Positions 1 to 46,578 of a DNA stretch of 46,578 bases are shown here, in pieces. Location of the stretch: positions 1 through 46,578 of the IMG/VR virus record IMGVR_UViG_3300045135_001915; one strand, written 5' to 3'. Numbering within the stretch: the first letter of the stretch is position 1; every line of letters begins with the position of its first letter. The position numbers and the translations under genes were made by a program. Origin of the DNA: a virus. The notes under the pieces are model-generated. The model did not search any database. It was not told the origin of the DNA and was given only the letters and a program-made list of their open reading frames with translations.

Positions 1-1
1 T

Positions 2-1426
2 TCGGTTGCTGGTGTAACCGCTGGTGAAGTTCTTGACTGGTATGACCAACAAACATTGGGTTTAACAAACTCCACTGTATATTGGAAGACTCTTGCACCA
101 AAACCAAGAACCAATCAGTACTCTGCTGATAGAAGTGGCAGAAACGATTCAATGCACATTGTTGTTGTTGATGACCTTGGTTCTGTAACTGGTATTCAAG
201 GAAATATTCTTGAACAGCATCTTGGCATTTCTAAAGCGGCAGATTCAATTTCAGCAGTTAATTCTCCTCAGAAGACATTCTATAAGAACTATCTGAGAGA
301 CTTCTCTGAAAATATTTACGCTGGATGGAACCCATCTCAAGAAGAAGACGCATATCACGGAACCGTACCAACAGCAACTGGTTTCTCCGCTAGTTATACT
401 CCATATACAATTGGAGAGGGTCTTTGGGGACAAAATGCTCAGGGTATTGTCTTTAGTGCTATTGGCAATAAAACTTACACTCTTGCTGGTGGTGTTGATT
501 ACTCTGCTGCTGGTGGAATGAAAGCAGAACTGGGAGATTTGGTAACAGCATATGACTTGTTCTCTAATAGAGATGAAGTTCAAGTTGATTATCTCATCAA
601 TGGTCCTGGTTTATTGACTGAACCCGAATCGCAAGCAAAGGCAAATAAACTTATTGCTGTTGCTGAAAGTAGAAAGGATTGTGTTGCAGTCATTTCTCCG
701 GATAGAGCTAATGTTGTTGATCTCACAAATACAACTACTCAAACTAATAATATTGTCAGATTCTTTAGTTCGTTGACCTCATCTTCGTATGCAATATTCG
801 ATAGTGGATATAAGTATACTTACGATAGATTTAATAATACTTTTAGATACATTCCATGCAACGCTGATGTTGCTGGACTGATGACTAGAACAAACTTAAC
901 TGCTTTCCCATGGTTCTCACCAGCAGGTCAGCAGAGAGGAACTCTTAATAATGCTGTCAAACTTGCTTATAACCCAAGTAAAGCACAAAGAGATATTCTC
1001 TATCCTCAAAGAGTCAACTCAATTGTAAATCAACCAGGTGTTGGCGTTATCCTCTTTGGAGATAAGACGGCACTTGCTTATCCATCCGCCTTCGATAGAA
1101 TCAATGTTCGCCGCTTGTTCCTCACAGTAGAACAAGCACTTGAGAGATCGGCACAAGCTCAACTCTTTGAGTTGAACGATCAAACAACAAGAGCAAACTT
1201 TGTTAACATCGTTGAACCATATCTCCGCGATGTTCAGGCAAAGAGAGGTGTTTATGACTTCTTAGTTATTTGTGATGATTCAAATAACACTCCTGAGGTT
1301 ATTGATAACAATGAATTCAGGGCTGACATTTTCCTGAAACCAACTAAGTCTATTAACTACATTACCCTTACATTTGTTGCTACTCGCACAGGCGTAAGTT
1401 TTGAAGAAGTAGCTGGCAGATCTTGA
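2..1426 (+). CDS. gp18: Tail sheath protein gp18 (5' truncated)
   Basis: This is the C-terminal part of the contractile tail sheath subunit, which polymerises around the tail tube and shortens during DNA injection. The reading frame is open from base 2 without a credible start (the first TTG, at 56, is internal), so the gene begins upstream of the window; 474 residues are visible. The end carries the conserved sheath C-terminal region, with SAFDRINVRRLFLTVEQAL around 1085-1140 and the late segment on residue-rich FLKPTKSINYITLTFVATR before the stop. It is followed 36 bases later by the tube gene, the usual T4 order 18-19-20. Identity is firm from sequence and context. Confidence 0.95.
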   Translation, partial: SVAGVTAGEVLDWYDQQTLGLTNSTVYWKTLAPKPRTNQYSADRSGRNDSMHIVVVDDLGSVTGIQGNILEQHLGISKAADSISAVNSPQKTFYKNYLRDFSENIYAGWNPSQEEDAYHGTVPTATGFSASYTPYTIGEGLWGQNAQGIVFSAIGNKTYTLAGGVDYSAAGGMKAELGDLVTAYDLFSNRDEVQVDYLINGPGLLTEPESQAKANKLIAVAESRKDCVAVISPDRANVVDLTNTTTQTNNIVRFFSSLTSSSYAIFDSGYKYTYDRFNNTFRYIPCNADVAGLMTRTNLTAFPWFSPAGQQRGTLNNAVKLAYNPSKAQRDILYPQRVNSIVNQPGVGVILFGDKTALAYPSAFDRINVRRLFLTVEQALERSAQAQLFELNDQTTRANFVNIVEPYLRDVQAKRGVYDFLVICDDSNNTPEVIDNNEFRADIFLKPTKSINYITLTFVATRTGVSFEEVAGRS

Positions 1427-1431
1427 TCAAC

Positions 1432-1439
1432 CATAAATT
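1432..1439 (+). promoter_or_regulatory. Possible late promoter octamer upstream of gp19
   Basis: CATAAATT differs by one base from the T4 late consensus (NATAAATA) and lies 23 bases before the gp19 start, just after the gp18 stop. An AGGAGG ribosome site follows at 1448-1453. Confidence 0.4.
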
Positions 1440-1462
1440 AATTACATAGGAGGAAACACAAA

Positions 1463-2089
1463 ATGTCAACGCTCAGAACGATTACTGCCTTTAAATCAAA
1501 ATTAGCAGGAGGGGGCGCACGCCCCAACCTGTTTGAGGTTGAAATCCCTTCATTCCCAGCAGCTGCTGGTCAAAATGTTTGGAGAACAGGCGACAACCAA
1601 GAAGCAGACACCTTTAAGTTTTTATGCAAAACTGCACAATTACCAGCTTCAAATATTTCAGAAATTGGTATACCTTTTAGAGGTCGCACTCTTAAAGTTG
1701 CTGGAGACAGAACCTTCGATACTTGGACAGTTTCCGTCATTAACGATGAAAACTTCCTTCTGAGAAATGCATTTGAACAATGGATGCAAGGTATCAGTAA
1801 GAATAGTAACAACACTGGTGCTACTAACCCATCTTCTTATATGACTTATGCATTAGTTCATCAACTTGGACGTGGTGCTGAGAATGGAGCATTTTCCACT
1901 TCAAATTCGACTGCTGTTAATGGTCAGGCTATTAAACCACTTAAGTCTTATACTTTCTTTGATATTTTCCCAACTGAAGTAAGTGCCATTGAGCTTTCTT
2001 ATGATAACAGTGACGTTATTGAAGAGTTCTCGGTCACTTTCCAAGTTCAATATTGGGAACCAGGTGTATATGCCAAAGATTCTGCTTGA
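1463..2089 (+). CDS. gp19: Tail tube protein gp19
   Basis: Structural subunit that stacks in hexameric rings to form the inner tail tube through which DNA passes. The 208-residue product begins MSTLRTITAFKSKL and contains the GGARPNLFEVEIP segment near residues 17-29, typical of gp19-like tube proteins, and a C-terminal FSVTFQVQYWEPG strand. Length is somewhat above T4 gp19 (about 163). The start is supported by AGGAGG at 1448-1453, one of the clearest Shine-Dalgarno sites in the window. Placed between sheath and portal genes as in all T4-like phages. Production in large amounts late in infection is expected. Confidence 0.95.
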   Translation: MSTLRTITAFKSKLAGGGARPNLFEVEIPSFPAAAGQNVWRTGDNQEADTFKFLCKTAQLPASNISEIGIPFRGRTLKVAGDRTFDTWTVSVINDENFLLRNAFEQWMQGISKNSNNTGATNPSSYMTYALVHQLGRGAENGAFSTSNSTAVNGQAIKPLKSYTFFDIFPTEVSAIELSYDNSDVIEEFSVTFQVQYWEPGVYAKDSA

Positions 2090-2097
2090 TTTTATTT

Positions 2098-2105
2098 CAT
2101 AAATA
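2098..2105 (+). promoter_or_regulatory. Late promoter octamer for gp20
   Basis: CATAAATA, a full match to NATAAATA, lies 30 bases before the gp20 start. It abuts a perfect 8-base inverted repeat (ACTAGAAA 2105-2112 and TTTCTAGT 2118-2125, loop GGAAA) that would form only in mRNA reading through from gp19. Confidence 0.6.
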
Positions 2106-2135
2106 CTAGAAAGGAAATTTCTAGTATAATAAATC

Positions 2136-3806
2136 ATGGCAAATTTGTTTGGGTTCTCTATTGAGGACAACGAACCACAATCGCCCACTACTGTGTCCCC
2201 CGTTCCTCCATCAAACGAGGACGGGGTTGATCACTATTTAAGTAGTGGGTTTTTTGGTTCTTATGTTGATATTGAAGGTGTATATCGTACAGAATTTGAC
2301 CTTATTAAAAGATATCGTGAAATGGCACTTCACCCAGAGTGTGATAGTGCTATTGAAGATATCGTAAACGAAGCTATTGTTTCTGATACTAATGATAGTC
2401 CTGTAGAAATTGAACTATCAAATCTTAATGCAAGTGATGGTATTAAGAAAAAAATTCGCAATGAGTTTAAATATCTTTTAGAACTTTTAGATTTCAATAG
2501 AAAGTCTCACGAAATTTATAGGAATTGGTATATTGACGGTAGACTTTATTATCATAAAGTTATTGATTTAAAAAATCCACAAGAAGGAATTCAAGAGTTG
2601 CGTTACATTGACGCAATGAAAATGCGTTATGTTCGCCAACAAAAGAAGAAGAAAGAAGATGTTCTTCGTCTTGGGAATATTGCAAAAAATAATCCAATGG
2701 AGTATGAGTTCCCAGAACTGGAAGAATACTTCATCTATAATCCAAAAACATCATATCCAACAACTAACCCATCGTCGATGGGTGGACATGGTGGTATTAA
2801 GATGGCTAAAGATTCAATTACATATTGCACATCTGGTCTTGTAGATAGAAATAAGGGATCAACATTATCATATTTACATAAATCAATCAAATCTCTCAAT
2901 CAACTGAGAATGATTGAAGACTCTCTGGTCATCTATCGTTTGAGTAGAGCACCAGAACGTAGAATTTTCTACATTGACGTTGGCAATCTTCCTAAGGTTA
3001 AGGCAGAACAATATCTGCGTGATGTTATGATGCGTTATCGTAACAAACTTGTCTATGATGCAAACACTGGAGAAATACGTGATGACAAAAAATACATGTC
3101 AATGCTTGAGGATTTCTGGCTGCCAAGAAGAGAGGGCGGCAGGGGCACCGAAATCTCAACGTTGCCAGGAGGTCAAAACCTTGGAGAAATTACTGATATT
3201 GAATACTTTAAGAAAAAACTTTACAGGTCACTTAATGTTCCACCATCAAGAATGGATGGAGAAGGTGGGTTTAACTTGGGGAGATCTTCTGAGATCTTGA
3301 GAGATGAGGTTAAGTTTAGTAAGTTTGTTGCGCGTTTGAGAAAACGTTTCTCGCATATGTTCAATGATATGCTTAAAACTCAACTCATTCTGAAGAACAT
3401 TATTACCCCAGAAGACTGGTCCATAATGGAAGAACATATTCAATATGATTTCCTTTATGATAATCATTTTGCAGAACTAAAAGAAGCAGAACTTCTTAAC
3501 GAAAGACTGACTCTTGTCCAAACTGCAGAACCATATGTTGGAAAATATTTCTCTCAAGATTACTTAAGAAGAAAAATTCTTCGCCAAACAGATCAAGAAA
3601 TTCTTGAGCAGGATAGTCTTATCGACAAAGAAATTAAAGATGGGGTTATTGCAGATCCTGCATCTATCGACCCAGAAACTGGTATGCCATATCAAGATGA
3701 TGCATCAATGAATTTAGGTAAGCCAGTTATGGAACCAGAAGTTGATGGTTCTGCAACTGAAGTTGATGGTGGTGCAGTGGAAATGCCCAAGAGCGGAGAG
3801 ATATAA
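2136..3806 (+). CDS. gp20: Portal vertex protein gp20
   Basis: Forms the dodecameric portal at one capsid vertex: prohead assembly initiator, DNA packaging channel and tail attachment site. The 556-residue length matches the family (T4 gp20 is 524). Recognisable T4-like portal segments include YREMALHPECDSAIEDIVNE near residues 61-80, FYIDVGNLPK and the DFWLPRREGGRGTEISTLPG stretch in the middle of the protein. The C-terminus is acidic and low-complexity (repeated EVDG). The stop codon is embedded in the next late promoter. Identity is certain from sequence and from the gp19-gp20-gp67 order. Confidence 0.97.
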   Translation: MANLFGFSIEDNEPQSPTTVSPVPPSNEDGVDHYLSSGFFGSYVDIEGVYRTEFDLIKRYREMALHPECDSAIEDIVNEAIVSDTNDSPVEIELSNLNASDGIKKKIRNEFKYLLELLDFNRKSHEIYRNWYIDGRLYYHKVIDLKNPQEGIQELRYIDAMKMRYVRQQKKKKEDVLRLGNIAKNNPMEYEFPELEEYFIYNPKTSYPTTNPSSMGGHGGIKMAKDSITYCTSGLVDRNKGSTLSYLHKSIKSLNQLRMIEDSLVIYRLSRAPERRIFYIDVGNLPKVKAEQYLRDVMMRYRNKLVYDANTGEIRDDKKYMSMLEDFWLPRREGGRGTEISTLPGGQNLGEITDIEYFKKKLYRSLNVPPSRMDGEGGFNLGRSSEILRDEVKFSKFVARLRKRFSHMFNDMLKTQLILKNIITPEDWSIMEEHIQYDFLYDNHFAELKEAELLNERLTLVQTAEPYVGKYFSQDYLRRKILRQTDQEILEQDSLIDKEIKDGVIADPASIDPETGMPYQDDASMNLGKPVMEPEVDGSATEVDGGAVEMPKSGEI

Positions 3807-3809
3807 ATA
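3802..3809 (+). promoter_or_regulatory. Late promoter octamer for the prohead core genes
   Basis: A perfect TATAAATA overlaps the gp20 stop (TAA at 3804-3806) and is 28 bases upstream of the gp67 start. Confidence 0.65.
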
Positions 3810-3836
3810 TTAGCGATTGTTTATTTGTAACATAAA

Positions 3837-3998
3837 ATGGACGATATTTTGGATATGATCATTGCTGATGAGTCTCCATCTCAAATTAGTGACAAGATCA
3901 AAGAAGTTTTATACGCAAAATCTGCAGATAAAATTGACGACTTTCGACCAACAGTAGGAAACTCAATGTTTGATACTGAGGTACAGGAAGAGGAGTAA
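3837..3998 (+). CDS. gp67: Prohead core protein gp67-like
   Basis: A 53-residue acidic protein (MDDILDMIIADESPSQ at the N-terminus, ending EVQEEE). Its size, acidity and position directly after the portal gene match gp67 of T4-like phages, a minor component of the prohead scaffolding core needed for correct head shape. It is smaller than T4 gp67 (80 residues), as in other cyanophages. No good Shine-Dalgarno site is present. Assignment rests mainly on synteny and composition, so it is probable rather than proven. Confidence 0.75.
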   Translation: MDDILDMIIADESPSQISDKIKEVLYAKSADKIDDFRPTVGNSMFDTEVQEEE

Positions 3999-4000
3999 AT

Positions 4001-4008
4001 TATAAATA
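4001..4008 (+). promoter_or_regulatory. Late promoter octamer upstream of the 88-residue head-region gene
   Basis: Perfect TATAAATA immediately after the gp67 stop, 28 bases before the ATG at 4037, the same spacing as the previous late promoter. Confidence 0.65.
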
Positions 4009-4036
4009 ACAATATCTCGTATTATAAACAGAACAA

Positions 4037-4303
4037 ATGTCAAGAATAGCTGTTTCTGCTGGTGAAAGGTCGTTAAATGCTGGTATAGCAAATTCAACAA
4101 CAGTTGATGCTGCTAGACACGTTAGAGTTTTTAATAACTCTGGCGCAGAGGCAGTTTTATATGTTCAGGATTCAAATCATTCTGGCATTGGATCTATCAC
4201 ACTAAAGAATGGAAGTGTTGAACTTATTGAAAAACATCCTGAGGATTCCATTTATTATACAGGTAGTGCAAACATCAAGGTATCAAGAGTAGGAGTTGGG
4301 TAA
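4037..4303 (+). CDS. Small beta-rich conserved cyanophage protein (gp68 position)
   Basis: An 88-residue protein that sits where T4 has gp68, between gp67 and the gp21 protease. T4 gp68 is a larger helical scaffold protein, whereas this one reads as a beta-sandwich: alternating hydrophobic strands (HVRVFNNSG, AVLYVQDSN, GSITLKNGSVELIEK, ANIKVSRVGVG) with glycine turns. It has its own late promoter, so a virion or prohead role (decoration or head assembly) is a fair inference, but no function can be assigned. I would not call it gp68 on sequence. Confidence 0.75.
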   Translation: MSRIAVSAGERSLNAGIANSTTVDAARHVRVFNNSGAEAVLYVQDSNHSGIGSITLKNGSVELIEKHPEDSIYYTGSANIKVSRVGVG

Positions 4304-4307
4304 CCAA

Positions 4308-4964
4308 ATGAAACTTATCAGAGAAGAAATAGAATCAGTAAAAGTTATTACTGAAGAAAATAAAACTGGTGGTAAGAGTCTGTATATTGAAGGTGTTTTC
4401 TTACAGGGAAATATTTGCAATAGAAACGGTCGTATGTACCCAATGGAAACGCTTCGTCGTGAAGTTGGGAGATATAACGAAAACCATGTTTCAACAGGTA
4501 GAGCACTTGGAGAACTTGGTCATCCTGATGGACCAACTGTGAATCTTGATAGGGTTTCACACAAAATTGTTTCACTCAGAGAATCTGGATCAAACTTTAT
4601 TGGAAAGGCAAAAATTCTTGAGTCTACTCCAATGGGTAAGATTGCAGCATCACTTTTGGGTGAGGGAGTGAAACTTGGTGTTTCTTCTAGAGGTATTGGT
4701 TCTTTAAAACCAACTAAAGAAGGTTTTAATGTTGTTGGCGAAGACTTTATGTTGGCAACTGCTGCTGATATTGTTGCAGATCCTTCAGCACCAGATGCTT
4801 TTGTTGAAGGTATCATGGAAGGTAAAGAGTGGGTTTGGGAAGGAAGTATTCTTCGTGAGAAAAAAGCAGAGGAAATTAAGACCGCTGTTGACACTCTTGC
4901 TGGACAAGGACGACTTGAAGAGCATAAGTTAAATTTATTCAACGACTTCTTAAATAGTCTTTGA
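4308..4964 (+). CDS. gp21: Prohead core protease gp21
   Basis: Serine protease that digests the scaffold and trims capsid proteins during head maturation, cutting after L/I-x-E. The 218-residue protein carries the family's catalytic landmarks: His72 in ALGELGHPD and a serine in GVSSRG (residues 125-129), as in herpesvirus-like prohead proteases. I place the start at ATG 4308 because the upstream TTG at 4296 would overlap the preceding gene and adds only four residues. Followed by scaffold (gp22) and capsid (gp23) genes, its substrates. Likely cleavage sites are visible in gp23 (LME before A60) and several in gp22. Confidence 0.95.
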   Translation: MKLIREEIESVKVITEENKTGGKSLYIEGVFLQGNICNRNGRMYPMETLRREVGRYNENHVSTGRALGELGHPDGPTVNLDRVSHKIVSLRESGSNFIGKAKILESTPMGKIAASLLGEGVKLGVSSRGIGSLKPTKEGFNVVGEDFMLATAADIVADPSAPDAFVEGIMEGKEWVWEGSILREKKAEEIKTAVDTLAGQGRLEEHKLNLFNDFLNSL

Positions 4965-4984
4965 AATTATTAAATATTCTAATT

Positions 4985-4992
4985 TATAAATA
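4985..4992 (+). promoter_or_regulatory. Late promoter octamer for gp22
   Basis: Perfect TATAAATA, 37 bases before the gp22 start. A second overlapping match, AATAAATA, lies at 4989-4996. Confidence 0.6.
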
Positions 4993-5028
4993 AATATAGT
5001 TTAATTACCGGAAAAACGGAGAGTTCAA

Positions 5029-6156
5029 ATGTCGCGTGACACCGATTTACAAGAAATGGAAGTAGGCACTGCTCAATCCAAGACCGCTGTTAATGCAGGA
5101 GCAAAGGCAGCAGATCCTATGCACAGTGGACCTCAAGGGGAAACTCCTGGTCAAGGATCCGTAGAAGATCTTGGTGGTCCTACCCCAGATAACTACAGAC
5201 CTGATGACGATTCTGCAAAGTTAAAGACCGATGGTCTTAAGACTGTTAAGGATATCGTCAACAAAGGTGCAAAACCTGCCGATCCTATGCCTAAGATGGC
5301 AAAGGAAGAGGAAGAGGTAGAAGTCGAAGAGGATCAAGAGATTGTTGCTGAAGAAGAAACTACCGAAGAGGAAGTTGTTTCTGAAGAAGAAACCACTGAA
5401 GAAGAAGTAGTTGCTGAAGCACCTGAGTTTACTGAAATCAACGTCGAAGAAGATGTTAATGCACTTCTCGGTGAAGAAGAACTCTCCGAAGAATTCAAAG
5501 AAAAGGCAAAAACAATCTTTGAAGCAGCACTGAACTCTAAAGTCAGTGAACTGAAAGAAGCACTTGAGGCAAGATATGAGACAGCACTTCTTGAAGAAGT
5601 TGCTGAAATCAAATCTACCTTAACTGAGCGTGTTGATTCCTATCTTGAGTATGTATCTCAAGAGTGGATGACTGAAAATCAACTCGCTGTCGAAGAAGGT
5701 CTTAAGACCGAAATGACTGAATCATTCCTCACTGGAATGAAGAGTCTTTTTGAAGAACATTATGTAACTATCCCTGAAGAAAAATATGATGTGCTTGAAA
5801 GCATGGTAGAAAAACTTGATGATATGGAGACTAAACTCAACGAGCAAATTGAGAAGAATATCTCCCTCAACAAGCGTCTCTCCGAGTCGGTTGCTGATGG
5901 AATCTTTGAATCAGTTTCTGAAGGGCTTGCTGCCACTCAGAAAGACAAGCTCGCTTCACTTGCAGAAAGTGTTGAGTTTGAAAGCGAAGATCAATATCGT
6001 GAAAATCTGGAGACGCTGAAAGAAGCATATTTTGCTAAGAAAGCATCTTCAACTGCTAAAACTGAAACCCTTTCTGAGGGTGTAAGCAATGGTCATGAGT
6101 CTTACTCACCTTCCATGGCTGCATACCTGAGAACCCTGGGTTCAACTAGCAAATAA
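5029..6156 (+). CDS. gp22: Prohead scaffold protein gp22
   Basis: Major component of the internal prohead core around which the capsid shell forms; it is destroyed by gp21 before DNA packaging. The 375-residue protein is strongly acidic, with Glu-rich repeats around residues 85-135 (EEEVVSEEETTEEEVV) and long helical, coiled-coil-prone stretches after residue 140. Several gp21-type sites (L-x-E before A, S or G) are visible, for example LSE-S and LAE-S in the C-terminal half. It is longer than T4 gp22 (269). Position between gp21 and gp23 confirms the assignment. Confidence 0.93.
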   Translation: MSRDTDLQEMEVGTAQSKTAVNAGAKAADPMHSGPQGETPGQGSVEDLGGPTPDNYRPDDDSAKLKTDGLKTVKDIVNKGAKPADPMPKMAKEEEEVEVEEDQEIVAEEETTEEEVVSEEETTEEEVVAEAPEFTEINVEEDVNALLGEEELSEEFKEKAKTIFEAALNSKVSELKEALEARYETALLEEVAEIKSTLTERVDSYLEYVSQEWMTENQLAVEEGLKTEMTESFLTGMKSLFEEHYVTIPEEKYDVLESMVEKLDDMETKLNEQIEKNISLNKRLSESVADGIFESVSEGLAATQKDKLASLAESVEFESEDQYRENLETLKEAYFAKKASSTAKTETLSEGVSNGHESYSPSMAAYLRTLGSTSK

Positions 6157-6176
6157 TTGAATTTTATATAATTCAA
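6157..6176 (+). repeat. Perfect inverted repeat upstream of gp23
   Basis: TTGAATT (6157-6163) and AATTCAA (6170-6176) form a perfect 7-base inverted repeat around TTATAT. It contains a TATAAT-like element (6167-6172) 37 bases before the gp23 ATG, in the place where other late genes here have NATAAATA. It may be a promoter, an mRNA processing hairpin or both. Confidence 0.5.
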
Positions 6177-6208
6177 ACCCAAAATTGTACACTTACTAAG
6201 AAAAGCAA

Positions 6209-7654
6209 ATGTTCCATTCCGAACAGTTGCAGGAAAAGTGGGCACCTCTCCTCAATCATGAGGGTTGCGAGTCAATCAAAGATTCACATCGTAGAGCTGT
6301 AACCGCTGTCCTGCTCGAAAACCAAGAAAAATTCCTCCGTGAGCAAGCTGCATTTGAAGGCGGCAATGTTCACTCCCTGATGGAAGCACCAACCAATGCT
6401 GGTAACGCCGCTGGCGCTCAAGGCGGTTTTGGTGGTGCTGATGCACAAGCAGGTGGTCCTGTTGCAGGTTTCGACCCTGTACTGATCTCCCTGATCCGTC
6501 GCTCCATGCCTAACCTGGTCGCATATGACCTCGCAGGCGTTCAACCAATGTCCGGTCCTACTGGACTCATCTTCGCAATGCGCTCCCGTTACTCTTCACA
6601 GAGTGGCACCGAGGCATTGTTCGACGAAGCAGATACCGCATTCTCCGGTCAGAATGCTGGTTCTGGCGCTGATATCGATCAAGCATTCTCTGATGCTGTT
6701 GCTGGTATTGGTACTACTATTCAGTCTGGTTCTAACCCATCAGTTCTGAACCCTGTTGGTAGTGCATCCTCTACTGGATACAACGTCGCTCAGGGTATGC
6801 CTACTGGCGATGCAGAAGCACTTGATGGTACAGGTGCAAATGCATTCAACCAGATGGCATTCTCGATCGAGAAGGTCACCGTAACTGCTAAGTCCAGAGC
6901 ACTGAAGGCAGAATACAGCCTTGAGCTTGCACAGGACCTGAAGGCTATTCATGGTCTGAATGCAGAAGCAGAACTCGCCAACATTCTCTCCACTGAGATT
7001 CTGGCTGAGATCAACCGTGAAGTCATCAGAACCATCTACAAGGTTGCTGAGCAAGGTGCTGTTTCTAACACCGCTACCGCTGGTGTATTTGACCTCGACG
7101 TTGACTCCAACGGTCGCTGGTCTGTTGAGAAGTTTAAGGGTCTTCTGTTCCAAATCGAGCGCGATGCAAACGCAATCGCACAAAGAACTCGTCGCGGGAA
7201 GGGCAACATCATCCTCTGCTCTGCAGACGTTGCATCCGCCCTCACCATGGCAGGCGTTCTCGATTACACTCCTGCACTCAACGCTAACCTTAACGTTGAT
7301 GACACTGGTAACACCTTCGCTGGTGTTCTCCAAGGTAAGTACAGAGTCTACATCGACCCATATGCTGCTAACCTGACTTCTGCTAACGCAGGTGCTGGTA
7401 ACCAGTATTATGTCGTTGGTTATAAGGGTTCTTCGCCTTATGACGCAGGTCTGTTCTATTGCCCATATGTTCCCCTCCAGATGGTTCGTGCCGTTGGAGA
7501 GAACTCCTTCCAGCCCAAGATTGGCTTCAAGACCCGCTATGGTATTGTTGCTAACCCCTTCGCTGAAGGAAATGCAGACAACCAAGGTCTGGGTCGTCTC
7601 AAGGTCAACGCAAACCGCTACTATCGTCGCGTTGCTGTTAAGAACCTCATGTGA
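6209..7654 (+). CDS. gp23: Major capsid protein gp23
   Basis: Main shell protein of the head (HK97 fold), 481 residues before processing. The N-terminal propeptide should be removed by gp21 between E59 and A60 (LME-A), giving the mature shell subunit. Conserved T4-like blocks follow: PNLVAYDLAGVQPMSGPTGL around residues 99-118, and FQPKIGFKTRYGIVANPFAE near the C-terminus. Codon use is distinct: C-ending and GC-rich (35 G+C in the 60 bases 6481-6540) compared with AT-rich gp20, consistent with selection for very high expression. A strong terminator follows the stop. Confidence 0.98.
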   Translation: MFHSEQLQEKWAPLLNHEGCESIKDSHRRAVTAVLLENQEKFLREQAAFEGGNVHSLMEAPTNAGNAAGAQGGFGGADAQAGGPVAGFDPVLISLIRRSMPNLVAYDLAGVQPMSGPTGLIFAMRSRYSSQSGTEALFDEADTAFSGQNAGSGADIDQAFSDAVAGIGTTIQSGSNPSVLNPVGSASSTGYNVAQGMPTGDAEALDGTGANAFNQMAFSIEKVTVTAKSRALKAEYSLELAQDLKAIHGLNAEAELANILSTEILAEINREVIRTIYKVAEQGAVSNTATAGVFDLDVDSNGRWSVEKFKGLLFQIERDANAIAQRTRRGKGNIILCSADVASALTMAGVLDYTPALNANLNVDDTGNTFAGVLQGKYRVYIDPYAANLTSANAGAGNQYYVVGYKGSSPYDAGLFYCPYVPLQMVRAVGENSFQPKIGFKTRYGIVANPFAEGNADNQGLGRLKVNANRYYRRVAVKNLM

Positions 7655-7678
7655 TCTATTTGTTTCACATACTTCTAC

Positions 7679-7706
7679 GGGAGACCTTCGGGTCTCCCTT
7701 TTTTTT
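7679..7706 (+). terminator. Rho-independent terminator after gp23
   Basis: A perfect 8-bp stem (GGGAGACC and GGTCTCCC) capped by a TTCG tetraloop and followed by eight T residues. It closes the structural operon. Confidence 0.95.
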
Positions 7707-7724
7707 CCTTTGGATTGGATAACT

Positions 7725-8084
7725 ATGGAATACACACCACCAGTATACAACCACATTCCACCAATGGAATTCGCATTACCTCTTCCGGTAATCCCTCCAT
7801 CTCAGTTAGAATATGTTGAACATAGAGTATGGGTTCCTTGGGTAAAGCATGAATGGTGGGCAGAAAATGGAGCGATGAACTTCAGGACAACAACTTCTCA
7901 AGTAAATCCGGTAATAAGAAAAGTTCCACATCCACTTCCACCTGTTGGGTGGATACAAGGTGAAGAAATATATAGAAACTGCTATAGATGCCATCCATTA
8001 GAAAGACTAGATGATATAGCAAGATTTAGAAAAATGAGAGAGTCTTTTATGGACTCACTAAAATCAACTTCTTTTGATAAGTAG
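7725..8084 (+). CDS. Conserved hypothetical protein, proline- and aromatic-rich
   Basis: 119 residues beginning MEYTPPVYNHIPP. Rich in Pro, Trp and Tyr in the first two thirds (PLPVIPPSQ, WVPWVKHEWW), with a CYRCHPLER segment near residue 92 and a charged helical tail (DIARFRKMRESF). I do not recognise a domain. The open frame extends upstream through the terminator, but ATG 7725 is the first start after it. No predicted signal peptide or membrane segment. It probably depends on read-through past the gp23 terminator or on an unseen promoter. Confidence 0.65.
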   Translation: MEYTPPVYNHIPPMEFALPLPVIPPSQLEYVEHRVWVPWVKHEWWAENGAMNFRTTTSQVNPVIRKVPHPLPPVGWIQGEEIYRNCYRCHPLERLDDIARFRKMRESFMDSLKSTSFDK

Positions 8085-8133
8085 GCATAAATTTTTGTTT
8101 CCTAATATTGTATAAATCAACACATATATGCTA

Positions 8134-8139
8134 TATAAT
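8134..8139 (+). promoter_or_regulatory. Possible promoter region with -10 TATAAT
   Basis: A TATAAT hexamer lies in the 141-base gap between 8085 and 8225. Upstream is TTGTAT (8108-8113), but the 20-base spacing is too long for a standard sigma70 promoter; a near-late element TATAAATC overlaps it at 8111-8118. Three AACTGA units follow at 8166-8171, 8172-8177 and 8181-8186. Weakly supported. Confidence 0.3.
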
Positions 8140-8225
8140 AACAGAATAGAGAGGTGAAACAAGTGAACTGAAACTGACTAAACTGAGTGCGAAATTTTAC
8201 TATGTAACATTTTTTTGGAGGTACT

Positions 8226-8408
8226 ATGCACAACATCTTATCGCATAATCAACTAGCAGGATGGAAACAGAGCGTTTTGAGATTGGAGAAAACTTTAGAT
8301 AGGAGTATGGATGAATCTGATCTTATAAACGACTATTATCATTGTTTGATTGAATGTGATGAAGATCAAGCAACATGTAAAAGAATATGTCGTTCCATGT
8401 TAGACTAA
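8226..8408 (+). CDS. Small cysteine-containing conserved protein
   Basis: 60 residues, starting MHNILSHNQLAGWKQ, preceded by a good GGAGG Shine-Dalgarno site (8217-8221). The C-terminal half holds four cysteines in the pattern C-x4-C-x6-C-x3-C (CLIECDEDQATCKRICRS), suggesting a small metal-binding or disulfide-stabilised helical hairpin, though no known zinc motif fits exactly. It is monocistronic, between a promoter-like region and a strong terminator. Function unknown. Confidence 0.7.
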   Translation: MHNILSHNQLAGWKQSVLRLEKTLDRSMDESDLINDYYHCLIECDEDQATCKRICRSMLD

Positions 8409-8445
8409 CGGAGTGTTAAATTGATGTTCTTTTAAACTATTTTTT

Positions 8446-8474
8446 AAAGGGGGGCAAATACCCCCCTTTTTTTT
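8446..8474 (+). terminator. Rho-independent terminator
   Basis: AAAGGGGGG and CCCCCCTTT pair around a CAAATA loop, with eight T residues running from 8467. A late promoter begins ten bases later. Confidence 0.92.
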
Positions 8475-8483
8475 ATATTTTCA

Positions 8484-8491
8484 GATAAATA
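8484..8491 (+). promoter_or_regulatory. Late promoter octamer for gp3
   Basis: GATAAATA, full NATAAATA match, 16 bases before the gp3 ATG and directly after a terminator. Confidence 0.6.
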
Positions 8492-8506
8492 GTCAAAAAG
8501 TATAAA

Positions 8507-9067
8507 ATGGCAACGAACATATACTCAAACCAGATAAAAAATAGAAATTTTCTATCACCAACTGGTTTTAAGTTTACTTTGAATAGAGCACCAAAGGTAG
8601 CATTTTTTAGCAACTCTGCTAACATCCCATCAATGGATCTTGGTGTTGCAGTTCAATCAACATACTTAAAGGATATTGATATTCCTGGAGATAAAATTAT
8701 ATTTGAAGATTTTTCTTTGAGATTTCTGGTTGATGAAGACTTATCAAACTATATGCAAATTCAAAATTGGATTCGTGGATTAGGTTTTCCAGATAGTTTA
8801 AAAGAAATATTTGATCTACAGGATGAAAATGAAAGGATGGACACAAAAAAGTCTGGTTTGATGGACATATATTCTGATGGCACTTTAACAGTTCTTGGTA
8901 GCAATCAGAGACCAAACTTTATTGTTAAGTTCAGAGATCTCTTCCCAGTAACATTATCAACTCTAAACTTTGATGCCTCTCAAACTGATGTTGAGTACTT
9001 TACAGCAGACGTTCAATTCAAGTATACTATATACGAAATAACTGATTTGGAAGGAACTCCTTTATGA
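8507..9067 (+). CDS. gp3: Tail completion and sheath stabiliser protein gp3
   Basis: Terminates the tail tube and stabilises the sheath before head joining. 186 residues, close to T4 gp3 (176). The N-terminus (NRNFLSPTGFKFTLNRAPK, residues about 12-30) resembles tail tube family proteins, and the order gp23-gp3-uvsY is the usual one in cyanomyoviruses. The stop overlaps the uvsY start (ATGA), so a late structural gene is coupled to a recombination gene. Confidence 0.85.
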   Translation: MATNIYSNQIKNRNFLSPTGFKFTLNRAPKVAFFSNSANIPSMDLGVAVQSTYLKDIDIPGDKIIFEDFSLRFLVDEDLSNYMQIQNWIRGLGFPDSLKEIFDLQDENERMDTKKSGLMDIYSDGTLTVLGSNQRPNFIVKFRDLFPVTLSTLNFDASQTDVEYFTADVQFKYTIYEITDLEGTPL

Positions 9068-9498
9068 TTGATCTTGATAAACTTCAAGAGATGTGGGAGA
9101 AAGACTCTAAAATTGATATGGATAACCTTCATACAGAGTCTACAAATATTCCCTCACTTCATGCGAAGTACTTTGAAATGTATAATACTATCTTTCTAAT
9201 GAGAAAGAAAGCTGAGCAACAGAGAAAAAATATTAGACACGAACGTTACGAATACTTCAGTGGAAAAGCAGACCCTGATGTTTATATTGAAAAACCTTTC
9301 CCAAAGAAGATTAGAGATAAAGATACTATGCAAAAGTATCTTGATGCTGATGATAAGCTCTCAGGAGTTTCGTTGAAAATTGATTATTATGATACGATGC
9401 TAGTCTATATTGAGAGTATATTAAAACAGATAACTAATAGAACCTACCAAATAAAAAACGCAATAGAGTTTATGAGATTCAACGCTGGACTAGGATAA
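9064..9498 (+). CDS. uvsY: Recombination mediator UvsY
   Basis: Loads UvsX recombinase on single-stranded DNA covered by the ssDNA-binding protein. 144 residues (T4 UvsY 137), starting MIDLDKLQEMWEKDSKID, with the family's basic central helix and YFSGKADPD segment (T4 has YYSGRGDGD), followed by KIDYYDTMLVYIESIL and a C-terminal helix used for hexamerisation. It overlaps gp3 by four bases at its start, and its stop overlaps the next small gene (TAATG). The UvsX partner is at 30278. Confidence 0.93.
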   Translation: MIDLDKLQEMWEKDSKIDMDNLHTESTNIPSLHAKYFEMYNTIFLMRKKAEQQRKNIRHERYEYFSGKADPDVYIEKPFPKKIRDKDTMQKYLDADDKLSGVSLKIDYYDTMLVYIESILKQITNRTYQIKNAIEFMRFNAGLG

Positions 9499-9677
9499 TG
9501 GAAGACGAATACTGGTCAATTGAGCTCAATATCAAGGGAATTAAACTTATTCACTCTGGACTATCTCAAGCAGTTGAGAAGTGGTCTGGAGGAAGTCCTG
9601 ATGAGCAAGAAGATTTGAAAGCAATGAGAGATAATTTTTACAAACTTATTTTAGAATATCAGTTTGAAAATATGTAA
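9498..9677 (+). CDS. Small conserved protein between uvsY and uvsW
   Basis: 59 residues, MEDEYWSIELNIKGIKLIHS at the N-terminus, then a helical acidic C-terminal half. It starts in a TAATG overlap with uvsY, indicating translational coupling, and ends just inside the late promoter that precedes uvsW. It is comparable in place to the small uvsY/uvsW accessory genes of T4, but I cannot show homology. Function unknown; possibly a recombination accessory factor by context only. Confidence 0.7.
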   Translation: MEDEYWSIELNIKGIKLIHSGLSQAVEKWSGGSPDEQEDLKAMRDNFYKLILEYQFENM

Positions 9678-9683
9678 TAAATA
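9676..9683 (+). promoter_or_regulatory. Late promoter octamer for uvsW
   Basis: AATAAATA overlapping the previous stop, 22 bases before the GTG start. In T4, uvsW is expressed late, so a late promoter here fits. Confidence 0.55.
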
Positions 9684-9704
9684 TTTTTAGATGAATGGAT
9701 ATGT

Positions 9705-11183
9705 GTGATTGACACTAGTGCAAATCTTGTTATATCAAAATCCAACGAAGTATTTTTAAAAATCAATACTGAACCTCACATAGAATATGAACTTAGAGAT
9801 CACTTTAAGTTTGAGGTTCCTAATGCAAAATTTATGCCACAGTATCGTGGTAGAAACTGGAACGGAGAGATACATCTCTTTGATATGCGTTCCAAGCAAA
9901 TCTACGTCGGACTGTTAGATAAACTTGTATCCTTTTGTAAAAACTATGGATACACATATAAGTTTGAAGATAATAAATTCTATGGAACTCCATATGAGGA
10001 GAATGAGCACATCTCTGAAGAAGGTGTCAAGGATTATATGAATTCCATTTGTGCCCATACTCCCAGGAAATACCAAGTTGAGGGAGTATATGGTGCCCTA
10101 AAGCATAATAGAAAACTATTGATATCTCCCACTGCTTCTGGCAAATCGTTGATGATTTATTCTCTCGTGAGATACTACGTTGACAAAGGTGAAAAAATAC
10201 TTCTAGTTGTTCCAACGACATCTCTTGTAGAACAGATGTATAAAGATTTTCTTGATTATGGTTGGGACGCTGAGTCATATTGTCACAAAATTTATTCTGG
10301 TAGAGAGAAGAGTAATAATGCACCAGTAACTATTACTACTTGGCAGTCTGTATATAAACTAGATCGTTCTTTCTTTGAAGACTATGGTTGTATTATAGGC
10401 GATGAAGCACATTTATTCAAGTCTAAGTCATTGATTAACATCATGACTAAACTTCACCATGCAAAGTATAGGTTTGGGTTCACAGGCACTTTAGACGGCA
10501 CACAAACGCATAAATGGGTGTTAGAGGGGTTGTTTGGACCATCATATAAAGTCACTAGAACTGATGAATTAATGAGGCAAGGACATTTGTCTCAGTTAGA
10601 CATTCAATGTTTGGTTCTCAAACACCCACCACAAAAGTTTGAAGTTTATGAAGATGAGATTCAATATCTCATTGGACATGAACAAAGAAATAAATTTATC
10701 ACTAACTTATCTTTAGATTTAAAAGGAAATACTCTTATTTTGTTTAGTAGGGTAGAAGCACATGGTGCTATTCTTTTTGAACAAATAAATAAAAATAAGA
10801 GTGAGAACAGAAGAGTATTCTTCGTTCACGGTGGTGTTGATGCTGAAGAAAGAGAACTAGTTAGAGAAATTACTGAAAGAGAAAATAACGCAATCATTGT
10901 TGCCTCTTATGGAACTTTTTCTACAGGTATTAATATTAAAAAACTCCATAACGTTATCTTTGCTTCACCCAGTAAATCAAGAGTTAGAAATTTACAATCA
11001 ATTGGCAGAGTACTTAGAAAAGGAAAGGATAAAACTAAAGCAGTCCTCTATGACATCGCTGATGATTGTTCAACTAAAACAAGACGAAACTATACTTTAA
11101 ATCACTTCATAGAAAGAATAAAAATCTATAATGAAGAGAAATTTAATTATGAAATAATCACTATACAATTAAGAGGAAAATGA
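9705..11183 (+). CDS. uvsW: Recombination DNA/RNA helicase UvsW
   Basis: SF2 helicase that unwinds branched DNA and R-loops, helping to shift from origin-dependent to recombination-dependent replication. 492 residues (T4 503). An N-terminal domain (EYELRDHFKFEVPNAKF, RGRNWNGEIHLFD) is followed by the helicase motifs: Walker A SPTASGKS near residues 140-147, DEAH in IIGDEAH, FTGTLDG, and the C-terminal SIGRVLRKGKDK. I use the GTG start because no in-frame ATG precedes it and the N-terminal alignment with T4 UvsW begins here. Overlaps the next gene by four bases (ATGA). Confidence 0.95.
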   Translation: MIDTSANLVISKSNEVFLKINTEPHIEYELRDHFKFEVPNAKFMPQYRGRNWNGEIHLFDMRSKQIYVGLLDKLVSFCKNYGYTYKFEDNKFYGTPYEENEHISEEGVKDYMNSICAHTPRKYQVEGVYGALKHNRKLLISPTASGKSLMIYSLVRYYVDKGEKILLVVPTTSLVEQMYKDFLDYGWDAESYCHKIYSGREKSNNAPVTITTWQSVYKLDRSFFEDYGCIIGDEAHLFKSKSLINIMTKLHHAKYRFGFTGTLDGTQTHKWVLEGLFGPSYKVTRTDELMRQGHLSQLDIQCLVLKHPPQKFEVYEDEIQYLIGHEQRNKFITNLSLDLKGNTLILFSRVEAHGAILFEQINKNKSENRRVFFVHGGVDAEERELVREITERENNAIIVASYGTFSTGINIKKLHNVIFASPSKSRVRNLQSIGRVLRKGKDKTKAVLYDIADDCSTKTRRNYTLNHFIERIKIYNEEKFNYEIITIQLRGK

Positions 11184-11572
11184 TAGAAGAAGATTTCTAT
11201 GCAACTATTAAATTCAAATCAGGTGAAGAGATATTTTGTAAGGTAGCAGCTTCTGAAGAGGAAGAAAAAACAGTTCTTATCATATCCAATCCTATTATTG
11301 TTTCTCATATAAAAGGACGTAATGGATCTATAGGATATAAGATAGAACCTTGGTTAAAAACTACTACTGAAGATATGTTAGTAGTTAATATACAAGATGT
11401 TCTTACAATGTCTGAATCATCCGATATTGAAATGATTATGACTCATCAGTCATATGTAAGACAAATAGAAGATAGAGGAGTAAATGAATATAAACTAGAT
11501 CGTAAAATGGGGTATCTTGGAAACGTAAATGATACCAAAGAAATACTAGAGAAGATATTTAAGAGTAGCTAA
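11180..11572 (+). CDS. Sm-like (LSm fold) protein, paralogue A
   Basis: 130 residues. The pattern is that of small cyanophage Sm-like barrels: a first strand pair ATIKFKSGEEIFCKV, then TVLIISNPIIVSHI, then a PW-containing segment (KIEPWLKT) and a final strand VVNIQDVLTM, followed by a helical tail. Three other proteins in this window share the pattern (21754, 26832, 27121). Sm proteins form rings that bind RNA, and a cyanophage-type Sm-like structure has been reported, but whether this one binds RNA is unknown. Start overlaps uvsW (ATGA). Confidence 0.75.
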   Translation: MIEEDFYATIKFKSGEEIFCKVAASEEEEKTVLIISNPIIVSHIKGRNGSIGYKIEPWLKTTTEDMLVVNIQDVLTMSESSDIEMIMTHQSYVRQIEDRGVNEYKLDRKMGYLGNVNDTKEILEKIFKSS

Positions 11573-11621
11573 AGCTTTCTCTTCAAACCCAACAAAGGTA
11601 TTCTATCGAGTAATCATATAC

Positions 11622-11650
11622 TTGTCAAGTTTGGATACAGGTGATATAAT
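11622..11650 (+). promoter_or_regulatory. Sigma70-type early promoter for gp55
   Basis: TTGTCA (11622-11627), a 17-base spacer, and a perfect TATAAT (11645-11650). Only one of the twelve consensus bases differs. Transcription would begin near 11657, about 30 bases before the gp55 coding sequence. This is the best host-type promoter in the window. Confidence 0.85.
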
Positions 11651-11686
11651 TCATACATATTATGAGATAAACTTATGATAAGACCT

Positions 11687-12169
11687 ATGGCTAAGAGAAA
11701 AAGGTCAGAGCATTATGTAAATAATAAAGAGTTTCTGGCTGCACTTATCAAATATCGTGAAGACAAAGAAATTGCAGAGATGAAGGGTCTTCCCAAACCT
11801 CCCATTCCACGCTACATTGGGGAGTGTTTTTTGAAGATCGCAAATCACTTGTCCTTCAAACCAAACTTCGTGAACTACATGTTTAAGGAGGACATGATCT
11901 CTGATGGAATCGAAAATTGCGTTCAGTACATTCATAATTTTAATCCTGAGAAATCCCAAAATCCTTTTGCTTACTTTACGCAGATCATTCATTATGCGTT
12001 TCTCCGCAGGATTCAAAGAGAGAAACGTCAACTAGAAATTAAAAATAAAATCATTGAACGTTCTGGATATAGTGAAGTGTTCGATGACAATAATACGATT
12101 GACGGAAATAACTATTCAGACTATAATAGCATTAAAGATGCTGTGCATAGTAAACTCCGATATTCATGA
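11687..12169 (+). CDS. gp55: Late transcription sigma factor gp55
   Basis: Phage sigma factor that directs host RNA polymerase to the NATAAATA late promoters, with gp45 as sliding activator. 160 residues from ATG 11687 (MAKRKRSEHYVNN); an in-frame ATG at 11675 would add four residues and cannot be excluded. The sigma region 2-like core is recognisable: DGIENCVQYIHNFNPEKSQN, then PFAYFTQIIHYAFLRRIQRE. A strong sigma70 promoter precedes it. The last four bases overlap the gp47 start, so gp55, gp47, DUF3110 and gp46 probably form one early operon. Confidence 0.93.
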   Translation: MAKRKRSEHYVNNKEFLAALIKYREDKEIAEMKGLPKPPIPRYIGECFLKIANHLSFKPNFVNYMFKEDMISDGIENCVQYIHNFNPEKSQNPFAYFTQIIHYAFLRRIQREKRQLEIKNKIIERSGYSEVFDDNNTIDGNNYSDYNSIKDAVHSKLRYS

Positions 12170-13206
12170 AAGTTGCAATTATTACGGATCAGCATTTTGG
12201 CGCTCGTAAGAACTCTAAACTGTTCCATGATTACTTTTTAAAGTTTTATAATGATATCTTTTTCCCATATCTAGAGGAAAATGGAATCACAACAGTGATT
12301 GATATGGGAGATACTTTTGATAGTCGTAAAGGTATTGACTTTTCTGCCTTGTCATGGGCAAAGGATAATTATTACGACCGTCTAAAAGATATGGGCATTA
12401 CAGTCCATACTATTGTTGGTAATCATACTGCATACTATAAGAATACAAATGATATCAACGCTGTCGATCTTTTACTTCGTGAGTATGATAATGTAGTTGT
12501 TTATGATAAAGCAACTGAGGTTAAAGTTGACAGTCTTCCCATACTGTTTATTCCTTGGATCAATGCTCAAAATCAAGAAGAAACTTATAAACTTATTCAA
12601 AGTACAAATTGCAACTGTGCGATGGGGCACCTTGAACTCCAAGGATTTAGAGCTCATCGTGGAATCATCATGGAGCATGGTCTTTCAAGCAAGTTATTTG
12701 AGAAGTTCACCCATGTCTTCTCCGGTCACTATCACACTAGATCGGATGATGGACGAATCTTTTACCTGGGCAATCCCTATGAGATGTTCTGGAACGACCA
12801 CGGTGATCGGAGAGGATTCACTATCTTTGACACAGAAAGTCTTGAACATTTTCATGTAGATAATCCATATCGTTTGTTCCGTATCATTTATTATGAAGAT
12901 GATAACTATCAAACTTTTGATACTAGGGAGTATGAAAATAAAATTGTAAAGGTTATCGTTCGCAAGAAAACTGACGCTAAAAAATTTGAGAAGTTCATTG
13001 ACAAACTGTATGCTTCCAATGTTTTTGACTTAAAGGTAGTTGAAAACTTTACTATCCAAGAGTCTGAAAACTTTGAAGCATTTGAATCTGAAGATACTAT
13101 TTCTATCTTGAATAGATATATTGAGGAGGCAGAAATAGAACTTGATAAGTCTATTATCCAAAAAATGATAAATGACGTATATCAGGAAGCATGTGAACTA
13201 ATCTAA
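12166..13206 (+). CDS. gp47: Recombination nuclease subunit gp47 (Mre11-like)
   Basis: Nuclease subunit of the gp46/47 complex (Mre11/Rad50, SbcCD type) that resects DNA ends for recombination. 346 residues with the calcineurin-like phosphoesterase motifs in order: D8-x-H10 in ITDQHFGA, GDTFD near 49-53, GNH near 85-87, the MGHLELQGF His, and GHYH near 187-190. Metal-coordinating residues appear intact. Its start overlaps gp55 (ATGA), and one base separates it from the DUF3110 gene that is inserted between gp47 and gp46. Confidence 0.96.
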   Translation: MKVAIITDQHFGARKNSKLFHDYFLKFYNDIFFPYLEENGITTVIDMGDTFDSRKGIDFSALSWAKDNYYDRLKDMGITVHTIVGNHTAYYKNTNDINAVDLLLREYDNVVVYDKATEVKVDSLPILFIPWINAQNQEETYKLIQSTNCNCAMGHLELQGFRAHRGIIMEHGLSSKLFEKFTHVFSGHYHTRSDDGRIFYLGNPYEMFWNDHGDRRGFTIFDTESLEHFHVDNPYRLFRIIYYEDDNYQTFDTREYENKIVKVIVRKKTDAKKFEKFIDKLYASNVFDLKVVENFTIQESENFEAFESEDTISILNRYIEEAEIELDKSIIQKMINDVYQEACELI

Positions 13207-13207
13207 G

Positions 13208-13480
13208 ATGTTTATTTTAACAATTAATGGCAGAGAAACTGAAGGAGCATATTCAGTAAAAGATGAGAATGGAGAACAAGTTCTTTATCTTTTTGAAGAA
13301 GAAGATGATGCTATAAGGTATGCTATGATGTTAGAAGAAGATGACTATCCTGAAATGCATGTGATAGAAATCGAAGACCAAGTAATGTTGCAAACTTGTG
13401 AACTACACGGTTATCAATATAGTTTGATAACAAAAAATGATATTGTAATTCCTCCAGACGTTGAGCATGATTTTATTTAA
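13208..13480 (+). CDS. DUF3110 family protein between gp47 and gp46
   Basis: 90 residues matching the cyanobacterial DUF3110 pattern: an N-terminal strand with INGRETEGAYSV, the signature LYLFEEEDDAIRYAMMLEEDD (split here around residues 26-46 as LYLFEEEDDAIRYA and MMLEEDDYP), a Cys-containing helix (TCELHGYQY), and a PP near the end. DUF3110 is best known from cyanobacterial and plastid-lineage genomes and has no firm biochemical role. Lying between the two nuclease subunits, overlapping gp46 by 14 bases, it is likely co-translated with them. Host origin is an inference. Confidence 0.75.
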   Translation: MFILTINGRETEGAYSVKDENGEQVLYLFEEEDDAIRYAMMLEEDDYPEMHVIEIEDQVMLQTCELHGYQYSLITKNDIVIPPDVEHDFI

Positions 13481-15179
13481 AACTGTAAGATGGAAAAACT
13501 TTCTTTCTACTGGCAATCAGTTTTCTGAAATTGACTTTACTAAAAATTCTACAAATTTAATCATTGGATCCAATGGAGCAGGAAAGAGTACTGTTTTGGA
13601 TGCTTTGACTTTTTCTTTGTTTGGAAAAGCATTTCGTAAAATTAATAAACCACAACTAGTCAATACTGTCAACGAAAAAGATTGTAAGGTAGAAGTTGAG
13701 TTTTCTGTTGGAAGTACAGAGTGGAAAATTGTTAGAGGAATCAAACCTGCAGTTTTTGAAGTTTGGAGAGAAGGAACTCTTTTGGATCAATCTGCTGCTG
13801 CCGTAGACCAACAAAAGTGGTTGGAGCAGAATGTCTTAAAAATGAACTATAAGTCTTTTACTCAAATTGTTATTCTGGGTAGCAGTACTTTTGTTCCTTT
13901 TATGCAACTGTCTGCAGCAAATCGACGTGAAGTTATTGAAGACCTTCTGGATATTCGTATCTTTTCTACGATGAATACAGTCATCAAAGAAAAAATTCGT
14001 ACTATCAGAGAAAATATTAAAGTACTGGAACTTAAGAAAGAGTCTCTTATCGATAAAGTTGAAATGCAAAAAAACTTTATTGATGAATTAGAGCAGCGTG
14101 GAAAGAAAAATATTAAGGATAAGGAATCCAAGATTGGAGAACTTCTTGTAGAAGAAAATAACTGGATGGGTGATAATGAAGAAAAGAATAGACAACTAGT
14201 TGAAGTTCAGGAAAAACTTGAAAGTTATGCTGGTGCTACAGATAAATTACGTAAACTTGGAAACTTAAAAGGTAAGATTTCTAACAAAGTATCAACAATT
14301 ACTAAGGAACATAAATTTTTTACCGAAAATACGGTTTGTCCTACATGTACACAGTCGATTGAAGAAGACTTTAGAATAAATAAGATCAGAGACGCTCAAG
14401 ATAAGGCAAAGGAGTTGCAATCTGGTTATCAAGAACTGGAACAAGCAATTAATAAGGAAGAAGAGCGAGAGCGTCAATTTTTATTCTTTAGTAAGGAGAT
14501 TACTTCTTTAACACATGGCATTTCTAAGAACAATACTAAGATCGCTGGATGTCAACGACAAGTCAGAGATCTGGAATCGGAAATTCAAAGAATTACCGAG
14601 CAACTTGCAAATAGAAATATTGAACATGAAAAGTTAACCTCTTTCAATGAAAACTTAAAAACTACATACGACGAACTCGCTCAAAACAAGGACACAACTA
14701 GCTATTACGATTTTACGTATAGTTTACTCAAAGACGGTGGAGTCAAAACCAAAATCATTAAGAAGTATCTACCGCTGATAAATCAGCAAGTCAATCGTTA
14801 TCTTCAAATGATGGACTTTTACATCAACTTCACACTTGATGAGGAATTTAACGAAACCGTCCAGTCCCCTATTCACGAAGACTTTTCTTATGCTTCTTTC
14901 AGCGAGGGAGAGAAAATGAGAATCGATCTAGCACTCTTGTTTACTTGGAGAGAAGTTGCAAGAATGAAAAACTCAGTCAATACTAATCTATTGATTATGG
15001 ATGAAGTATTTGATAGTTCACTTGATGGGTTTGGGACAGAAGAATTTTTAAAAATTATTCGTTTTGTTATCAAGGATGCAAACGTATTTGTCATCTCACA
15101 TAAAACTGGTATGGATGACAGGTTTGATAATGTCATTAAATTTGAAAAAGTAAAAGGTTTTTCTCATATGGTATCTTAA
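13467..15179 (+). CDS. gp46: Recombination nuclease ATPase subunit gp46 (Rad50/SbcC-like)
   Basis: SMC-like ATPase partner of gp47. 570 residues from ATG 13467 (MILFKTVRWKNFLSTGNQ); the TTG at 13461 is less likely. Walker A GSNGAGKST near residues 33-41, two coiled-coil arms, a zinc-hook CPTC at 291-294, the ABC signature FSEGEKMR near 478, Walker B LLIMDEVFDSS near 510, and VFVISHK. Size agrees with T4 gp46 (560). Overlaps the DUF3110 gene by 14 bases, and its stop shares bases with the next small ORF. Confidence 0.96.
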   Translation: MILFKTVRWKNFLSTGNQFSEIDFTKNSTNLIIGSNGAGKSTVLDALTFSLFGKAFRKINKPQLVNTVNEKDCKVEVEFSVGSTEWKIVRGIKPAVFEVWREGTLLDQSAAAVDQQKWLEQNVLKMNYKSFTQIVILGSSTFVPFMQLSAANRREVIEDLLDIRIFSTMNTVIKEKIRTIRENIKVLELKKESLIDKVEMQKNFIDELEQRGKKNIKDKESKIGELLVEENNWMGDNEEKNRQLVEVQEKLESYAGATDKLRKLGNLKGKISNKVSTITKEHKFFTENTVCPTCTQSIEEDFRINKIRDAQDKAKELQSGYQELEQAINKEEERERQFLFFSKEITSLTHGISKNNTKIAGCQRQVRDLESEIQRITEQLANRNIEHEKLTSFNENLKTTYDELAQNKDTTSYYDFTYSLLKDGGVKTKIIKKYLPLINQQVNRYLQMMDFYINFTLDEEFNETVQSPIHEDFSYASFSEGEKMRIDLALLFTWREVARMKNSVNTNLLIMDEVFDSSLDGFGTEEFLKIIRFVIKDANVFVISHKTGMDDRFDNVIKFEKVKGFSHMVS

Positions 15180-15319
15180 TGAATGAAGACAATACTCTAT
15201 GGTACGATAGAGTTATAAACGAAACGATAAAGAAAAATGCAAGTTCCAAACTGGAAGCACCACAGCAAAAAAGAGCAGAAGAGAAAACTGAAACCACAAG
15301 CGATGAGAGCAAGGCGTGA
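15179..15319 (+). CDS. Small hypothetical protein after gp46
   Basis: 46 residues (MNEDNTLWYDRVINETIKKN at the start, acidic and polar tail), starting in a TAATG overlap with gp46. Such overlaps are common for real small genes in this window. A competing basic reading frame starts at 15237 in another phase (MQVPNWKHHSKKEQK) and runs through the downstream terminator to 15443. I prefer the coupled frame but cannot exclude the other, or both. Function unknown. Confidence 0.45.
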   Translation: MNEDNTLWYDRVINETIKKNASSKLEAPQQKRAEEKTETTSDESKA

Positions 15320-15350
15320 AGCACTACGCCAGTTCAAAAAGCGTCATATG

Positions 15351-15376
15351 GGTCGTCCTAAGGGCGACCTTTTTTT
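15351..15376 (+). terminator. Rho-independent terminator closing the gp55-gp46 operon
   Basis: GGTCGTCC and GGGCGACC form an 8-bp stem (one T-G wobble) with a TAA loop, followed by seven T residues. Confidence 0.85.
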
Positions 15377-15405
15377 GTATGATAGGTACATCCGAAACGA
15401 AACGC

Positions 15406-17547
15406 ATGAGCATCCGTCACGAAATCAAGTCTCAGCTTGCTAAACTGCTTGCTACCGAAGATCTGGTGGTGGAGCACCGTTGTATCGAAACTGCTCAGTT
15501 TAACGTCCATACTCGCGTTCTGACCCTACCTCAGTGGGAAAAGGCAAGCAATCATGTCTATGACATGCTCGTTGGTCATGAGGTGGGACATGCTTTGTTC
15601 ACTCCTGACGAAGATCCTCCAGAAAACATTCCACACTCCTTTGTGAATATCGTTGAGGATGTGCGAATTGAAAAACTGATGAAGCGTAAGTATCTTGGTC
15701 TAGGCAAAACGTTTTTCAAGGGATACAAAGAACTTTCTGAAGAAGATTTTTTCTGCCTAGGTGATGAAGATGTGTCAAAGATGAATCTTGCTGATCGCGT
15801 TAATCTTCTCTTTAAAATTGGTAACTACACTGATATTCCCATCATGGAAGATGAGAAAGAAATTGTTGACATGATTTCTGAGTGTGAAACCTTTGCAGAT
15901 GTTCTGATTGCTGCAGAAGAACTGTATAAGTTCTGTAAGCAAAAGAAAGAGAAGGAGAAAGTTTCTAACATTGAAACTCCGCAGCAAGAGCAAGGTGGTG
16001 GTACAGAGATGGCACAGAAACCACAACCACAGGTTGAGTCTCAAACTTCCGAGGGTAGTTCTGGTGATGAGCAGTCTGAACAACCTCAGGGGAAGAGTGA
16101 CGATACATCTGAGGGAGATGGTGATGATGATGTTGAGATTGATGATGAACCTGAAACTCGTACCGTAGATAAACTTGAACAACGGCTACGTGATTTGGTT
16201 GGAAATCCTGGCATGGATAATACTTATGTTGAGATTCCCAAGGTAAATCTTGACACTGTAATTGTAGATAATGAAGAGGTACACAATGCAATCAATCGTA
16301 CTTTTGAACATTGTGCATCTACAAGGATTGGTGGGAATGATATTTATGACAACGTGGATGCCGAATACCTAAAGTTCAAAAAGTCTGCACAGAAAGAAGT
16401 TAACTACCTTGTGAAGGAGTTTGAATGTAAGAAAGCAGCAGATTCTTATGCCCGTGCCACTATTGCTCGCACTGGTGTTCTGGACTGTTCTAAACTTCAC
16501 ACCTACAAATACAACGAAGATCTTTTCAAGAAAGTGACCACTCTTGCTGATGGTAAAAACCATGGTTTGGTTTTTGTGTTGGACTGGTCTGGTTCAATGT
16601 CCAATGTTTTGAAGGATACTTGCAAGCAACTTTTTAACTTGATGTGGTTCTGTAAGAAAGTTTCCATTCCTTTTGATGTTTATGCATTCACTAATGAATG
16701 GAATCGTCCAGTTTATAACTATGATACTGGAGAGTATTCGCCAGCAAATCTTGTGCATCACTATGAAAGAAAAGAAGGTCTTCTTTGCGTTTCCGAATAT
16801 TTTTCGATGATGAATATTTTTACCAGCAAAGTATCTTCAAAAGAACTTGAAAATCAAATGATTAATATCTGGCGTATCGCTAGTTACTATTCCTCTTCTT
16901 GGGGATGCATGTATACTATTTCAGAACAACTTTCACTTTCTGGAACACCTTTGAATGAAGCATTTGTTTCCCTTCATCAGATTCTTCCAAAATTTCAAAA
17001 AGAAAATAAAGTTCAAAAAGTTCAGTGCATTGTTTTGACTGATGGTGAAGCAAACCCACTTCTTCAGCATGTTGAAATTGAGAGAAATGGTGGTAGTGAT
17101 AGATATATTGGAACTCGTCGCCTAATTCCAAATACTACATTTGTTCGTGATCGTAAACTTGGCACTACATATCGTCTTGGATATCGTTGGAATGAGTTTT
17201 CTGACCTGATGCTCAAAAATCTTAAGGGTAATTTTCCTTCAGTGAACTTTATTGGTATCCGTGTTCTTGAATCTCGTGATGCAAATGGTTTTATCAAACT
17301 GTATGGTAACTTTGAAGTGCAACAAAAGAATATGCAAGAATGGAAAAAACTGAGAAGTTTTTGCATCAAAGAATCGGGATATGATGCATATTTTGGCATT
17401 TCATCTTCAACTCTTTCTCAAGAAATTGAGTTTGATGTTGATGATGGAGCGACAAAGGCAAAGATTAAATCTGCCTTTACGAAGAGTCTTAAAACTAAGA
17501 AACTAAATAAGAAAGTTCTGGGTGAGTTTATTTCTTTGGTGGCATGA
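15406..17547 (+). CDS. CobT-like VWA protein with metallopeptidase-like N-terminus
   Basis: 713 residues from ATG 15406 (MSIRHEIKSQLAKLL); frames upstream run back through the terminator. An N-terminal domain carries H58-E-V-G-H62 followed by NIVEDVRIEK (residues 81-90), the HExGH plus ED-RIE pattern seen in CobT and NorD-type proteins. Residues about 185-250 are a very acidic, Gln/Ser-rich linker. The C-terminal von Willebrand A domain has an intact MIDAS motif, D393-W-S-G-S397, and a later VLTDGEAN. CobT is the VWA subunit of aerobic cobaltochelatase, but no CobN is seen, so a chaperone-like AAA+/VWA function with the CobS gene downstream is more likely. The true role is unknown. Confidence 0.8.
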   Translation: MSIRHEIKSQLAKLLATEDLVVEHRCIETAQFNVHTRVLTLPQWEKASNHVYDMLVGHEVGHALFTPDEDPPENIPHSFVNIVEDVRIEKLMKRKYLGLGKTFFKGYKELSEEDFFCLGDEDVSKMNLADRVNLLFKIGNYTDIPIMEDEKEIVDMISECETFADVLIAAEELYKFCKQKKEKEKVSNIETPQQEQGGGTEMAQKPQPQVESQTSEGSSGDEQSEQPQGKSDDTSEGDGDDDVEIDDEPETRTVDKLEQRLRDLVGNPGMDNTYVEIPKVNLDTVIVDNEEVHNAINRTFEHCASTRIGGNDIYDNVDAEYLKFKKSAQKEVNYLVKEFECKKAADSYARATIARTGVLDCSKLHTYKYNEDLFKKVTTLADGKNHGLVFVLDWSGSMSNVLKDTCKQLFNLMWFCKKVSIPFDVYAFTNEWNRPVYNYDTGEYSPANLVHHYERKEGLLCVSEYFSMMNIFTSKVSSKELENQMINIWRIASYYSSSWGCMYTISEQLSLSGTPLNEAFVSLHQILPKFQKENKVQKVQCIVLTDGEANPLLQHVEIERNGGSDRYIGTRRLIPNTTFVRDRKLGTTYRLGYRWNEFSDLMLKNLKGNFPSVNFIGIRVLESRDANGFIKLYGNFEVQQKNMQEWKKLRSFCIKESGYDAYFGISSSTLSQEIEFDVDDGATKAKIKSAFTKSLKTKKLNKKVLGEFISLVA

Positions 17548-17699
17548 CAAAAGAAAACTGGAAAGAGATTGCAAAAGCATCGGAAAAGGATCCTAAGGTA
17601 ATTGACATTATTGAAAATGGTCCTAGGTCGCTCACACAAGCATGGTTGCTCCAAGCCATGCGATACAAGTATGGTAGTTCTGGGAAACCAGTTGAATAA
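17544..17699 (+). CDS. Small hypothetical protein between the VWA and CobS genes
   Basis: 51 residues (MTKENWKEIAKASEKDPKV at the N-terminus), predicted helical and charged. It begins in an ATGA overlap with the VWA gene and ends nine bases before a terminator. It therefore closes the VWA transcript and may be translated with it. I recognise no domain. A helix-turn-helix-like reading (KVIDIIENGPRSLTQAWLL) is possible but weak. Confidence 0.7.
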   Translation: MTKENWKEIAKASEKDPKVIDIIENGPRSLTQAWLLQAMRYKYGSSGKPVE

Positions 17700-17708
17700 G
17701 TGAACACT

Positions 17709-17730
17709 GGGGTCTGGAGACCCCTTTTTT
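17709..17730 (+). terminator. Rho-independent terminator between VWA and cobS genes
   Basis: GGGGTC and GACCCC form a 6-bp stem with a TGGA loop and six T residues. A TATAAT element follows at 17737-17742, but no good -35 was found. Confidence 0.88.
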
Positions 17731-17764
17731 ATGCCCTATAATAACTTCAGTTCAAACAAAACAA

Positions 17765-18841
17765 ATGGGTCTGTCTCAAACCAGCATCGTTAGTTCTCTT
17801 CAAGATCTCTATGGAGAAAACGTCACCAGTGGCGACATTCGTGCTTGGTGTGTGATGAACGATTACAACTACCAAACAATTACTAGTAAACTGACTGACT
17901 TTAAAGTTGGTCGTGGGAAGTGGAATCTGGAAGTAACAAAAGAGACTGTAAAAGAACTGGAAACAACGTATACTTCTCCTGCAGCAATGCCTGCAATTAA
18001 ACAAAATCTTATTCCTCAGAAAGATGATTCCTTCGTCCGCTTTGGTAATTTCTCAGATATTAAAAAAATTATTCAGTCCGGTCTATTCTACCCTACGTTT
18101 ATCACGGGTCTCTCGGGCAATGGTAAAACGTTCTCTGTGGAGCAAGCGTGTGCCCAACTCGGACGAGAACTGATCCGTGTAAACATTACTATTGAAACAG
18201 ATGAAGATGACCTTATTGGTGGATTCCGTCTTGTCAACGGTGAGACCGTTTGGCACAATGGTCCGGTCATCGAAGCCTTGGAGCGCGGTGCGATTCTACT
18301 GCTTGACGAGATTGACCTGGCTTCCAACAAGATTCTTTGCCTTCAGTCCGTCCTCGAAGGAAAAGGTCTCTTCCTGAAGAAGATTGGTAAGGTGGTTCAA
18401 CCTTCTTTCGGTTTCAATGTAATTGCCACTGCTAACACCAAGGGTAAGGGTTCTGATGATGGTCGCTTCATTGGCACCAATGTCCTGAACGAAGCGTTCC
18501 TGGAGCGTTTCCCTGTGACCTTTGAGCAAGAGTATCCAACTGCTTCTATCGAGACTAAGATCCTGAACAAAATTTGTGATGATGCTGACTTCTGTAAGCG
18601 TCTTGCTGACTGGGCTGACATCATTCGCAAGACCTTCTATGATGGTGGTATTGAGGAGATCATCAGCACCCGTCGTCTAGTTCACATTGTTCAGGCATAC
18701 AGCATCTTCAACGATAAAGCAAAGGCAATCCAAGTCTGCGTGAATCGTTTCGATGATGAAACCAAGCAGGCATTCCTGGAACTCTATGACAAGGTTGATG
18801 CTGACTTTGTGATGCCCGTTGACGAAACCCCTACAGTTTGA
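17765..18841 (+). CDS. cobS: CobS-like AAA+ ATPase (MoxR class)
   Basis: 358 residues. In cobaltochelatase, CobS is the AAA+ subunit; cobS-like genes are standard in cyanomyoviruses, where their function is not settled. Walker A GLSGNGKT at 115-122, Walker B ILLLDEID at 177-184, sensor region NVIATANTKGKG, and arginine-rich segments FLERFP and STRRLV. The first 60 residues look like a small winged-helix or DNA-binding module (LYGENVTSGDIRAWCV). The upstream VWA protein is its probable partner, although a terminator lies between them. Base composition is higher in G+C than its neighbours. Confidence 0.88.
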   Translation: MGLSQTSIVSSLQDLYGENVTSGDIRAWCVMNDYNYQTITSKLTDFKVGRGKWNLEVTKETVKELETTYTSPAAMPAIKQNLIPQKDDSFVRFGNFSDIKKIIQSGLFYPTFITGLSGNGKTFSVEQACAQLGRELIRVNITIETDEDDLIGGFRLVNGETVWHNGPVIEALERGAILLLDEIDLASNKILCLQSVLEGKGLFLKKIGKVVQPSFGFNVIATANTKGKGSDDGRFIGTNVLNEAFLERFPVTFEQEYPTASIETKILNKICDDADFCKRLADWADIIRKTFYDGGIEEIISTRRLVHIVQAYSIFNDKAKAIQVCVNRFDDETKQAFLELYDKVDADFVMPVDETPTV

Positions 18842-18848
18842 TATAATT

Positions 18849-19277
18849 ATGGCTAACTCTTGGTCCTTTTTATCTGATGAATTGAACATGGATACAGATA
18901 CTCTGAATCTAGGCACACCCATTAATGATGCTATTGGTGCTATGGGTGATGATCGTATTACTTTAAACTTTGACATGAACAAAGACCCCAATCGTTACAA
19001 GTATAGTGAGGATCAAATCCTCAAAGAACTAAAAGATTATATTTCCGGTACATACAACCAACATTATTCTGCTGGTGATGACAAGATTCAAACTTTGGAT
19101 CTGATTGAAGCATGTGGAGACGGTGAAGCATTCTGCCGTAGCAACATTCTCAAGTATGCCTCTCGTTATGATAAGAAAGGCACTGCACGTCGTGACATTA
19201 TGAAGATTCTGCATTATGCTGTGCTTCTGATGCATTTCAACGACAAGAATGCACAACGTGAAACTTACCCTCAGTGA
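18849..19277 (+). CDS. DUF3310 family protein (possible nucleotide kinase-like)
   Basis: 142 residues from ATG 18849 (MANSWSFLSDELN); the TTG at 18819 lies inside cobS. The C-terminal half matches DUF3310: NQHYSAGDDKIQTLDLIEA, then FCRSNILKYASRYDKKG, then DIMKILHYAVLL. In phage T7 a protein of this family (gp1.7) has nucleotide kinase activity, so a role in nucleotide metabolism is possible but unproven here. The N-terminal 55 residues are an unrelated extension. The stop overlaps the gp45 start. Confidence 0.75.
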   Translation: MANSWSFLSDELNMDTDTLNLGTPINDAIGAMGDDRITLNFDMNKDPNRYKYSEDQILKELKDYISGTYNQHYSAGDDKIQTLDLIEACGDGEAFCRSNILKYASRYDKKGTARRDIMKILHYAVLLMHFNDKNAQRETYPQ

Positions 19278-19960
19278 TGAAAACTCGACCTCCTATGAAA
19301 CTGTCTGATAAAACTCTTTCTGTCCTGAAGAATTTTTCTTCTATTAACCAGTCCATCCTTTTCAAGCAAGGCAATAAACTTCGCACTATCAGTGTGATGA
19401 AGAATATCCTTGCAGAAGCCACTATTACAGAGGAGTTCTCTAAAGACTTTGGTATTTACGATCTCAACCAGTTTCTAAATGGTATGAGTCTGCACCAAAG
19501 TCCTGAACTTGATTTTATCAATGATGGATACGTTGTTATCCGCGAAGGTAAAATGCGTTCCAAGTATTTCTTCGCAGATCCTAATGTCATTGTCACTCCC
19601 CCAGAAAAAGAAATTAATCTTCCTAGCGAAGATGTTTGCTTTGAACTGAGCACTGAGCAACTGGACAAACTTCTAAAAGCAGCTGCTGTATATCAACTTC
19701 CTGATATTTCTGCTGTTGGTGAAAATGGTGTTGTAAAACTTCTTGTCCGTGACAAGAAGAATGATACTTCCAATGATTTTGCTATCGTAGTTGGTGAAAC
19801 TGAAGCAGAGTTTTCTTTCAACTTTAAGGTAGAGAATATCAAGGTTCTTCCTGGAACTTATGAAGTTGTAGTCTCCCAGAAACTGCTTTCTCGTTTTACT
19901 TCAAAGAACCATGACCTCACTTACTACATCGCACTCGAACCCGATTCCACTTTCGGTTGA
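19277..19960 (+). CDS. gp45: Sliding clamp gp45
   Basis: Trimeric processivity clamp for DNA polymerase gp43, also the mobile activator of late transcription with gp55. 227 residues from ATG 19277, which overlaps the previous stop (TGATG); an in-frame ATG at 19295 (MKLSDKTLSVLKNF) aligns better with the T4 gp45 N-terminus and may be the true start. Family features: ISVMKNILAEATI, FGIYDLNQFLNG, and the C-terminal YYIALEPDSTFG resembling T4 YVVALEADST. Followed in TGATG overlap by the Coq4-like gene. Confidence 0.94.
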   Translation: MKTRPPMKLSDKTLSVLKNFSSINQSILFKQGNKLRTISVMKNILAEATITEEFSKDFGIYDLNQFLNGMSLHQSPELDFINDGYVVIREGKMRSKYFFADPNVIVTPPEKEINLPSEDVCFELSTEQLDKLLKAAAVYQLPDISAVGENGVVKLLVRDKKNDTSNDFAIVVGETEAEFSFNFKVENIKVLPGTYEVVVSQKLLSRFTSKNHDLTYYIALEPDSTFG

Positions 19961-20283
19961 TGGAACCAGATCCTTATATTCAGTTTCTTGAAAATTGGAT
20001 TCCTGGAATTGGAGAAGACACTAAACTTCATGATCAATTGCATATTCATTTTGGTCTTGGGTTTAGTGTGAATGATGAAGCACGATTACTTGGATTTCAA
20101 CTAGGACATCATCCAGCTGGAAACTTTTTCCATGTAGTCATTTTTTCTTTAATGAGTCTTACGATTTATCCTAAAGATTATCGTAACTCTTGGAAGGATG
20201 TGACAGATTTTTATCAGGCATACCTTCTTGGCAAGTATTGGCAATCTGTGCCATACTGGTTTATACCAAAGACAATTTTATGA
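19960..20283 (+). CDS. Coq4-like small metal-binding protein
   Basis: 107 residues. It contains the Coq4 family zinc-type motif in full: H24-D-Q-L-H28, exactly eleven residues, then E40, followed by ARLLGFQLGHH, matching the ELALLAF-type helix after the motif in Coq4. A short FYQAYLLGKYW segment near residue 84 also fits the Coq4 C-terminal region. Coq4 acts in ubiquinone biosynthesis, and cyanobacteria have a homologue, but this protein is about half the usual length and phage quinone metabolism is unproven. It lies between the clamp and clamp-loader genes, coupled at both ends by overlaps. Confidence 0.65.
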   Translation: MEPDPYIQFLENWIPGIGEDTKLHDQLHIHFGLGFSVNDEARLLGFQLGHHPAGNFFHVVIFSLMSLTIYPKDYRNSWKDVTDFYQAYLLGKYWQSVPYWFIPKTIL

Positions 20284-20807
20284 ACATCTTTGTTACTGAC
20301 CCCGATCCTTTGAAGTCTGCTAGGGTTCTTCCTGACAAACATATTGTCAAGATGCCACTAGAGACTTGTCAGATGCTTGCTATTGTATGCTCTGATAAAT
20401 GGGGTCATGGTTTTGGCACTCTTCCAAAGGCAGACGGTACTCCCTATGCCACTGAGAGGGGTGCTTTTCGCAATCACCCATGTACCATATGGGCAAACTC
20501 TTTTGTGAACAACTGGAGGTGGTTACTTGCTCATGGATTTGCTTTGTGTGATGAATATGCACTGAGGTATGGCAAACCACATACTTGCTTTAACACTCTT
20601 CAGGCAGCAAATGAAATTCTTCCATGTGCTGATCCTCAAGGACGCAGTGGTAAAGGACCAACATCTTTTGTGTTTGCTGGACCTGATGAATTTAAGTTGG
20701 ATACTTCAATATCCATCTTTGACAAATACAAGATGTATATTGCATCTAAACCTTGGGTATGCGATAATTATCTTCGTATCCCAGAACGAAAACCTGATTG
20801 GGTATAA
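20280..20807 (+). CDS. Conserved phage protein of unknown function
   Basis: 175 residues from ATG 20280 (MNIFVTDPDPLKSARVLPDK), overlapping the preceding gene by four bases (ATGA). The opening DPDPLKSARVLPDKHIVKMP, the NHPCTIWA and NNWRWLL blocks and LCDEYALRYGK belong to a family widespread in large phages, normally annotated as hypothetical. His, Asp and Lys residues are conserved in a manner suggesting an enzyme, possibly nucleic-acid acting, but I cannot name the reaction. Precedes the clamp loader gp44. Confidence 0.7.
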   Translation: MNIFVTDPDPLKSARVLPDKHIVKMPLETCQMLAIVCSDKWGHGFGTLPKADGTPYATERGAFRNHPCTIWANSFVNNWRWLLAHGFALCDEYALRYGKPHTCFNTLQAANEILPCADPQGRSGKGPTSFVFAGPDEFKLDTSISIFDKYKMYIASKPWVCDNYLRIPERKPDWV

Positions 20808-20809
20808 TT

Positions 20810-21757
20810 ATGAGTCGTGATGAATTTCTTTGGGTTGAAAAGTATCGGCCTAAAACTATTGAGCAATGTATTCTTCCTGATAATATCAAGAAGACCTTTA
20901 AAGACTTCCTAGATAAAGGGGAGGTTCCTAATCTACTCCTTGCAGGTCCTGCTGGGTGTGGTAAAACAACCGTAGCAAAAGCACTTTGTAACGAACTGGG
21001 GGTAGATGTTTATGTCATCAATGGATCCGATGAAGGACGATTCCTTGATACCGTCCGAAACACTGCGAAGAACTTCGCTTCGACCGTCTCGCTTGCATCA
21101 ACTGCAAAACACAAAGTCATCATCATTGATGAGGCAGATAACACAACCAACGATGTACAACTCCTCCTACGGGCGTTTACTGAGGAGTTTAGTGGCAACT
21201 GCAGGTTCATCTTCACCTGTAACTTCAAAAACAAAATCATTGAGCCACTCCACTCCCGATGCGCCTGTATTGATTTTTCAACCAATTCCAAAAGCAAACC
21301 CCAACTTGCAGCATCATTCTTCAAACGCATCCAAGAAATCTTGGCTGCAGAAAGTGTTGAATATGATAACAAGGTCCTGGTAGAACTAATCAATAAACAC
21401 TTCCCTGATTGGCGTCGTGTTTTGAATGAATGTCAGAGATATTCTGCGAGTGGCAAAATTGATACTGGTATTCTTGCAACCTTTAGTGATGTAAAAGTAA
21501 ATGACTTGGTTAAAAACCTTAAAGAGAAGAACTTTGCCGAAGTACGTAAATGGGTCGTTAATAACCTGGATAATGATTCTGGGGTACTTCTTCGTCGTAT
21601 TTACGATGCTCTTTGTGATGCCCTTGAAAACTCTAGCATTCCTGCTGCTGTGCTTGTTATTGCTAAGTATCAGTATCAGATTGCATTCGTAGCAGATCAA
21701 GAGATAAATATGCTTGCGTGTCTAACCGAAATTATGGTGGAGTGTGAATTCAAATGA
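20810..21757 (+). CDS. gp44: Clamp loader ATPase gp44
   Basis: Large subunit of the gp44/62 complex that opens gp45 and loads it on primed DNA. 315 residues from ATG 20810 (MSRDEFLWVEKYRPK), like T4 gp44 (319). AAA+ motifs: AGPAGCGKTTVAKAL near residues 45-59, Walker B VIIIDEADN, sensor 1 IFTCNFKNK, and the SRC arginine finger (HSRCACIDF). The WVEKYRPKTIEQCILP N-terminus is typical. Overlaps the next gene (ATGA). Its small partner gp62 is displaced to 23058, separated by three inserted genes. Confidence 0.96.
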   Translation: MSRDEFLWVEKYRPKTIEQCILPDNIKKTFKDFLDKGEVPNLLLAGPAGCGKTTVAKALCNELGVDVYVINGSDEGRFLDTVRNTAKNFASTVSLASTAKHKVIIIDEADNTTNDVQLLLRAFTEEFSGNCRFIFTCNFKNKIIEPLHSRCACIDFSTNSKSKPQLAASFFKRIQEILAAESVEYDNKVLVELINKHFPDWRRVLNECQRYSASGKIDTGILATFSDVKVNDLVKNLKEKNFAEVRKWVVNNLDNDSGVLLRRIYDALCDALENSSIPAAVLVIAKYQYQIAFVADQEINMLACLTEIMVECEFK

Positions 21758-22047
21758 TTGATGTAAAACTGTTTCGTATTATCACTGGTGAAGAAGTCGT
21801 TGCAGAACTTGTTTCTGAAACTGAAAATACTGTGACTGTTAAAAATGGTCTTGTTGTTCTTCCCACAAACAATGGTGTAGGATTTGCTCCTTGGGCAACT
21901 GTCATTGATAATGATAACCCTGAGATCACAATGTCTCGACAACACGTCGTTTATATTGTTGCTCTTCAAGAAGATGTTGCCAAGAAGTATAATGAGATGT
22001 TTGGAAGTAAGCTAATTACTCCAGATAAGAAAAAGTTGGTTCTGTAA
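21754..22047 (+). CDS. Sm-like (LSm fold) protein, paralogue B
   Basis: 97 residues, MIDVKLFRIITGEEVVAELV at the start. The strand pattern, the TGEEVVAELV signature, the PW pair in GFAPWATV and the terminal helix (VAKKYNEMFG) align with the other Sm-like proteins here. Most compact of the four paralogues, so probably nearest the basic fold. It lies between gp44 and the Dam gene, coupled to gp44 by an ATGA overlap. RNA binding and ring formation are expected from the fold but not shown. Confidence 0.78.
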   Translation: MIDVKLFRIITGEEVVAELVSETENTVTVKNGLVVLPTNNGVGFAPWATVIDNDNPEITMSRQHVVYIVALQEDVAKKYNEMFGSKLITPDKKKLVL

Positions 22048-22049
22048 TT

Positions 22050-22241
22050 ATGAAATCTCCTAGACAAAAGAAATCCAGAATGTATTACTATTTCTGGGGT
22101 GCTATGACTGTCACTGTGTTCCTTGGACAACTTTATGTTGGTACTGGGTATCGTCTCTTGCATGATAGTATGCAAGAATTGCTTGATAATGTTGATGGAG
22201 TTCTTCTCCATTCGACAGAAGATAAACCTAATTACCTCTGA
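22050..22241 (+). CDS. Small single-pass membrane protein
   Basis: 63 residues. A basic N-terminus (MKSPRQKKSR) is followed by one hydrophobic segment, YYYFWGAMTVTVFLGQLYVG, then an acidic C-terminal part ending in DKPNYL. Positive-inside reasoning puts the N-terminus in the cytoplasm. The stop overlaps the Dam start (CTGATGA). Function unknown; too short for a typical enzyme and with no holin-like second helix. Confidence 0.7.
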   Translation: MKSPRQKKSRMYYYFWGAMTVTVFLGQLYVGTGYRLLHDSMQELLDNVDGVLLHSTEDKPNYL

Positions 22242-23089
22242 TGAAAGCACTGAAAACTCCCCTTCGTTATCCTGGTGGTAAGTCTCGCGCTTGCACCAAA
22301 ATGGAACAATATATTCCAGACCTCCGTGATTATAAGGAGTACCGAGAACCATTTCTTGGTGGTGGAAGTGTAGCAATTCACATCACTAAGAAATATCCTC
22401 ACCTTGACATTTGGGTTAATGATCTGTATGAACCTCTAGTTAACTTCTGGAAGACTCTACAGGATGATGGATATGCTCTGTATAAAAGACTTCAAGAACT
22501 TAAGTCTCGTTATCCTGATGAAGGTTCTGCAAAAGGATTGTTCTTAGAAGCAAAGGAACTTGTAAATGATGATTCCGTTTCACCTCTATATCGTGCTTGT
22601 GCTTTCTACGTTATTAACAAGTGCTCTTTTTCTGGTCTCACTGAGTCCTCATCCTTTAGCAGGCAGGCGTCACATTCCAACTTCTCAATGCGAGGAATTG
22701 AGAAACTTCAAGGATACTCTCAACTGATCAAAGACTGGAAGATTACAAACTTGAGTTATCAAGAACTTTTTACCGATAGTAAAGAGTGCTTCACATATCT
22801 TGATCCCCCATATGAGATTGGATCTAATCTTTATGGTAAAAAGGGTGATATGCACAAGTCATTTGACCATGATGAGTTTGCTACTACATGTGACCGCTTC
22901 ATTGGTCCTCAACTGATATCCTATAATTCATCTCAACTTATTAAAGAACGTTTTAAAGAATATCAAACTGGAGAGTTTGATCTTACTTATACCATGCGTT
23001 CGGTTGGTGAATATATGCGTGAACAAAAAGAACGTAAAGAACTTTTGCTTTTTAATTATGGAACTGAAGGATTGGTTGAACTCAATTAA
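22241..23089 (+). CDS. dam: DNA adenine methyltransferase (Dam, D12 class)
   Basis: N6-adenine methylase, 282 residues. D12-class motifs: LRYPGGKSRA near the N-terminus, the SAM-binding EPFLGGGSVAI (about 36-46), the catalytic DPPY in TYLDPPYEIG (about 189), and ISYNSS. Phage Dam enzymes can protect genome DNA from host restriction or mark it for repair; the recognition site cannot be read from sequence (GATC is likely for the family). Its end overlaps the gp62 start by 32 bases. Confidence 0.93.
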   Translation: MKALKTPLRYPGGKSRACTKMEQYIPDLRDYKEYREPFLGGGSVAIHITKKYPHLDIWVNDLYEPLVNFWKTLQDDGYALYKRLQELKSRYPDEGSAKGLFLEAKELVNDDSVSPLYRACAFYVINKCSFSGLTESSSFSRQASHSNFSMRGIEKLQGYSQLIKDWKITNLSYQELFTDSKECFTYLDPPYEIGSNLYGKKGDMHKSFDHDEFATTCDRFIGPQLISYNSSQLIKERFKEYQTGEFDLTYTMRSVGEYMREQKERKELLLFNYGTEGLVELN

Positions 23090-23426
23090 TTTTACCAAGG
23101 AAGACTTGTCTAGCAATATCAAGTCTTATCCTCCCTACATTATCAATCGTTGTTTATCTGGACATATTGATTGCATCATGTTTGCAAATGAAATGAATAA
23201 GCATCATCAAGTAGATAAAGATATGCAATATTCATTTTATCTAAATAGTCTCAGGAAAAAGAAGAGATTCTCTCCTTGGCTCCGAAAGGAAAAAGTCACG
23301 GATTTGGAATGTGTCAAACAATACTATGGTTATAGTAATGAGAAGGCAACGCAAGCTCTGAAAATTCTTACCAAAGAACAAATTAACTTTATTAAACAAC
23401 GACTTGATACTGGAGGAGCAAAATGA
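23058..23426 (+). CDS. gp62: Clamp loader small subunit gp62
   Basis: Non-ATPase subunit of the clamp loader. 122 residues from ATG 23058 (MELKDWLNSINFTKEDL); upstream starts lie well inside dam. The PPYIINRCLSGHIDCIMFAN block (residues about 27-46) is characteristic of gp62 in T4-like phages. Shorter than T4 gp62 (187), as usual in cyanophages. Followed directly by regA with a four-base overlap (ATGA), the conserved gp44-gp62-regA arrangement here interrupted by three genes. Confidence 0.9.
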   Translation: MELKDWLNSINFTKEDLSSNIKSYPPYIINRCLSGHIDCIMFANEMNKHHQVDKDMQYSFYLNSLRKKKRFSPWLRKEKVTDLECVKQYYGYSNEKATQALKILTKEQINFIKQRLDTGGAK

Positions 23427-23860
23427 GTACTACGGTTGAACCCACGGTACAATGGTCGCAAGACCAAATGGTGGAAGTGATTTTGAATGAACCTGATGAT
23501 TTTTTGAAAGTCCGTGAGACGCTAACTCGTATTGGAGTTGCGTCCCGTAAAGAGAAGAAACTCTATCAGTCATGCCATATCCTGCACAAGCAAGGAAGAT
23601 ATTTTATTGTCCACTTTAAGGAGTTGTTTGCTCTAGATGGTAAACATGCAAACCTCACTGTAAATGACGTACAACGCCGTAACCGTATTGTGAGACTGCT
23701 TGCTGACTGGGGACTTATTACGATTGTCAAAGAAGAGTCTGTAATGGACATTGCGCCTCTGAACCAGATCAAGGTGCTTGCATATAAGGACAAGTCTGAC
23801 TGGGTTCTGGAGCAGAAGTACAATATTGGCAAGAAAGGAAAGACTCAGGAAACCGAATAA
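23423..23860 (+). CDS. regA: Translational repressor RegA
   Basis: RNA-binding protein that represses translation of many early phage mRNAs, including replication genes. 145 residues; T4 RegA has 122, the difference being an N-terminal extension of about 15. Conserved blocks: DDFLKVRETLTRIGVAS, KKLYQSCHILHKQGRYFIV, HFKELFALDG and LLADWGLITIV, nearly the same as in T4. It ends the gp45-regA block; an AATAAATA octamer and a terminator follow. Autoregulation is known in T4, and the likely target is the AT-rich start regions of neighbouring genes. Confidence 0.96.
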   Translation: MSTTVEPTVQWSQDQMVEVILNEPDDFLKVRETLTRIGVASRKEKKLYQSCHILHKQGRYFIVHFKELFALDGKHANLTVNDVQRRNRIVRLLADWGLITIVKEESVMDIAPLNQIKVLAYKDKSDWVLEQKYNIGKKGKTQETE

Positions 23861-23863
23861 ATA
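23856..23863 (+). promoter_or_regulatory. Late-type octamer at the regA stop
   Basis: AATAAATA overlaps the regA stop codon. A hairpin (23869-23888) and a terminator come next, so if active it would give only a very short RNA; it may be incidental. Confidence 0.3.
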
Positions 23864-23907
23864 AACTTGCGATCTTTCGTGCGGTCGCTTCAAAAGTCGG
23901 AACTTAC

Positions 23908-23934
23908 AAGCACCCTTGACGGGGTGCTTTTTTT
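23908..23934 (+). terminator. Rho-independent terminator after regA
   Basis: AAGCACCC (23908-23915) pairs with GGGTGCTT (23922-23929) around a six-base loop, followed by T residues to 23934. A weaker hairpin, GCGATC with GGTCGC, lies just upstream at 23869-23888. Confidence 0.88.
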
Positions 23935-23948
23935 ATATTATTATATTG

Positions 23949-23956
23949 TATAAATA
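23949..23956 (+). promoter_or_regulatory. Late promoter octamer with long leader
   Basis: Perfect TATAAATA, 15 bases after a terminator and 121 bases before the next start codon, an unusually long leader for this genome. Confidence 0.65.
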
Positions 23957-23960
23957 TATC

Positions 23961-24076
23961 GTCTACTATATCAGTTGAGTAGTAGATACCTGTCGGTGAA
24001 AGCCTCAGGTGGGATATGTTCCCATAACAACTAACCCGTCGATAAGACAGTTAACGATCACTAAGAGGTAATAAAC
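23961..24076 (+). ncRNA. Structured 5' leader of the SF2 helicase gene (candidate regulatory RNA)
   Basis: About 115 bases with at least three consecutive hairpins: TCTACTA/TAGTAGA (23962-23968 and 23980-23986, 7 bp); ACCTG/CAGGT (23988-23992 and 24006-24010) enclosing a GGT-GAAA-GCC tetraloop helix; and TGGGA/TCCCA around 24010-24024. Leader ends with a GAGGT ribosome site. The tight packing of helices suggests a cis-acting RNA. I could not match it to a named motif from memory; cyanophage-associated Rfam families such as wcaG, PhotoRC or Downstream-peptide should be tested. Confidence 0.5.
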
Positions 24077-25855
24077 ATGGCGAGAGAAATGCGCCCTAAT
24101 GATGCTTATGCTGAATTTGCATCTAATTTTGAGGAGTCTATTGGTAGTGCAATTTTTTTAGAATCTAAAGTAAAAGTCTATCCACTTCAGACAAGTGGTG
24201 GAAAATCTCACTATCAAGACAGAGAAATGCCTATAAAGTTGAAAAGAGCATTTCCAGAAATGAAATATATTTTTAGATTGTCTCCTACAAGAGAAGTTGC
24301 ATATGATGGAACGTTTGTTGATGTATCCGATTTGAGTGGAGATTATAATTTTGGATATGTTCCAGATCCACCAAGCACTGGTATTTTAGATGCGTTTGGT
24401 AAAATGCCAAACACTGTTCTTTGCATATCATGTACACACACATATTTCACTACAAATTTTGAGAGATTGCTCAAATATGCCAAAGATTCTGTTTTAGTCA
24501 TTGAAGAAGCACACCAATTTATTGGTGCTGCTGATCCAGGTAGTGAATCTTATGTTATTAACTTTGGATATACTGGGGAATATACTGCAGAAACTTGGCA
24601 AAGGATTGCAAAGTGGAGAGATGTAAATCCAAGAATTATTGGTTTTACTGCAACTCCAACTGAACATCACAAAGGACATTCATCACTTAGTGATCAGTTT
24701 AGAGTTTGTGGAAAACTTGCTGATAAAAAAGTTATTCTTCCATCACAAGCATGGATTAATCCTCCACATTCATATTCCTTTACTAAGTATCAAGGTCAAT
24801 CATCTGTTGAACCTGCTATTCATCAAAGCATTGATTTGCTTTTTGAAAGGGAGCAAAGATTGACTGATCTAAAGTATTTTACTATTGATATGGATGATGA
24901 TACTTATGAAAAACTTCAGTATTTGAAGAAAGCAATGTCCATGGAAACGGACGAGCAAGTGCTTAAAAAATCTTTAGAAGAATATTGGAAATCTGAGTTT
25001 GGTGATGAACTTCTTGAAGTTTCTGATAATTTTAGATCAGATAAAGATGGTCAAATTAACACTAAACTAACTGCTCTATATGTTTGTGGAGATTCGCGGG
25101 GTGTTTGGGGATGTTCTATTGATGAGGTAAGAGAAACAATTGCTAAATATCTGCTTGCTGATTGTGGATATGAAGAATCTGATAAAATGATCGCCACTAT
25201 GGTAGAGGATAGTAGTGGAGGAAATACGATTTGGACTCTTGGTGGGGTTGCTTCTGAAAAAGTAGACAATCCAACATTAATGAAAAAACTTCATAGTGAA
25301 AGTGATCCTCTTCGGTTTCTTCTTGTAATTAACAGAGGTCGTTCTGGAATTAATGTTCATAATTTAACTGCTGGAGTCATTTGTAGGATTAGGGATCCCA
25401 AAGAAGTTAGAACACCAATTCCCATTCAAATTTTTGGAAGAATGGTTAGACTTAATTCTGGAACTGGAGATTTGGTACGAAAAAAATATATGAATAATCT
25501 GGATAATTACTTAAAGTATTATCCTAAAGATTACAGTGTTAGCATTGAGACAGTCATTGAAACCATTAAGGTAGCAAATGTTTTTGATATCTGGCATCCA
25601 ACTAATGGAAAAGCAAAAAGAACCTGGGAACAATCACTTGAAGAATTTCAGCAAGATTATGTAAATACTTCTAAAGAAGGATTTGAATACTTATATGAAT
25701 TTACTGGAGTTGATAAACCAAAACCAAAACCAATTAACTTGGAGATAGAAGTTGAGTGTCCATGTGATGGTAGTAAGTTTATGGTGAACGTAAATAAAGA
25801 GGTTAATGATTGGAAAGGTGATGGCACTCTAGACGCATTTTTTGATATGGTGTAA
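24077..25855 (+). CDS. SF2 helicase-like ATPase with internal ribbon-helix-helix-like segment
   Basis: 592 residues. Helicase motifs are present but divergent: Walker A QTSGGKSHY (38-46), motif II VIEEAHQ (141-147, EEAH in place of DEAH), motif III GFTATP (189-194) and motif VI QIFGRMVRLN (451-460), with RGRSGINVHN before it. Residues about 266-304 (KYFTIDMDDDTYEKLQ, then QVLKKSLEEYWKSE) look like a ribbon-helix-helix DNA-binding unit between the two helicase lobes. A CPC motif near 561 starts a small C-terminal part. It is distinct from UvsW. A monocistronic late unit between promoter and terminator, so a late role in DNA or packaging is inferred only. Confidence 0.75.
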   Translation: MAREMRPNDAYAEFASNFEESIGSAIFLESKVKVYPLQTSGGKSHYQDREMPIKLKRAFPEMKYIFRLSPTREVAYDGTFVDVSDLSGDYNFGYVPDPPSTGILDAFGKMPNTVLCISCTHTYFTTNFERLLKYAKDSVLVIEEAHQFIGAADPGSESYVINFGYTGEYTAETWQRIAKWRDVNPRIIGFTATPTEHHKGHSSLSDQFRVCGKLADKKVILPSQAWINPPHSYSFTKYQGQSSVEPAIHQSIDLLFEREQRLTDLKYFTIDMDDDTYEKLQYLKKAMSMETDEQVLKKSLEEYWKSEFGDELLEVSDNFRSDKDGQINTKLTALYVCGDSRGVWGCSIDEVRETIAKYLLADCGYEESDKMIATMVEDSSGGNTIWTLGGVASEKVDNPTLMKKLHSESDPLRFLLVINRGRSGINVHNLTAGVICRIRDPKEVRTPIPIQIFGRMVRLNSGTGDLVRKKYMNNLDNYLKYYPKDYSVSIETVIETIKVANVFDIWHPTNGKAKRTWEQSLEEFQQDYVNTSKEGFEYLYEFTGVDKPKPKPINLEIEVECPCDGSKFMVNVNKEVNDWKGDGTLDAFFDMV

Positions 25856-25868
25856 TCGAATAAAAAGT

Positions 25869-25893
25869 ACGGGGTTCACTACCCCGTTTTTTT
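25869..25893 (+). terminator. Rho-independent terminator after the SF2 helicase gene
   Basis: ACGGGGT and ACCCCGT form a 7-bp stem with a TCACT loop and a run of seven T residues. Confidence 0.93.
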
Positions 25894-25904
25894 GTGTCTT
25901 GTGC

Positions 25905-25912
25905 TATAAATA
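25905..25912 (+). promoter_or_regulatory. Late promoter octamer for hsp20
   Basis: Perfect TATAAATA 11 bases after the terminator. The leader begins with a hairpin: TGTGGA/TCCACA (about 25915-25937) with an inner CC-GAAA-GG tetraloop, then an AAGGAGA ribosome site. Confidence 0.65.
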
Positions 25913-25971
25913 TATGTGGATGCCGAAAGGGTCCACACAATCAAATCTCGCTTAGTTAAGGAGAAGTACAA

Positions 25972-26406
25972 ATGGGAAACCTGATGAAGTTTAATGCAGC
26001 CGATTTGCCACAGCTGTTGGATCGGATAAATAAGAATAGTATTGGTATGGATGAATACTTTGGTAGGTTGTTTGACCTTCACGAAACAACTACCAACTAC
26101 CCACCATACAACCTAGTCACGGTCAGCAACGTAGAATCGAGACTAGAACTTGCACTCGCTGGATTCAAAAAGAAACAAGTAAATGTCTACACACAAGACG
26201 GAAAACTCTTTGTCGAAGGACAACGAGATGATGGAGAAACAAGCACCGAATACGTCCATAGAGGAGTGGCTCAAAGATCTTTCACTAGATCATGGACCCT
26301 CAGTGACGAGACGGAAGTTAGATCAGTTAGCTTTGAGGATGGGTTGCTAAGTATTACACTTGGTAGAATTGTTCCAGATCATCACCAAAGGAAGGATTGG
26401 TTCTGA
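25972..26406 (+). CDS. hsp20: Small heat-shock protein Hsp20
   Basis: Alpha-crystallin family holdase chaperone, 144 residues, a standard cyanomyovirus gene. The IbpA-like NSIGMDEYFGRLFD start, YPPYNLVTVSN, LALAGFKKKQVNV and the SFTRSWTLSDETEVRSVSF domain end are all recognisable. The usual C-terminal I-x-I anchor is replaced by ITLGRIVPDHH. Likely protects phage or host proteins during assembly or stress. From about 26090 the codons become A/C-rich (30 G+C in 26101-26160), unlike the AT-rich gene before it, suggesting acquisition or patchwork exchange. Good Shine-Dalgarno AAGGAGA. Confidence 0.93.
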   Translation: MGNLMKFNAADLPQLLDRINKNSIGMDEYFGRLFDLHETTTNYPPYNLVTVSNVESRLELALAGFKKKQVNVYTQDGKLFVEGQRDDGETSTEYVHRGVAQRSFTRSWTLSDETEVRSVSFEDGLLSITLGRIVPDHHQRKDWF

Positions 26407-26431
26407 TTTGCTGACTGAAATCTGCTGCGGT

Positions 26432-26466
26432 TGATACAGAAGTGTATCATAGTGATACAGTATAAT
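26432..26466 (+). promoter_or_regulatory. Operator-like repeats with TATAAT element
   Basis: TGATACAG occurs directly repeated at 26432-26439 and 26453-26460, and its inverted core GTATCA lies between (26444-26449), so the first pair forms a hairpin. A TATAAT hexamer follows at 26461-26466. No correctly spaced -35 is seen. The arrangement resembles a repressor or activator binding site in front of a small promoter. Confidence 0.45.
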
Positions 26467-26497
26467 ATAGATAGTTATGTACCATGGAGGACGACTT

Positions 26498-26581
26498 ATG
26501 AATCTCACAGCCGCCACTCTTTTTATTGGGACCACAATGACTCTTTTTTTCAATGGGTTCCTTGGGGGCGCATTCCCCTAA
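26498..26581 (+). CDS. Tiny hydrophobic peptide
   Basis: 27 residues, one hydrophobic segment (LTAATLFIGTTMTLFFNGFL). A strong GGAGG site (26486-26490) is correctly placed seven bases before this ATG, favouring it over an in-frame ATG at 26477. The peptide would be a single-span membrane protein of the size of small photosystem or cytochrome subunits, but I cannot match it to one. Preceded by the repeat-containing promoter-like region. Confidence 0.5.
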   Translation: MNLTAATLFIGTTMTLFFNGFLGGAFP

Positions 26582-26623
26582 TAGTCCCCCCAGTATAGAA
26601 ACCTTTTATTTTACGACACCATA

Positions 26624-26725
26624 ATGGCAATCTTTGCAACTCTCGCACTCATCGGTTCCGCAGCATTCGGAGCATACAAACTAACACCAAAAACAGAAAA
26701 GGAAGAATTGTTTCTTCCTTATTGA
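26624..26725 (+). CDS. Tiny single-pass membrane peptide
   Basis: 33 residues: hydrophobic N-terminal helix (MAIFATLALIGSAAFGAYKL) followed by a charged tail ending ELFLPY. It has no clear Shine-Dalgarno sequence. Its stop overlaps an AATAAATA octamer. Together with the 27-residue peptide it fills a 425-base stretch that otherwise lacks genes. Coding status is plausible because of the amphipathic layout and length, but unproven. Confidence 0.45.
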   Translation: MAIFATLALIGSAAFGAYKLTPKTEKEELFLPY

Positions 26726-26732
26726 ATAAATA
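26725..26732 (+). promoter_or_regulatory. Late-type octamer before a terminator hairpin
   Basis: AATAAATA overlaps the preceding stop codon. The next terminator hairpin starts only 27 bases later, so transcription from here would give a short RNA or read through to the Sm-like genes. Confidence 0.4.
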
Positions 26733-26758
26733 AAAACTGAATATCGTCGTCGCTGACG

Positions 26759-26799
26759 GAGGGGCAACTGGCCAAATCCAGTTGACGCCCCTCTTTTTT
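26759..26799 (+). terminator. Long bulged rho-independent terminator
   Basis: GAGGGGC/GCCCCTC (26759-26765 and 26787-26793) stacks on AACTGG/CCAGTT (26766-26771 and 26778-26783) with a three-base bulge and CCAAAT loop, followed by six T residues. Confidence 0.88.
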
Positions 26800-26831
26800 A
26801 TTGCTAAACTTATTGGAGGTATGGAGTAAAA

Positions 26832-27185
26832 ATGACCGTAAAGTTGACTTTGTTAAAGTCTGGAGAAGATGTCATTGCTGATGTCGAAGAAATGATTGTT
26901 TCTGAGAGAGTTGTTGGATATTTTCTCAGTGATCCCTGTGTTGTAAAAGTCCTTGCGACTGACACTAACAATGGTGGAAAGGTGCCATGCAAGCTGCAGT
27001 TAACTCCTTGGATGCCATTGACCAATGATAAGAAGATTCCTATCGCTGCAGATTGGTTAATTACTATGGTTGAACCAATGCCGCAACTTAAAGAAATGTA
27101 TGAAAATGGAGTTCTGAAAAATGGAAAAGAAAGTGATCAAACTAGTGGTTCTGATGAACCAGAAGAATCTGATAACTCAGATTGA
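26832..27185 (+). CDS. Sm-like (LSm fold) protein, paralogue C
   Basis: 117 residues with the family pattern: VKLTLLKSGEDVIADVEEM, a DPCVVKVL strand, the LTPWMPL segment, then ADWLITMVEPMPQLKEMY. The last 20 residues are acidic and probably disordered (SDEPEESDNSD); this tail overlaps the start of the next Sm-like gene in another frame for 65 bases. Good Shine-Dalgarno (TTGGAGG at 26813-26819). First gene of the operon that leads to polymerase gp43. RNA binding is inferred from the fold. Confidence 0.78.
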   Translation: MTVKLTLLKSGEDVIADVEEMIVSERVVGYFLSDPCVVKVLATDTNNGGKVPCKLQLTPWMPLTNDKKIPIAADWLITMVEPMPQLKEMYENGVLKNGKESDQTSGSDEPEESDNSD

Positions 27186-27381
27186 AGAAGTTGGTGCTGA
27201 TATTGGTCAACCAGACTGTAAACTAGTTAATCCATTTGTTGTTGATAGCAACAAAAATCTAACACCATTTTTGAGTGGATTGACTAAAGAAGATGAATTT
27301 ATGATTAGTTCGGATAAGATTCTGACACTTACAGAACCGACTCCAACACTACTTGAAAAATACGAGGACCTTACAAAATAA
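27121..27381 (+). CDS. Sm-like (LSm fold) protein, paralogue D
   Basis: 86 residues. From ATG 27121 the sequence reads as a normal first Sm strand (VIKLVVLMNQKNLITQIEEV), then CKLVNPFVV, then TPFLSGL, then SSDKILTLTEPTPTLLEKY. It starts inside the coding region of paralogue C, whose acidic tail uses the other frame. It differs from the others in lacking the GE pair in the first turn (NQKN instead) and the PW pair. Possibly forms hetero-rings with paralogue C; this is speculation. Start of the next gene overlaps its stop (TAATG). Confidence 0.75.
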   Translation: MEKKVIKLVVLMNQKNLITQIEEVGADIGQPDCKLVNPFVVDSNKNLTPFLSGLTKEDEFMISSDKILTLTEPTPTLLEKYEDLTK

Positions 27382-27614
27382 TGGCACTTTCTGAAAATAC
27401 TCTTTCTCATTTATTAGAAGCAGAATCCCATCTTCGAGCAGCAATTAAATCTGCTGCAGTAAATGAAAAACCTATGGTTGTTAAACAACTTGCAAACCTG
27501 CTTTATGATATGGAGCAAACTAAAAAGTTTGACCAAATCATGGATATGATTGATAATAGAGAACCTGGATCTAATGGTATGTTTGGTTCCTTCTTTAATG
27601 ATGATGAGGAATGA
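27381..27614 (+). CDS. Small helical conserved protein upstream of gp43
   Basis: 77 residues, MALSENTLSHLLEAESHLR then helical sequence and a C-terminal acidic tail (FFNDDEE). Coupled to the Sm-like gene by TAATG. It ends just before the polymerase start. No known domain recognised; helix-rich composition and position suggest a replication accessory or scaffold, without proof. Confidence 0.7.
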   Translation: MALSENTLSHLLEAESHLRAAIKSAAVNEKPMVVKQLANLLYDMEQTKKFDQIMDMIDNREPGSNGMFGSFFNDDEE

Positions 27615-27618
27615 TTTT

Positions 27619-30120
27619 ATGTCGTCTCGCTTTTACACTAATGTTCAACTTATTGGTAACCAAATTCTAGTTCGTGGTGTAGAGAATGGTGAAAGATATG
27701 AGATGAGGGAAGAGTTTTATCCCACTCTCTTTGTGAAATCTAAAAGAGAAACTAAGTATAAAACATTAAGTGGTGAATGTGTAGAAGAAGTAAAACCGGG
27801 CACTATCAGAGACTGTAAAGAGTTTTACAAAAAATATGAAGGTGTTGATGGGTTTGAGATTTATGGAAATGATAGATATATCTATCAATATATTTCTGAA
27901 AACTATCCTGAAGATGAGATTAAGTTTGATATCAGTAAAATCAAACTTGTGACTATTGATATTGAGGTATCTTCAGAACAAGGATTCCCTGATGTAGAAT
28001 CTTGTGTTGAAGAAATTCTTGCTATTACAATTCAGAACTATACAACTAAGGAAATTATTACTTGGGGTGTAAAACCCTTTGTCAATAAGCAAGAGAACGT
28101 TACATATTATCATTGTCCTACTGAGCATGAATTGCTTTCGCATTTCATCAACTATTGGATGGTTGATGTTCCTGATGTGATTACTGGATGGAACTGTAAC
28201 TTGTATGATATTCCTTATATCTGCAAACGTCTTCGTCGAGTGCTTGGTGAAAAACTGATGAAACGTTTTTCTCCTTGGGGTCTTGTAAGTGAGGGAGAGA
28301 CTTATATTAATGGAAGGAAGTTTACCACTTTTGATGTTGGTGGAGTGACTGTTCTTGACTATCTTGACCTGTATAAGAAATTCACTTACAAAGCACAAGA
28401 GTCATATCGTCTCGACTATATTGCCAGTGTGGAGTTGGGTCAGAAAAAACTTGACCACAGTGAGTTTGATACCTTCAAAGAATTCTATACAAATGGATGG
28501 CAGAAGTTCATTGAATACAACATTGTTGACGTAGAACTTGTTGACCGTTTGGAAGACAAGATGAAACTAATTGAACTTGCTTTGACCATGGCATACGATG
28601 CTAAGGTCAATTATAACGATGTGTTTTATCAGGTTCGCATGTGGGATAACATAATTTATAACTATTTAAAGAAACGTGACATTGTTATTCCACCGAAGAT
28701 TCGTTCTGATAAAAATGAACGTTATGCTGGAGCATATGTCAAGGAACCGATCCCTGGAAAGTATGATTGGGTTGTCAGTTTTGACCTTAACTCTCTGTAT
28801 CCTCATCTTATTATGCAGTACAATATCTCGCCAGAGACGCTACTTGAGGAACGACATCCAAGTGCTACCGTTGATAAGATACTTAATGAGGAAATAACCT
28901 TCGAGATGTATAAGGAGAATGCGGTATGTGCCAATGGTGCTATGTACCGCAAGGATGTTCGTGGGTTCTTGCCAGAGTTGATGGAGAAGATGTATGGCGA
29001 CAGAGTTATCTTCAAAAAGAAGATGCTTCAAGCCAAGCAACAGTATGAAAAGACACCTACTAAGGCACTGGAGAAGGAGATTGCACGTTGCAATAATATC
29101 CAGATGGCTAAGAAGATTTCACTCAACTCTGCTTATGGTGCTATTGGTAACCAATATTTTCGATATTACAAACTAGCAAATGCAGAAGCTATTACTCTGT
29201 CTGGACAAGTTTCTATTCGTTGGATTGAAAACAAAGTTAATGGATATCTAAATACTCTTTTGCAAACCGAGGATGTAGATTATGTCATCGCTAGCGATAC
29301 CGATTCGATCTATCTTAATATGGGACCTCTTGTTGATAAATTTTTTAGTGCTAAGTCTAGCGACAAAGCAGCAATTGTTTCCATACTTGATAAGATTTGT
29401 CAAGAAAAACTGGAACCTTTTATTGAACGTTCATATCAGGCACTTGCGGATTACGTTTCGGCATATGATCAAAAAATGCAAATGAAGCGTGAGAATATCG
29501 CTGACCGTGGTATTTGGACTGCGAAGAAGCGTTATATTCTCAACGTATGGAATAGTGAAGGAGTTCAGTATACTGAACCAAAACTAAAGGTTATGGGTAT
29601 TGAATCTGTGAAGTCATCTACACCAGCACCTTGTCGTAAGATGCTAAAGGATGCATTCAAACTCTTGATGACTTCTACTGAAGATGATGTTATTGACTAC
29701 ATTGATAACTGTCGTAAGGAGTTTAAAAAATTGACTCCTGAAGAAGTATCTTTCCCACGTTCAGTTTCTGATGTTCAAAAGTATAAGTCCAACTCTGACA
29801 TTTATACTAAAGGAACTCCAATTCACTGTCGTGGAGCACTTCTCTATAACCACTATATCAAACAGAAGAAACTAACGAATAAATATTCGTTCATTCAGAA
29901 TGGTGAAAAAATCAAGTTTTGTTACTTGAAAAAACCAAATATCATTCATGAAAATGTTATATCTTTCATCCAAGAATTTCCAAAAGAACTTGGTATTGAC
30001 AAGTATGTAGACTATGACTTACAATTTGAAAAGGCATTTCTTGAACCTCTGAAAGTCATCCTAGATTCAATTGGATGGCAAGTAGAAAAAAGCGTAAACT
30101 TAGAATCATTTTTCTCTTAA
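27619..30120 (+). CDS. gp43: DNA polymerase gp43 (family B)
   Basis: Replicative polymerase with 3'-5' proofreading. 833 residues from ATG 27619 (MSSRFYTNVQLIGNQ); upstream codons overlap the previous gene. Exonuclease motifs: TIDIEVSSEQG (D114, E116), ITGWNCNLYDIPY and YNIVDVELVDRL. Polymerase motifs: A, SFDLNSLYPHLI near 387; B, KKISLNSAYGA near 498; C, SDTDSIY near 560. C-terminal residues should bind the gp45 clamp. Somewhat shorter than T4 gp43 (898). No homing intron or split is visible. The stop overlaps the next small gene. Confidence 0.98.
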   Translation: MSSRFYTNVQLIGNQILVRGVENGERYEMREEFYPTLFVKSKRETKYKTLSGECVEEVKPGTIRDCKEFYKKYEGVDGFEIYGNDRYIYQYISENYPEDEIKFDISKIKLVTIDIEVSSEQGFPDVESCVEEILAITIQNYTTKEIITWGVKPFVNKQENVTYYHCPTEHELLSHFINYWMVDVPDVITGWNCNLYDIPYICKRLRRVLGEKLMKRFSPWGLVSEGETYINGRKFTTFDVGGVTVLDYLDLYKKFTYKAQESYRLDYIASVELGQKKLDHSEFDTFKEFYTNGWQKFIEYNIVDVELVDRLEDKMKLIELALTMAYDAKVNYNDVFYQVRMWDNIIYNYLKKRDIVIPPKIRSDKNERYAGAYVKEPIPGKYDWVVSFDLNSLYPHLIMQYNISPETLLEERHPSATVDKILNEEITFEMYKENAVCANGAMYRKDVRGFLPELMEKMYGDRVIFKKKMLQAKQQYEKTPTKALEKEIARCNNIQMAKKISLNSAYGAIGNQYFRYYKLANAEAITLSGQVSIRWIENKVNGYLNTLLQTEDVDYVIASDTDSIYLNMGPLVDKFFSAKSSDKAAIVSILDKICQEKLEPFIERSYQALADYVSAYDQKMQMKRENIADRGIWTAKKRYILNVWNSEGVQYTEPKLKVMGIESVKSSTPAPCRKMLKDAFKLLMTSTEDDVIDYIDNCRKEFKKLTPEEVSFPRSVSDVQKYKSNSDIYTKGTPIHCRGALLYNHYIKQKKLTNKYSFIQNGEKIKFCYLKKPNIIHENVISFIQEFPKELGIDKYVDYDLQFEKAFLEPLKVILDSIGWQVEKSVNLESFFS

Positions 30121-30278
30121 TGGAACTTCCTATCAACGATAAAGAACTAAACACTATTATTAGTGCATTGCGACTTGGTGGTGATGCAGCTCTTTATCAA
30201 AAACTTAATAATATTAAAGAGAATCGTCAAAGAGTCTCTGATAAAACTAACGATGAAAAATTTGGATTTGTACTGTAA
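30120..30278 (+). CDS. Small conserved protein between gp43 and uvsX
   Basis: 52 residues: MELPINDKELNTIISALRLG, then a charged, helical C-terminal half (NNIKENRQRVSDKTN). It overlaps gp43 by one base (TAATG) and uvsX by one base, so it is surely read with them. Fits a general phage/bacterial small helical regulator pattern but no function is known. Confidence 0.7.
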   Translation: MELPINDKELNTIISALRLGGDAALYQKLNNIKENRQRVSDKTNDEKFGFVL

Positions 30279-31300
30279 TGGATTTTTTGAAAGAAATTGT
30301 AAAAGAGATTGGAGATGACTTTACCAAACTCGCAGCAGACATCGACGAGAGTGAAACTTATGTGGACACAGGTTCGTACATTTTTAACGGACTTGTTTCA
30401 GGGTCTATATTTGGTGGTGTATCTGGGAATAAGATTACTGCCATTGCTGGGGAGTCTAGTACTGGAAAAACTTTTTTCTCCCTTGCTGTCGTCAAGAACT
30501 TCCTTGATTCTAATCCTGATGGGTATTGCCTATATTTTGACACTGAGGCCGCTGTTAACAAGTCTCTTCTTGCAAGTCGCGGGTTAGACCTTGACCGTGT
30601 GGTTGTTGTAAATGTTGTGACTGTTGAGGAGTTTCGCAGCAAAGCACTGAAGGCAGTTGATATATACCTTAAGAAATCGGAAGAAGAGCGCAAACCGTGT
30701 ATGTTTGTGCTAGACTCTTTGGGGATGCTTTCCACAGAGAAGGAAATTACTGACGCACTCAATGAAAAACAAGTTCGGGACATGACCAAATCTCAACTTA
30801 TCAAAGGTGCTTTCCGTATGCTCACTCTCAAGTTGGGTCAAGCAAATATTCCTATGATCGTTACCAACCACACCTATGATGTCATTGGTGCTTATGTCCC
30901 TACAAAAGAAATGGGTGGAGGCAGTGGACTCAAGTATGCTGCATCTACAATCATCTATCTCAGCAAAAAGAAAGAAAAGGATGGAACAGAAATTATTGGA
31001 AATCTTATCAAGGCAAAGACTGCTAAGTCGCGTCTGAGTAAGGAGAACAAGGATGTTACGGTGCGTCTTTATTACGATGAGCGTGGTCTTGATCGATATT
31101 ATGGTCTTCTTGAATTGGGAGAACTGGGTGGTCTCTGGAAGAACGTGGCAGGTCGTTATGAAATGACTGTTGATGGTGAGACCAAGAAAGTCTATGCTAA
31201 GGCAATCTTGAAAGATCCTGAAACATATTTTACTGAAGACGTTATGGAGAAACTTGATGAAATTGCAAAAGAACAATTTTCATACGGTTCGTCACTATAA
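30278..31300 (+). CDS. uvsX: Recombinase UvsX (RecA-like)
   Basis: Strand-exchange ATPase, 340 residues (T4 391). Walker A GESSTGKT near 58-65, Walker B region MFVLDSLGML, the switch segment IPMIVTNHTYDVIG and the EMGGGSGLKYAAST loop. Works with UvsY (9064), UvsW (9705) and gp46/47. The last 44 bases are shared with the oxygenase gene starting at 31257 in another frame. Confidence 0.96.
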   Translation: MDFLKEIVKEIGDDFTKLAADIDESETYVDTGSYIFNGLVSGSIFGGVSGNKITAIAGESSTGKTFFSLAVVKNFLDSNPDGYCLYFDTEAAVNKSLLASRGLDLDRVVVVNVVTVEEFRSKALKAVDIYLKKSEEERKPCMFVLDSLGMLSTEKEITDALNEKQVRDMTKSQLIKGAFRMLTLKLGQANIPMIVTNHTYDVIGAYVPTKEMGGGSGLKYAASTIIYLSKKKEKDGTEIIGNLIKAKTAKSRLSKENKDVTVRLYYDERGLDRYYGLLELGELGGLWKNVAGRYEMTVDGETKKVYAKAILKDPETYFTEDVMEKLDEIAKEQFSYGSSL

Positions 31301-31805
31301 TAATATTCTTCCTGACGAGGTATGTGATGCCTTGATTGAGATGTTTGAAGTAAATACACAGGGTCACGAAAAAATAAATGAAAATCATAAACCCTGTTTT
31401 ACTCAATTAAATATCAATCTTGACATACCATCGTTAGTTCCAGGATTAGTTCAATATACAAAACTTGCATATAAGAAGTATAGTGGAGATATTCAATCTC
31501 CATATCTTCCAACATTGGATTATATGGAAGAGTTTCGTATCAAAAGATATTGTCCTGGGGGAGAGGAAAGATTTGATGAACATGTAGATGTGACTGACCA
31601 TGCTTCTGCCAGAAGGTCAGTTGCATTTCTTTTTTATCTGAATGATTGTAATGGGAATACTGTTTTCCCTAAACAGGGGTTGAATATAAAACCCAAACGT
31701 GGTAAGGTGGTTGTGTTTCCTCCCACCTGGGAATATCCTCATAGTGGATTAGCACCTAAAGATAGGAACAAATATATTTTGAGTACATACATTCACTATG
31801 GATAA
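31257..31805 (+). CDS. 2-oxoglutarate/Fe(II)-dependent oxygenase
   Basis: 182 residues from ATG 31257, with a GGAGA site upstream inside uvsX. The catalytic facial triad is visible: H109-V-D111 in FDEHVDVTDH and H162 in EYPHSG, with K172 in the place of the 2OG-binding basic residue (KDRNKYILSTYIHYG). The cupin-like core (SVAFLFYLND, NIKPKRGKVVVFPP) resembles prolyl 4-hydroxylase family proteins found in many cyanophages. The substrate (protein or nucleic acid) is unknown. Overlaps uvsX by 44 bases and gp41 by 8. Confidence 0.88.
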   Translation: MKLQKNNFHTVRHYNNILPDEVCDALIEMFEVNTQGHEKINENHKPCFTQLNINLDIPSLVPGLVQYTKLAYKKYSGDIQSPYLPTLDYMEEFRIKRYCPGGEERFDEHVDVTDHASARRSVAFLFYLNDCNGNTVFPKQGLNIKPKRGKVVVFPPTWEYPHSGLAPKDRNKYILSTYIHYG

Positions 31806-33177
31806 AGTTGAAATCCTAATTCTTAGGAATCTTCTTTTCAGAGAAGAATATCTTCGTAAGGTGGTTCCTTTTATTAAATCAGATTATTTTGAAGACGTTA
31901 CCCAAAAGATTGTCTTTGAGGAAATTCTTAATTTTGTTCAAGAATATAATCAACCACCTACAAAAGAAGTTCTTTGTATTGAGGTTGAAAAAAGGAGTGA
32001 TATCAATGATACCTCATTTACAGAGGTAACTAAGTTCATCAGTTATCTTGAGGATGTTCCAACTGACTTTGATTGGTTGGTTGATACCACTGAAAAGTGG
32101 TGTAGAGATCGTGCTATCTATTTGGCACTAATGGAATCCATCGCTCTTGCTGATGGCAATGATAAAGAAAAAGATCGTGATGCTATCCCTGGTATTCTGT
32201 CAGATGCTTTGGCAGTTTCTTTTGATGCTCACGTAGGACACGACTACCTTCTTGATTATGAGGCAAGATATGAAACGTACCACCGCAAAGAAGACAAAAT
32301 CGAATTCGACCTTGAGTATTTCAACAAGGTTACAAAAGGTGGTCTCCCGAATAAAACGCTTAACATTGCTCTCGCTGGCACTGGTGTCGGCAAGAGTTTG
32401 TTTATGTGCCATGTTGCAGCTTCCGCACTCTTGGGAGGGAAGAACGTACTATACATCACGCTTGAAATGGCTGAAGAAAAGATTGCGGAGCGAATTGATG
32501 CTAACTTACTCAATGTACCTATTCAGGAGATAACTGATCTGCCAAAGATGATGTTTGAAAGTAAGGTAAATAACCTTGCTAAGAAAACTCAAGGCACCTT
32601 AATTATTAAGGAGTATCCTACTGCATCTGCTCATGCTGGACACTTTAAGGCACTTCTTAACGAACTTGCACTTAAGAAGTCATTTAGACCTGATATTATT
32701 TTCATTGATTACCTTAATATATGTGCTTCCAGCAGGTATCGCGGAAATAGCACTGTCAATTCATATAGCTATATCAAGGCAATTGCTGAAGAGCTTAGAG
32801 GGTTGGCTGTCGAAGCGAACGTACCTATCGTATCTGCCACCCAGACTACCCGTTCTGGTTATGGTAGCTCTGACGTTGAGCTTACTGATACTAGTGAGTC
32901 CTTTGGTCTCCCTGCTACTGCTGATCTTATGTTTGCCCTTATTTCAACTGATGAGCTTGAGGAACTCGGGCAGATTATGGTGAAGCAGTTGAAGAATCGT
33001 TATAATGACCCAACGATTCACAAACGTTTCATTGTCGGCATTGACCGTGCCAAGATGCGTCTTTATGACTGTGAGCAGTCAGCACAGGATGATGTTCTTG
33101 ACAGAGGTAAAGAAGAAGAGTATACTTATGAGGAACAAAAACCAAAGAAATCATTTGAGGGGTTTAAGTTCTCATGA
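31798..33177 (+). CDS. gp41: Replicative helicase gp41 (DnaB-like)
   Basis: Hexameric 5'-3' helicase of the replisome; pairs with primase gp61 (41646). 459 residues, T4 475. Walker A ALAGTGVGKS near 191-200, followed by YITLEMAEEKIAERID, Walker B IIFIDYLNIC, and QTTRSGYGSSDVELTDTSES with the arginine-finger region. N-terminal helical domain residues 1-150. The 5' end overlaps the oxygenase and the 3' end the next gene (ATGA). Confidence 0.96.
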   Translation: MDKVEILILRNLLFREEYLRKVVPFIKSDYFEDVTQKIVFEEILNFVQEYNQPPTKEVLCIEVEKRSDINDTSFTEVTKFISYLEDVPTDFDWLVDTTEKWCRDRAIYLALMESIALADGNDKEKDRDAIPGILSDALAVSFDAHVGHDYLLDYEARYETYHRKEDKIEFDLEYFNKVTKGGLPNKTLNIALAGTGVGKSLFMCHVAASALLGGKNVLYITLEMAEEKIAERIDANLLNVPIQEITDLPKMMFESKVNNLAKKTQGTLIIKEYPTASAHAGHFKALLNELALKKSFRPDIIFIDYLNICASSRYRGNSTVNSYSYIKAIAEELRGLAVEANVPIVSATQTTRSGYGSSDVELTDTSESFGLPATADLMFALISTDELEELGQIMVKQLKNRYNDPTIHKRFIVGIDRAKMRLYDCEQSAQDDVLDRGKEEEYTYEEQKPKKSFEGFKFS

Positions 33178-33500
33178 GAGGTTACTATTCTGTTTTCAAC
33201 CCAAGAGGTGAAAAGATTGCCGACTGTGGTCAAGAAAGAGATGCAGTAAATCTCATAAGTATGAGAAACCGTCGATGGGATGGACATTACTTCACTTTCA
33301 TTCCTTTGCCTGGTGACATTGTTGATGTTACTCCTTCTAAGCAACTACCTACAAAAGACATCGTTGTTAATATGGACGGTGGTGTTGGTGGTAGTTGGAA
33401 AGAAGTAGATTATGTTGACATTGGTGGTCAAAAGATTGCCACCCAACAAAACCTCCCTCAAAATTGCCAAGAACCATTTATTCCCGATTTTCATGACTAA
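33174..33500 (+). CDS. Conserved hypothetical protein
   Basis: 108 residues, MRGYYSVFNPRGEKIADCG at the start, beta-rich, with GHYFTFIPLPGDIV and NMDGGVGGSWKEV. The first 40 residues (front of NPRGEKIADCGQERDAVNLI) resemble short sequences in phage accessory proteins, but no domain is recognised. Coupled to gp41 by ATGA and overlapping mazG by eight bases. Function unknown. Confidence 0.65.
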   Translation: MRGYYSVFNPRGEKIADCGQERDAVNLISMRNRRWDGHYFTFIPLPGDIVDVTPSKQLPTKDIVVNMDGGVGGSWKEVDYVDIGGQKIATQQNLPQNCQEPFIPDFHD

Positions 33501-33900
33501 AGTTGATACCGAAAAGTACGTTGAGTTTGTAAGTGCAGTCACGAGTGAACCATCCTCAAACTTTGGTTCTATGATGTCTCGTCTTACTGAACTTGAAGTT
33601 GCTGATTGTGATGTACCACATCTTTTGACTGCTGCTGTAGGAATGTCTGCAGAAGCAGGTGAGTTTACTGAAGTAGTTAAAAAAATTATCTTTCAGGGCA
33701 AACCTTGGAATGAAGACAATGCTTTTCATCTGAAGCGTGAACTGGGAGATGTTCTTTGGTATGTTGCTCAAGCCTGTATGGCACTTGATACAACCTTTGA
33801 TGAAATTATTGAAATGAATGTTGAAAAACTTCAGGCACGATATCCTGGTGGTAGTTTCGATGTTCATCAGTCCGAAAACCGTAAGGAGGGTGATGTATGA
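33493..33900 (+). CDS. mazG: MazG-like nucleotide pyrophosphohydrolase
   Basis: 135 residues from ATG 33493. The MazG metal-binding pattern is present: AEAGEFTEVVKK (E54, E57, E60 region) and KRELGDVLWYVAQ (E83, D86). MazG in cyanophages was proposed to lower (p)ppGpp in the host, but recent work on the cyanophage enzyme points to hydrolysis of dGTP and dCTP-type nucleotides; for this protein the substrate is open. It would complement NrdAB and DUF3310 in nucleotide metabolism. Overlaps the next gene by four bases. Confidence 0.88.
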   Translation: MTKVDTEKYVEFVSAVTSEPSSNFGSMMSRLTELEVADCDVPHLLTAAVGMSAEAGEFTEVVKKIIFQGKPWNEDNAFHLKRELGDVLWYVAQACMALDTTFDEIIEMNVEKLQARYPGGSFDVHQSENRKEGDV

Positions 33901-34070
33901 CAGACAATAATCAAAGGCAGTGGTCTGCTTGGTATTCTCTTAAAAGTTGGTTTAAGAGTTTATTTGAAAGTGAAGGAGAAGCACTTCTTAATACCTACGA
34001 AAACAATCCCCCACCAGAGGTAGGATTTCAACCCTATACTGGTGATGATAATAATGGAGATGAAGGATGA
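33897..34070 (+). CDS. Small acidic hypothetical protein
   Basis: 57 residues: a Trp/Lys-containing N-terminal amphipathic part (RQWSAWYSLKSWFKSLFESE), then a proline and acidic tail ending DDNNGDEG. It starts and ends in ATGA overlaps with mazG and the next gene. No domain recognised; the amphipathic helix could associate with membrane or protein. Confidence 0.6.
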   Translation: MTDNNQRQWSAWYSLKSWFKSLFESEGEALLNTYENNPPPEVGFQPYTGDDNNGDEG

Positions 34071-34255
34071 TTAAACTTGAACTTGAACTGCAAAATGCTG
34101 CATCAATTCGTCACGTTCTGTTCAAAGAACAAGAACGATACACTTATGACGAAAAAAGTTGCCCACAACGAATTTCTGATATTCGTGAAGTAATTGTTAA
34201 CCTTGATAACCAAATTGATGAGGAACTGAGAAATGAAACTACTGACGTTGGATGA
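34067..34255 (+). CDS. Small coiled-coil-type hypothetical protein
   Basis: 62 residues, mostly helical with heptad-like spacing (LELELQNAASIRHVLFKEQE, then REVIVNLDNQIDEEL). It overlaps the gene before it by four bases and the one after by 23. Unknown function. Confidence 0.6.
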   Translation: MIKLELELQNAASIRHVLFKEQERYTYDEKSCPQRISDIREVIVNLDNQIDEELRNETTDVG

Positions 34256-34448
34256 CTATAAAAAAGCTGGTGAAGAGTTTTGGCCTAAGTATTGGTATGT
34301 TGCCAAAGAACTAGGTGAAGATTCTAAACCGGAAGACATTCTAAAAGTTATGGAAGCGGTTGGCGGTGTAGCACTCAAGATTAAACTTGATGATAAACTG
34401 TCAGGACCTTTTGGTTTTAATAAAAAGAAGGAAGAGAATGATGACTAA
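34233..34448 (+). CDS. Conserved small cyanophage protein
   Basis: 71 residues. MKLLTLDDYKKAGEEFWPKY and ILKVMEAVGGVALK are typical of a small family found in many cyanomyoviruses, always hypothetical. Ends with a charged tail (KKKEENDD). Overlaps the preceding gene by 23 bases and the next by 11. No enzyme motif seen. Confidence 0.65.
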   Translation: MKLLTLDDYKKAGEEFWPKYWYVAKELGEDSKPEDILKVMEAVGGVALKIKLDDKLSGPFGFNKKKEENDD

Positions 34449-34587
34449 AAGAACTTATAGTGATAAAGGTGGTCAAACTTGGGAGTGGGAAGAAACTCCA
34501 GAAACTATTGAAGCACTAAAGAAACTCCATGAATCAGCAAAACGAGTCCAAGAACTACGGTACACCAAACCAAAACGAGCATCCTGA
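34438..34587 (+). CDS. Small hypothetical protein
   Basis: 49 residues from ATG 34438 (or 48 from ATG 34441), beginning TKRTYSDKGGQTWEWEETPE after the Met residues. A GGAAGAG ribosome site lies just before. Basic C-terminus (RYTKPKRAS). No recognised domain. It overlaps the next gene by 59 bases, so one of the two starts may differ from that given. Confidence 0.5.
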   Translation: MMTKRTYSDKGGQTWEWEETPETIEALKKLHESAKRVQELRYTKPKRAS

Positions 34588-34807
34588 GATTGCCGAAGTA
34601 GACTGGATTGATGATGCCTTCTATATCAGGAAGACACGTTTCGGTCTATATACCAGTGTGTTGAAAAATGGAAAAGATTTTTTGACTGGTGGTACTTATG
34701 ATGGTGTTCTGCAAATGTCACGTTGGCATCTCAAATGTGAACAAGAAGGAACACTTCACCTTTATACAAGAGTGGTGAATAGTGGAGTAGTTGGTGGAAA
34801 ACTCTGA
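34529..34807 (+). CDS. Conserved hypothetical protein
   Basis: 92 residues. After a polar N-terminus, the sequence EVDWIDDAFYIRKTRFGLY, then GKDFLTGGTYDGVLQMSR and a WHLKCEQEG segment, reads as a small mixed alpha/beta domain. No family is recognised. The gene overlaps the previous one by 59 bases and the next by 14. Coding seems likely because of aromatic and glycine patterns, but function is unknown. Confidence 0.6.
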   Translation: MNQQNESKNYGTPNQNEHPEIAEVDWIDDAFYIRKTRFGLYTSVLKNGKDFLTGGTYDGVLQMSRWHLKCEQEGTLHLYTRVVNSGVVGGKL

Positions 34808-34985
34808 TAGTTATAAATTTGGTGGACTTGATAGAGAACCTGTCAATATACTAAGGTTAATCAGTGAACTTGAGGGGTCATATCAACTCCTCAAGTACAT
34901 GGGTTTCAAAGAAGATATGGAAACCATTGATCAAATTAAAAAGAAGTACTATAGCATGTACTTCAAACTTAAAAAGGGGTTATAG
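34794..34985 (+). CDS. Small hypothetical protein ending inside the tRNA gene
   Basis: 63 residues from GTG 34794, with GGAG (34783-34786) at normal spacing; an in-frame TTG at 34791 is less likely. Helical (NILRLISELEGSYQLLKYMG, IDQIKKKYYSMYFKLKKG). Its stop TAG (34983-34985) lies within the acceptor and D-arm junction of the tRNA, a 10-base overlap. Hypothetical. Confidence 0.6.
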   Translation: MENSDSYKFGGLDREPVNILRLISELEGSYQLLKYMGFKEDMETIDQIKKKYYSMYFKLKKGL

Positions 34986-35048
34986 CTCAATTGGTAGAGC
35001 GCCTGCTTTGCACGCAGGAGGTTTGGGGTTCGAGTCCCCATAACTCCA
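34976..35048 (+). tRNA. tRNA-Ala (anticodon TGC)
   Basis: A complete 73-base cloverleaf: acceptor GGGGTTA/TAACTCC, D-arm GCTC/GAGC, anticodon stem CCTGC/GCAGG with loop TTTGCAC (anticodon TGC, reads GCA/GCG and by wobble other Ala codons), five-base variable loop, T-arm TGGGG-TTCGAGT-CCCCA, discriminator A. The third acceptor pair is G3-T70, the alanine identity element. CCA is not encoded. The upstream CDS overlaps its first ten bases. Confidence 0.97.
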
Positions 35049-35049
35049 T

Positions 35050-35057
35050 TCTAAATA
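35050..35057 (+). promoter_or_regulatory. Weak late-like octamer before the nuclease-like gene
   Basis: TCTAAATA lies two bases after the tRNA and 14 bases before the ATG at 35071. It deviates at the third position (C T versus A T) from NATAAATA; low support. Confidence 0.3.
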
Positions 35058-35070
35058 AAATTAAAACACA

Positions 35071-36372
35071 ATGGCTGTTTTAAGAAATACTTCAAAGGGA
35101 CAACTTGGGAAGTATGTTGTTCCTACCGTAGAAATATTAAATACTGGAAGAGTTAGTACTGCCACAAAAACTTACACTTTAAAAAGAAGTGATAGAAATA
35201 CTGAGGCGATCAAAAGATTTTTGCAGTTAGGTGTTCAACCTTCATCACAAGATGATGCTCTTAATATTACTCTTGAAACAACAGACTCTAAGAAAAAAAC
35301 TATAACGATAGGTTCTATAAACAAACCAAATGTTAGATATAACCTAGGTGATATGGCGGAGGGTGTGGTTGGTGCTGCTATATGTGCTAGATTTATTTAC
35401 AAGAACAGAAATATTAGAGCACAAAATGTTTATGGTGTTTTGAATGCACTTGCATCTTCTGGAATGAAAAACTATCCAGGAAAAAAAGGAAAATATGTAG
35501 AGAGAACTTTTAAGTCAGCAAATGCAAATCCAAAAGTAATGGATGATGTTCGTTGTTATATTTCTCTTGCTGAAGTTAATATGGCGGCGTTATTATCTCC
35601 TGCCAATAGAACTACACTCAAACCATATGTTGACTCTGCGGTAAAATATGCCAATAGTACAAATATAAAAAAATGGTCTCAACTTGTTTATCTGAATAAC
35701 AGGTATGATAAAATAGAAGTTTTGTCTGATGGATTGGGAGGACAAAAAACAACAAAGGTTGATGTATCAGTAAAAATTACTGATGCTGATGGAAACCCTA
35801 TGCCTGTTGATGTTTTGGTTTCATTAAAAGCTGGTGATGTAAAACAGTTTGGGCAAGTATCTGGTGCAGAGTTTGTAAAGCAAACTGAACTTTGGGAAAG
35901 ATTATTTGGATATGGTAATGCTATCAGTAATCTTCAAGTGAAGTACGATAAACTTATGTTTGTTGATAAGGAACCTGATAAGGCAGTTTCCTTAGTTTAT
36001 AATAAGGTAAATCAATTACTTAGGAATGATCTTTCTTCAAATAAGTCTGAGCAAATTCTCCAAACAATGTCAAATGCTATCAGGTATTTTGCAACTTTAG
36101 ATGAAGAGTTTGTTACTCTTGTTCAGGTTGGTGGGGGGAAAGCAAAAGTTTACGAGTTTAATGAAATGTATTCAAAGATAAGTGGAAGAAATTATACGTC
36201 ATCAATAAAAAGTGGTAGTAGTGGTCTTCCCACTATTACTATCAGTAGTGAAGGAAGTGACCTTGTGCAGTTTAGAGTAAAGCAAGAGTTTAAGAGTGAT
36301 GGATCTCCTTACATAAGAAACTATGTTGAAAAACTTGCTTTACTTGGAGAATTGTTGGCGGAGACATTGTAA
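35071..36372 (+). CDS. Conserved cyanophage protein, possible PD-(D/E)XK-type nuclease
   Basis: 433 residues, MAVLRNTSKGQLGKYVVPTV at the start. A candidate nuclease core is seen: an acidic helix LGDMAEGVVGAAICARF (about 91-107), then PVDVLVSLKAGDVKQFGQ (about 245-262), matching the D-(x)n-[x]-L-K pattern with a following QF/GQ helix typical of restriction-like enzymes. The remainder is helical with no known domain. Placed immediately after a tRNA and before late genes. Could be a nuclease or a virion protein; activity is only inferred. Confidence 0.65.
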   Translation: MAVLRNTSKGQLGKYVVPTVEILNTGRVSTATKTYTLKRSDRNTEAIKRFLQLGVQPSSQDDALNITLETTDSKKKTITIGSINKPNVRYNLGDMAEGVVGAAICARFIYKNRNIRAQNVYGVLNALASSGMKNYPGKKGKYVERTFKSANANPKVMDDVRCYISLAEVNMAALLSPANRTTLKPYVDSAVKYANSTNIKKWSQLVYLNNRYDKIEVLSDGLGGQKTTKVDVSVKITDADGNPMPVDVLVSLKAGDVKQFGQVSGAEFVKQTELWERLFGYGNAISNLQVKYDKLMFVDKEPDKAVSLVYNKVNQLLRNDLSSNKSEQILQTMSNAIRYFATLDEEFVTLVQVGGGKAKVYEFNEMYSKISGRNYTSSIKSGSSGLPTITISSEGSDLVQFRVKQEFKSDGSPYIRNYVEKLALLGELLAETL

Positions 36373-36378
36373 TAAATA
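36371..36378 (+). promoter_or_regulatory. Late promoter octamer for the nucleotidyltransferase gene
   Basis: AATAAATA immediately following the preceding stop codon, 25 bases before the ATG at 36403. Confidence 0.55.
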
Positions 36379-36402
36379 AATGTATAGGAAAAAACAATAT
36401 AA

Positions 36403-37626
36403 ATGAAACGGTTTCTTCAATTTTTGAATGAGGCAGAATCGCAGGCATCGATGCAGGCGAGAAAGTTAAACCTCAAGAGTGATGGACATGGGGGGTGGGT
36501 AGACTCCCGTGGAGAGTTTGTTGCGAAAACTGAAAAAGGGAAACTGGTCTTCTATGATAAGAATAGGAAGTTAGGTGAAAAGGATGCTCCTTCGTCAAAA
36601 CCCAAAGCATCTACCCAGACAACAAATACATCTACAAAAAAACCCACTGAACCGGAAGCAACAAAAGGCGAAAAAGGTGCTTCAGATGATGAAGGATCTG
36701 CTGAAGAGAGTGAAACTTTAACAGTTGTATTTGGTCGATTTAATCCACCAACTGTTGGTCATGAAAAACTTTTGTCTGCGGCAAAGAAAGTATCTGTTGG
36801 TGGAGACCTTAAAATATATCCTTCAAGAACTCAGGATTCTAAGAAGAACCCACTTGATCCTGACATGAAGATCTCTTTCATGAAGAAGATGTTCCCAGAT
36901 TATGAAGAGGATATTGTAAATGATGATGAGATGAGATCTATTTTTAATGTTCTTGTCACTGCAGCAGAACAGGGATATGCAAATGTGAATATTGTTGTTG
37001 GTTCTGACCGTCAGTCTGAGTTTGATAATTTGGCACAAAAGTATAATGGAGAACTTTATGACTTTGAACTGATTAATGTTATTTCTGCTGGTGCTAGAGA
37101 TGCTGATTCTGAAGGTGTAGAAGGAATGTCTGCATCTAAAATGCGTAAGGCAGTTATGGATGATGACTTTGAAGCATTCCGAAAAGGAACACCAAAATCA
37201 CTTGATGATGGAGATACCCAGGCACTATTTGATGCAGTCCGCTCTGGCATGAAGGTTAAGAAGAAAAAGAAAGTAACTGAAATGTGGGAGATTGCTCCTA
37301 AGTTCGACCCACAAGGATTGCGTGAAAACTATATCGGTGGTTCTATTTTCAACCTTGGTGATATTGTAGAAAATGTAAACACTGGACTGGTTGGAAAAAT
37401 TATTCGCCGTGGAACAAATCATCTTATCTGTGTGACTAAAGAGAACTATATGTTCAAGTCTTGGATACATGATGTAATGGAATCAGTTGTAAATTATTCA
37501 GGTCCATCTGGAGTTCCAGCAAATCAAAGAGAAGTTGGTACAGATGCAAGTCGTGAATATGCAATGAGAATCCTTGGCGTTAAGGAAATCAGGAACTTCA
37601 TAAATAAGTATAAGGCTAAAAAGTAA
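36403..37626 (+). CDS. Nucleotidyltransferase-like protein with capsid-targeting N-terminus
   Basis: 407 residues in three parts. Residues 1-60 begin MKRFLQFLNEAESQ, closely like the capsid-targeting sequences of T4 internal proteins (MKTYQEFIAEA type), with an L8-N-E10 / A11 site fitting gp21. Residues 60-105 are a disordered linker. Residues 106-255 form a cytidylyltransferase-like domain with FGRFNPPTVGH (110-120), VVGSDRQSEF and MSASKMRKAV (242-251). The end (313-360) holds a KOW-like GDIVENVNTGLVG region. NMN-adenylyl or similar transfer activity is likely; delivery in the virion is an inference. Under a late promoter. Confidence 0.8.
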   Translation: MKRFLQFLNEAESQASMQARKLNLKSDGHGGWVDSRGEFVAKTEKGKLVFYDKNRKLGEKDAPSSKPKASTQTTNTSTKKPTEPEATKGEKGASDDEGSAEESETLTVVFGRFNPPTVGHEKLLSAAKKVSVGGDLKIYPSRTQDSKKNPLDPDMKISFMKKMFPDYEEDIVNDDEMRSIFNVLVTAAEQGYANVNIVVGSDRQSEFDNLAQKYNGELYDFELINVISAGARDADSEGVEGMSASKMRKAVMDDDFEAFRKGTPKSLDDGDTQALFDAVRSGMKVKKKKKVTEMWEIAPKFDPQGLRENYIGGSIFNLGDIVENVNTGLVGKIIRRGTNHLICVTKENYMFKSWIHDVMESVVNYSGPSGVPANQREVGTDASREYAMRILGVKEIRNFINKYKAKK

Positions 37627-37640
37627 GCATACTTATACTC

Positions 37641-39431
37641 ATGACTCATCTTAACGATCTTTCTAAAGTTTATAAGGAGCAGATTGCTTCCCAAGAAACT
37701 CAAGAAGAGGGTTATAAACCCATTGATAAAGAGAAGGAAAATAAAATGTATCGTCGTGCTGGAAACTTGGCACGTACTTCTCTTTCTTCTAGAGGTAAGA
37801 AAAAGAAAGATGCTCAGGACAAGTCCGAAAAGATTGTCACTGCTATCACCCGCCAAAAGGAGAAAGAGCGTTTCGCTAAGATGGGTGATGAAAGAGCAAG
37901 AGATAACTATAAAGAAGAAGTTGAACAACTCAACGAAAGACCTTATCAAGTAATGGGTTCTTCTGATGGGAAGAAGAAGGAGAAGAAAATTGGCAAACCA
38001 GTAAAGAGCAAAAAGTATGCTGATGCAAGAGCAGCAGAATTAGAAGATACTCATAAGAAGAGTGGTGGAAAACTTGGTATGAAAAAGACCAGAGTTCAAT
38101 ATACTGAAGGTCTTGATCCTGTAGGTCAGGAAGATGCTGATATTGATAATGATGGCAAGAAGAACACTAGAGCTGATAAGTATTTGATGAATCGCCGCAA
38201 AGCAATTGGCAAGGCAATGAAAGAAGAGGAGCATAAGATTGGTGGTGGCAATCTTGAAAAACTTGCTAAAAAGGCAACAAAGAGAATTGATGCTGATGTT
38301 GATGGTGATGTAGATACTGATGATCCTAAGTCAAAGGAAATGGGTGAGTTTGTCCCTTCTGCTGATGGTAAAAAGAAAGTGAAGACGGAGATTCAAAAAG
38401 AGTCTTTCTCAAATTGGAGACAAGATCTTACTGAAGTCATGACTGATGCAGAAGTAGATCCAAAAATTACTGAGAAGAAAGTACAGAATACTATCAAGAT
38501 CAATCCTAAACTGGGCGAAGCAGTTGAGGAAATTGGTGGAAGTCTTCTTGAAGAAATTGAGATTGATGAGTTTGACTACATTATCGAAAGTGTATATAAT
38601 GAACTCATCGAAGAGGGATACTCTGAAGATGATGTAGAGGATGCAATTGAGTTTGCTTTAACTGATGAACTTAGTGAAGCATCTGACAGATATTATGATT
38701 CTGCAGTAAAAGCATCTAAAGATGCAGCTGCTAAGAAGAAGAGAAAGGAAATGATGGACAAGGCGAAAGGTCACCTTAGGTTTATGAAGCGTAAGGCAGG
38801 TGAAAAATACGATTCTGCTAAGAAAAAAATCGGTATGGCATCTGCTAAGGCACAAGTTGGTATTTACAACAAAGGCAGAGAAGCACTACAAACTGCTGGT
38901 GACAAGCGCAGAAAGGCAGGGAAAGCAATTGCTGATGCTCCTAAGAAGGCAAGAAAAGGTCTTAAAGGAATGATTCGGAAAGCAGCACAGAAAGTTGTTG
39001 ACCGCATGTCTGAAGAAGTTATTGCCGAACTGAATTCTTCCGTTAATGAACAAGAAGTTCCTTATGGTGCTAGAACTCAGGGTCTTAGTTTGCCATTCAA
39101 AAGTGTTGATGGACTGATTAAAGGTAGTTCGCCAGCTAAATTCCCAACTGTAGATGTTGAGAAAATGAAGAGAATGAAGCAACAAGGTTTAGTTAACAAA
39201 CCAACATCAAAACCTTCAATTCAAATGGCTGGTTATGAACCAGAAGGTAAAATGATTGAGACAGAAGAGGCTATTGCTGAAATGGGAAATCCATCTTTTG
39301 ATATTAGAGGTGGTGATGCTCGTAAAGCAGCAAAAACTCAAAAGATTAATAAAGCAGCAGATGCTGGTGTTCCCAATGCTGCTGGAAAAGCAAAAGGTCC
39401 CATTCTTCCTGGTAACTTAAGGGGGGTATAA
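37641..39431 (+). CDS. Large Lys/Glu-rich protein with EF-hand-like motifs, probable virion-associated
   Basis: 596 residues, very charged. It contains two acidic calcium-loop-like motifs: DADIDNDGKKN (about 165-175) and DADVDGDVDTDD (about 218-229), of the DxDxDG type. A helical region near 320-345 (DYIIESVYNELIEEGYSEDD) is followed by a Lys-rich basic segment (residues about 355-460, AGEKYDSAKKKIGMASAKAQ). Potential gp21 sites include LSE-A near 349. Such proteins occur in cyanophage late clusters, often with hypothetical status. A packaged internal protein or a DNA-condensing scaffold is an inference from charge and position. Confidence 0.65.
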   Translation: MTHLNDLSKVYKEQIASQETQEEGYKPIDKEKENKMYRRAGNLARTSLSSRGKKKKDAQDKSEKIVTAITRQKEKERFAKMGDERARDNYKEEVEQLNERPYQVMGSSDGKKKEKKIGKPVKSKKYADARAAELEDTHKKSGGKLGMKKTRVQYTEGLDPVGQEDADIDNDGKKNTRADKYLMNRRKAIGKAMKEEEHKIGGGNLEKLAKKATKRIDADVDGDVDTDDPKSKEMGEFVPSADGKKKVKTEIQKESFSNWRQDLTEVMTDAEVDPKITEKKVQNTIKINPKLGEAVEEIGGSLLEEIEIDEFDYIIESVYNELIEEGYSEDDVEDAIEFALTDELSEASDRYYDSAVKASKDAAAKKKRKEMMDKAKGHLRFMKRKAGEKYDSAKKKIGMASAKAQVGIYNKGREALQTAGDKRRKAGKAIADAPKKARKGLKGMIRKAAQKVVDRMSEEVIAELNSSVNEQEVPYGARTQGLSLPFKSVDGLIKGSSPAKFPTVDVEKMKRMKQQGLVNKPTSKPSIQMAGYEPEGKMIETEEAIAEMGNPSFDIRGGDARKAAKTQKINKAADAGVPNAAGKAKGPILPGNLRGV

Positions 39432-39435
39432 TGAA

Positions 39436-39828
39436 ATGCCCGCAACCTCCAAAGCGCAACAAAGGTTCTTCGGGATGGTTAGAGCGACTCAAAAAGGGGA
39501 AATGGAAGCGCCGTCGGCTGCGGTTGCCAAAGTTGCTTCCTCCACCAGCATGTCCAGCGTGAAAAAATTTGCCAAAACAAAACATAAAGGTCTTCCTGAA
39601 AGGAAAGGAGTGAAAAAAATGAATGAAATTTACAGCACCACTAGTTCTGGTAGAGCAGAAAAGTATGCTAGAGATGATGATGAGAAGAAAAAGTTTGCCA
39701 AAGCAGACAAAAGGATGAAGTTTGGCAAATTTTATGATAAGGCAAAGCAAGCAAAAACACGTTTGCGTCCTGGCGAAGTAAAAAGATGGGACAAAGAAAA
39801 GCAAAAGTGGGTATCAAATAAAGACTGA
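39436..39828 (+). CDS. DUF3008 family protein
   Basis: 130 residues. The N-terminus MPATSKAQQRFFGMVRATQK, the alternation AVAKVASSMS-like (VAKVASSTS) and FAKTKHKGLPERK match the DUF3008 family of small basic phage and bacterial proteins. The C-terminal half (KYARDDDEKKKFAKADKRM) is highly charged. It follows the preceding gene by four bases. Possibly a small basic DNA-interacting or virion component; function unknown. Confidence 0.72.
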   Translation: MPATSKAQQRFFGMVRATQKGEMEAPSAAVAKVASSTSMSSVKKFAKTKHKGLPERKGVKKMNEIYSTTSSGRAEKYARDDDEKKKFAKADKRMKFGKFYDKAKQAKTRLRPGEVKRWDKEKQKWVSNKD

Positions 39829-39859
39829 CAATATATAGAATGTAGTCTTGAGGTTCATC

Positions 39860-40063
39860 ATGCTTGCATTTTTACTTCCATTAGCATCAAAGGTAATTTC
39901 AGATGCAGTCGCAAAGATTCCTGAAAATGAAGAACTCGGTGAGAAACTCATTGAGATCTGTCTTGTTATCCTTACTAAAGCGGTTAAGTTAACAAAGACC
40001 GATATGGATGATCAACTTCTTGAGGTAGTTGCTAGTGCAATTAAAACTAGAGAAGATGGTTGA
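39860..40063 (+). CDS. Small conserved protein with hydrophobic N-terminus
   Basis: 67 residues from ATG 39860, six bases after a GAGG site (39850-39853); the TTG at 39848 is less likely. MLAFLLPLASKVISDAVAKI is a hydrophobic, amphipathic N-terminal helix, then an acidic helical remainder (DMDDQLLEVVASAIKT). Could be a small membrane-associated or virion protein. Followed by a terminator that ends the late cluster. Confidence 0.65.
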   Translation: MLAFLLPLASKVISDAVAKIPENEELGEKLIEICLVILTKAVKLTKTDMDDQLLEVVASAIKTREDG

Positions 40064-40070
40064 ATAGTAT

Positions 40071-40103
40071 AAAAGAGACCTAAAATATAAGGTCTCTTTT
40101 TTT
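40071..40103 (+). terminator. Rho-independent terminator
   Basis: AAAAGAGACCT and AGGTCTCTTTT form an 11-bp stem around an eight-base loop and run into T residues up to 40103, where the next late promoter starts. Confidence 0.9.
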
Positions 40104-40110
40104 ATAAATA
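40103..40110 (+). promoter_or_regulatory. Late promoter octamer abutting the terminator
   Basis: Perfect TATAAATA whose first T is the last T of the terminator tract, 34 bases before the next start codon. Confidence 0.68.
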
Positions 40111-40143
40111 TCTTATAGCAAATAAATTTTATAGAGAAAAGAC

Positions 40144-40671
40144 ATGGCACTCTGGGGAAATAACGATGCCGTTGGATCAGGTGGCACAGTATCATTAAAC
40201 TATGGCACTGGTGTAGTAACCGGATCAGGTACTACTTTTGGACAAACTGGCGCAGCACAAGAAGGTGATGTAATTAGATTTGGTATTCGTGGTGGTAATG
40301 GTGTTCACCTTGGTGATGCAGTAATTACCTCAATCGCATCGGCAACTTCTTTGACGATTGGTTCTACTGCCGGTCTTTCGGGAGCTTCAATTGCAGGTAC
40401 TGATTTTACTGTAAGTCAACTTCCTAAGTCTAGTATTCTTGATTCTCACTATAGTGAAACTCAGGGAGATTTTGATTCACTTGTTTATGGTGTAAGTCCA
40501 AATGGTGGTGGTTCATTCCATGTTGATCATGAGGGATGGGTTGGTGTTACAACCTACATTGATGGTGAAGGGGTACTTAGAGTCAAGAAAGAAGTTCTTG
40601 TCGCTATGTCTGGCATCACCACTGCAACTGATGGATTCGCTGCTCCTATCGCATATCCAACTGCTGAATGA
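40144..40671 (+). CDS. Probable virion structural protein
   Basis: 175 residues, MALWGNNDAVGSGGTVSLNY at the start. Gly/Ser/Thr-rich, strongly beta, with short repeats (GTGVVTGSGTTFGQ), and VTSIASATSLTIGSTAGL. The MALWG opening and composition resemble cyanophage structural proteins of the tail or capsid decoration class. It is driven by its own late promoter. Exact location in the particle is unknown. Distinct, non-overlapping from the following gene by 11 bases. Confidence 0.72.
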   Translation: MALWGNNDAVGSGGTVSLNYGTGVVTGSGTTFGQTGAAQEGDVIRFGIRGGNGVHLGDAVITSIASATSLTIGSTAGLSGASIAGTDFTVSQLPKSSILDSHYSETQGDFDSLVYGVSPNGGGSFHVDHEGWVGVTTYIDGEGVLRVKKEVLVAMSGITTATDGFAAPIAYPTAE

Positions 40672-40682
40672 TGTAATTTAAT

Positions 40683-41066
40683 ATGATTTTTAGTGAATTG
40701 AATGAGGATAACTTTCTTTTGTTTGCGATAAAAAATTACGAAAATCCGCAAGCAGTTACAAAGGAAGATTTTGAAAAAGACTTAAATTACTTTAAGTATA
40801 TAAAAAGATTATTGAAGAGATATAAAAATACAGGTGAGTTAAAATCTCAACTTATCCTCAATCATTTTATAGTTCTTTATAACATATTTGGAGAAGCCAC
40901 AACTCCCATGTTGTTCTTTAAAATAGAACGGGAGTTGTGGTCAGTTATGAAGACCTTTGTTGTTTTTTTAAATAAACTTCCTGAATACCCCAGATGTTAC
41001 ATTCATGAGATTGAAATTGATAATGAATGTCTAATAAAACTACAACAGACTTACGATGGAAAATAA
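40683..41066 (+). CDS. Conserved phage protein (DUF7207-like)
   Basis: 127 residues, helical. Blocks ELNEDNFLLFAIKNYENPQ, YFKYIKRLLKRYKNTGELK and LILNHFIVLYNIFGEATTP are shared by many large phages, where the family is uncharacterised. The mixed basic and aromatic surface could fit nucleic acid or protein binding. The last bases overlap the next gene (11 bases). Family number is from memory and should be checked. Confidence 0.72.
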   Translation: MIFSELNEDNFLLFAIKNYENPQAVTKEDFEKDLNYFKYIKRLLKRYKNTGELKSQLILNHFIVLYNIFGEATTPMLFFKIERELWSVMKTFVVFLNKLPEYPRCYIHEIEIDNECLIKLQQTYDGK

Positions 41067-41274
41067 AAAACTTGAAAAAGTATTACAAATAATTCGTGAG
41101 AATATGGTTGCTAATGCGCCAGGAACTCAGGGTGGTTTTGGTAGTAAGTCTGATGCTTCTGGACCAACCGCTGGTTATGATGGACCTATAAAAAAAAGAT
41201 ATGCAAAGGGTGGGCGTGGTAGTAGAAAGAACTGGTTAGATTACCTACGTACATCCAATGGCAGATCAAATTAA
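41056..41274 (+). CDS. Small basic protein with gp23-like glycine motif
   Basis: 72 residues. After a short helix (KKLEKVLQIIRENM) comes MVANAPGTQGGFGSKSDASG, then PTAGYDGP, matching the N-terminal arm of gp23 just after its cleavage site (NAAGAQGGFG, AGGPVAGFDP). The C-terminus is basic (KKRYAKGGRGSRKNW). Similar small proteins occur across cyanophages. A capsid- or prohead-associated role is suggested by this shared motif but is inference. Overlaps both neighbours. Confidence 0.68.
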   Translation: MENKKLEKVLQIIRENMVANAPGTQGGFGSKSDASGPTAGYDGPIKKRYAKGGRGSRKNWLDYLRTSNGRSN

Positions 41275-41659
41275 AGTCGCAGTTTTAGAAGAAAGACTTG
41301 AAAACTTTGAGGCATTTGTCTCTAAGTTGGATTCTGCTATTGAAAAAATTGCTGAGGTAAATAATAATGTGTCGCGCATGTTAGCGGTTCATGAGGAAAG
41401 AATATCGAAGCAAGAAGACATCGACGCGGTGTTGTTTGATAAAATCGACAAACTCCGTGATAAAATGGACAGCGATCATGACATCGTTACTAAACGACTA
41501 TCATTACTGGAACGGAAACTTTGGATTGGTATCGGAGCACTGGGAACAGTATTAGTTCTGACCAACCCCCAAGCAATTAAAAACCTTAAACCCTTGTTAT
41601 CTGCAGTAAACGGTGCTACAATGACTGCAGCAGTAACTGTTGTGAATGGATCACGTTGA
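41258..41659 (+). CDS. Coiled-coil protein with one membrane segment
   Basis: 133 residues. An N-terminal coiled coil (residues about 5-90, KVAVLEERLENFEAFVSKLD, with regular heptads) is followed by a hydrophobic segment, LWIGIGALGTVLVLTNPQ, then a small-residue C-terminus. The topology fits a membrane-anchored trimeric stalk or a holin/antiholin-like protein; neither can be chosen from sequence. The start overlaps the previous gene by 17 bases and the end overlaps the primase by 14. Confidence 0.68.
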   Translation: MADQIKVAVLEERLENFEAFVSKLDSAIEKIAEVNNNVSRMLAVHEERISKQEDIDAVLFDKIDKLRDKMDSDHDIVTKRLSLLERKLWIGIGALGTVLVLTNPQAIKNLKPLLSAVNGATMTAAVTVVNGSR

Positions 41660-42614
41660 TTCCAAATTTATTGGTATCATCTCTTCGCGTCTTGAAAAGT
41701 TCAAAAGAGTAAAGAGTAACCTCTTCAACTTTCGTTGTCCTATTTGTGGAGACTCAAAGAAGAACAAAAGCAAGACGAGAGGATATCTCTATGCTGTGAA
41801 GGCAAATACTAACTTTAAGTGTCACAACTGTGGTGCTTCGATGTCGTTTAATAATTTTTTGAAACAGGTTGATCCTGTTGTTCAGAAACAATACACGATG
41901 GAGAAGTTTAAGAGTGGACACACTGGTAGGAACTTTATTACTGAAGAACCTGACTTTAAGTTTGAAGCACCTAAGTTCAAGAAGAAACTAGAACTTCCTA
42001 AGGCATCAGAACATCCTAGATCAGAAGGATATTTAACTGCAAGAAAACTTGATCCATCTCAGTTTTACTATGCAAAGAACTTTAAGAAGTTTGTAAATAC
42101 TCTCAAACCAACTTTTGATAGTGAAAGGAATGATGAGGAAAGAATTATTATTCCTTTGTACTACCAGAAAAACTTGATCGGATTTCAAGGAAGATCCATT
42201 GGTCCGAGCAAGGTTAAATACATTACCGTGATGCTTGATGATGACGCACCAAAAATCTATGGACTTGATAACATCAGAACAGATGCTCCAGTCTACATTA
42301 CAGAAGGACCTTTTGACAGCACGTTCATTTCAAATGCGATTGCTATGTGCGGAGCTGACGCTGATATTGGTAAGTGGGGGGTTAGCAATCCTGTGTGGAT
42401 TTATGATAACGAACCCCGCAATAGAGAAATTGTCAACCGAATCGGAAAGACAATTGATAGTGGAGCATCTGTAGTCATCTGGCCAGAAAGCATAGATGAT
42501 AAGGATATAAATGATATGGTGATGTCTGGACTTGATGTTCAATCTGTGATAAAATTAAATACTTACTCTGGTTTAGAAGCAAAACTTAAATTTACCACTT
42601 GGAAGAAAATATGA
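41646..42614 (+). CDS. gp61: DNA primase gp61
   Basis: DnaG-like primase that works with helicase gp41. 322 residues (T4 342). N-terminal zinc finger FRCPICGDSKK and FKCHNCGAS (Cys pairs near residues 30 and 60), then RNA polymerase domain with TOPRIM signature VYITEGPFDSTFISNA near 218 and an acidic VIWPESIDDKDINDM. It overlaps the coiled-coil gene by 14 bases and nrdA by four (ATGA). Distant by 8.5 kb from its helicase partner. Confidence 0.94.
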   Translation: MDHVDSKFIGIISSRLEKFKRVKSNLFNFRCPICGDSKKNKSKTRGYLYAVKANTNFKCHNCGASMSFNNFLKQVDPVVQKQYTMEKFKSGHTGRNFITEEPDFKFEAPKFKKKLELPKASEHPRSEGYLTARKLDPSQFYYAKNFKKFVNTLKPTFDSERNDEERIIIPLYYQKNLIGFQGRSIGPSKVKYITVMLDDDAPKIYGLDNIRTDAPVYITEGPFDSTFISNAIAMCGADADIGKWGVSNPVWIYDNEPRNREIVNRIGKTIDSGASVVIWPESIDDKDINDMVMSGLDVQSVIKLNTYSGLEAKLKFTTWKKI

Positions 42615-44908
42615 GCAACGGTACTAAAGTTAAAAAGAGAGATGGGAGAATTGAACCTCTTGACTTGGATAAGATGCATCTTATGGTTGAAGAGGCATGT
42701 ACGGGTCTTGCAGGGGTCTCTGCAAGTCAAGTTGAGATGAAGTCTGGCATCCAGTTTTATGATGGTATCACTACCGCAGAGATTCAAGAAATTCTGATTC
42801 GTGCTGCAAGTGATCTTATTGACCTTGATCATCCCAACTATCAGTTTGTGGCAGCGCGTTTGCTTCTATTCTCTCTTCGTAAGAACTTGTATGGAAAAAT
42901 GCGAGAGCTTCCAACTCTGGAAACTCATATCATGAACTGTACTAATATTGATGTTTATGATAAAGATATTTTTCTCAAATACTCAAAAGAAGAAATTGAA
43001 AAGGTAAATAGTTATATCGATCATGATAGAGATTTCCTGTTTACCTATGCTGGACTTCGGCAGGTAGTTGATAAGTATCTTGTCCAGGATCGGAGTGGTG
43101 GGGGTGTTTATGAAACACCTCAGTTCATGTATATGATGATTGCTTTAACAATTTTCGCAGAGTATCCTAAGGAGACACGTTTATCCTATGTCAAACGATA
43201 CTACGACGCAATCAGCAAGCACAAAATCAACATTCCCACACCTATCATGGCAGGAGTGCGAACTCCACTTCGACAATTTGCTAGCTGTGTTCTTGTTGAT
43301 ATTGATGACACCCTCGATAGTATCTTTAGCTCTGATATGGCAATTGGCAAATACGTTGCACAAAGGGCGGGAATCGGTATCAACGCAGGTCGAATCCGTG
43401 GCATCAACGCTAAAATCAGAGGCGGAGAGGTACAACACACAGGCGTGGTCCCCTTCCTTAAAAAGTTTGAAGCAACTGTCCGATGCTGCACACAAAACGG
43501 CATCAGAGGTGGTTCAGCTACAGTCCACTTTCCTATCTGGCATCAAGAAATCCAAGACATCATTGTCCTGAAGAACAATAAAGGTACTGAAGATAACCGA
43601 GTTCGTAAACTAGATTACTCTATTCAAATCAGCAAACTTTTCTATGAACGGTTTATCCAAAATGGAGAAATCTCACTCTTCTCTCCACACGACGTTCCTG
43701 GTTTGTATGATGCTTTTGGTACTGATCGATTTGACGACTTGTATGTGGGTTATGAACAAGATGACTCTGTTCCAAGACAAACTATTGGAGCTCAAGAACT
43801 CATTCTTAGTCTCTTAAAGGAAAGAGCAGAGACTGGTCGTGTTTATATTATGAACATTGACCATTGTAATAGTCACTCCTCATTTAAAGATAAAGTTGAG
43901 ATGAGTAATCTTTGTCAGGAGATCACTCTACCAACATTCCCCATCCAACATATTGATGATGAGTTTGGTGAGATTGCACTTTGCATTCTGTCTGCTATCA
44001 ATGTTGGTAAAGTTAAATCTGATGATGAACTGGAAGAACTTTGTGAACTTTCTGTTCGTGGACTCGAAGAGTTGATTGACTATCAGAAATACCCTGTAAA
44101 GGCGGCAGAAATTGCCACTAAGGCACGTCGTTCTCTTGGTATAGGGTTCATTGGTCTTGCACACTATTTGGCAAAACTTGGTTATGGTTATGGGGATCAA
44201 GAAGCGTGGGATGCTGTTCATGGACTTTCTGAGTCTTTCCAGTACTATCTTTTGAAAGCATCTAATAAAGTTGCCCAAGAGAAGGGACACTGTGAATACT
44301 TTGGGCGTACTAAGTATGCCGATGGTATCCTCCCCATTGATACATACAAGAAGGATGTAGACGAGATCACTAGTATCAAGTATGAGCATGATTGGGAGGG
44401 TCTTAGAAAGTCTATCCTGGAGCACGGACTGCGACACAGCACACTGTCCGCACAAATGCCTTCAGAGAGCAGTTCCGTTGTGTCAAATGCCACAAATGGA
44501 ATTGAACCACCTAGAGGTTACTTGTCCATTAAAAAGAGTAAGAAAGGACCCCTTAAGCAGATTGTTCCACAATATTCTTCACTGAAGAATAACTACACAC
44601 TTTTGTGGGAAATGCCTGATAATAAGGGTTATATCAATGTAGTATCAGTGATGCAAAAGTTCTTCGACCAGGCAATTTCTGGTAACTGGTCTTATAATCC
44701 AGAGAACTATCCAGATAATGAAGTGCCAGTTTCTGTGATGGCAAATGACTTTTTGACTACATACAAGTACGGATGGAAAACTTCTTACTATCAAAATACT
44801 TACGATATTAAGACAGATGAAGTGGAAGAAGAAAAATCCGAGTTACATAATATTTTAGATGAGTTAAGTAAATCCGAGGAGGGAGAGTGTGAATCCTGTG
44901 CAGTTTAA
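42611..44908 (+). CDS. nrdA: Ribonucleotide reductase class Ia, alpha subunit NrdA
   Basis: Makes deoxyribonucleotides from host ribonucleotides. 765 residues from ATG 42611. An ATP-cone is at the N-terminus (KKRDGRIEPLDLDKM). Catalytic residues look intact: C226 in RQFASCVLVD and C458 in LCILSAINVG (redox pair), and N433-L-C435-Q-E437 (active-site triad). C-terminal redox cysteines are in CESCAV (760, 763). The segment 43180-43570 has an abrupt C-rich composition (30 G+C in 43201-43260 against 13 in 42961-43020), hinting at recombination. The end overlaps nrdB by 20 bases. Confidence 0.97.
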   Translation: MSNGTKVKKRDGRIEPLDLDKMHLMVEEACTGLAGVSASQVEMKSGIQFYDGITTAEIQEILIRAASDLIDLDHPNYQFVAARLLLFSLRKNLYGKMRELPTLETHIMNCTNIDVYDKDIFLKYSKEEIEKVNSYIDHDRDFLFTYAGLRQVVDKYLVQDRSGGGVYETPQFMYMMIALTIFAEYPKETRLSYVKRYYDAISKHKINIPTPIMAGVRTPLRQFASCVLVDIDDTLDSIFSSDMAIGKYVAQRAGIGINAGRIRGINAKIRGGEVQHTGVVPFLKKFEATVRCCTQNGIRGGSATVHFPIWHQEIQDIIVLKNNKGTEDNRVRKLDYSIQISKLFYERFIQNGEISLFSPHDVPGLYDAFGTDRFDDLYVGYEQDDSVPRQTIGAQELILSLLKERAETGRVYIMNIDHCNSHSSFKDKVEMSNLCQEITLPTFPIQHIDDEFGEIALCILSAINVGKVKSDDELEELCELSVRGLEELIDYQKYPVKAAEIATKARRSLGIGFIGLAHYLAKLGYGYGDQEAWDAVHGLSESFQYYLLKASNKVAQEKGHCEYFGRTKYADGILPIDTYKKDVDEITSIKYEHDWEGLRKSILEHGLRHSTLSAQMPSESSSVVSNATNGIEPPRGYLSIKKSKKGPLKQIVPQYSSLKNNYTLLWEMPDNKGYINVVSVMQKFFDQAISGNWSYNPENYPDNEVPVSVMANDFLTTYKYGWKTSYYQNTYDIKTDEVEEEKSELHNILDELSKSEEGECESCAV

Positions 44909-46079
44909 AGTTTCTTCTACAGATTCTTCTTCTACAAAAGTAGAAGGAATGACGGTTTTCAATACAGAACAAGTTAATACTAAAAAACAACCGATGTTTT
45001 TCGGTAAACCTTTGGGAGTCCAAAGATACGACTCATACAAATACCCAGTTTTTGATAAACTCACTACACAACAACTGGGTTACTTCTGGAGACCAGAAGA
45101 AGTTTCACTGCAAAAAGATCGTGGGGATTATCAGACACTTCGTCCAGAACAAAAGCATATCTATACCTCTAACCTCAAGTATCAGATTATGCTTGACTCC
45201 ATTCAAGGGCGTGGTCCTGGGATGGCTTTTATTCCTTACTGTAGCCTACCTGAACTAGAGGCATGTATGGAAGTCTGGGGGTTCATGGAAATGATCCACA
45301 GTCGTTCATACACTTATATCATTAAGAACGTCTATTCAGACCCATCTGAAGTCTTTGATAAGATCGTCACTGATGAACGTATTCTGGAGCGTTCTAGAAG
45401 CGTTACAGAGGCATATGATGACTTCATTAGAAGTGCTCATCAGTATGATAATACTAATGATTGGAAACATGCTTTAGAAGAAGTTCCCTACGCATTAGAA
45501 GGAAAGTATGAACTCAAAAGAAAACTTTACCGAGCAATCACCAACGTTAACATTCTTGAGGGTATTCGGTTTTACGTTAGTTTTGCTTGTTCTTTCGCCT
45601 TTGGTGAACTCAAGCTTATGGAAGGATCCGCTAAAATTATCTCTCTTATCGCAAGAGACGAAAACCAACACTTAGCAATCACTCAGAATATTCTGAATAA
45701 GTGGAATTCTGGTGATGATCCTGAGATGAAGCAAATTGCTAAAGAAGAAACCGAATGGACTTATAAAGCATTCGATCGTGCAGTCAATGAAGAAAAACGT
45801 TGGGCAGACTATTTGTTCAAGGATGGAAGCATGATTGGTCTTAATGACAAACTGCTTCAGCAATATGTTGAGTGGACTGCCAATCGTCGTCTTAAGGCAA
45901 TTGGTCTCAAACCACAATATGATATTGCTGCTAAGAACAACCCACTGCCCTGGACGCAGCACTGGATCTCTTCTAAGGGACTCCAGGTAGCGCCACAGGA
46001 GACTGAAGTTGAGTCTTATGTTGTTGGTGGTATCAAGCAAGATGTCAGCAAAGACACTTTCAGTAATTTTAAGTTATAA
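44889..46079 (+). CDS. nrdB: Ribonucleotide reductase class Ia, beta subunit NrdB
   Basis: Diiron tyrosyl-radical subunit. 396 residues. It begins at GTG 44889 after a strong GGAGG (44879-44883) inside nrdA. Iron ligands and radical tyrosine follow E. coli NrdB: D103 in MLDSIQGR, E134 and H137 in FMEMIHSRSYTY with Tyr141 as the radical site, then LEGIRFYVSFACSFAFGE and the RDENQH pair E-x-x-H. All appear intact, so an active aerobic enzyme is expected. A terminator follows. Confidence 0.97.
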   Translation: MNPVQFKVSSTDSSSTKVEGMTVFNTEQVNTKKQPMFFGKPLGVQRYDSYKYPVFDKLTTQQLGYFWRPEEVSLQKDRGDYQTLRPEQKHIYTSNLKYQIMLDSIQGRGPGMAFIPYCSLPELEACMEVWGFMEMIHSRSYTYIIKNVYSDPSEVFDKIVTDERILERSRSVTEAYDDFIRSAHQYDNTNDWKHALEEVPYALEGKYELKRKLYRAITNVNILEGIRFYVSFACSFAFGELKLMEGSAKIISLIARDENQHLAITQNILNKWNSGDDPEMKQIAKEETEWTYKAFDRAVNEEKRWADYLFKDGSMIGLNDKLLQQYVEWTANRRLKAIGLKPQYDIAAKNNPLPWTQHWISSKGLQVAPQETEVESYVVGGIKQDVSKDTFSNFKL

Positions 46080-46112
46080 TTGTTTTTGTAAAGTTAAAAA
46101 CTCATTATAGAT

Positions 46113-46139
46113 AGAGGAGGAAGTTTCCTCCTCTTTTTT
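46113..46139 (+). terminator. Rho-independent terminator after nrdB
   Basis: AGAGGAGGAA and TTCCTCCTCT form a long stem (46113-46122 and 46125-46134) with a minimal loop and six T residues. Next gene starts directly at its end. Confidence 0.92.
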
Positions 46140-46301
46140 ATGCCTAGAAATCAAATTACTGCTGCAGAGATTAGAACAAGAGTAGAGAAAATTAAAAATG
46201 AACTCTACTGGGAAGAGCACAAGTATGGAGAAGAAGCAAGAGGTTTAGCACATAAATACGTCAATATGGTGCTAGACGCTATTGATGAGTATCGATTATG
46301 A
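46140..46301 (+). CDS. Small helical hypothetical protein
   Basis: 53 residues, MPRNQITAAEIRTRVEKIKN, helical and charged. The ATG uses the last A after the terminator T-tract, so its transcript probably comes from read-through or an unseen promoter. No domain is recognised. It overlaps the nuclease gene by 17 bases. Confidence 0.6.
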   Translation: MPRNQITAAEIRTRVEKIKNELYWEEHKYGEEARGLAHKYVNMVLDAIDEYRL

Positions 46302-46578
46302 AAACCCCTGGTATTTTGAGGGAACACCTTTTTTATCTGAGAATATTGACGATAACTTCGGTTTTGTCTATCTCATTACAAATCTCACAAACGGTCGCAA
46401 ATACATCGGTAGGAAATACTTCTGGTCATTTAGAAAACCTCCCGGTAAAAAACGTCGAGTAAAAAAAGAATCTGATTGGAAAAAGTATTATGGGTCTTGT
46501 CCGGAACTTAAAGAAGACATTGAACAATTTGGTAGACAAAATTTTAGTAGAACTATCCTGTCATTACATAAAACACCT
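46285..46578 (+). CDS. GIY-YIG endonuclease-like protein (3' truncated)
   Basis: 98 residues visible, frame open to the window edge. A GIY-YIG type catalytic core is present: GFVYLITNLTNGRKYIGRKY (residues about 26-45), followed by a basic KKRRVKKESDWKKYYG and an ELKEDIEQFGRQNF helix. This resembles phage and mobile-element GIY-YIG nucleases, including Seg-like homing enzymes. In T4 a GIY-YIG nuclease (denA) also follows nrdB, but this sequence is not obviously its direct homologue. Could also be a resident phage restriction-like enzyme. Confidence 0.82.
   Translation, partial: MSIDYENPWYFEGTPFLSENIDDNFGFVYLITNLTNGRKYIGRKYFWSFRKPPGKKRRVKKESDWKKYYGSCPELKEDIEQFGRQNFSRTILSLHKTP

Follow-up and report, generated by a model that had tools for sequence, protein, structure and literature searches.

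Can a phage gene of little more than one hundred codons encode a member of the Coq4 family, and if so, what might its product do in an infected cyanobacterium? This question is raised by a small open reading frame in IMG/VR virus record IMGVR_UViG_3300045135_001915, which we analysed over its whole length of 46,578 nucleotides (hereafter the window). The other genes of the window include gp20, gp23, DNA polymerase, UvsX, a DnaB-like helicase and a RegA-type gene. At the DNA level, the window is closest to the Synechococcus myoviruses Bellamy and S-SM2. Judged by this T4-type gene set and DNA similarity, the source of the window is therefore a T4-like cyanophage.

The gene follows gp45, the sliding clamp gene, and precedes a DenV-like PF03013 gene and gp44 (Table 1). 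Its start overlaps the stop of gp45 by one base (TGATG), and its stop overlaps the start of the DenV-like gene by four bases (ATGA). The gene is thus part of a tightly packed and probably co-translated run from gp45 to gp44, in agreement with a first-pass annotation that had placed a 107-residue protein in the replication block. The replication region of the window also holds a 592-residue open reading frame (24077-25855) that matches no PHROG or Pfam family.

Table 1. Coordinates of the Coq4-superfamily-like gene, its predicted motif residues and its neighbours in the window.
Feature	Position	Strand	Evidence
gp45 sliding clamp, upstream neighbour	19277..19960	+	PHROG 223, E 4e-89
Coq4-superfamily-like gene, 107 aa plus stop (ATG at 19960; TGA stop 20281-20283)	19960..20283	+	ORF; viral relatives; dN/dS; model
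HDxxH part of predicted metal site (H24, 20029-20031; D25, 20032-20034; H28, 20041-20043)	20029..20043	+	Invariant in family alignment A6; same residues at Mg2+ site of Nostoc Alr8543 (PMC9774615)
E40, fourth predicted metal ligand, 11 residues after H28	20077..20079	+	Invariant in alignment A6; kept in nearly all distinct sequences
G91 of last long helix, near conserved GxxxG(K/R) of Coq4 in profile alignment	20230..20232	+	Invariant in A6; hhalign A6 vs A4
DenV-like pyrimidine dimer DNA glycosylase, downstream neighbour	20280..20807	+	PF03013 50.6 bits; PHROG 624
gp44 clamp loader, other border of cargo slot	20810..21757	+	PHROG 168, E 6e-135

Searches of viral contigs returned 92 confirmed relatives with a single-protein query and 115-116 with alignment queries, and the median dN/dS between the window gene and relatives with unsaturated dS is 0.066. 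The open reading frame is a real gene, syntenic and under purifying selection. Most of its phage relatives lie, as here, between gp45 and gp44. In the isolates Bellamy, S-SM2, P-TIM68 and SynMITS9220M01 this slot holds speD instead, joined in S-SM2 and SynMITS9220M01 by denV, and across the phage loci 21 of the neighbours that lie one or two positions away from the Coq4-like gene are SpeD relatives. The only annotated phages with the gene are those of the Aurunvirus group (S-TIM5, S-TIM54, S-TIM61 and S-TIM66). The Aurunvirus hypothetical proteins are 85-86% identical orthologues of the window protein, although their gene lies downstream of a helicase gene and its product is not named Coq4-like. 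In another phage locus (L242) the gene follows a transaldolase gene and precedes nucleotide-sugar genes. Given these different genomic places, the Coq4-like gene behaves as portable cargo. Host homologues, a variable cargo slot occupied by speD or denV in isolates, and retention by selection are together the marks of an auxiliary metabolic gene. Two further observations concern these loci: cyanophage S-TIM54 (L082) carries a copy disrupted by a stop or frameshift, and the gene is often (for example in L068 and L071) immediately flanked by small hydrophobic proteins of 68-101 residues, which fall into two clusters, one of 35 and one of 11.

The likeness to Coq4 begins with the motif HDQLH-x11-E, which falls within the HDxxH-x10-13-E pattern of the Coq4 metal site through H24, D25, H28 and E40. 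Its residues and exact spacing are as the first-pass annotation had read them, whereas the "ALL-F" helix reported to follow E40 does not literally exist, the letters being E-A-R-L-L-G-F. The motif occurs once among the open reading frames of the window (14,839 residues), and it arises in 137 of 200,000 shuffles of the protein (0.07%). By itself and without conservation, such a motif is suggestive only; it goes beyond chance because it is conserved across the family. HDxxH-x11-E is kept in nearly all distinct family sequences extracted (78 of 79), the exceptions being an internally deleted copy and a broken or fragment copy. In A6, a 38-row family alignment that reaches down to 25% identity, the invariant positions are H24, D25, H28, E40, G45, F46, G49 and G91.

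Direct tests for Coq4 membership gave a different picture. The first-pass annotation had proposed a search with the Coq4 profile PF05019 (Pfam cut-off 22.9 bits), and this returned no match to the protein at E<=10 and none elsewhere in the window. Likewise, the protein has no match in Pfam, NCBIfam or PHROGs by hmmscan or in the PDB by phmmer, and profile searches of the PDB with alignments A1, A3 and A5 gave only a chance match to HutD, with A1. Two other histidine-rich families were considered and set aside. A membrane fatty-acid desaturase is excluded by the size of the protein, 107 residues against three histidine boxes in about 300 residues, and by the lack of a Pfam match; an HD-domain phosphohydrolase, with H...HD...D ligands, is excluded by the lack of a Pfam match and by the invariant residues, which are those of HDxxH-x11-E.

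Structure prediction places the motif residues on successive helices. Two AlphaFold models, computed from alignments that left out remote relatives, have mean pLDDT values of 82.8 and 87.1, the second with a pTM of 0.83. HDxxH is modelled in a helix spanning residues 21-30 and E40 in the next helix, residues 37-50. With the first model, Foldseek against the PDB lists Nostoc Coq4 (6E12) at a non-significant E of 9.8, with a TM score of 0.47 that is higher than that of any other entry. The list for the second model, which has the higher confidence, lacks 6E12 and contains no significant fold match. Foldseek against viral models gave no match.

Relatives in cells provide the intermediates through which Coq4 can be approached. 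A genome scan identified proteins of about 115 residues in Synechococcus RCC307 (464314-464628) and Synechococcus MAG SW22112_bin_11 that are 68-70% identical to the phage protein over residues 3-107. These homologues are sporadic in cells, and in three cyanobacterial genomes (L150, L151 and L152) the copy seems to carry a frameshift, a stop or an internal deletion. When 300 genomes of the RCC307 family were searched with a profile, fifteen gave matches, some close and some remote. The remote matches are proteins of 150-200 residues with HDCLH-x11-E, which are also found in larger cyanobacteria and of which none was found in the viral contigs. This cyanobacterial family, which has no Pfam or NCBIfam name, shares with the phage protein the HDxxH-x11-E, GFxxG, YPxxYR and G(K/R) blocks (for example RCC307 2153318-2153761), and a profile of the phage and RCC307 sequences aligns to it over 80 columns with an hhalign probability of 98.6 and an E of 5e-16. 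In contrast to the phage protein, its members are longer at both ends and keep a Coq4-like C-terminal stretch. As a separate observation, at four loci (L143, L141, L302 and L304) the cellular homologue has a gene for a high-light-inducible-type protein no more than a few kb away.

In a tree of phage and cellular sequences, a branch with support 64/90 sets the 36 phage sequences apart, with the picocyanobacterial ones as their neighbours, and the family of 150-200 residues forms a well supported outgroup (99/99). A single transfer between host and phage would be the simplest reading of this moderately supported arrangement, and from the direction that we infer, the gene was probably taken from a cyanobacterial host.

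Compared directly with Coq4, the profile of the phage and RCC307 sequences reaches a probability of only 16%, and the link therefore depends on the intermediates. The chain runs from the phage protein to the picocyanobacterial proteins of about 115 residues (68% identical), from these to the cyanobacterial proteins of 150-200 residues, and from there to Coq4. When the wider family alignment A6 is compared by hhalign with A4, an alignment of 27 PF05019 proteins from cyanobacteria, 106 columns are aligned at a score of 55.7 and a probability of 94.7%, and the HDxxH-x11-E motifs of the two profiles fall in register. Sixty column-permuted Coq4 profiles score at most 20.2, a reversed profile 13.4 and twelve real unrelated families 12-20. 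The comparison with Coq4 still scores 35.6 with the four motif residues masked and 36.0 with residues 21-41 masked, and the part after residue 41 alone scores 36.4, part of that tail existing only in the longer relatives. At the level of sequence profiles, the motif is thus not the whole of the Coq4 signal. This kinship is further connected by bridging proteins of about 340 residues with HDxxH-x11-E, which match A6 at 96% and Coq4 at 98% and have subthreshold PF05019 matches. They combine a TerB-like N-terminal half with a Coq4-like C-terminal half, which led us to reject the view that matches to open reading frames of about 345 residues were due to chance. Many picocyanobacterial genomes (L228-L241, for example L230:1267-2280 and L233:1285-2322, both on the minus strand) encode such TerB-like proteins of about 340 residues with HDCCH-x11-E, in which the Coq4-like domain is unannotated and falls below the PF05019 cut-off.

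The earlier description of the protein as Coq4-like consequently stands in part: superfamily kinship is supported through the cyanobacterial intermediates and the profile comparison, but the direct PF05019 test does not bear it out. Like the phage protein, Coq4 proteins (human COQ4; Nostoc Alr8543, PDB 6E12; PDB 3MSQ) have the motif invariant, in register and, as modelled for the phage protein, on two successive helices. They differ in length, about 220 against 107 residues, and in having an N-terminal helical half and a C-terminal PLxxxRxxLxI, both absent from the phage protein, which begins 23 residues before the motif and ends in YWFIPKTIL. A PLxxxRxxLxI-type stretch is present in the relatives of 150-200 residues. 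Because both PF05019 membership and the full-length architecture fail, the phage protein is, on sequence grounds, a Coq4-superfamily-like variant and not a Coq4.

What such a variant might do is best approached through its better studied relatives. In an ancestral animal COQ4, HDxxH-x11-E is needed for Zn-dependent C1 decarboxylation (PMC7615680), and a structure of Nostoc Alr8543 that contains oleic acid has Mg2+ bound by the motif (PMC9774615). A Coq4 gene has also been noted in a lanthipeptide/polyketide cluster of Synechococcus (PMC10783134), a hint at other chemistry. On the model of COQ4 and Alr8543, the phage protein would probably bind a metal and have a phenolic or prenylated hydrophobic molecule as its substrate. 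We lean, by a little better than even judgement, towards a minimal and remote member of the Coq4 superfamily, a host-derived auxiliary gene in a cyanophage cargo slot, with divalent-metal Lewis-acid chemistry. The gene would have been taken long ago from a picocyanobacterial host and then kept as an auxiliary gene in the cargo slot of T4-like cyanophages. With H24, D25, H28 and E40 drawn together by the two helices, the protein would hold a divalent metal (Zn or Mg). Its most likely action during infection would be that of a Lewis acid on a small molecule that is hydrophobic, associated with membranes and either phenolic or prenylated, as in the Zn-dependent C1 decarboxylation by Coq4. A minimal metal-dependent enzyme, which the first-pass annotation had offered as an alternative, is the one of its readings that fits best, with metal binding, activity and substrate class predicted from the relatives.

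Other explanations fit parts of the evidence. Convergence, in which an unrelated small helical family shares HDxxH-x11-E by chance, would account for the weak direct score between phage and Coq4 profiles and for the lack of a significant Foldseek match. We consider it unlikely, as the family with its motif masked still scores well above the decoys against Coq4, the alignment of 106 columns is in register, and the bridging proteins join the two families. A protein with a Coq4-like fold need not be an enzyme, and the half-size core could be a small lipid- or prenol-binding or scaffolding protein with a structural metal site, perhaps one that acts on membranes or on light-harvesting complexes. 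Alr8543 has both a fatty acid and Mg2+ bound, Coq4 has been described too as an organiser of the CoQ complex (PMC9774615), and small hydrophobic proteins often adjoin the gene in phage relatives. The four putative ligands are nevertheless invariant even at 25% identity, and a simple binding pocket usually needs less; this reading is a doubtful one, though to be taken seriously.

More specific is the proposal that the gene encodes a true Coq4 family enzyme of host plastoquinone synthesis, which would boost or redirect the plastoquinone pool during infection. The phage motif is identical to that of Coq4, the profiles are remotely related, and cyanophages carry photosynthetic electron-transport genes (PMC5082946). 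Against this, PF05019 matches neither the phage protein nor the window, and the window genes that we examined include no identified quinone gene. In a phylum-wide sample of 146 cyanobacteria, PF05019 itself is present in only 36; among 300 picocyanobacteria it is present in 144, and genomes that have it often carry 2-6 copies. Since plastoquinone is made by every oxygenic cyanobacterium, a family that is patchy and multi-copy is not the universal step of its synthesis. Even less common is the phage-type gene (15 of 300 genomes, including the remote group), and no conserved operon or gene partner was found for the cellular homologues. The redirection of quinone metabolism suggested earlier thus lacks support, and we regard a plastoquinone enzyme as very improbable. 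As for the RCC307-family genomes themselves, PF05019 Coq4 reaches six copies there, though these organisms use plastoquinone.

Returning to the minimal metal enzyme of the Coq4 superfamily, its wider meaning can be stated conditionally. Through their auxiliary genes, cyanophages alter photosynthesis and the flow of carbon in the ocean. More than 110 viral contigs carry this gene, whose protein matches no Pfam, NCBIfam or PHROG family, and a literature search on Coq4 and phage gave no relevant paper. A tentative possibility, which we would put short of even, is that it represents, in marine cyanophages, a new and so far unnamed class of auxiliary gene that modifies a prenylated or phenolic host lipid to favour infection and contains the smallest catalytic core of the Coq4 fold. 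If the protein is indeed a half-size Coq4, the metal site of Coq4, a subject of much debate, could be studied in a compact model, and the gene would point to a lipid or quinone-like infection target in the host that has not yet been considered.
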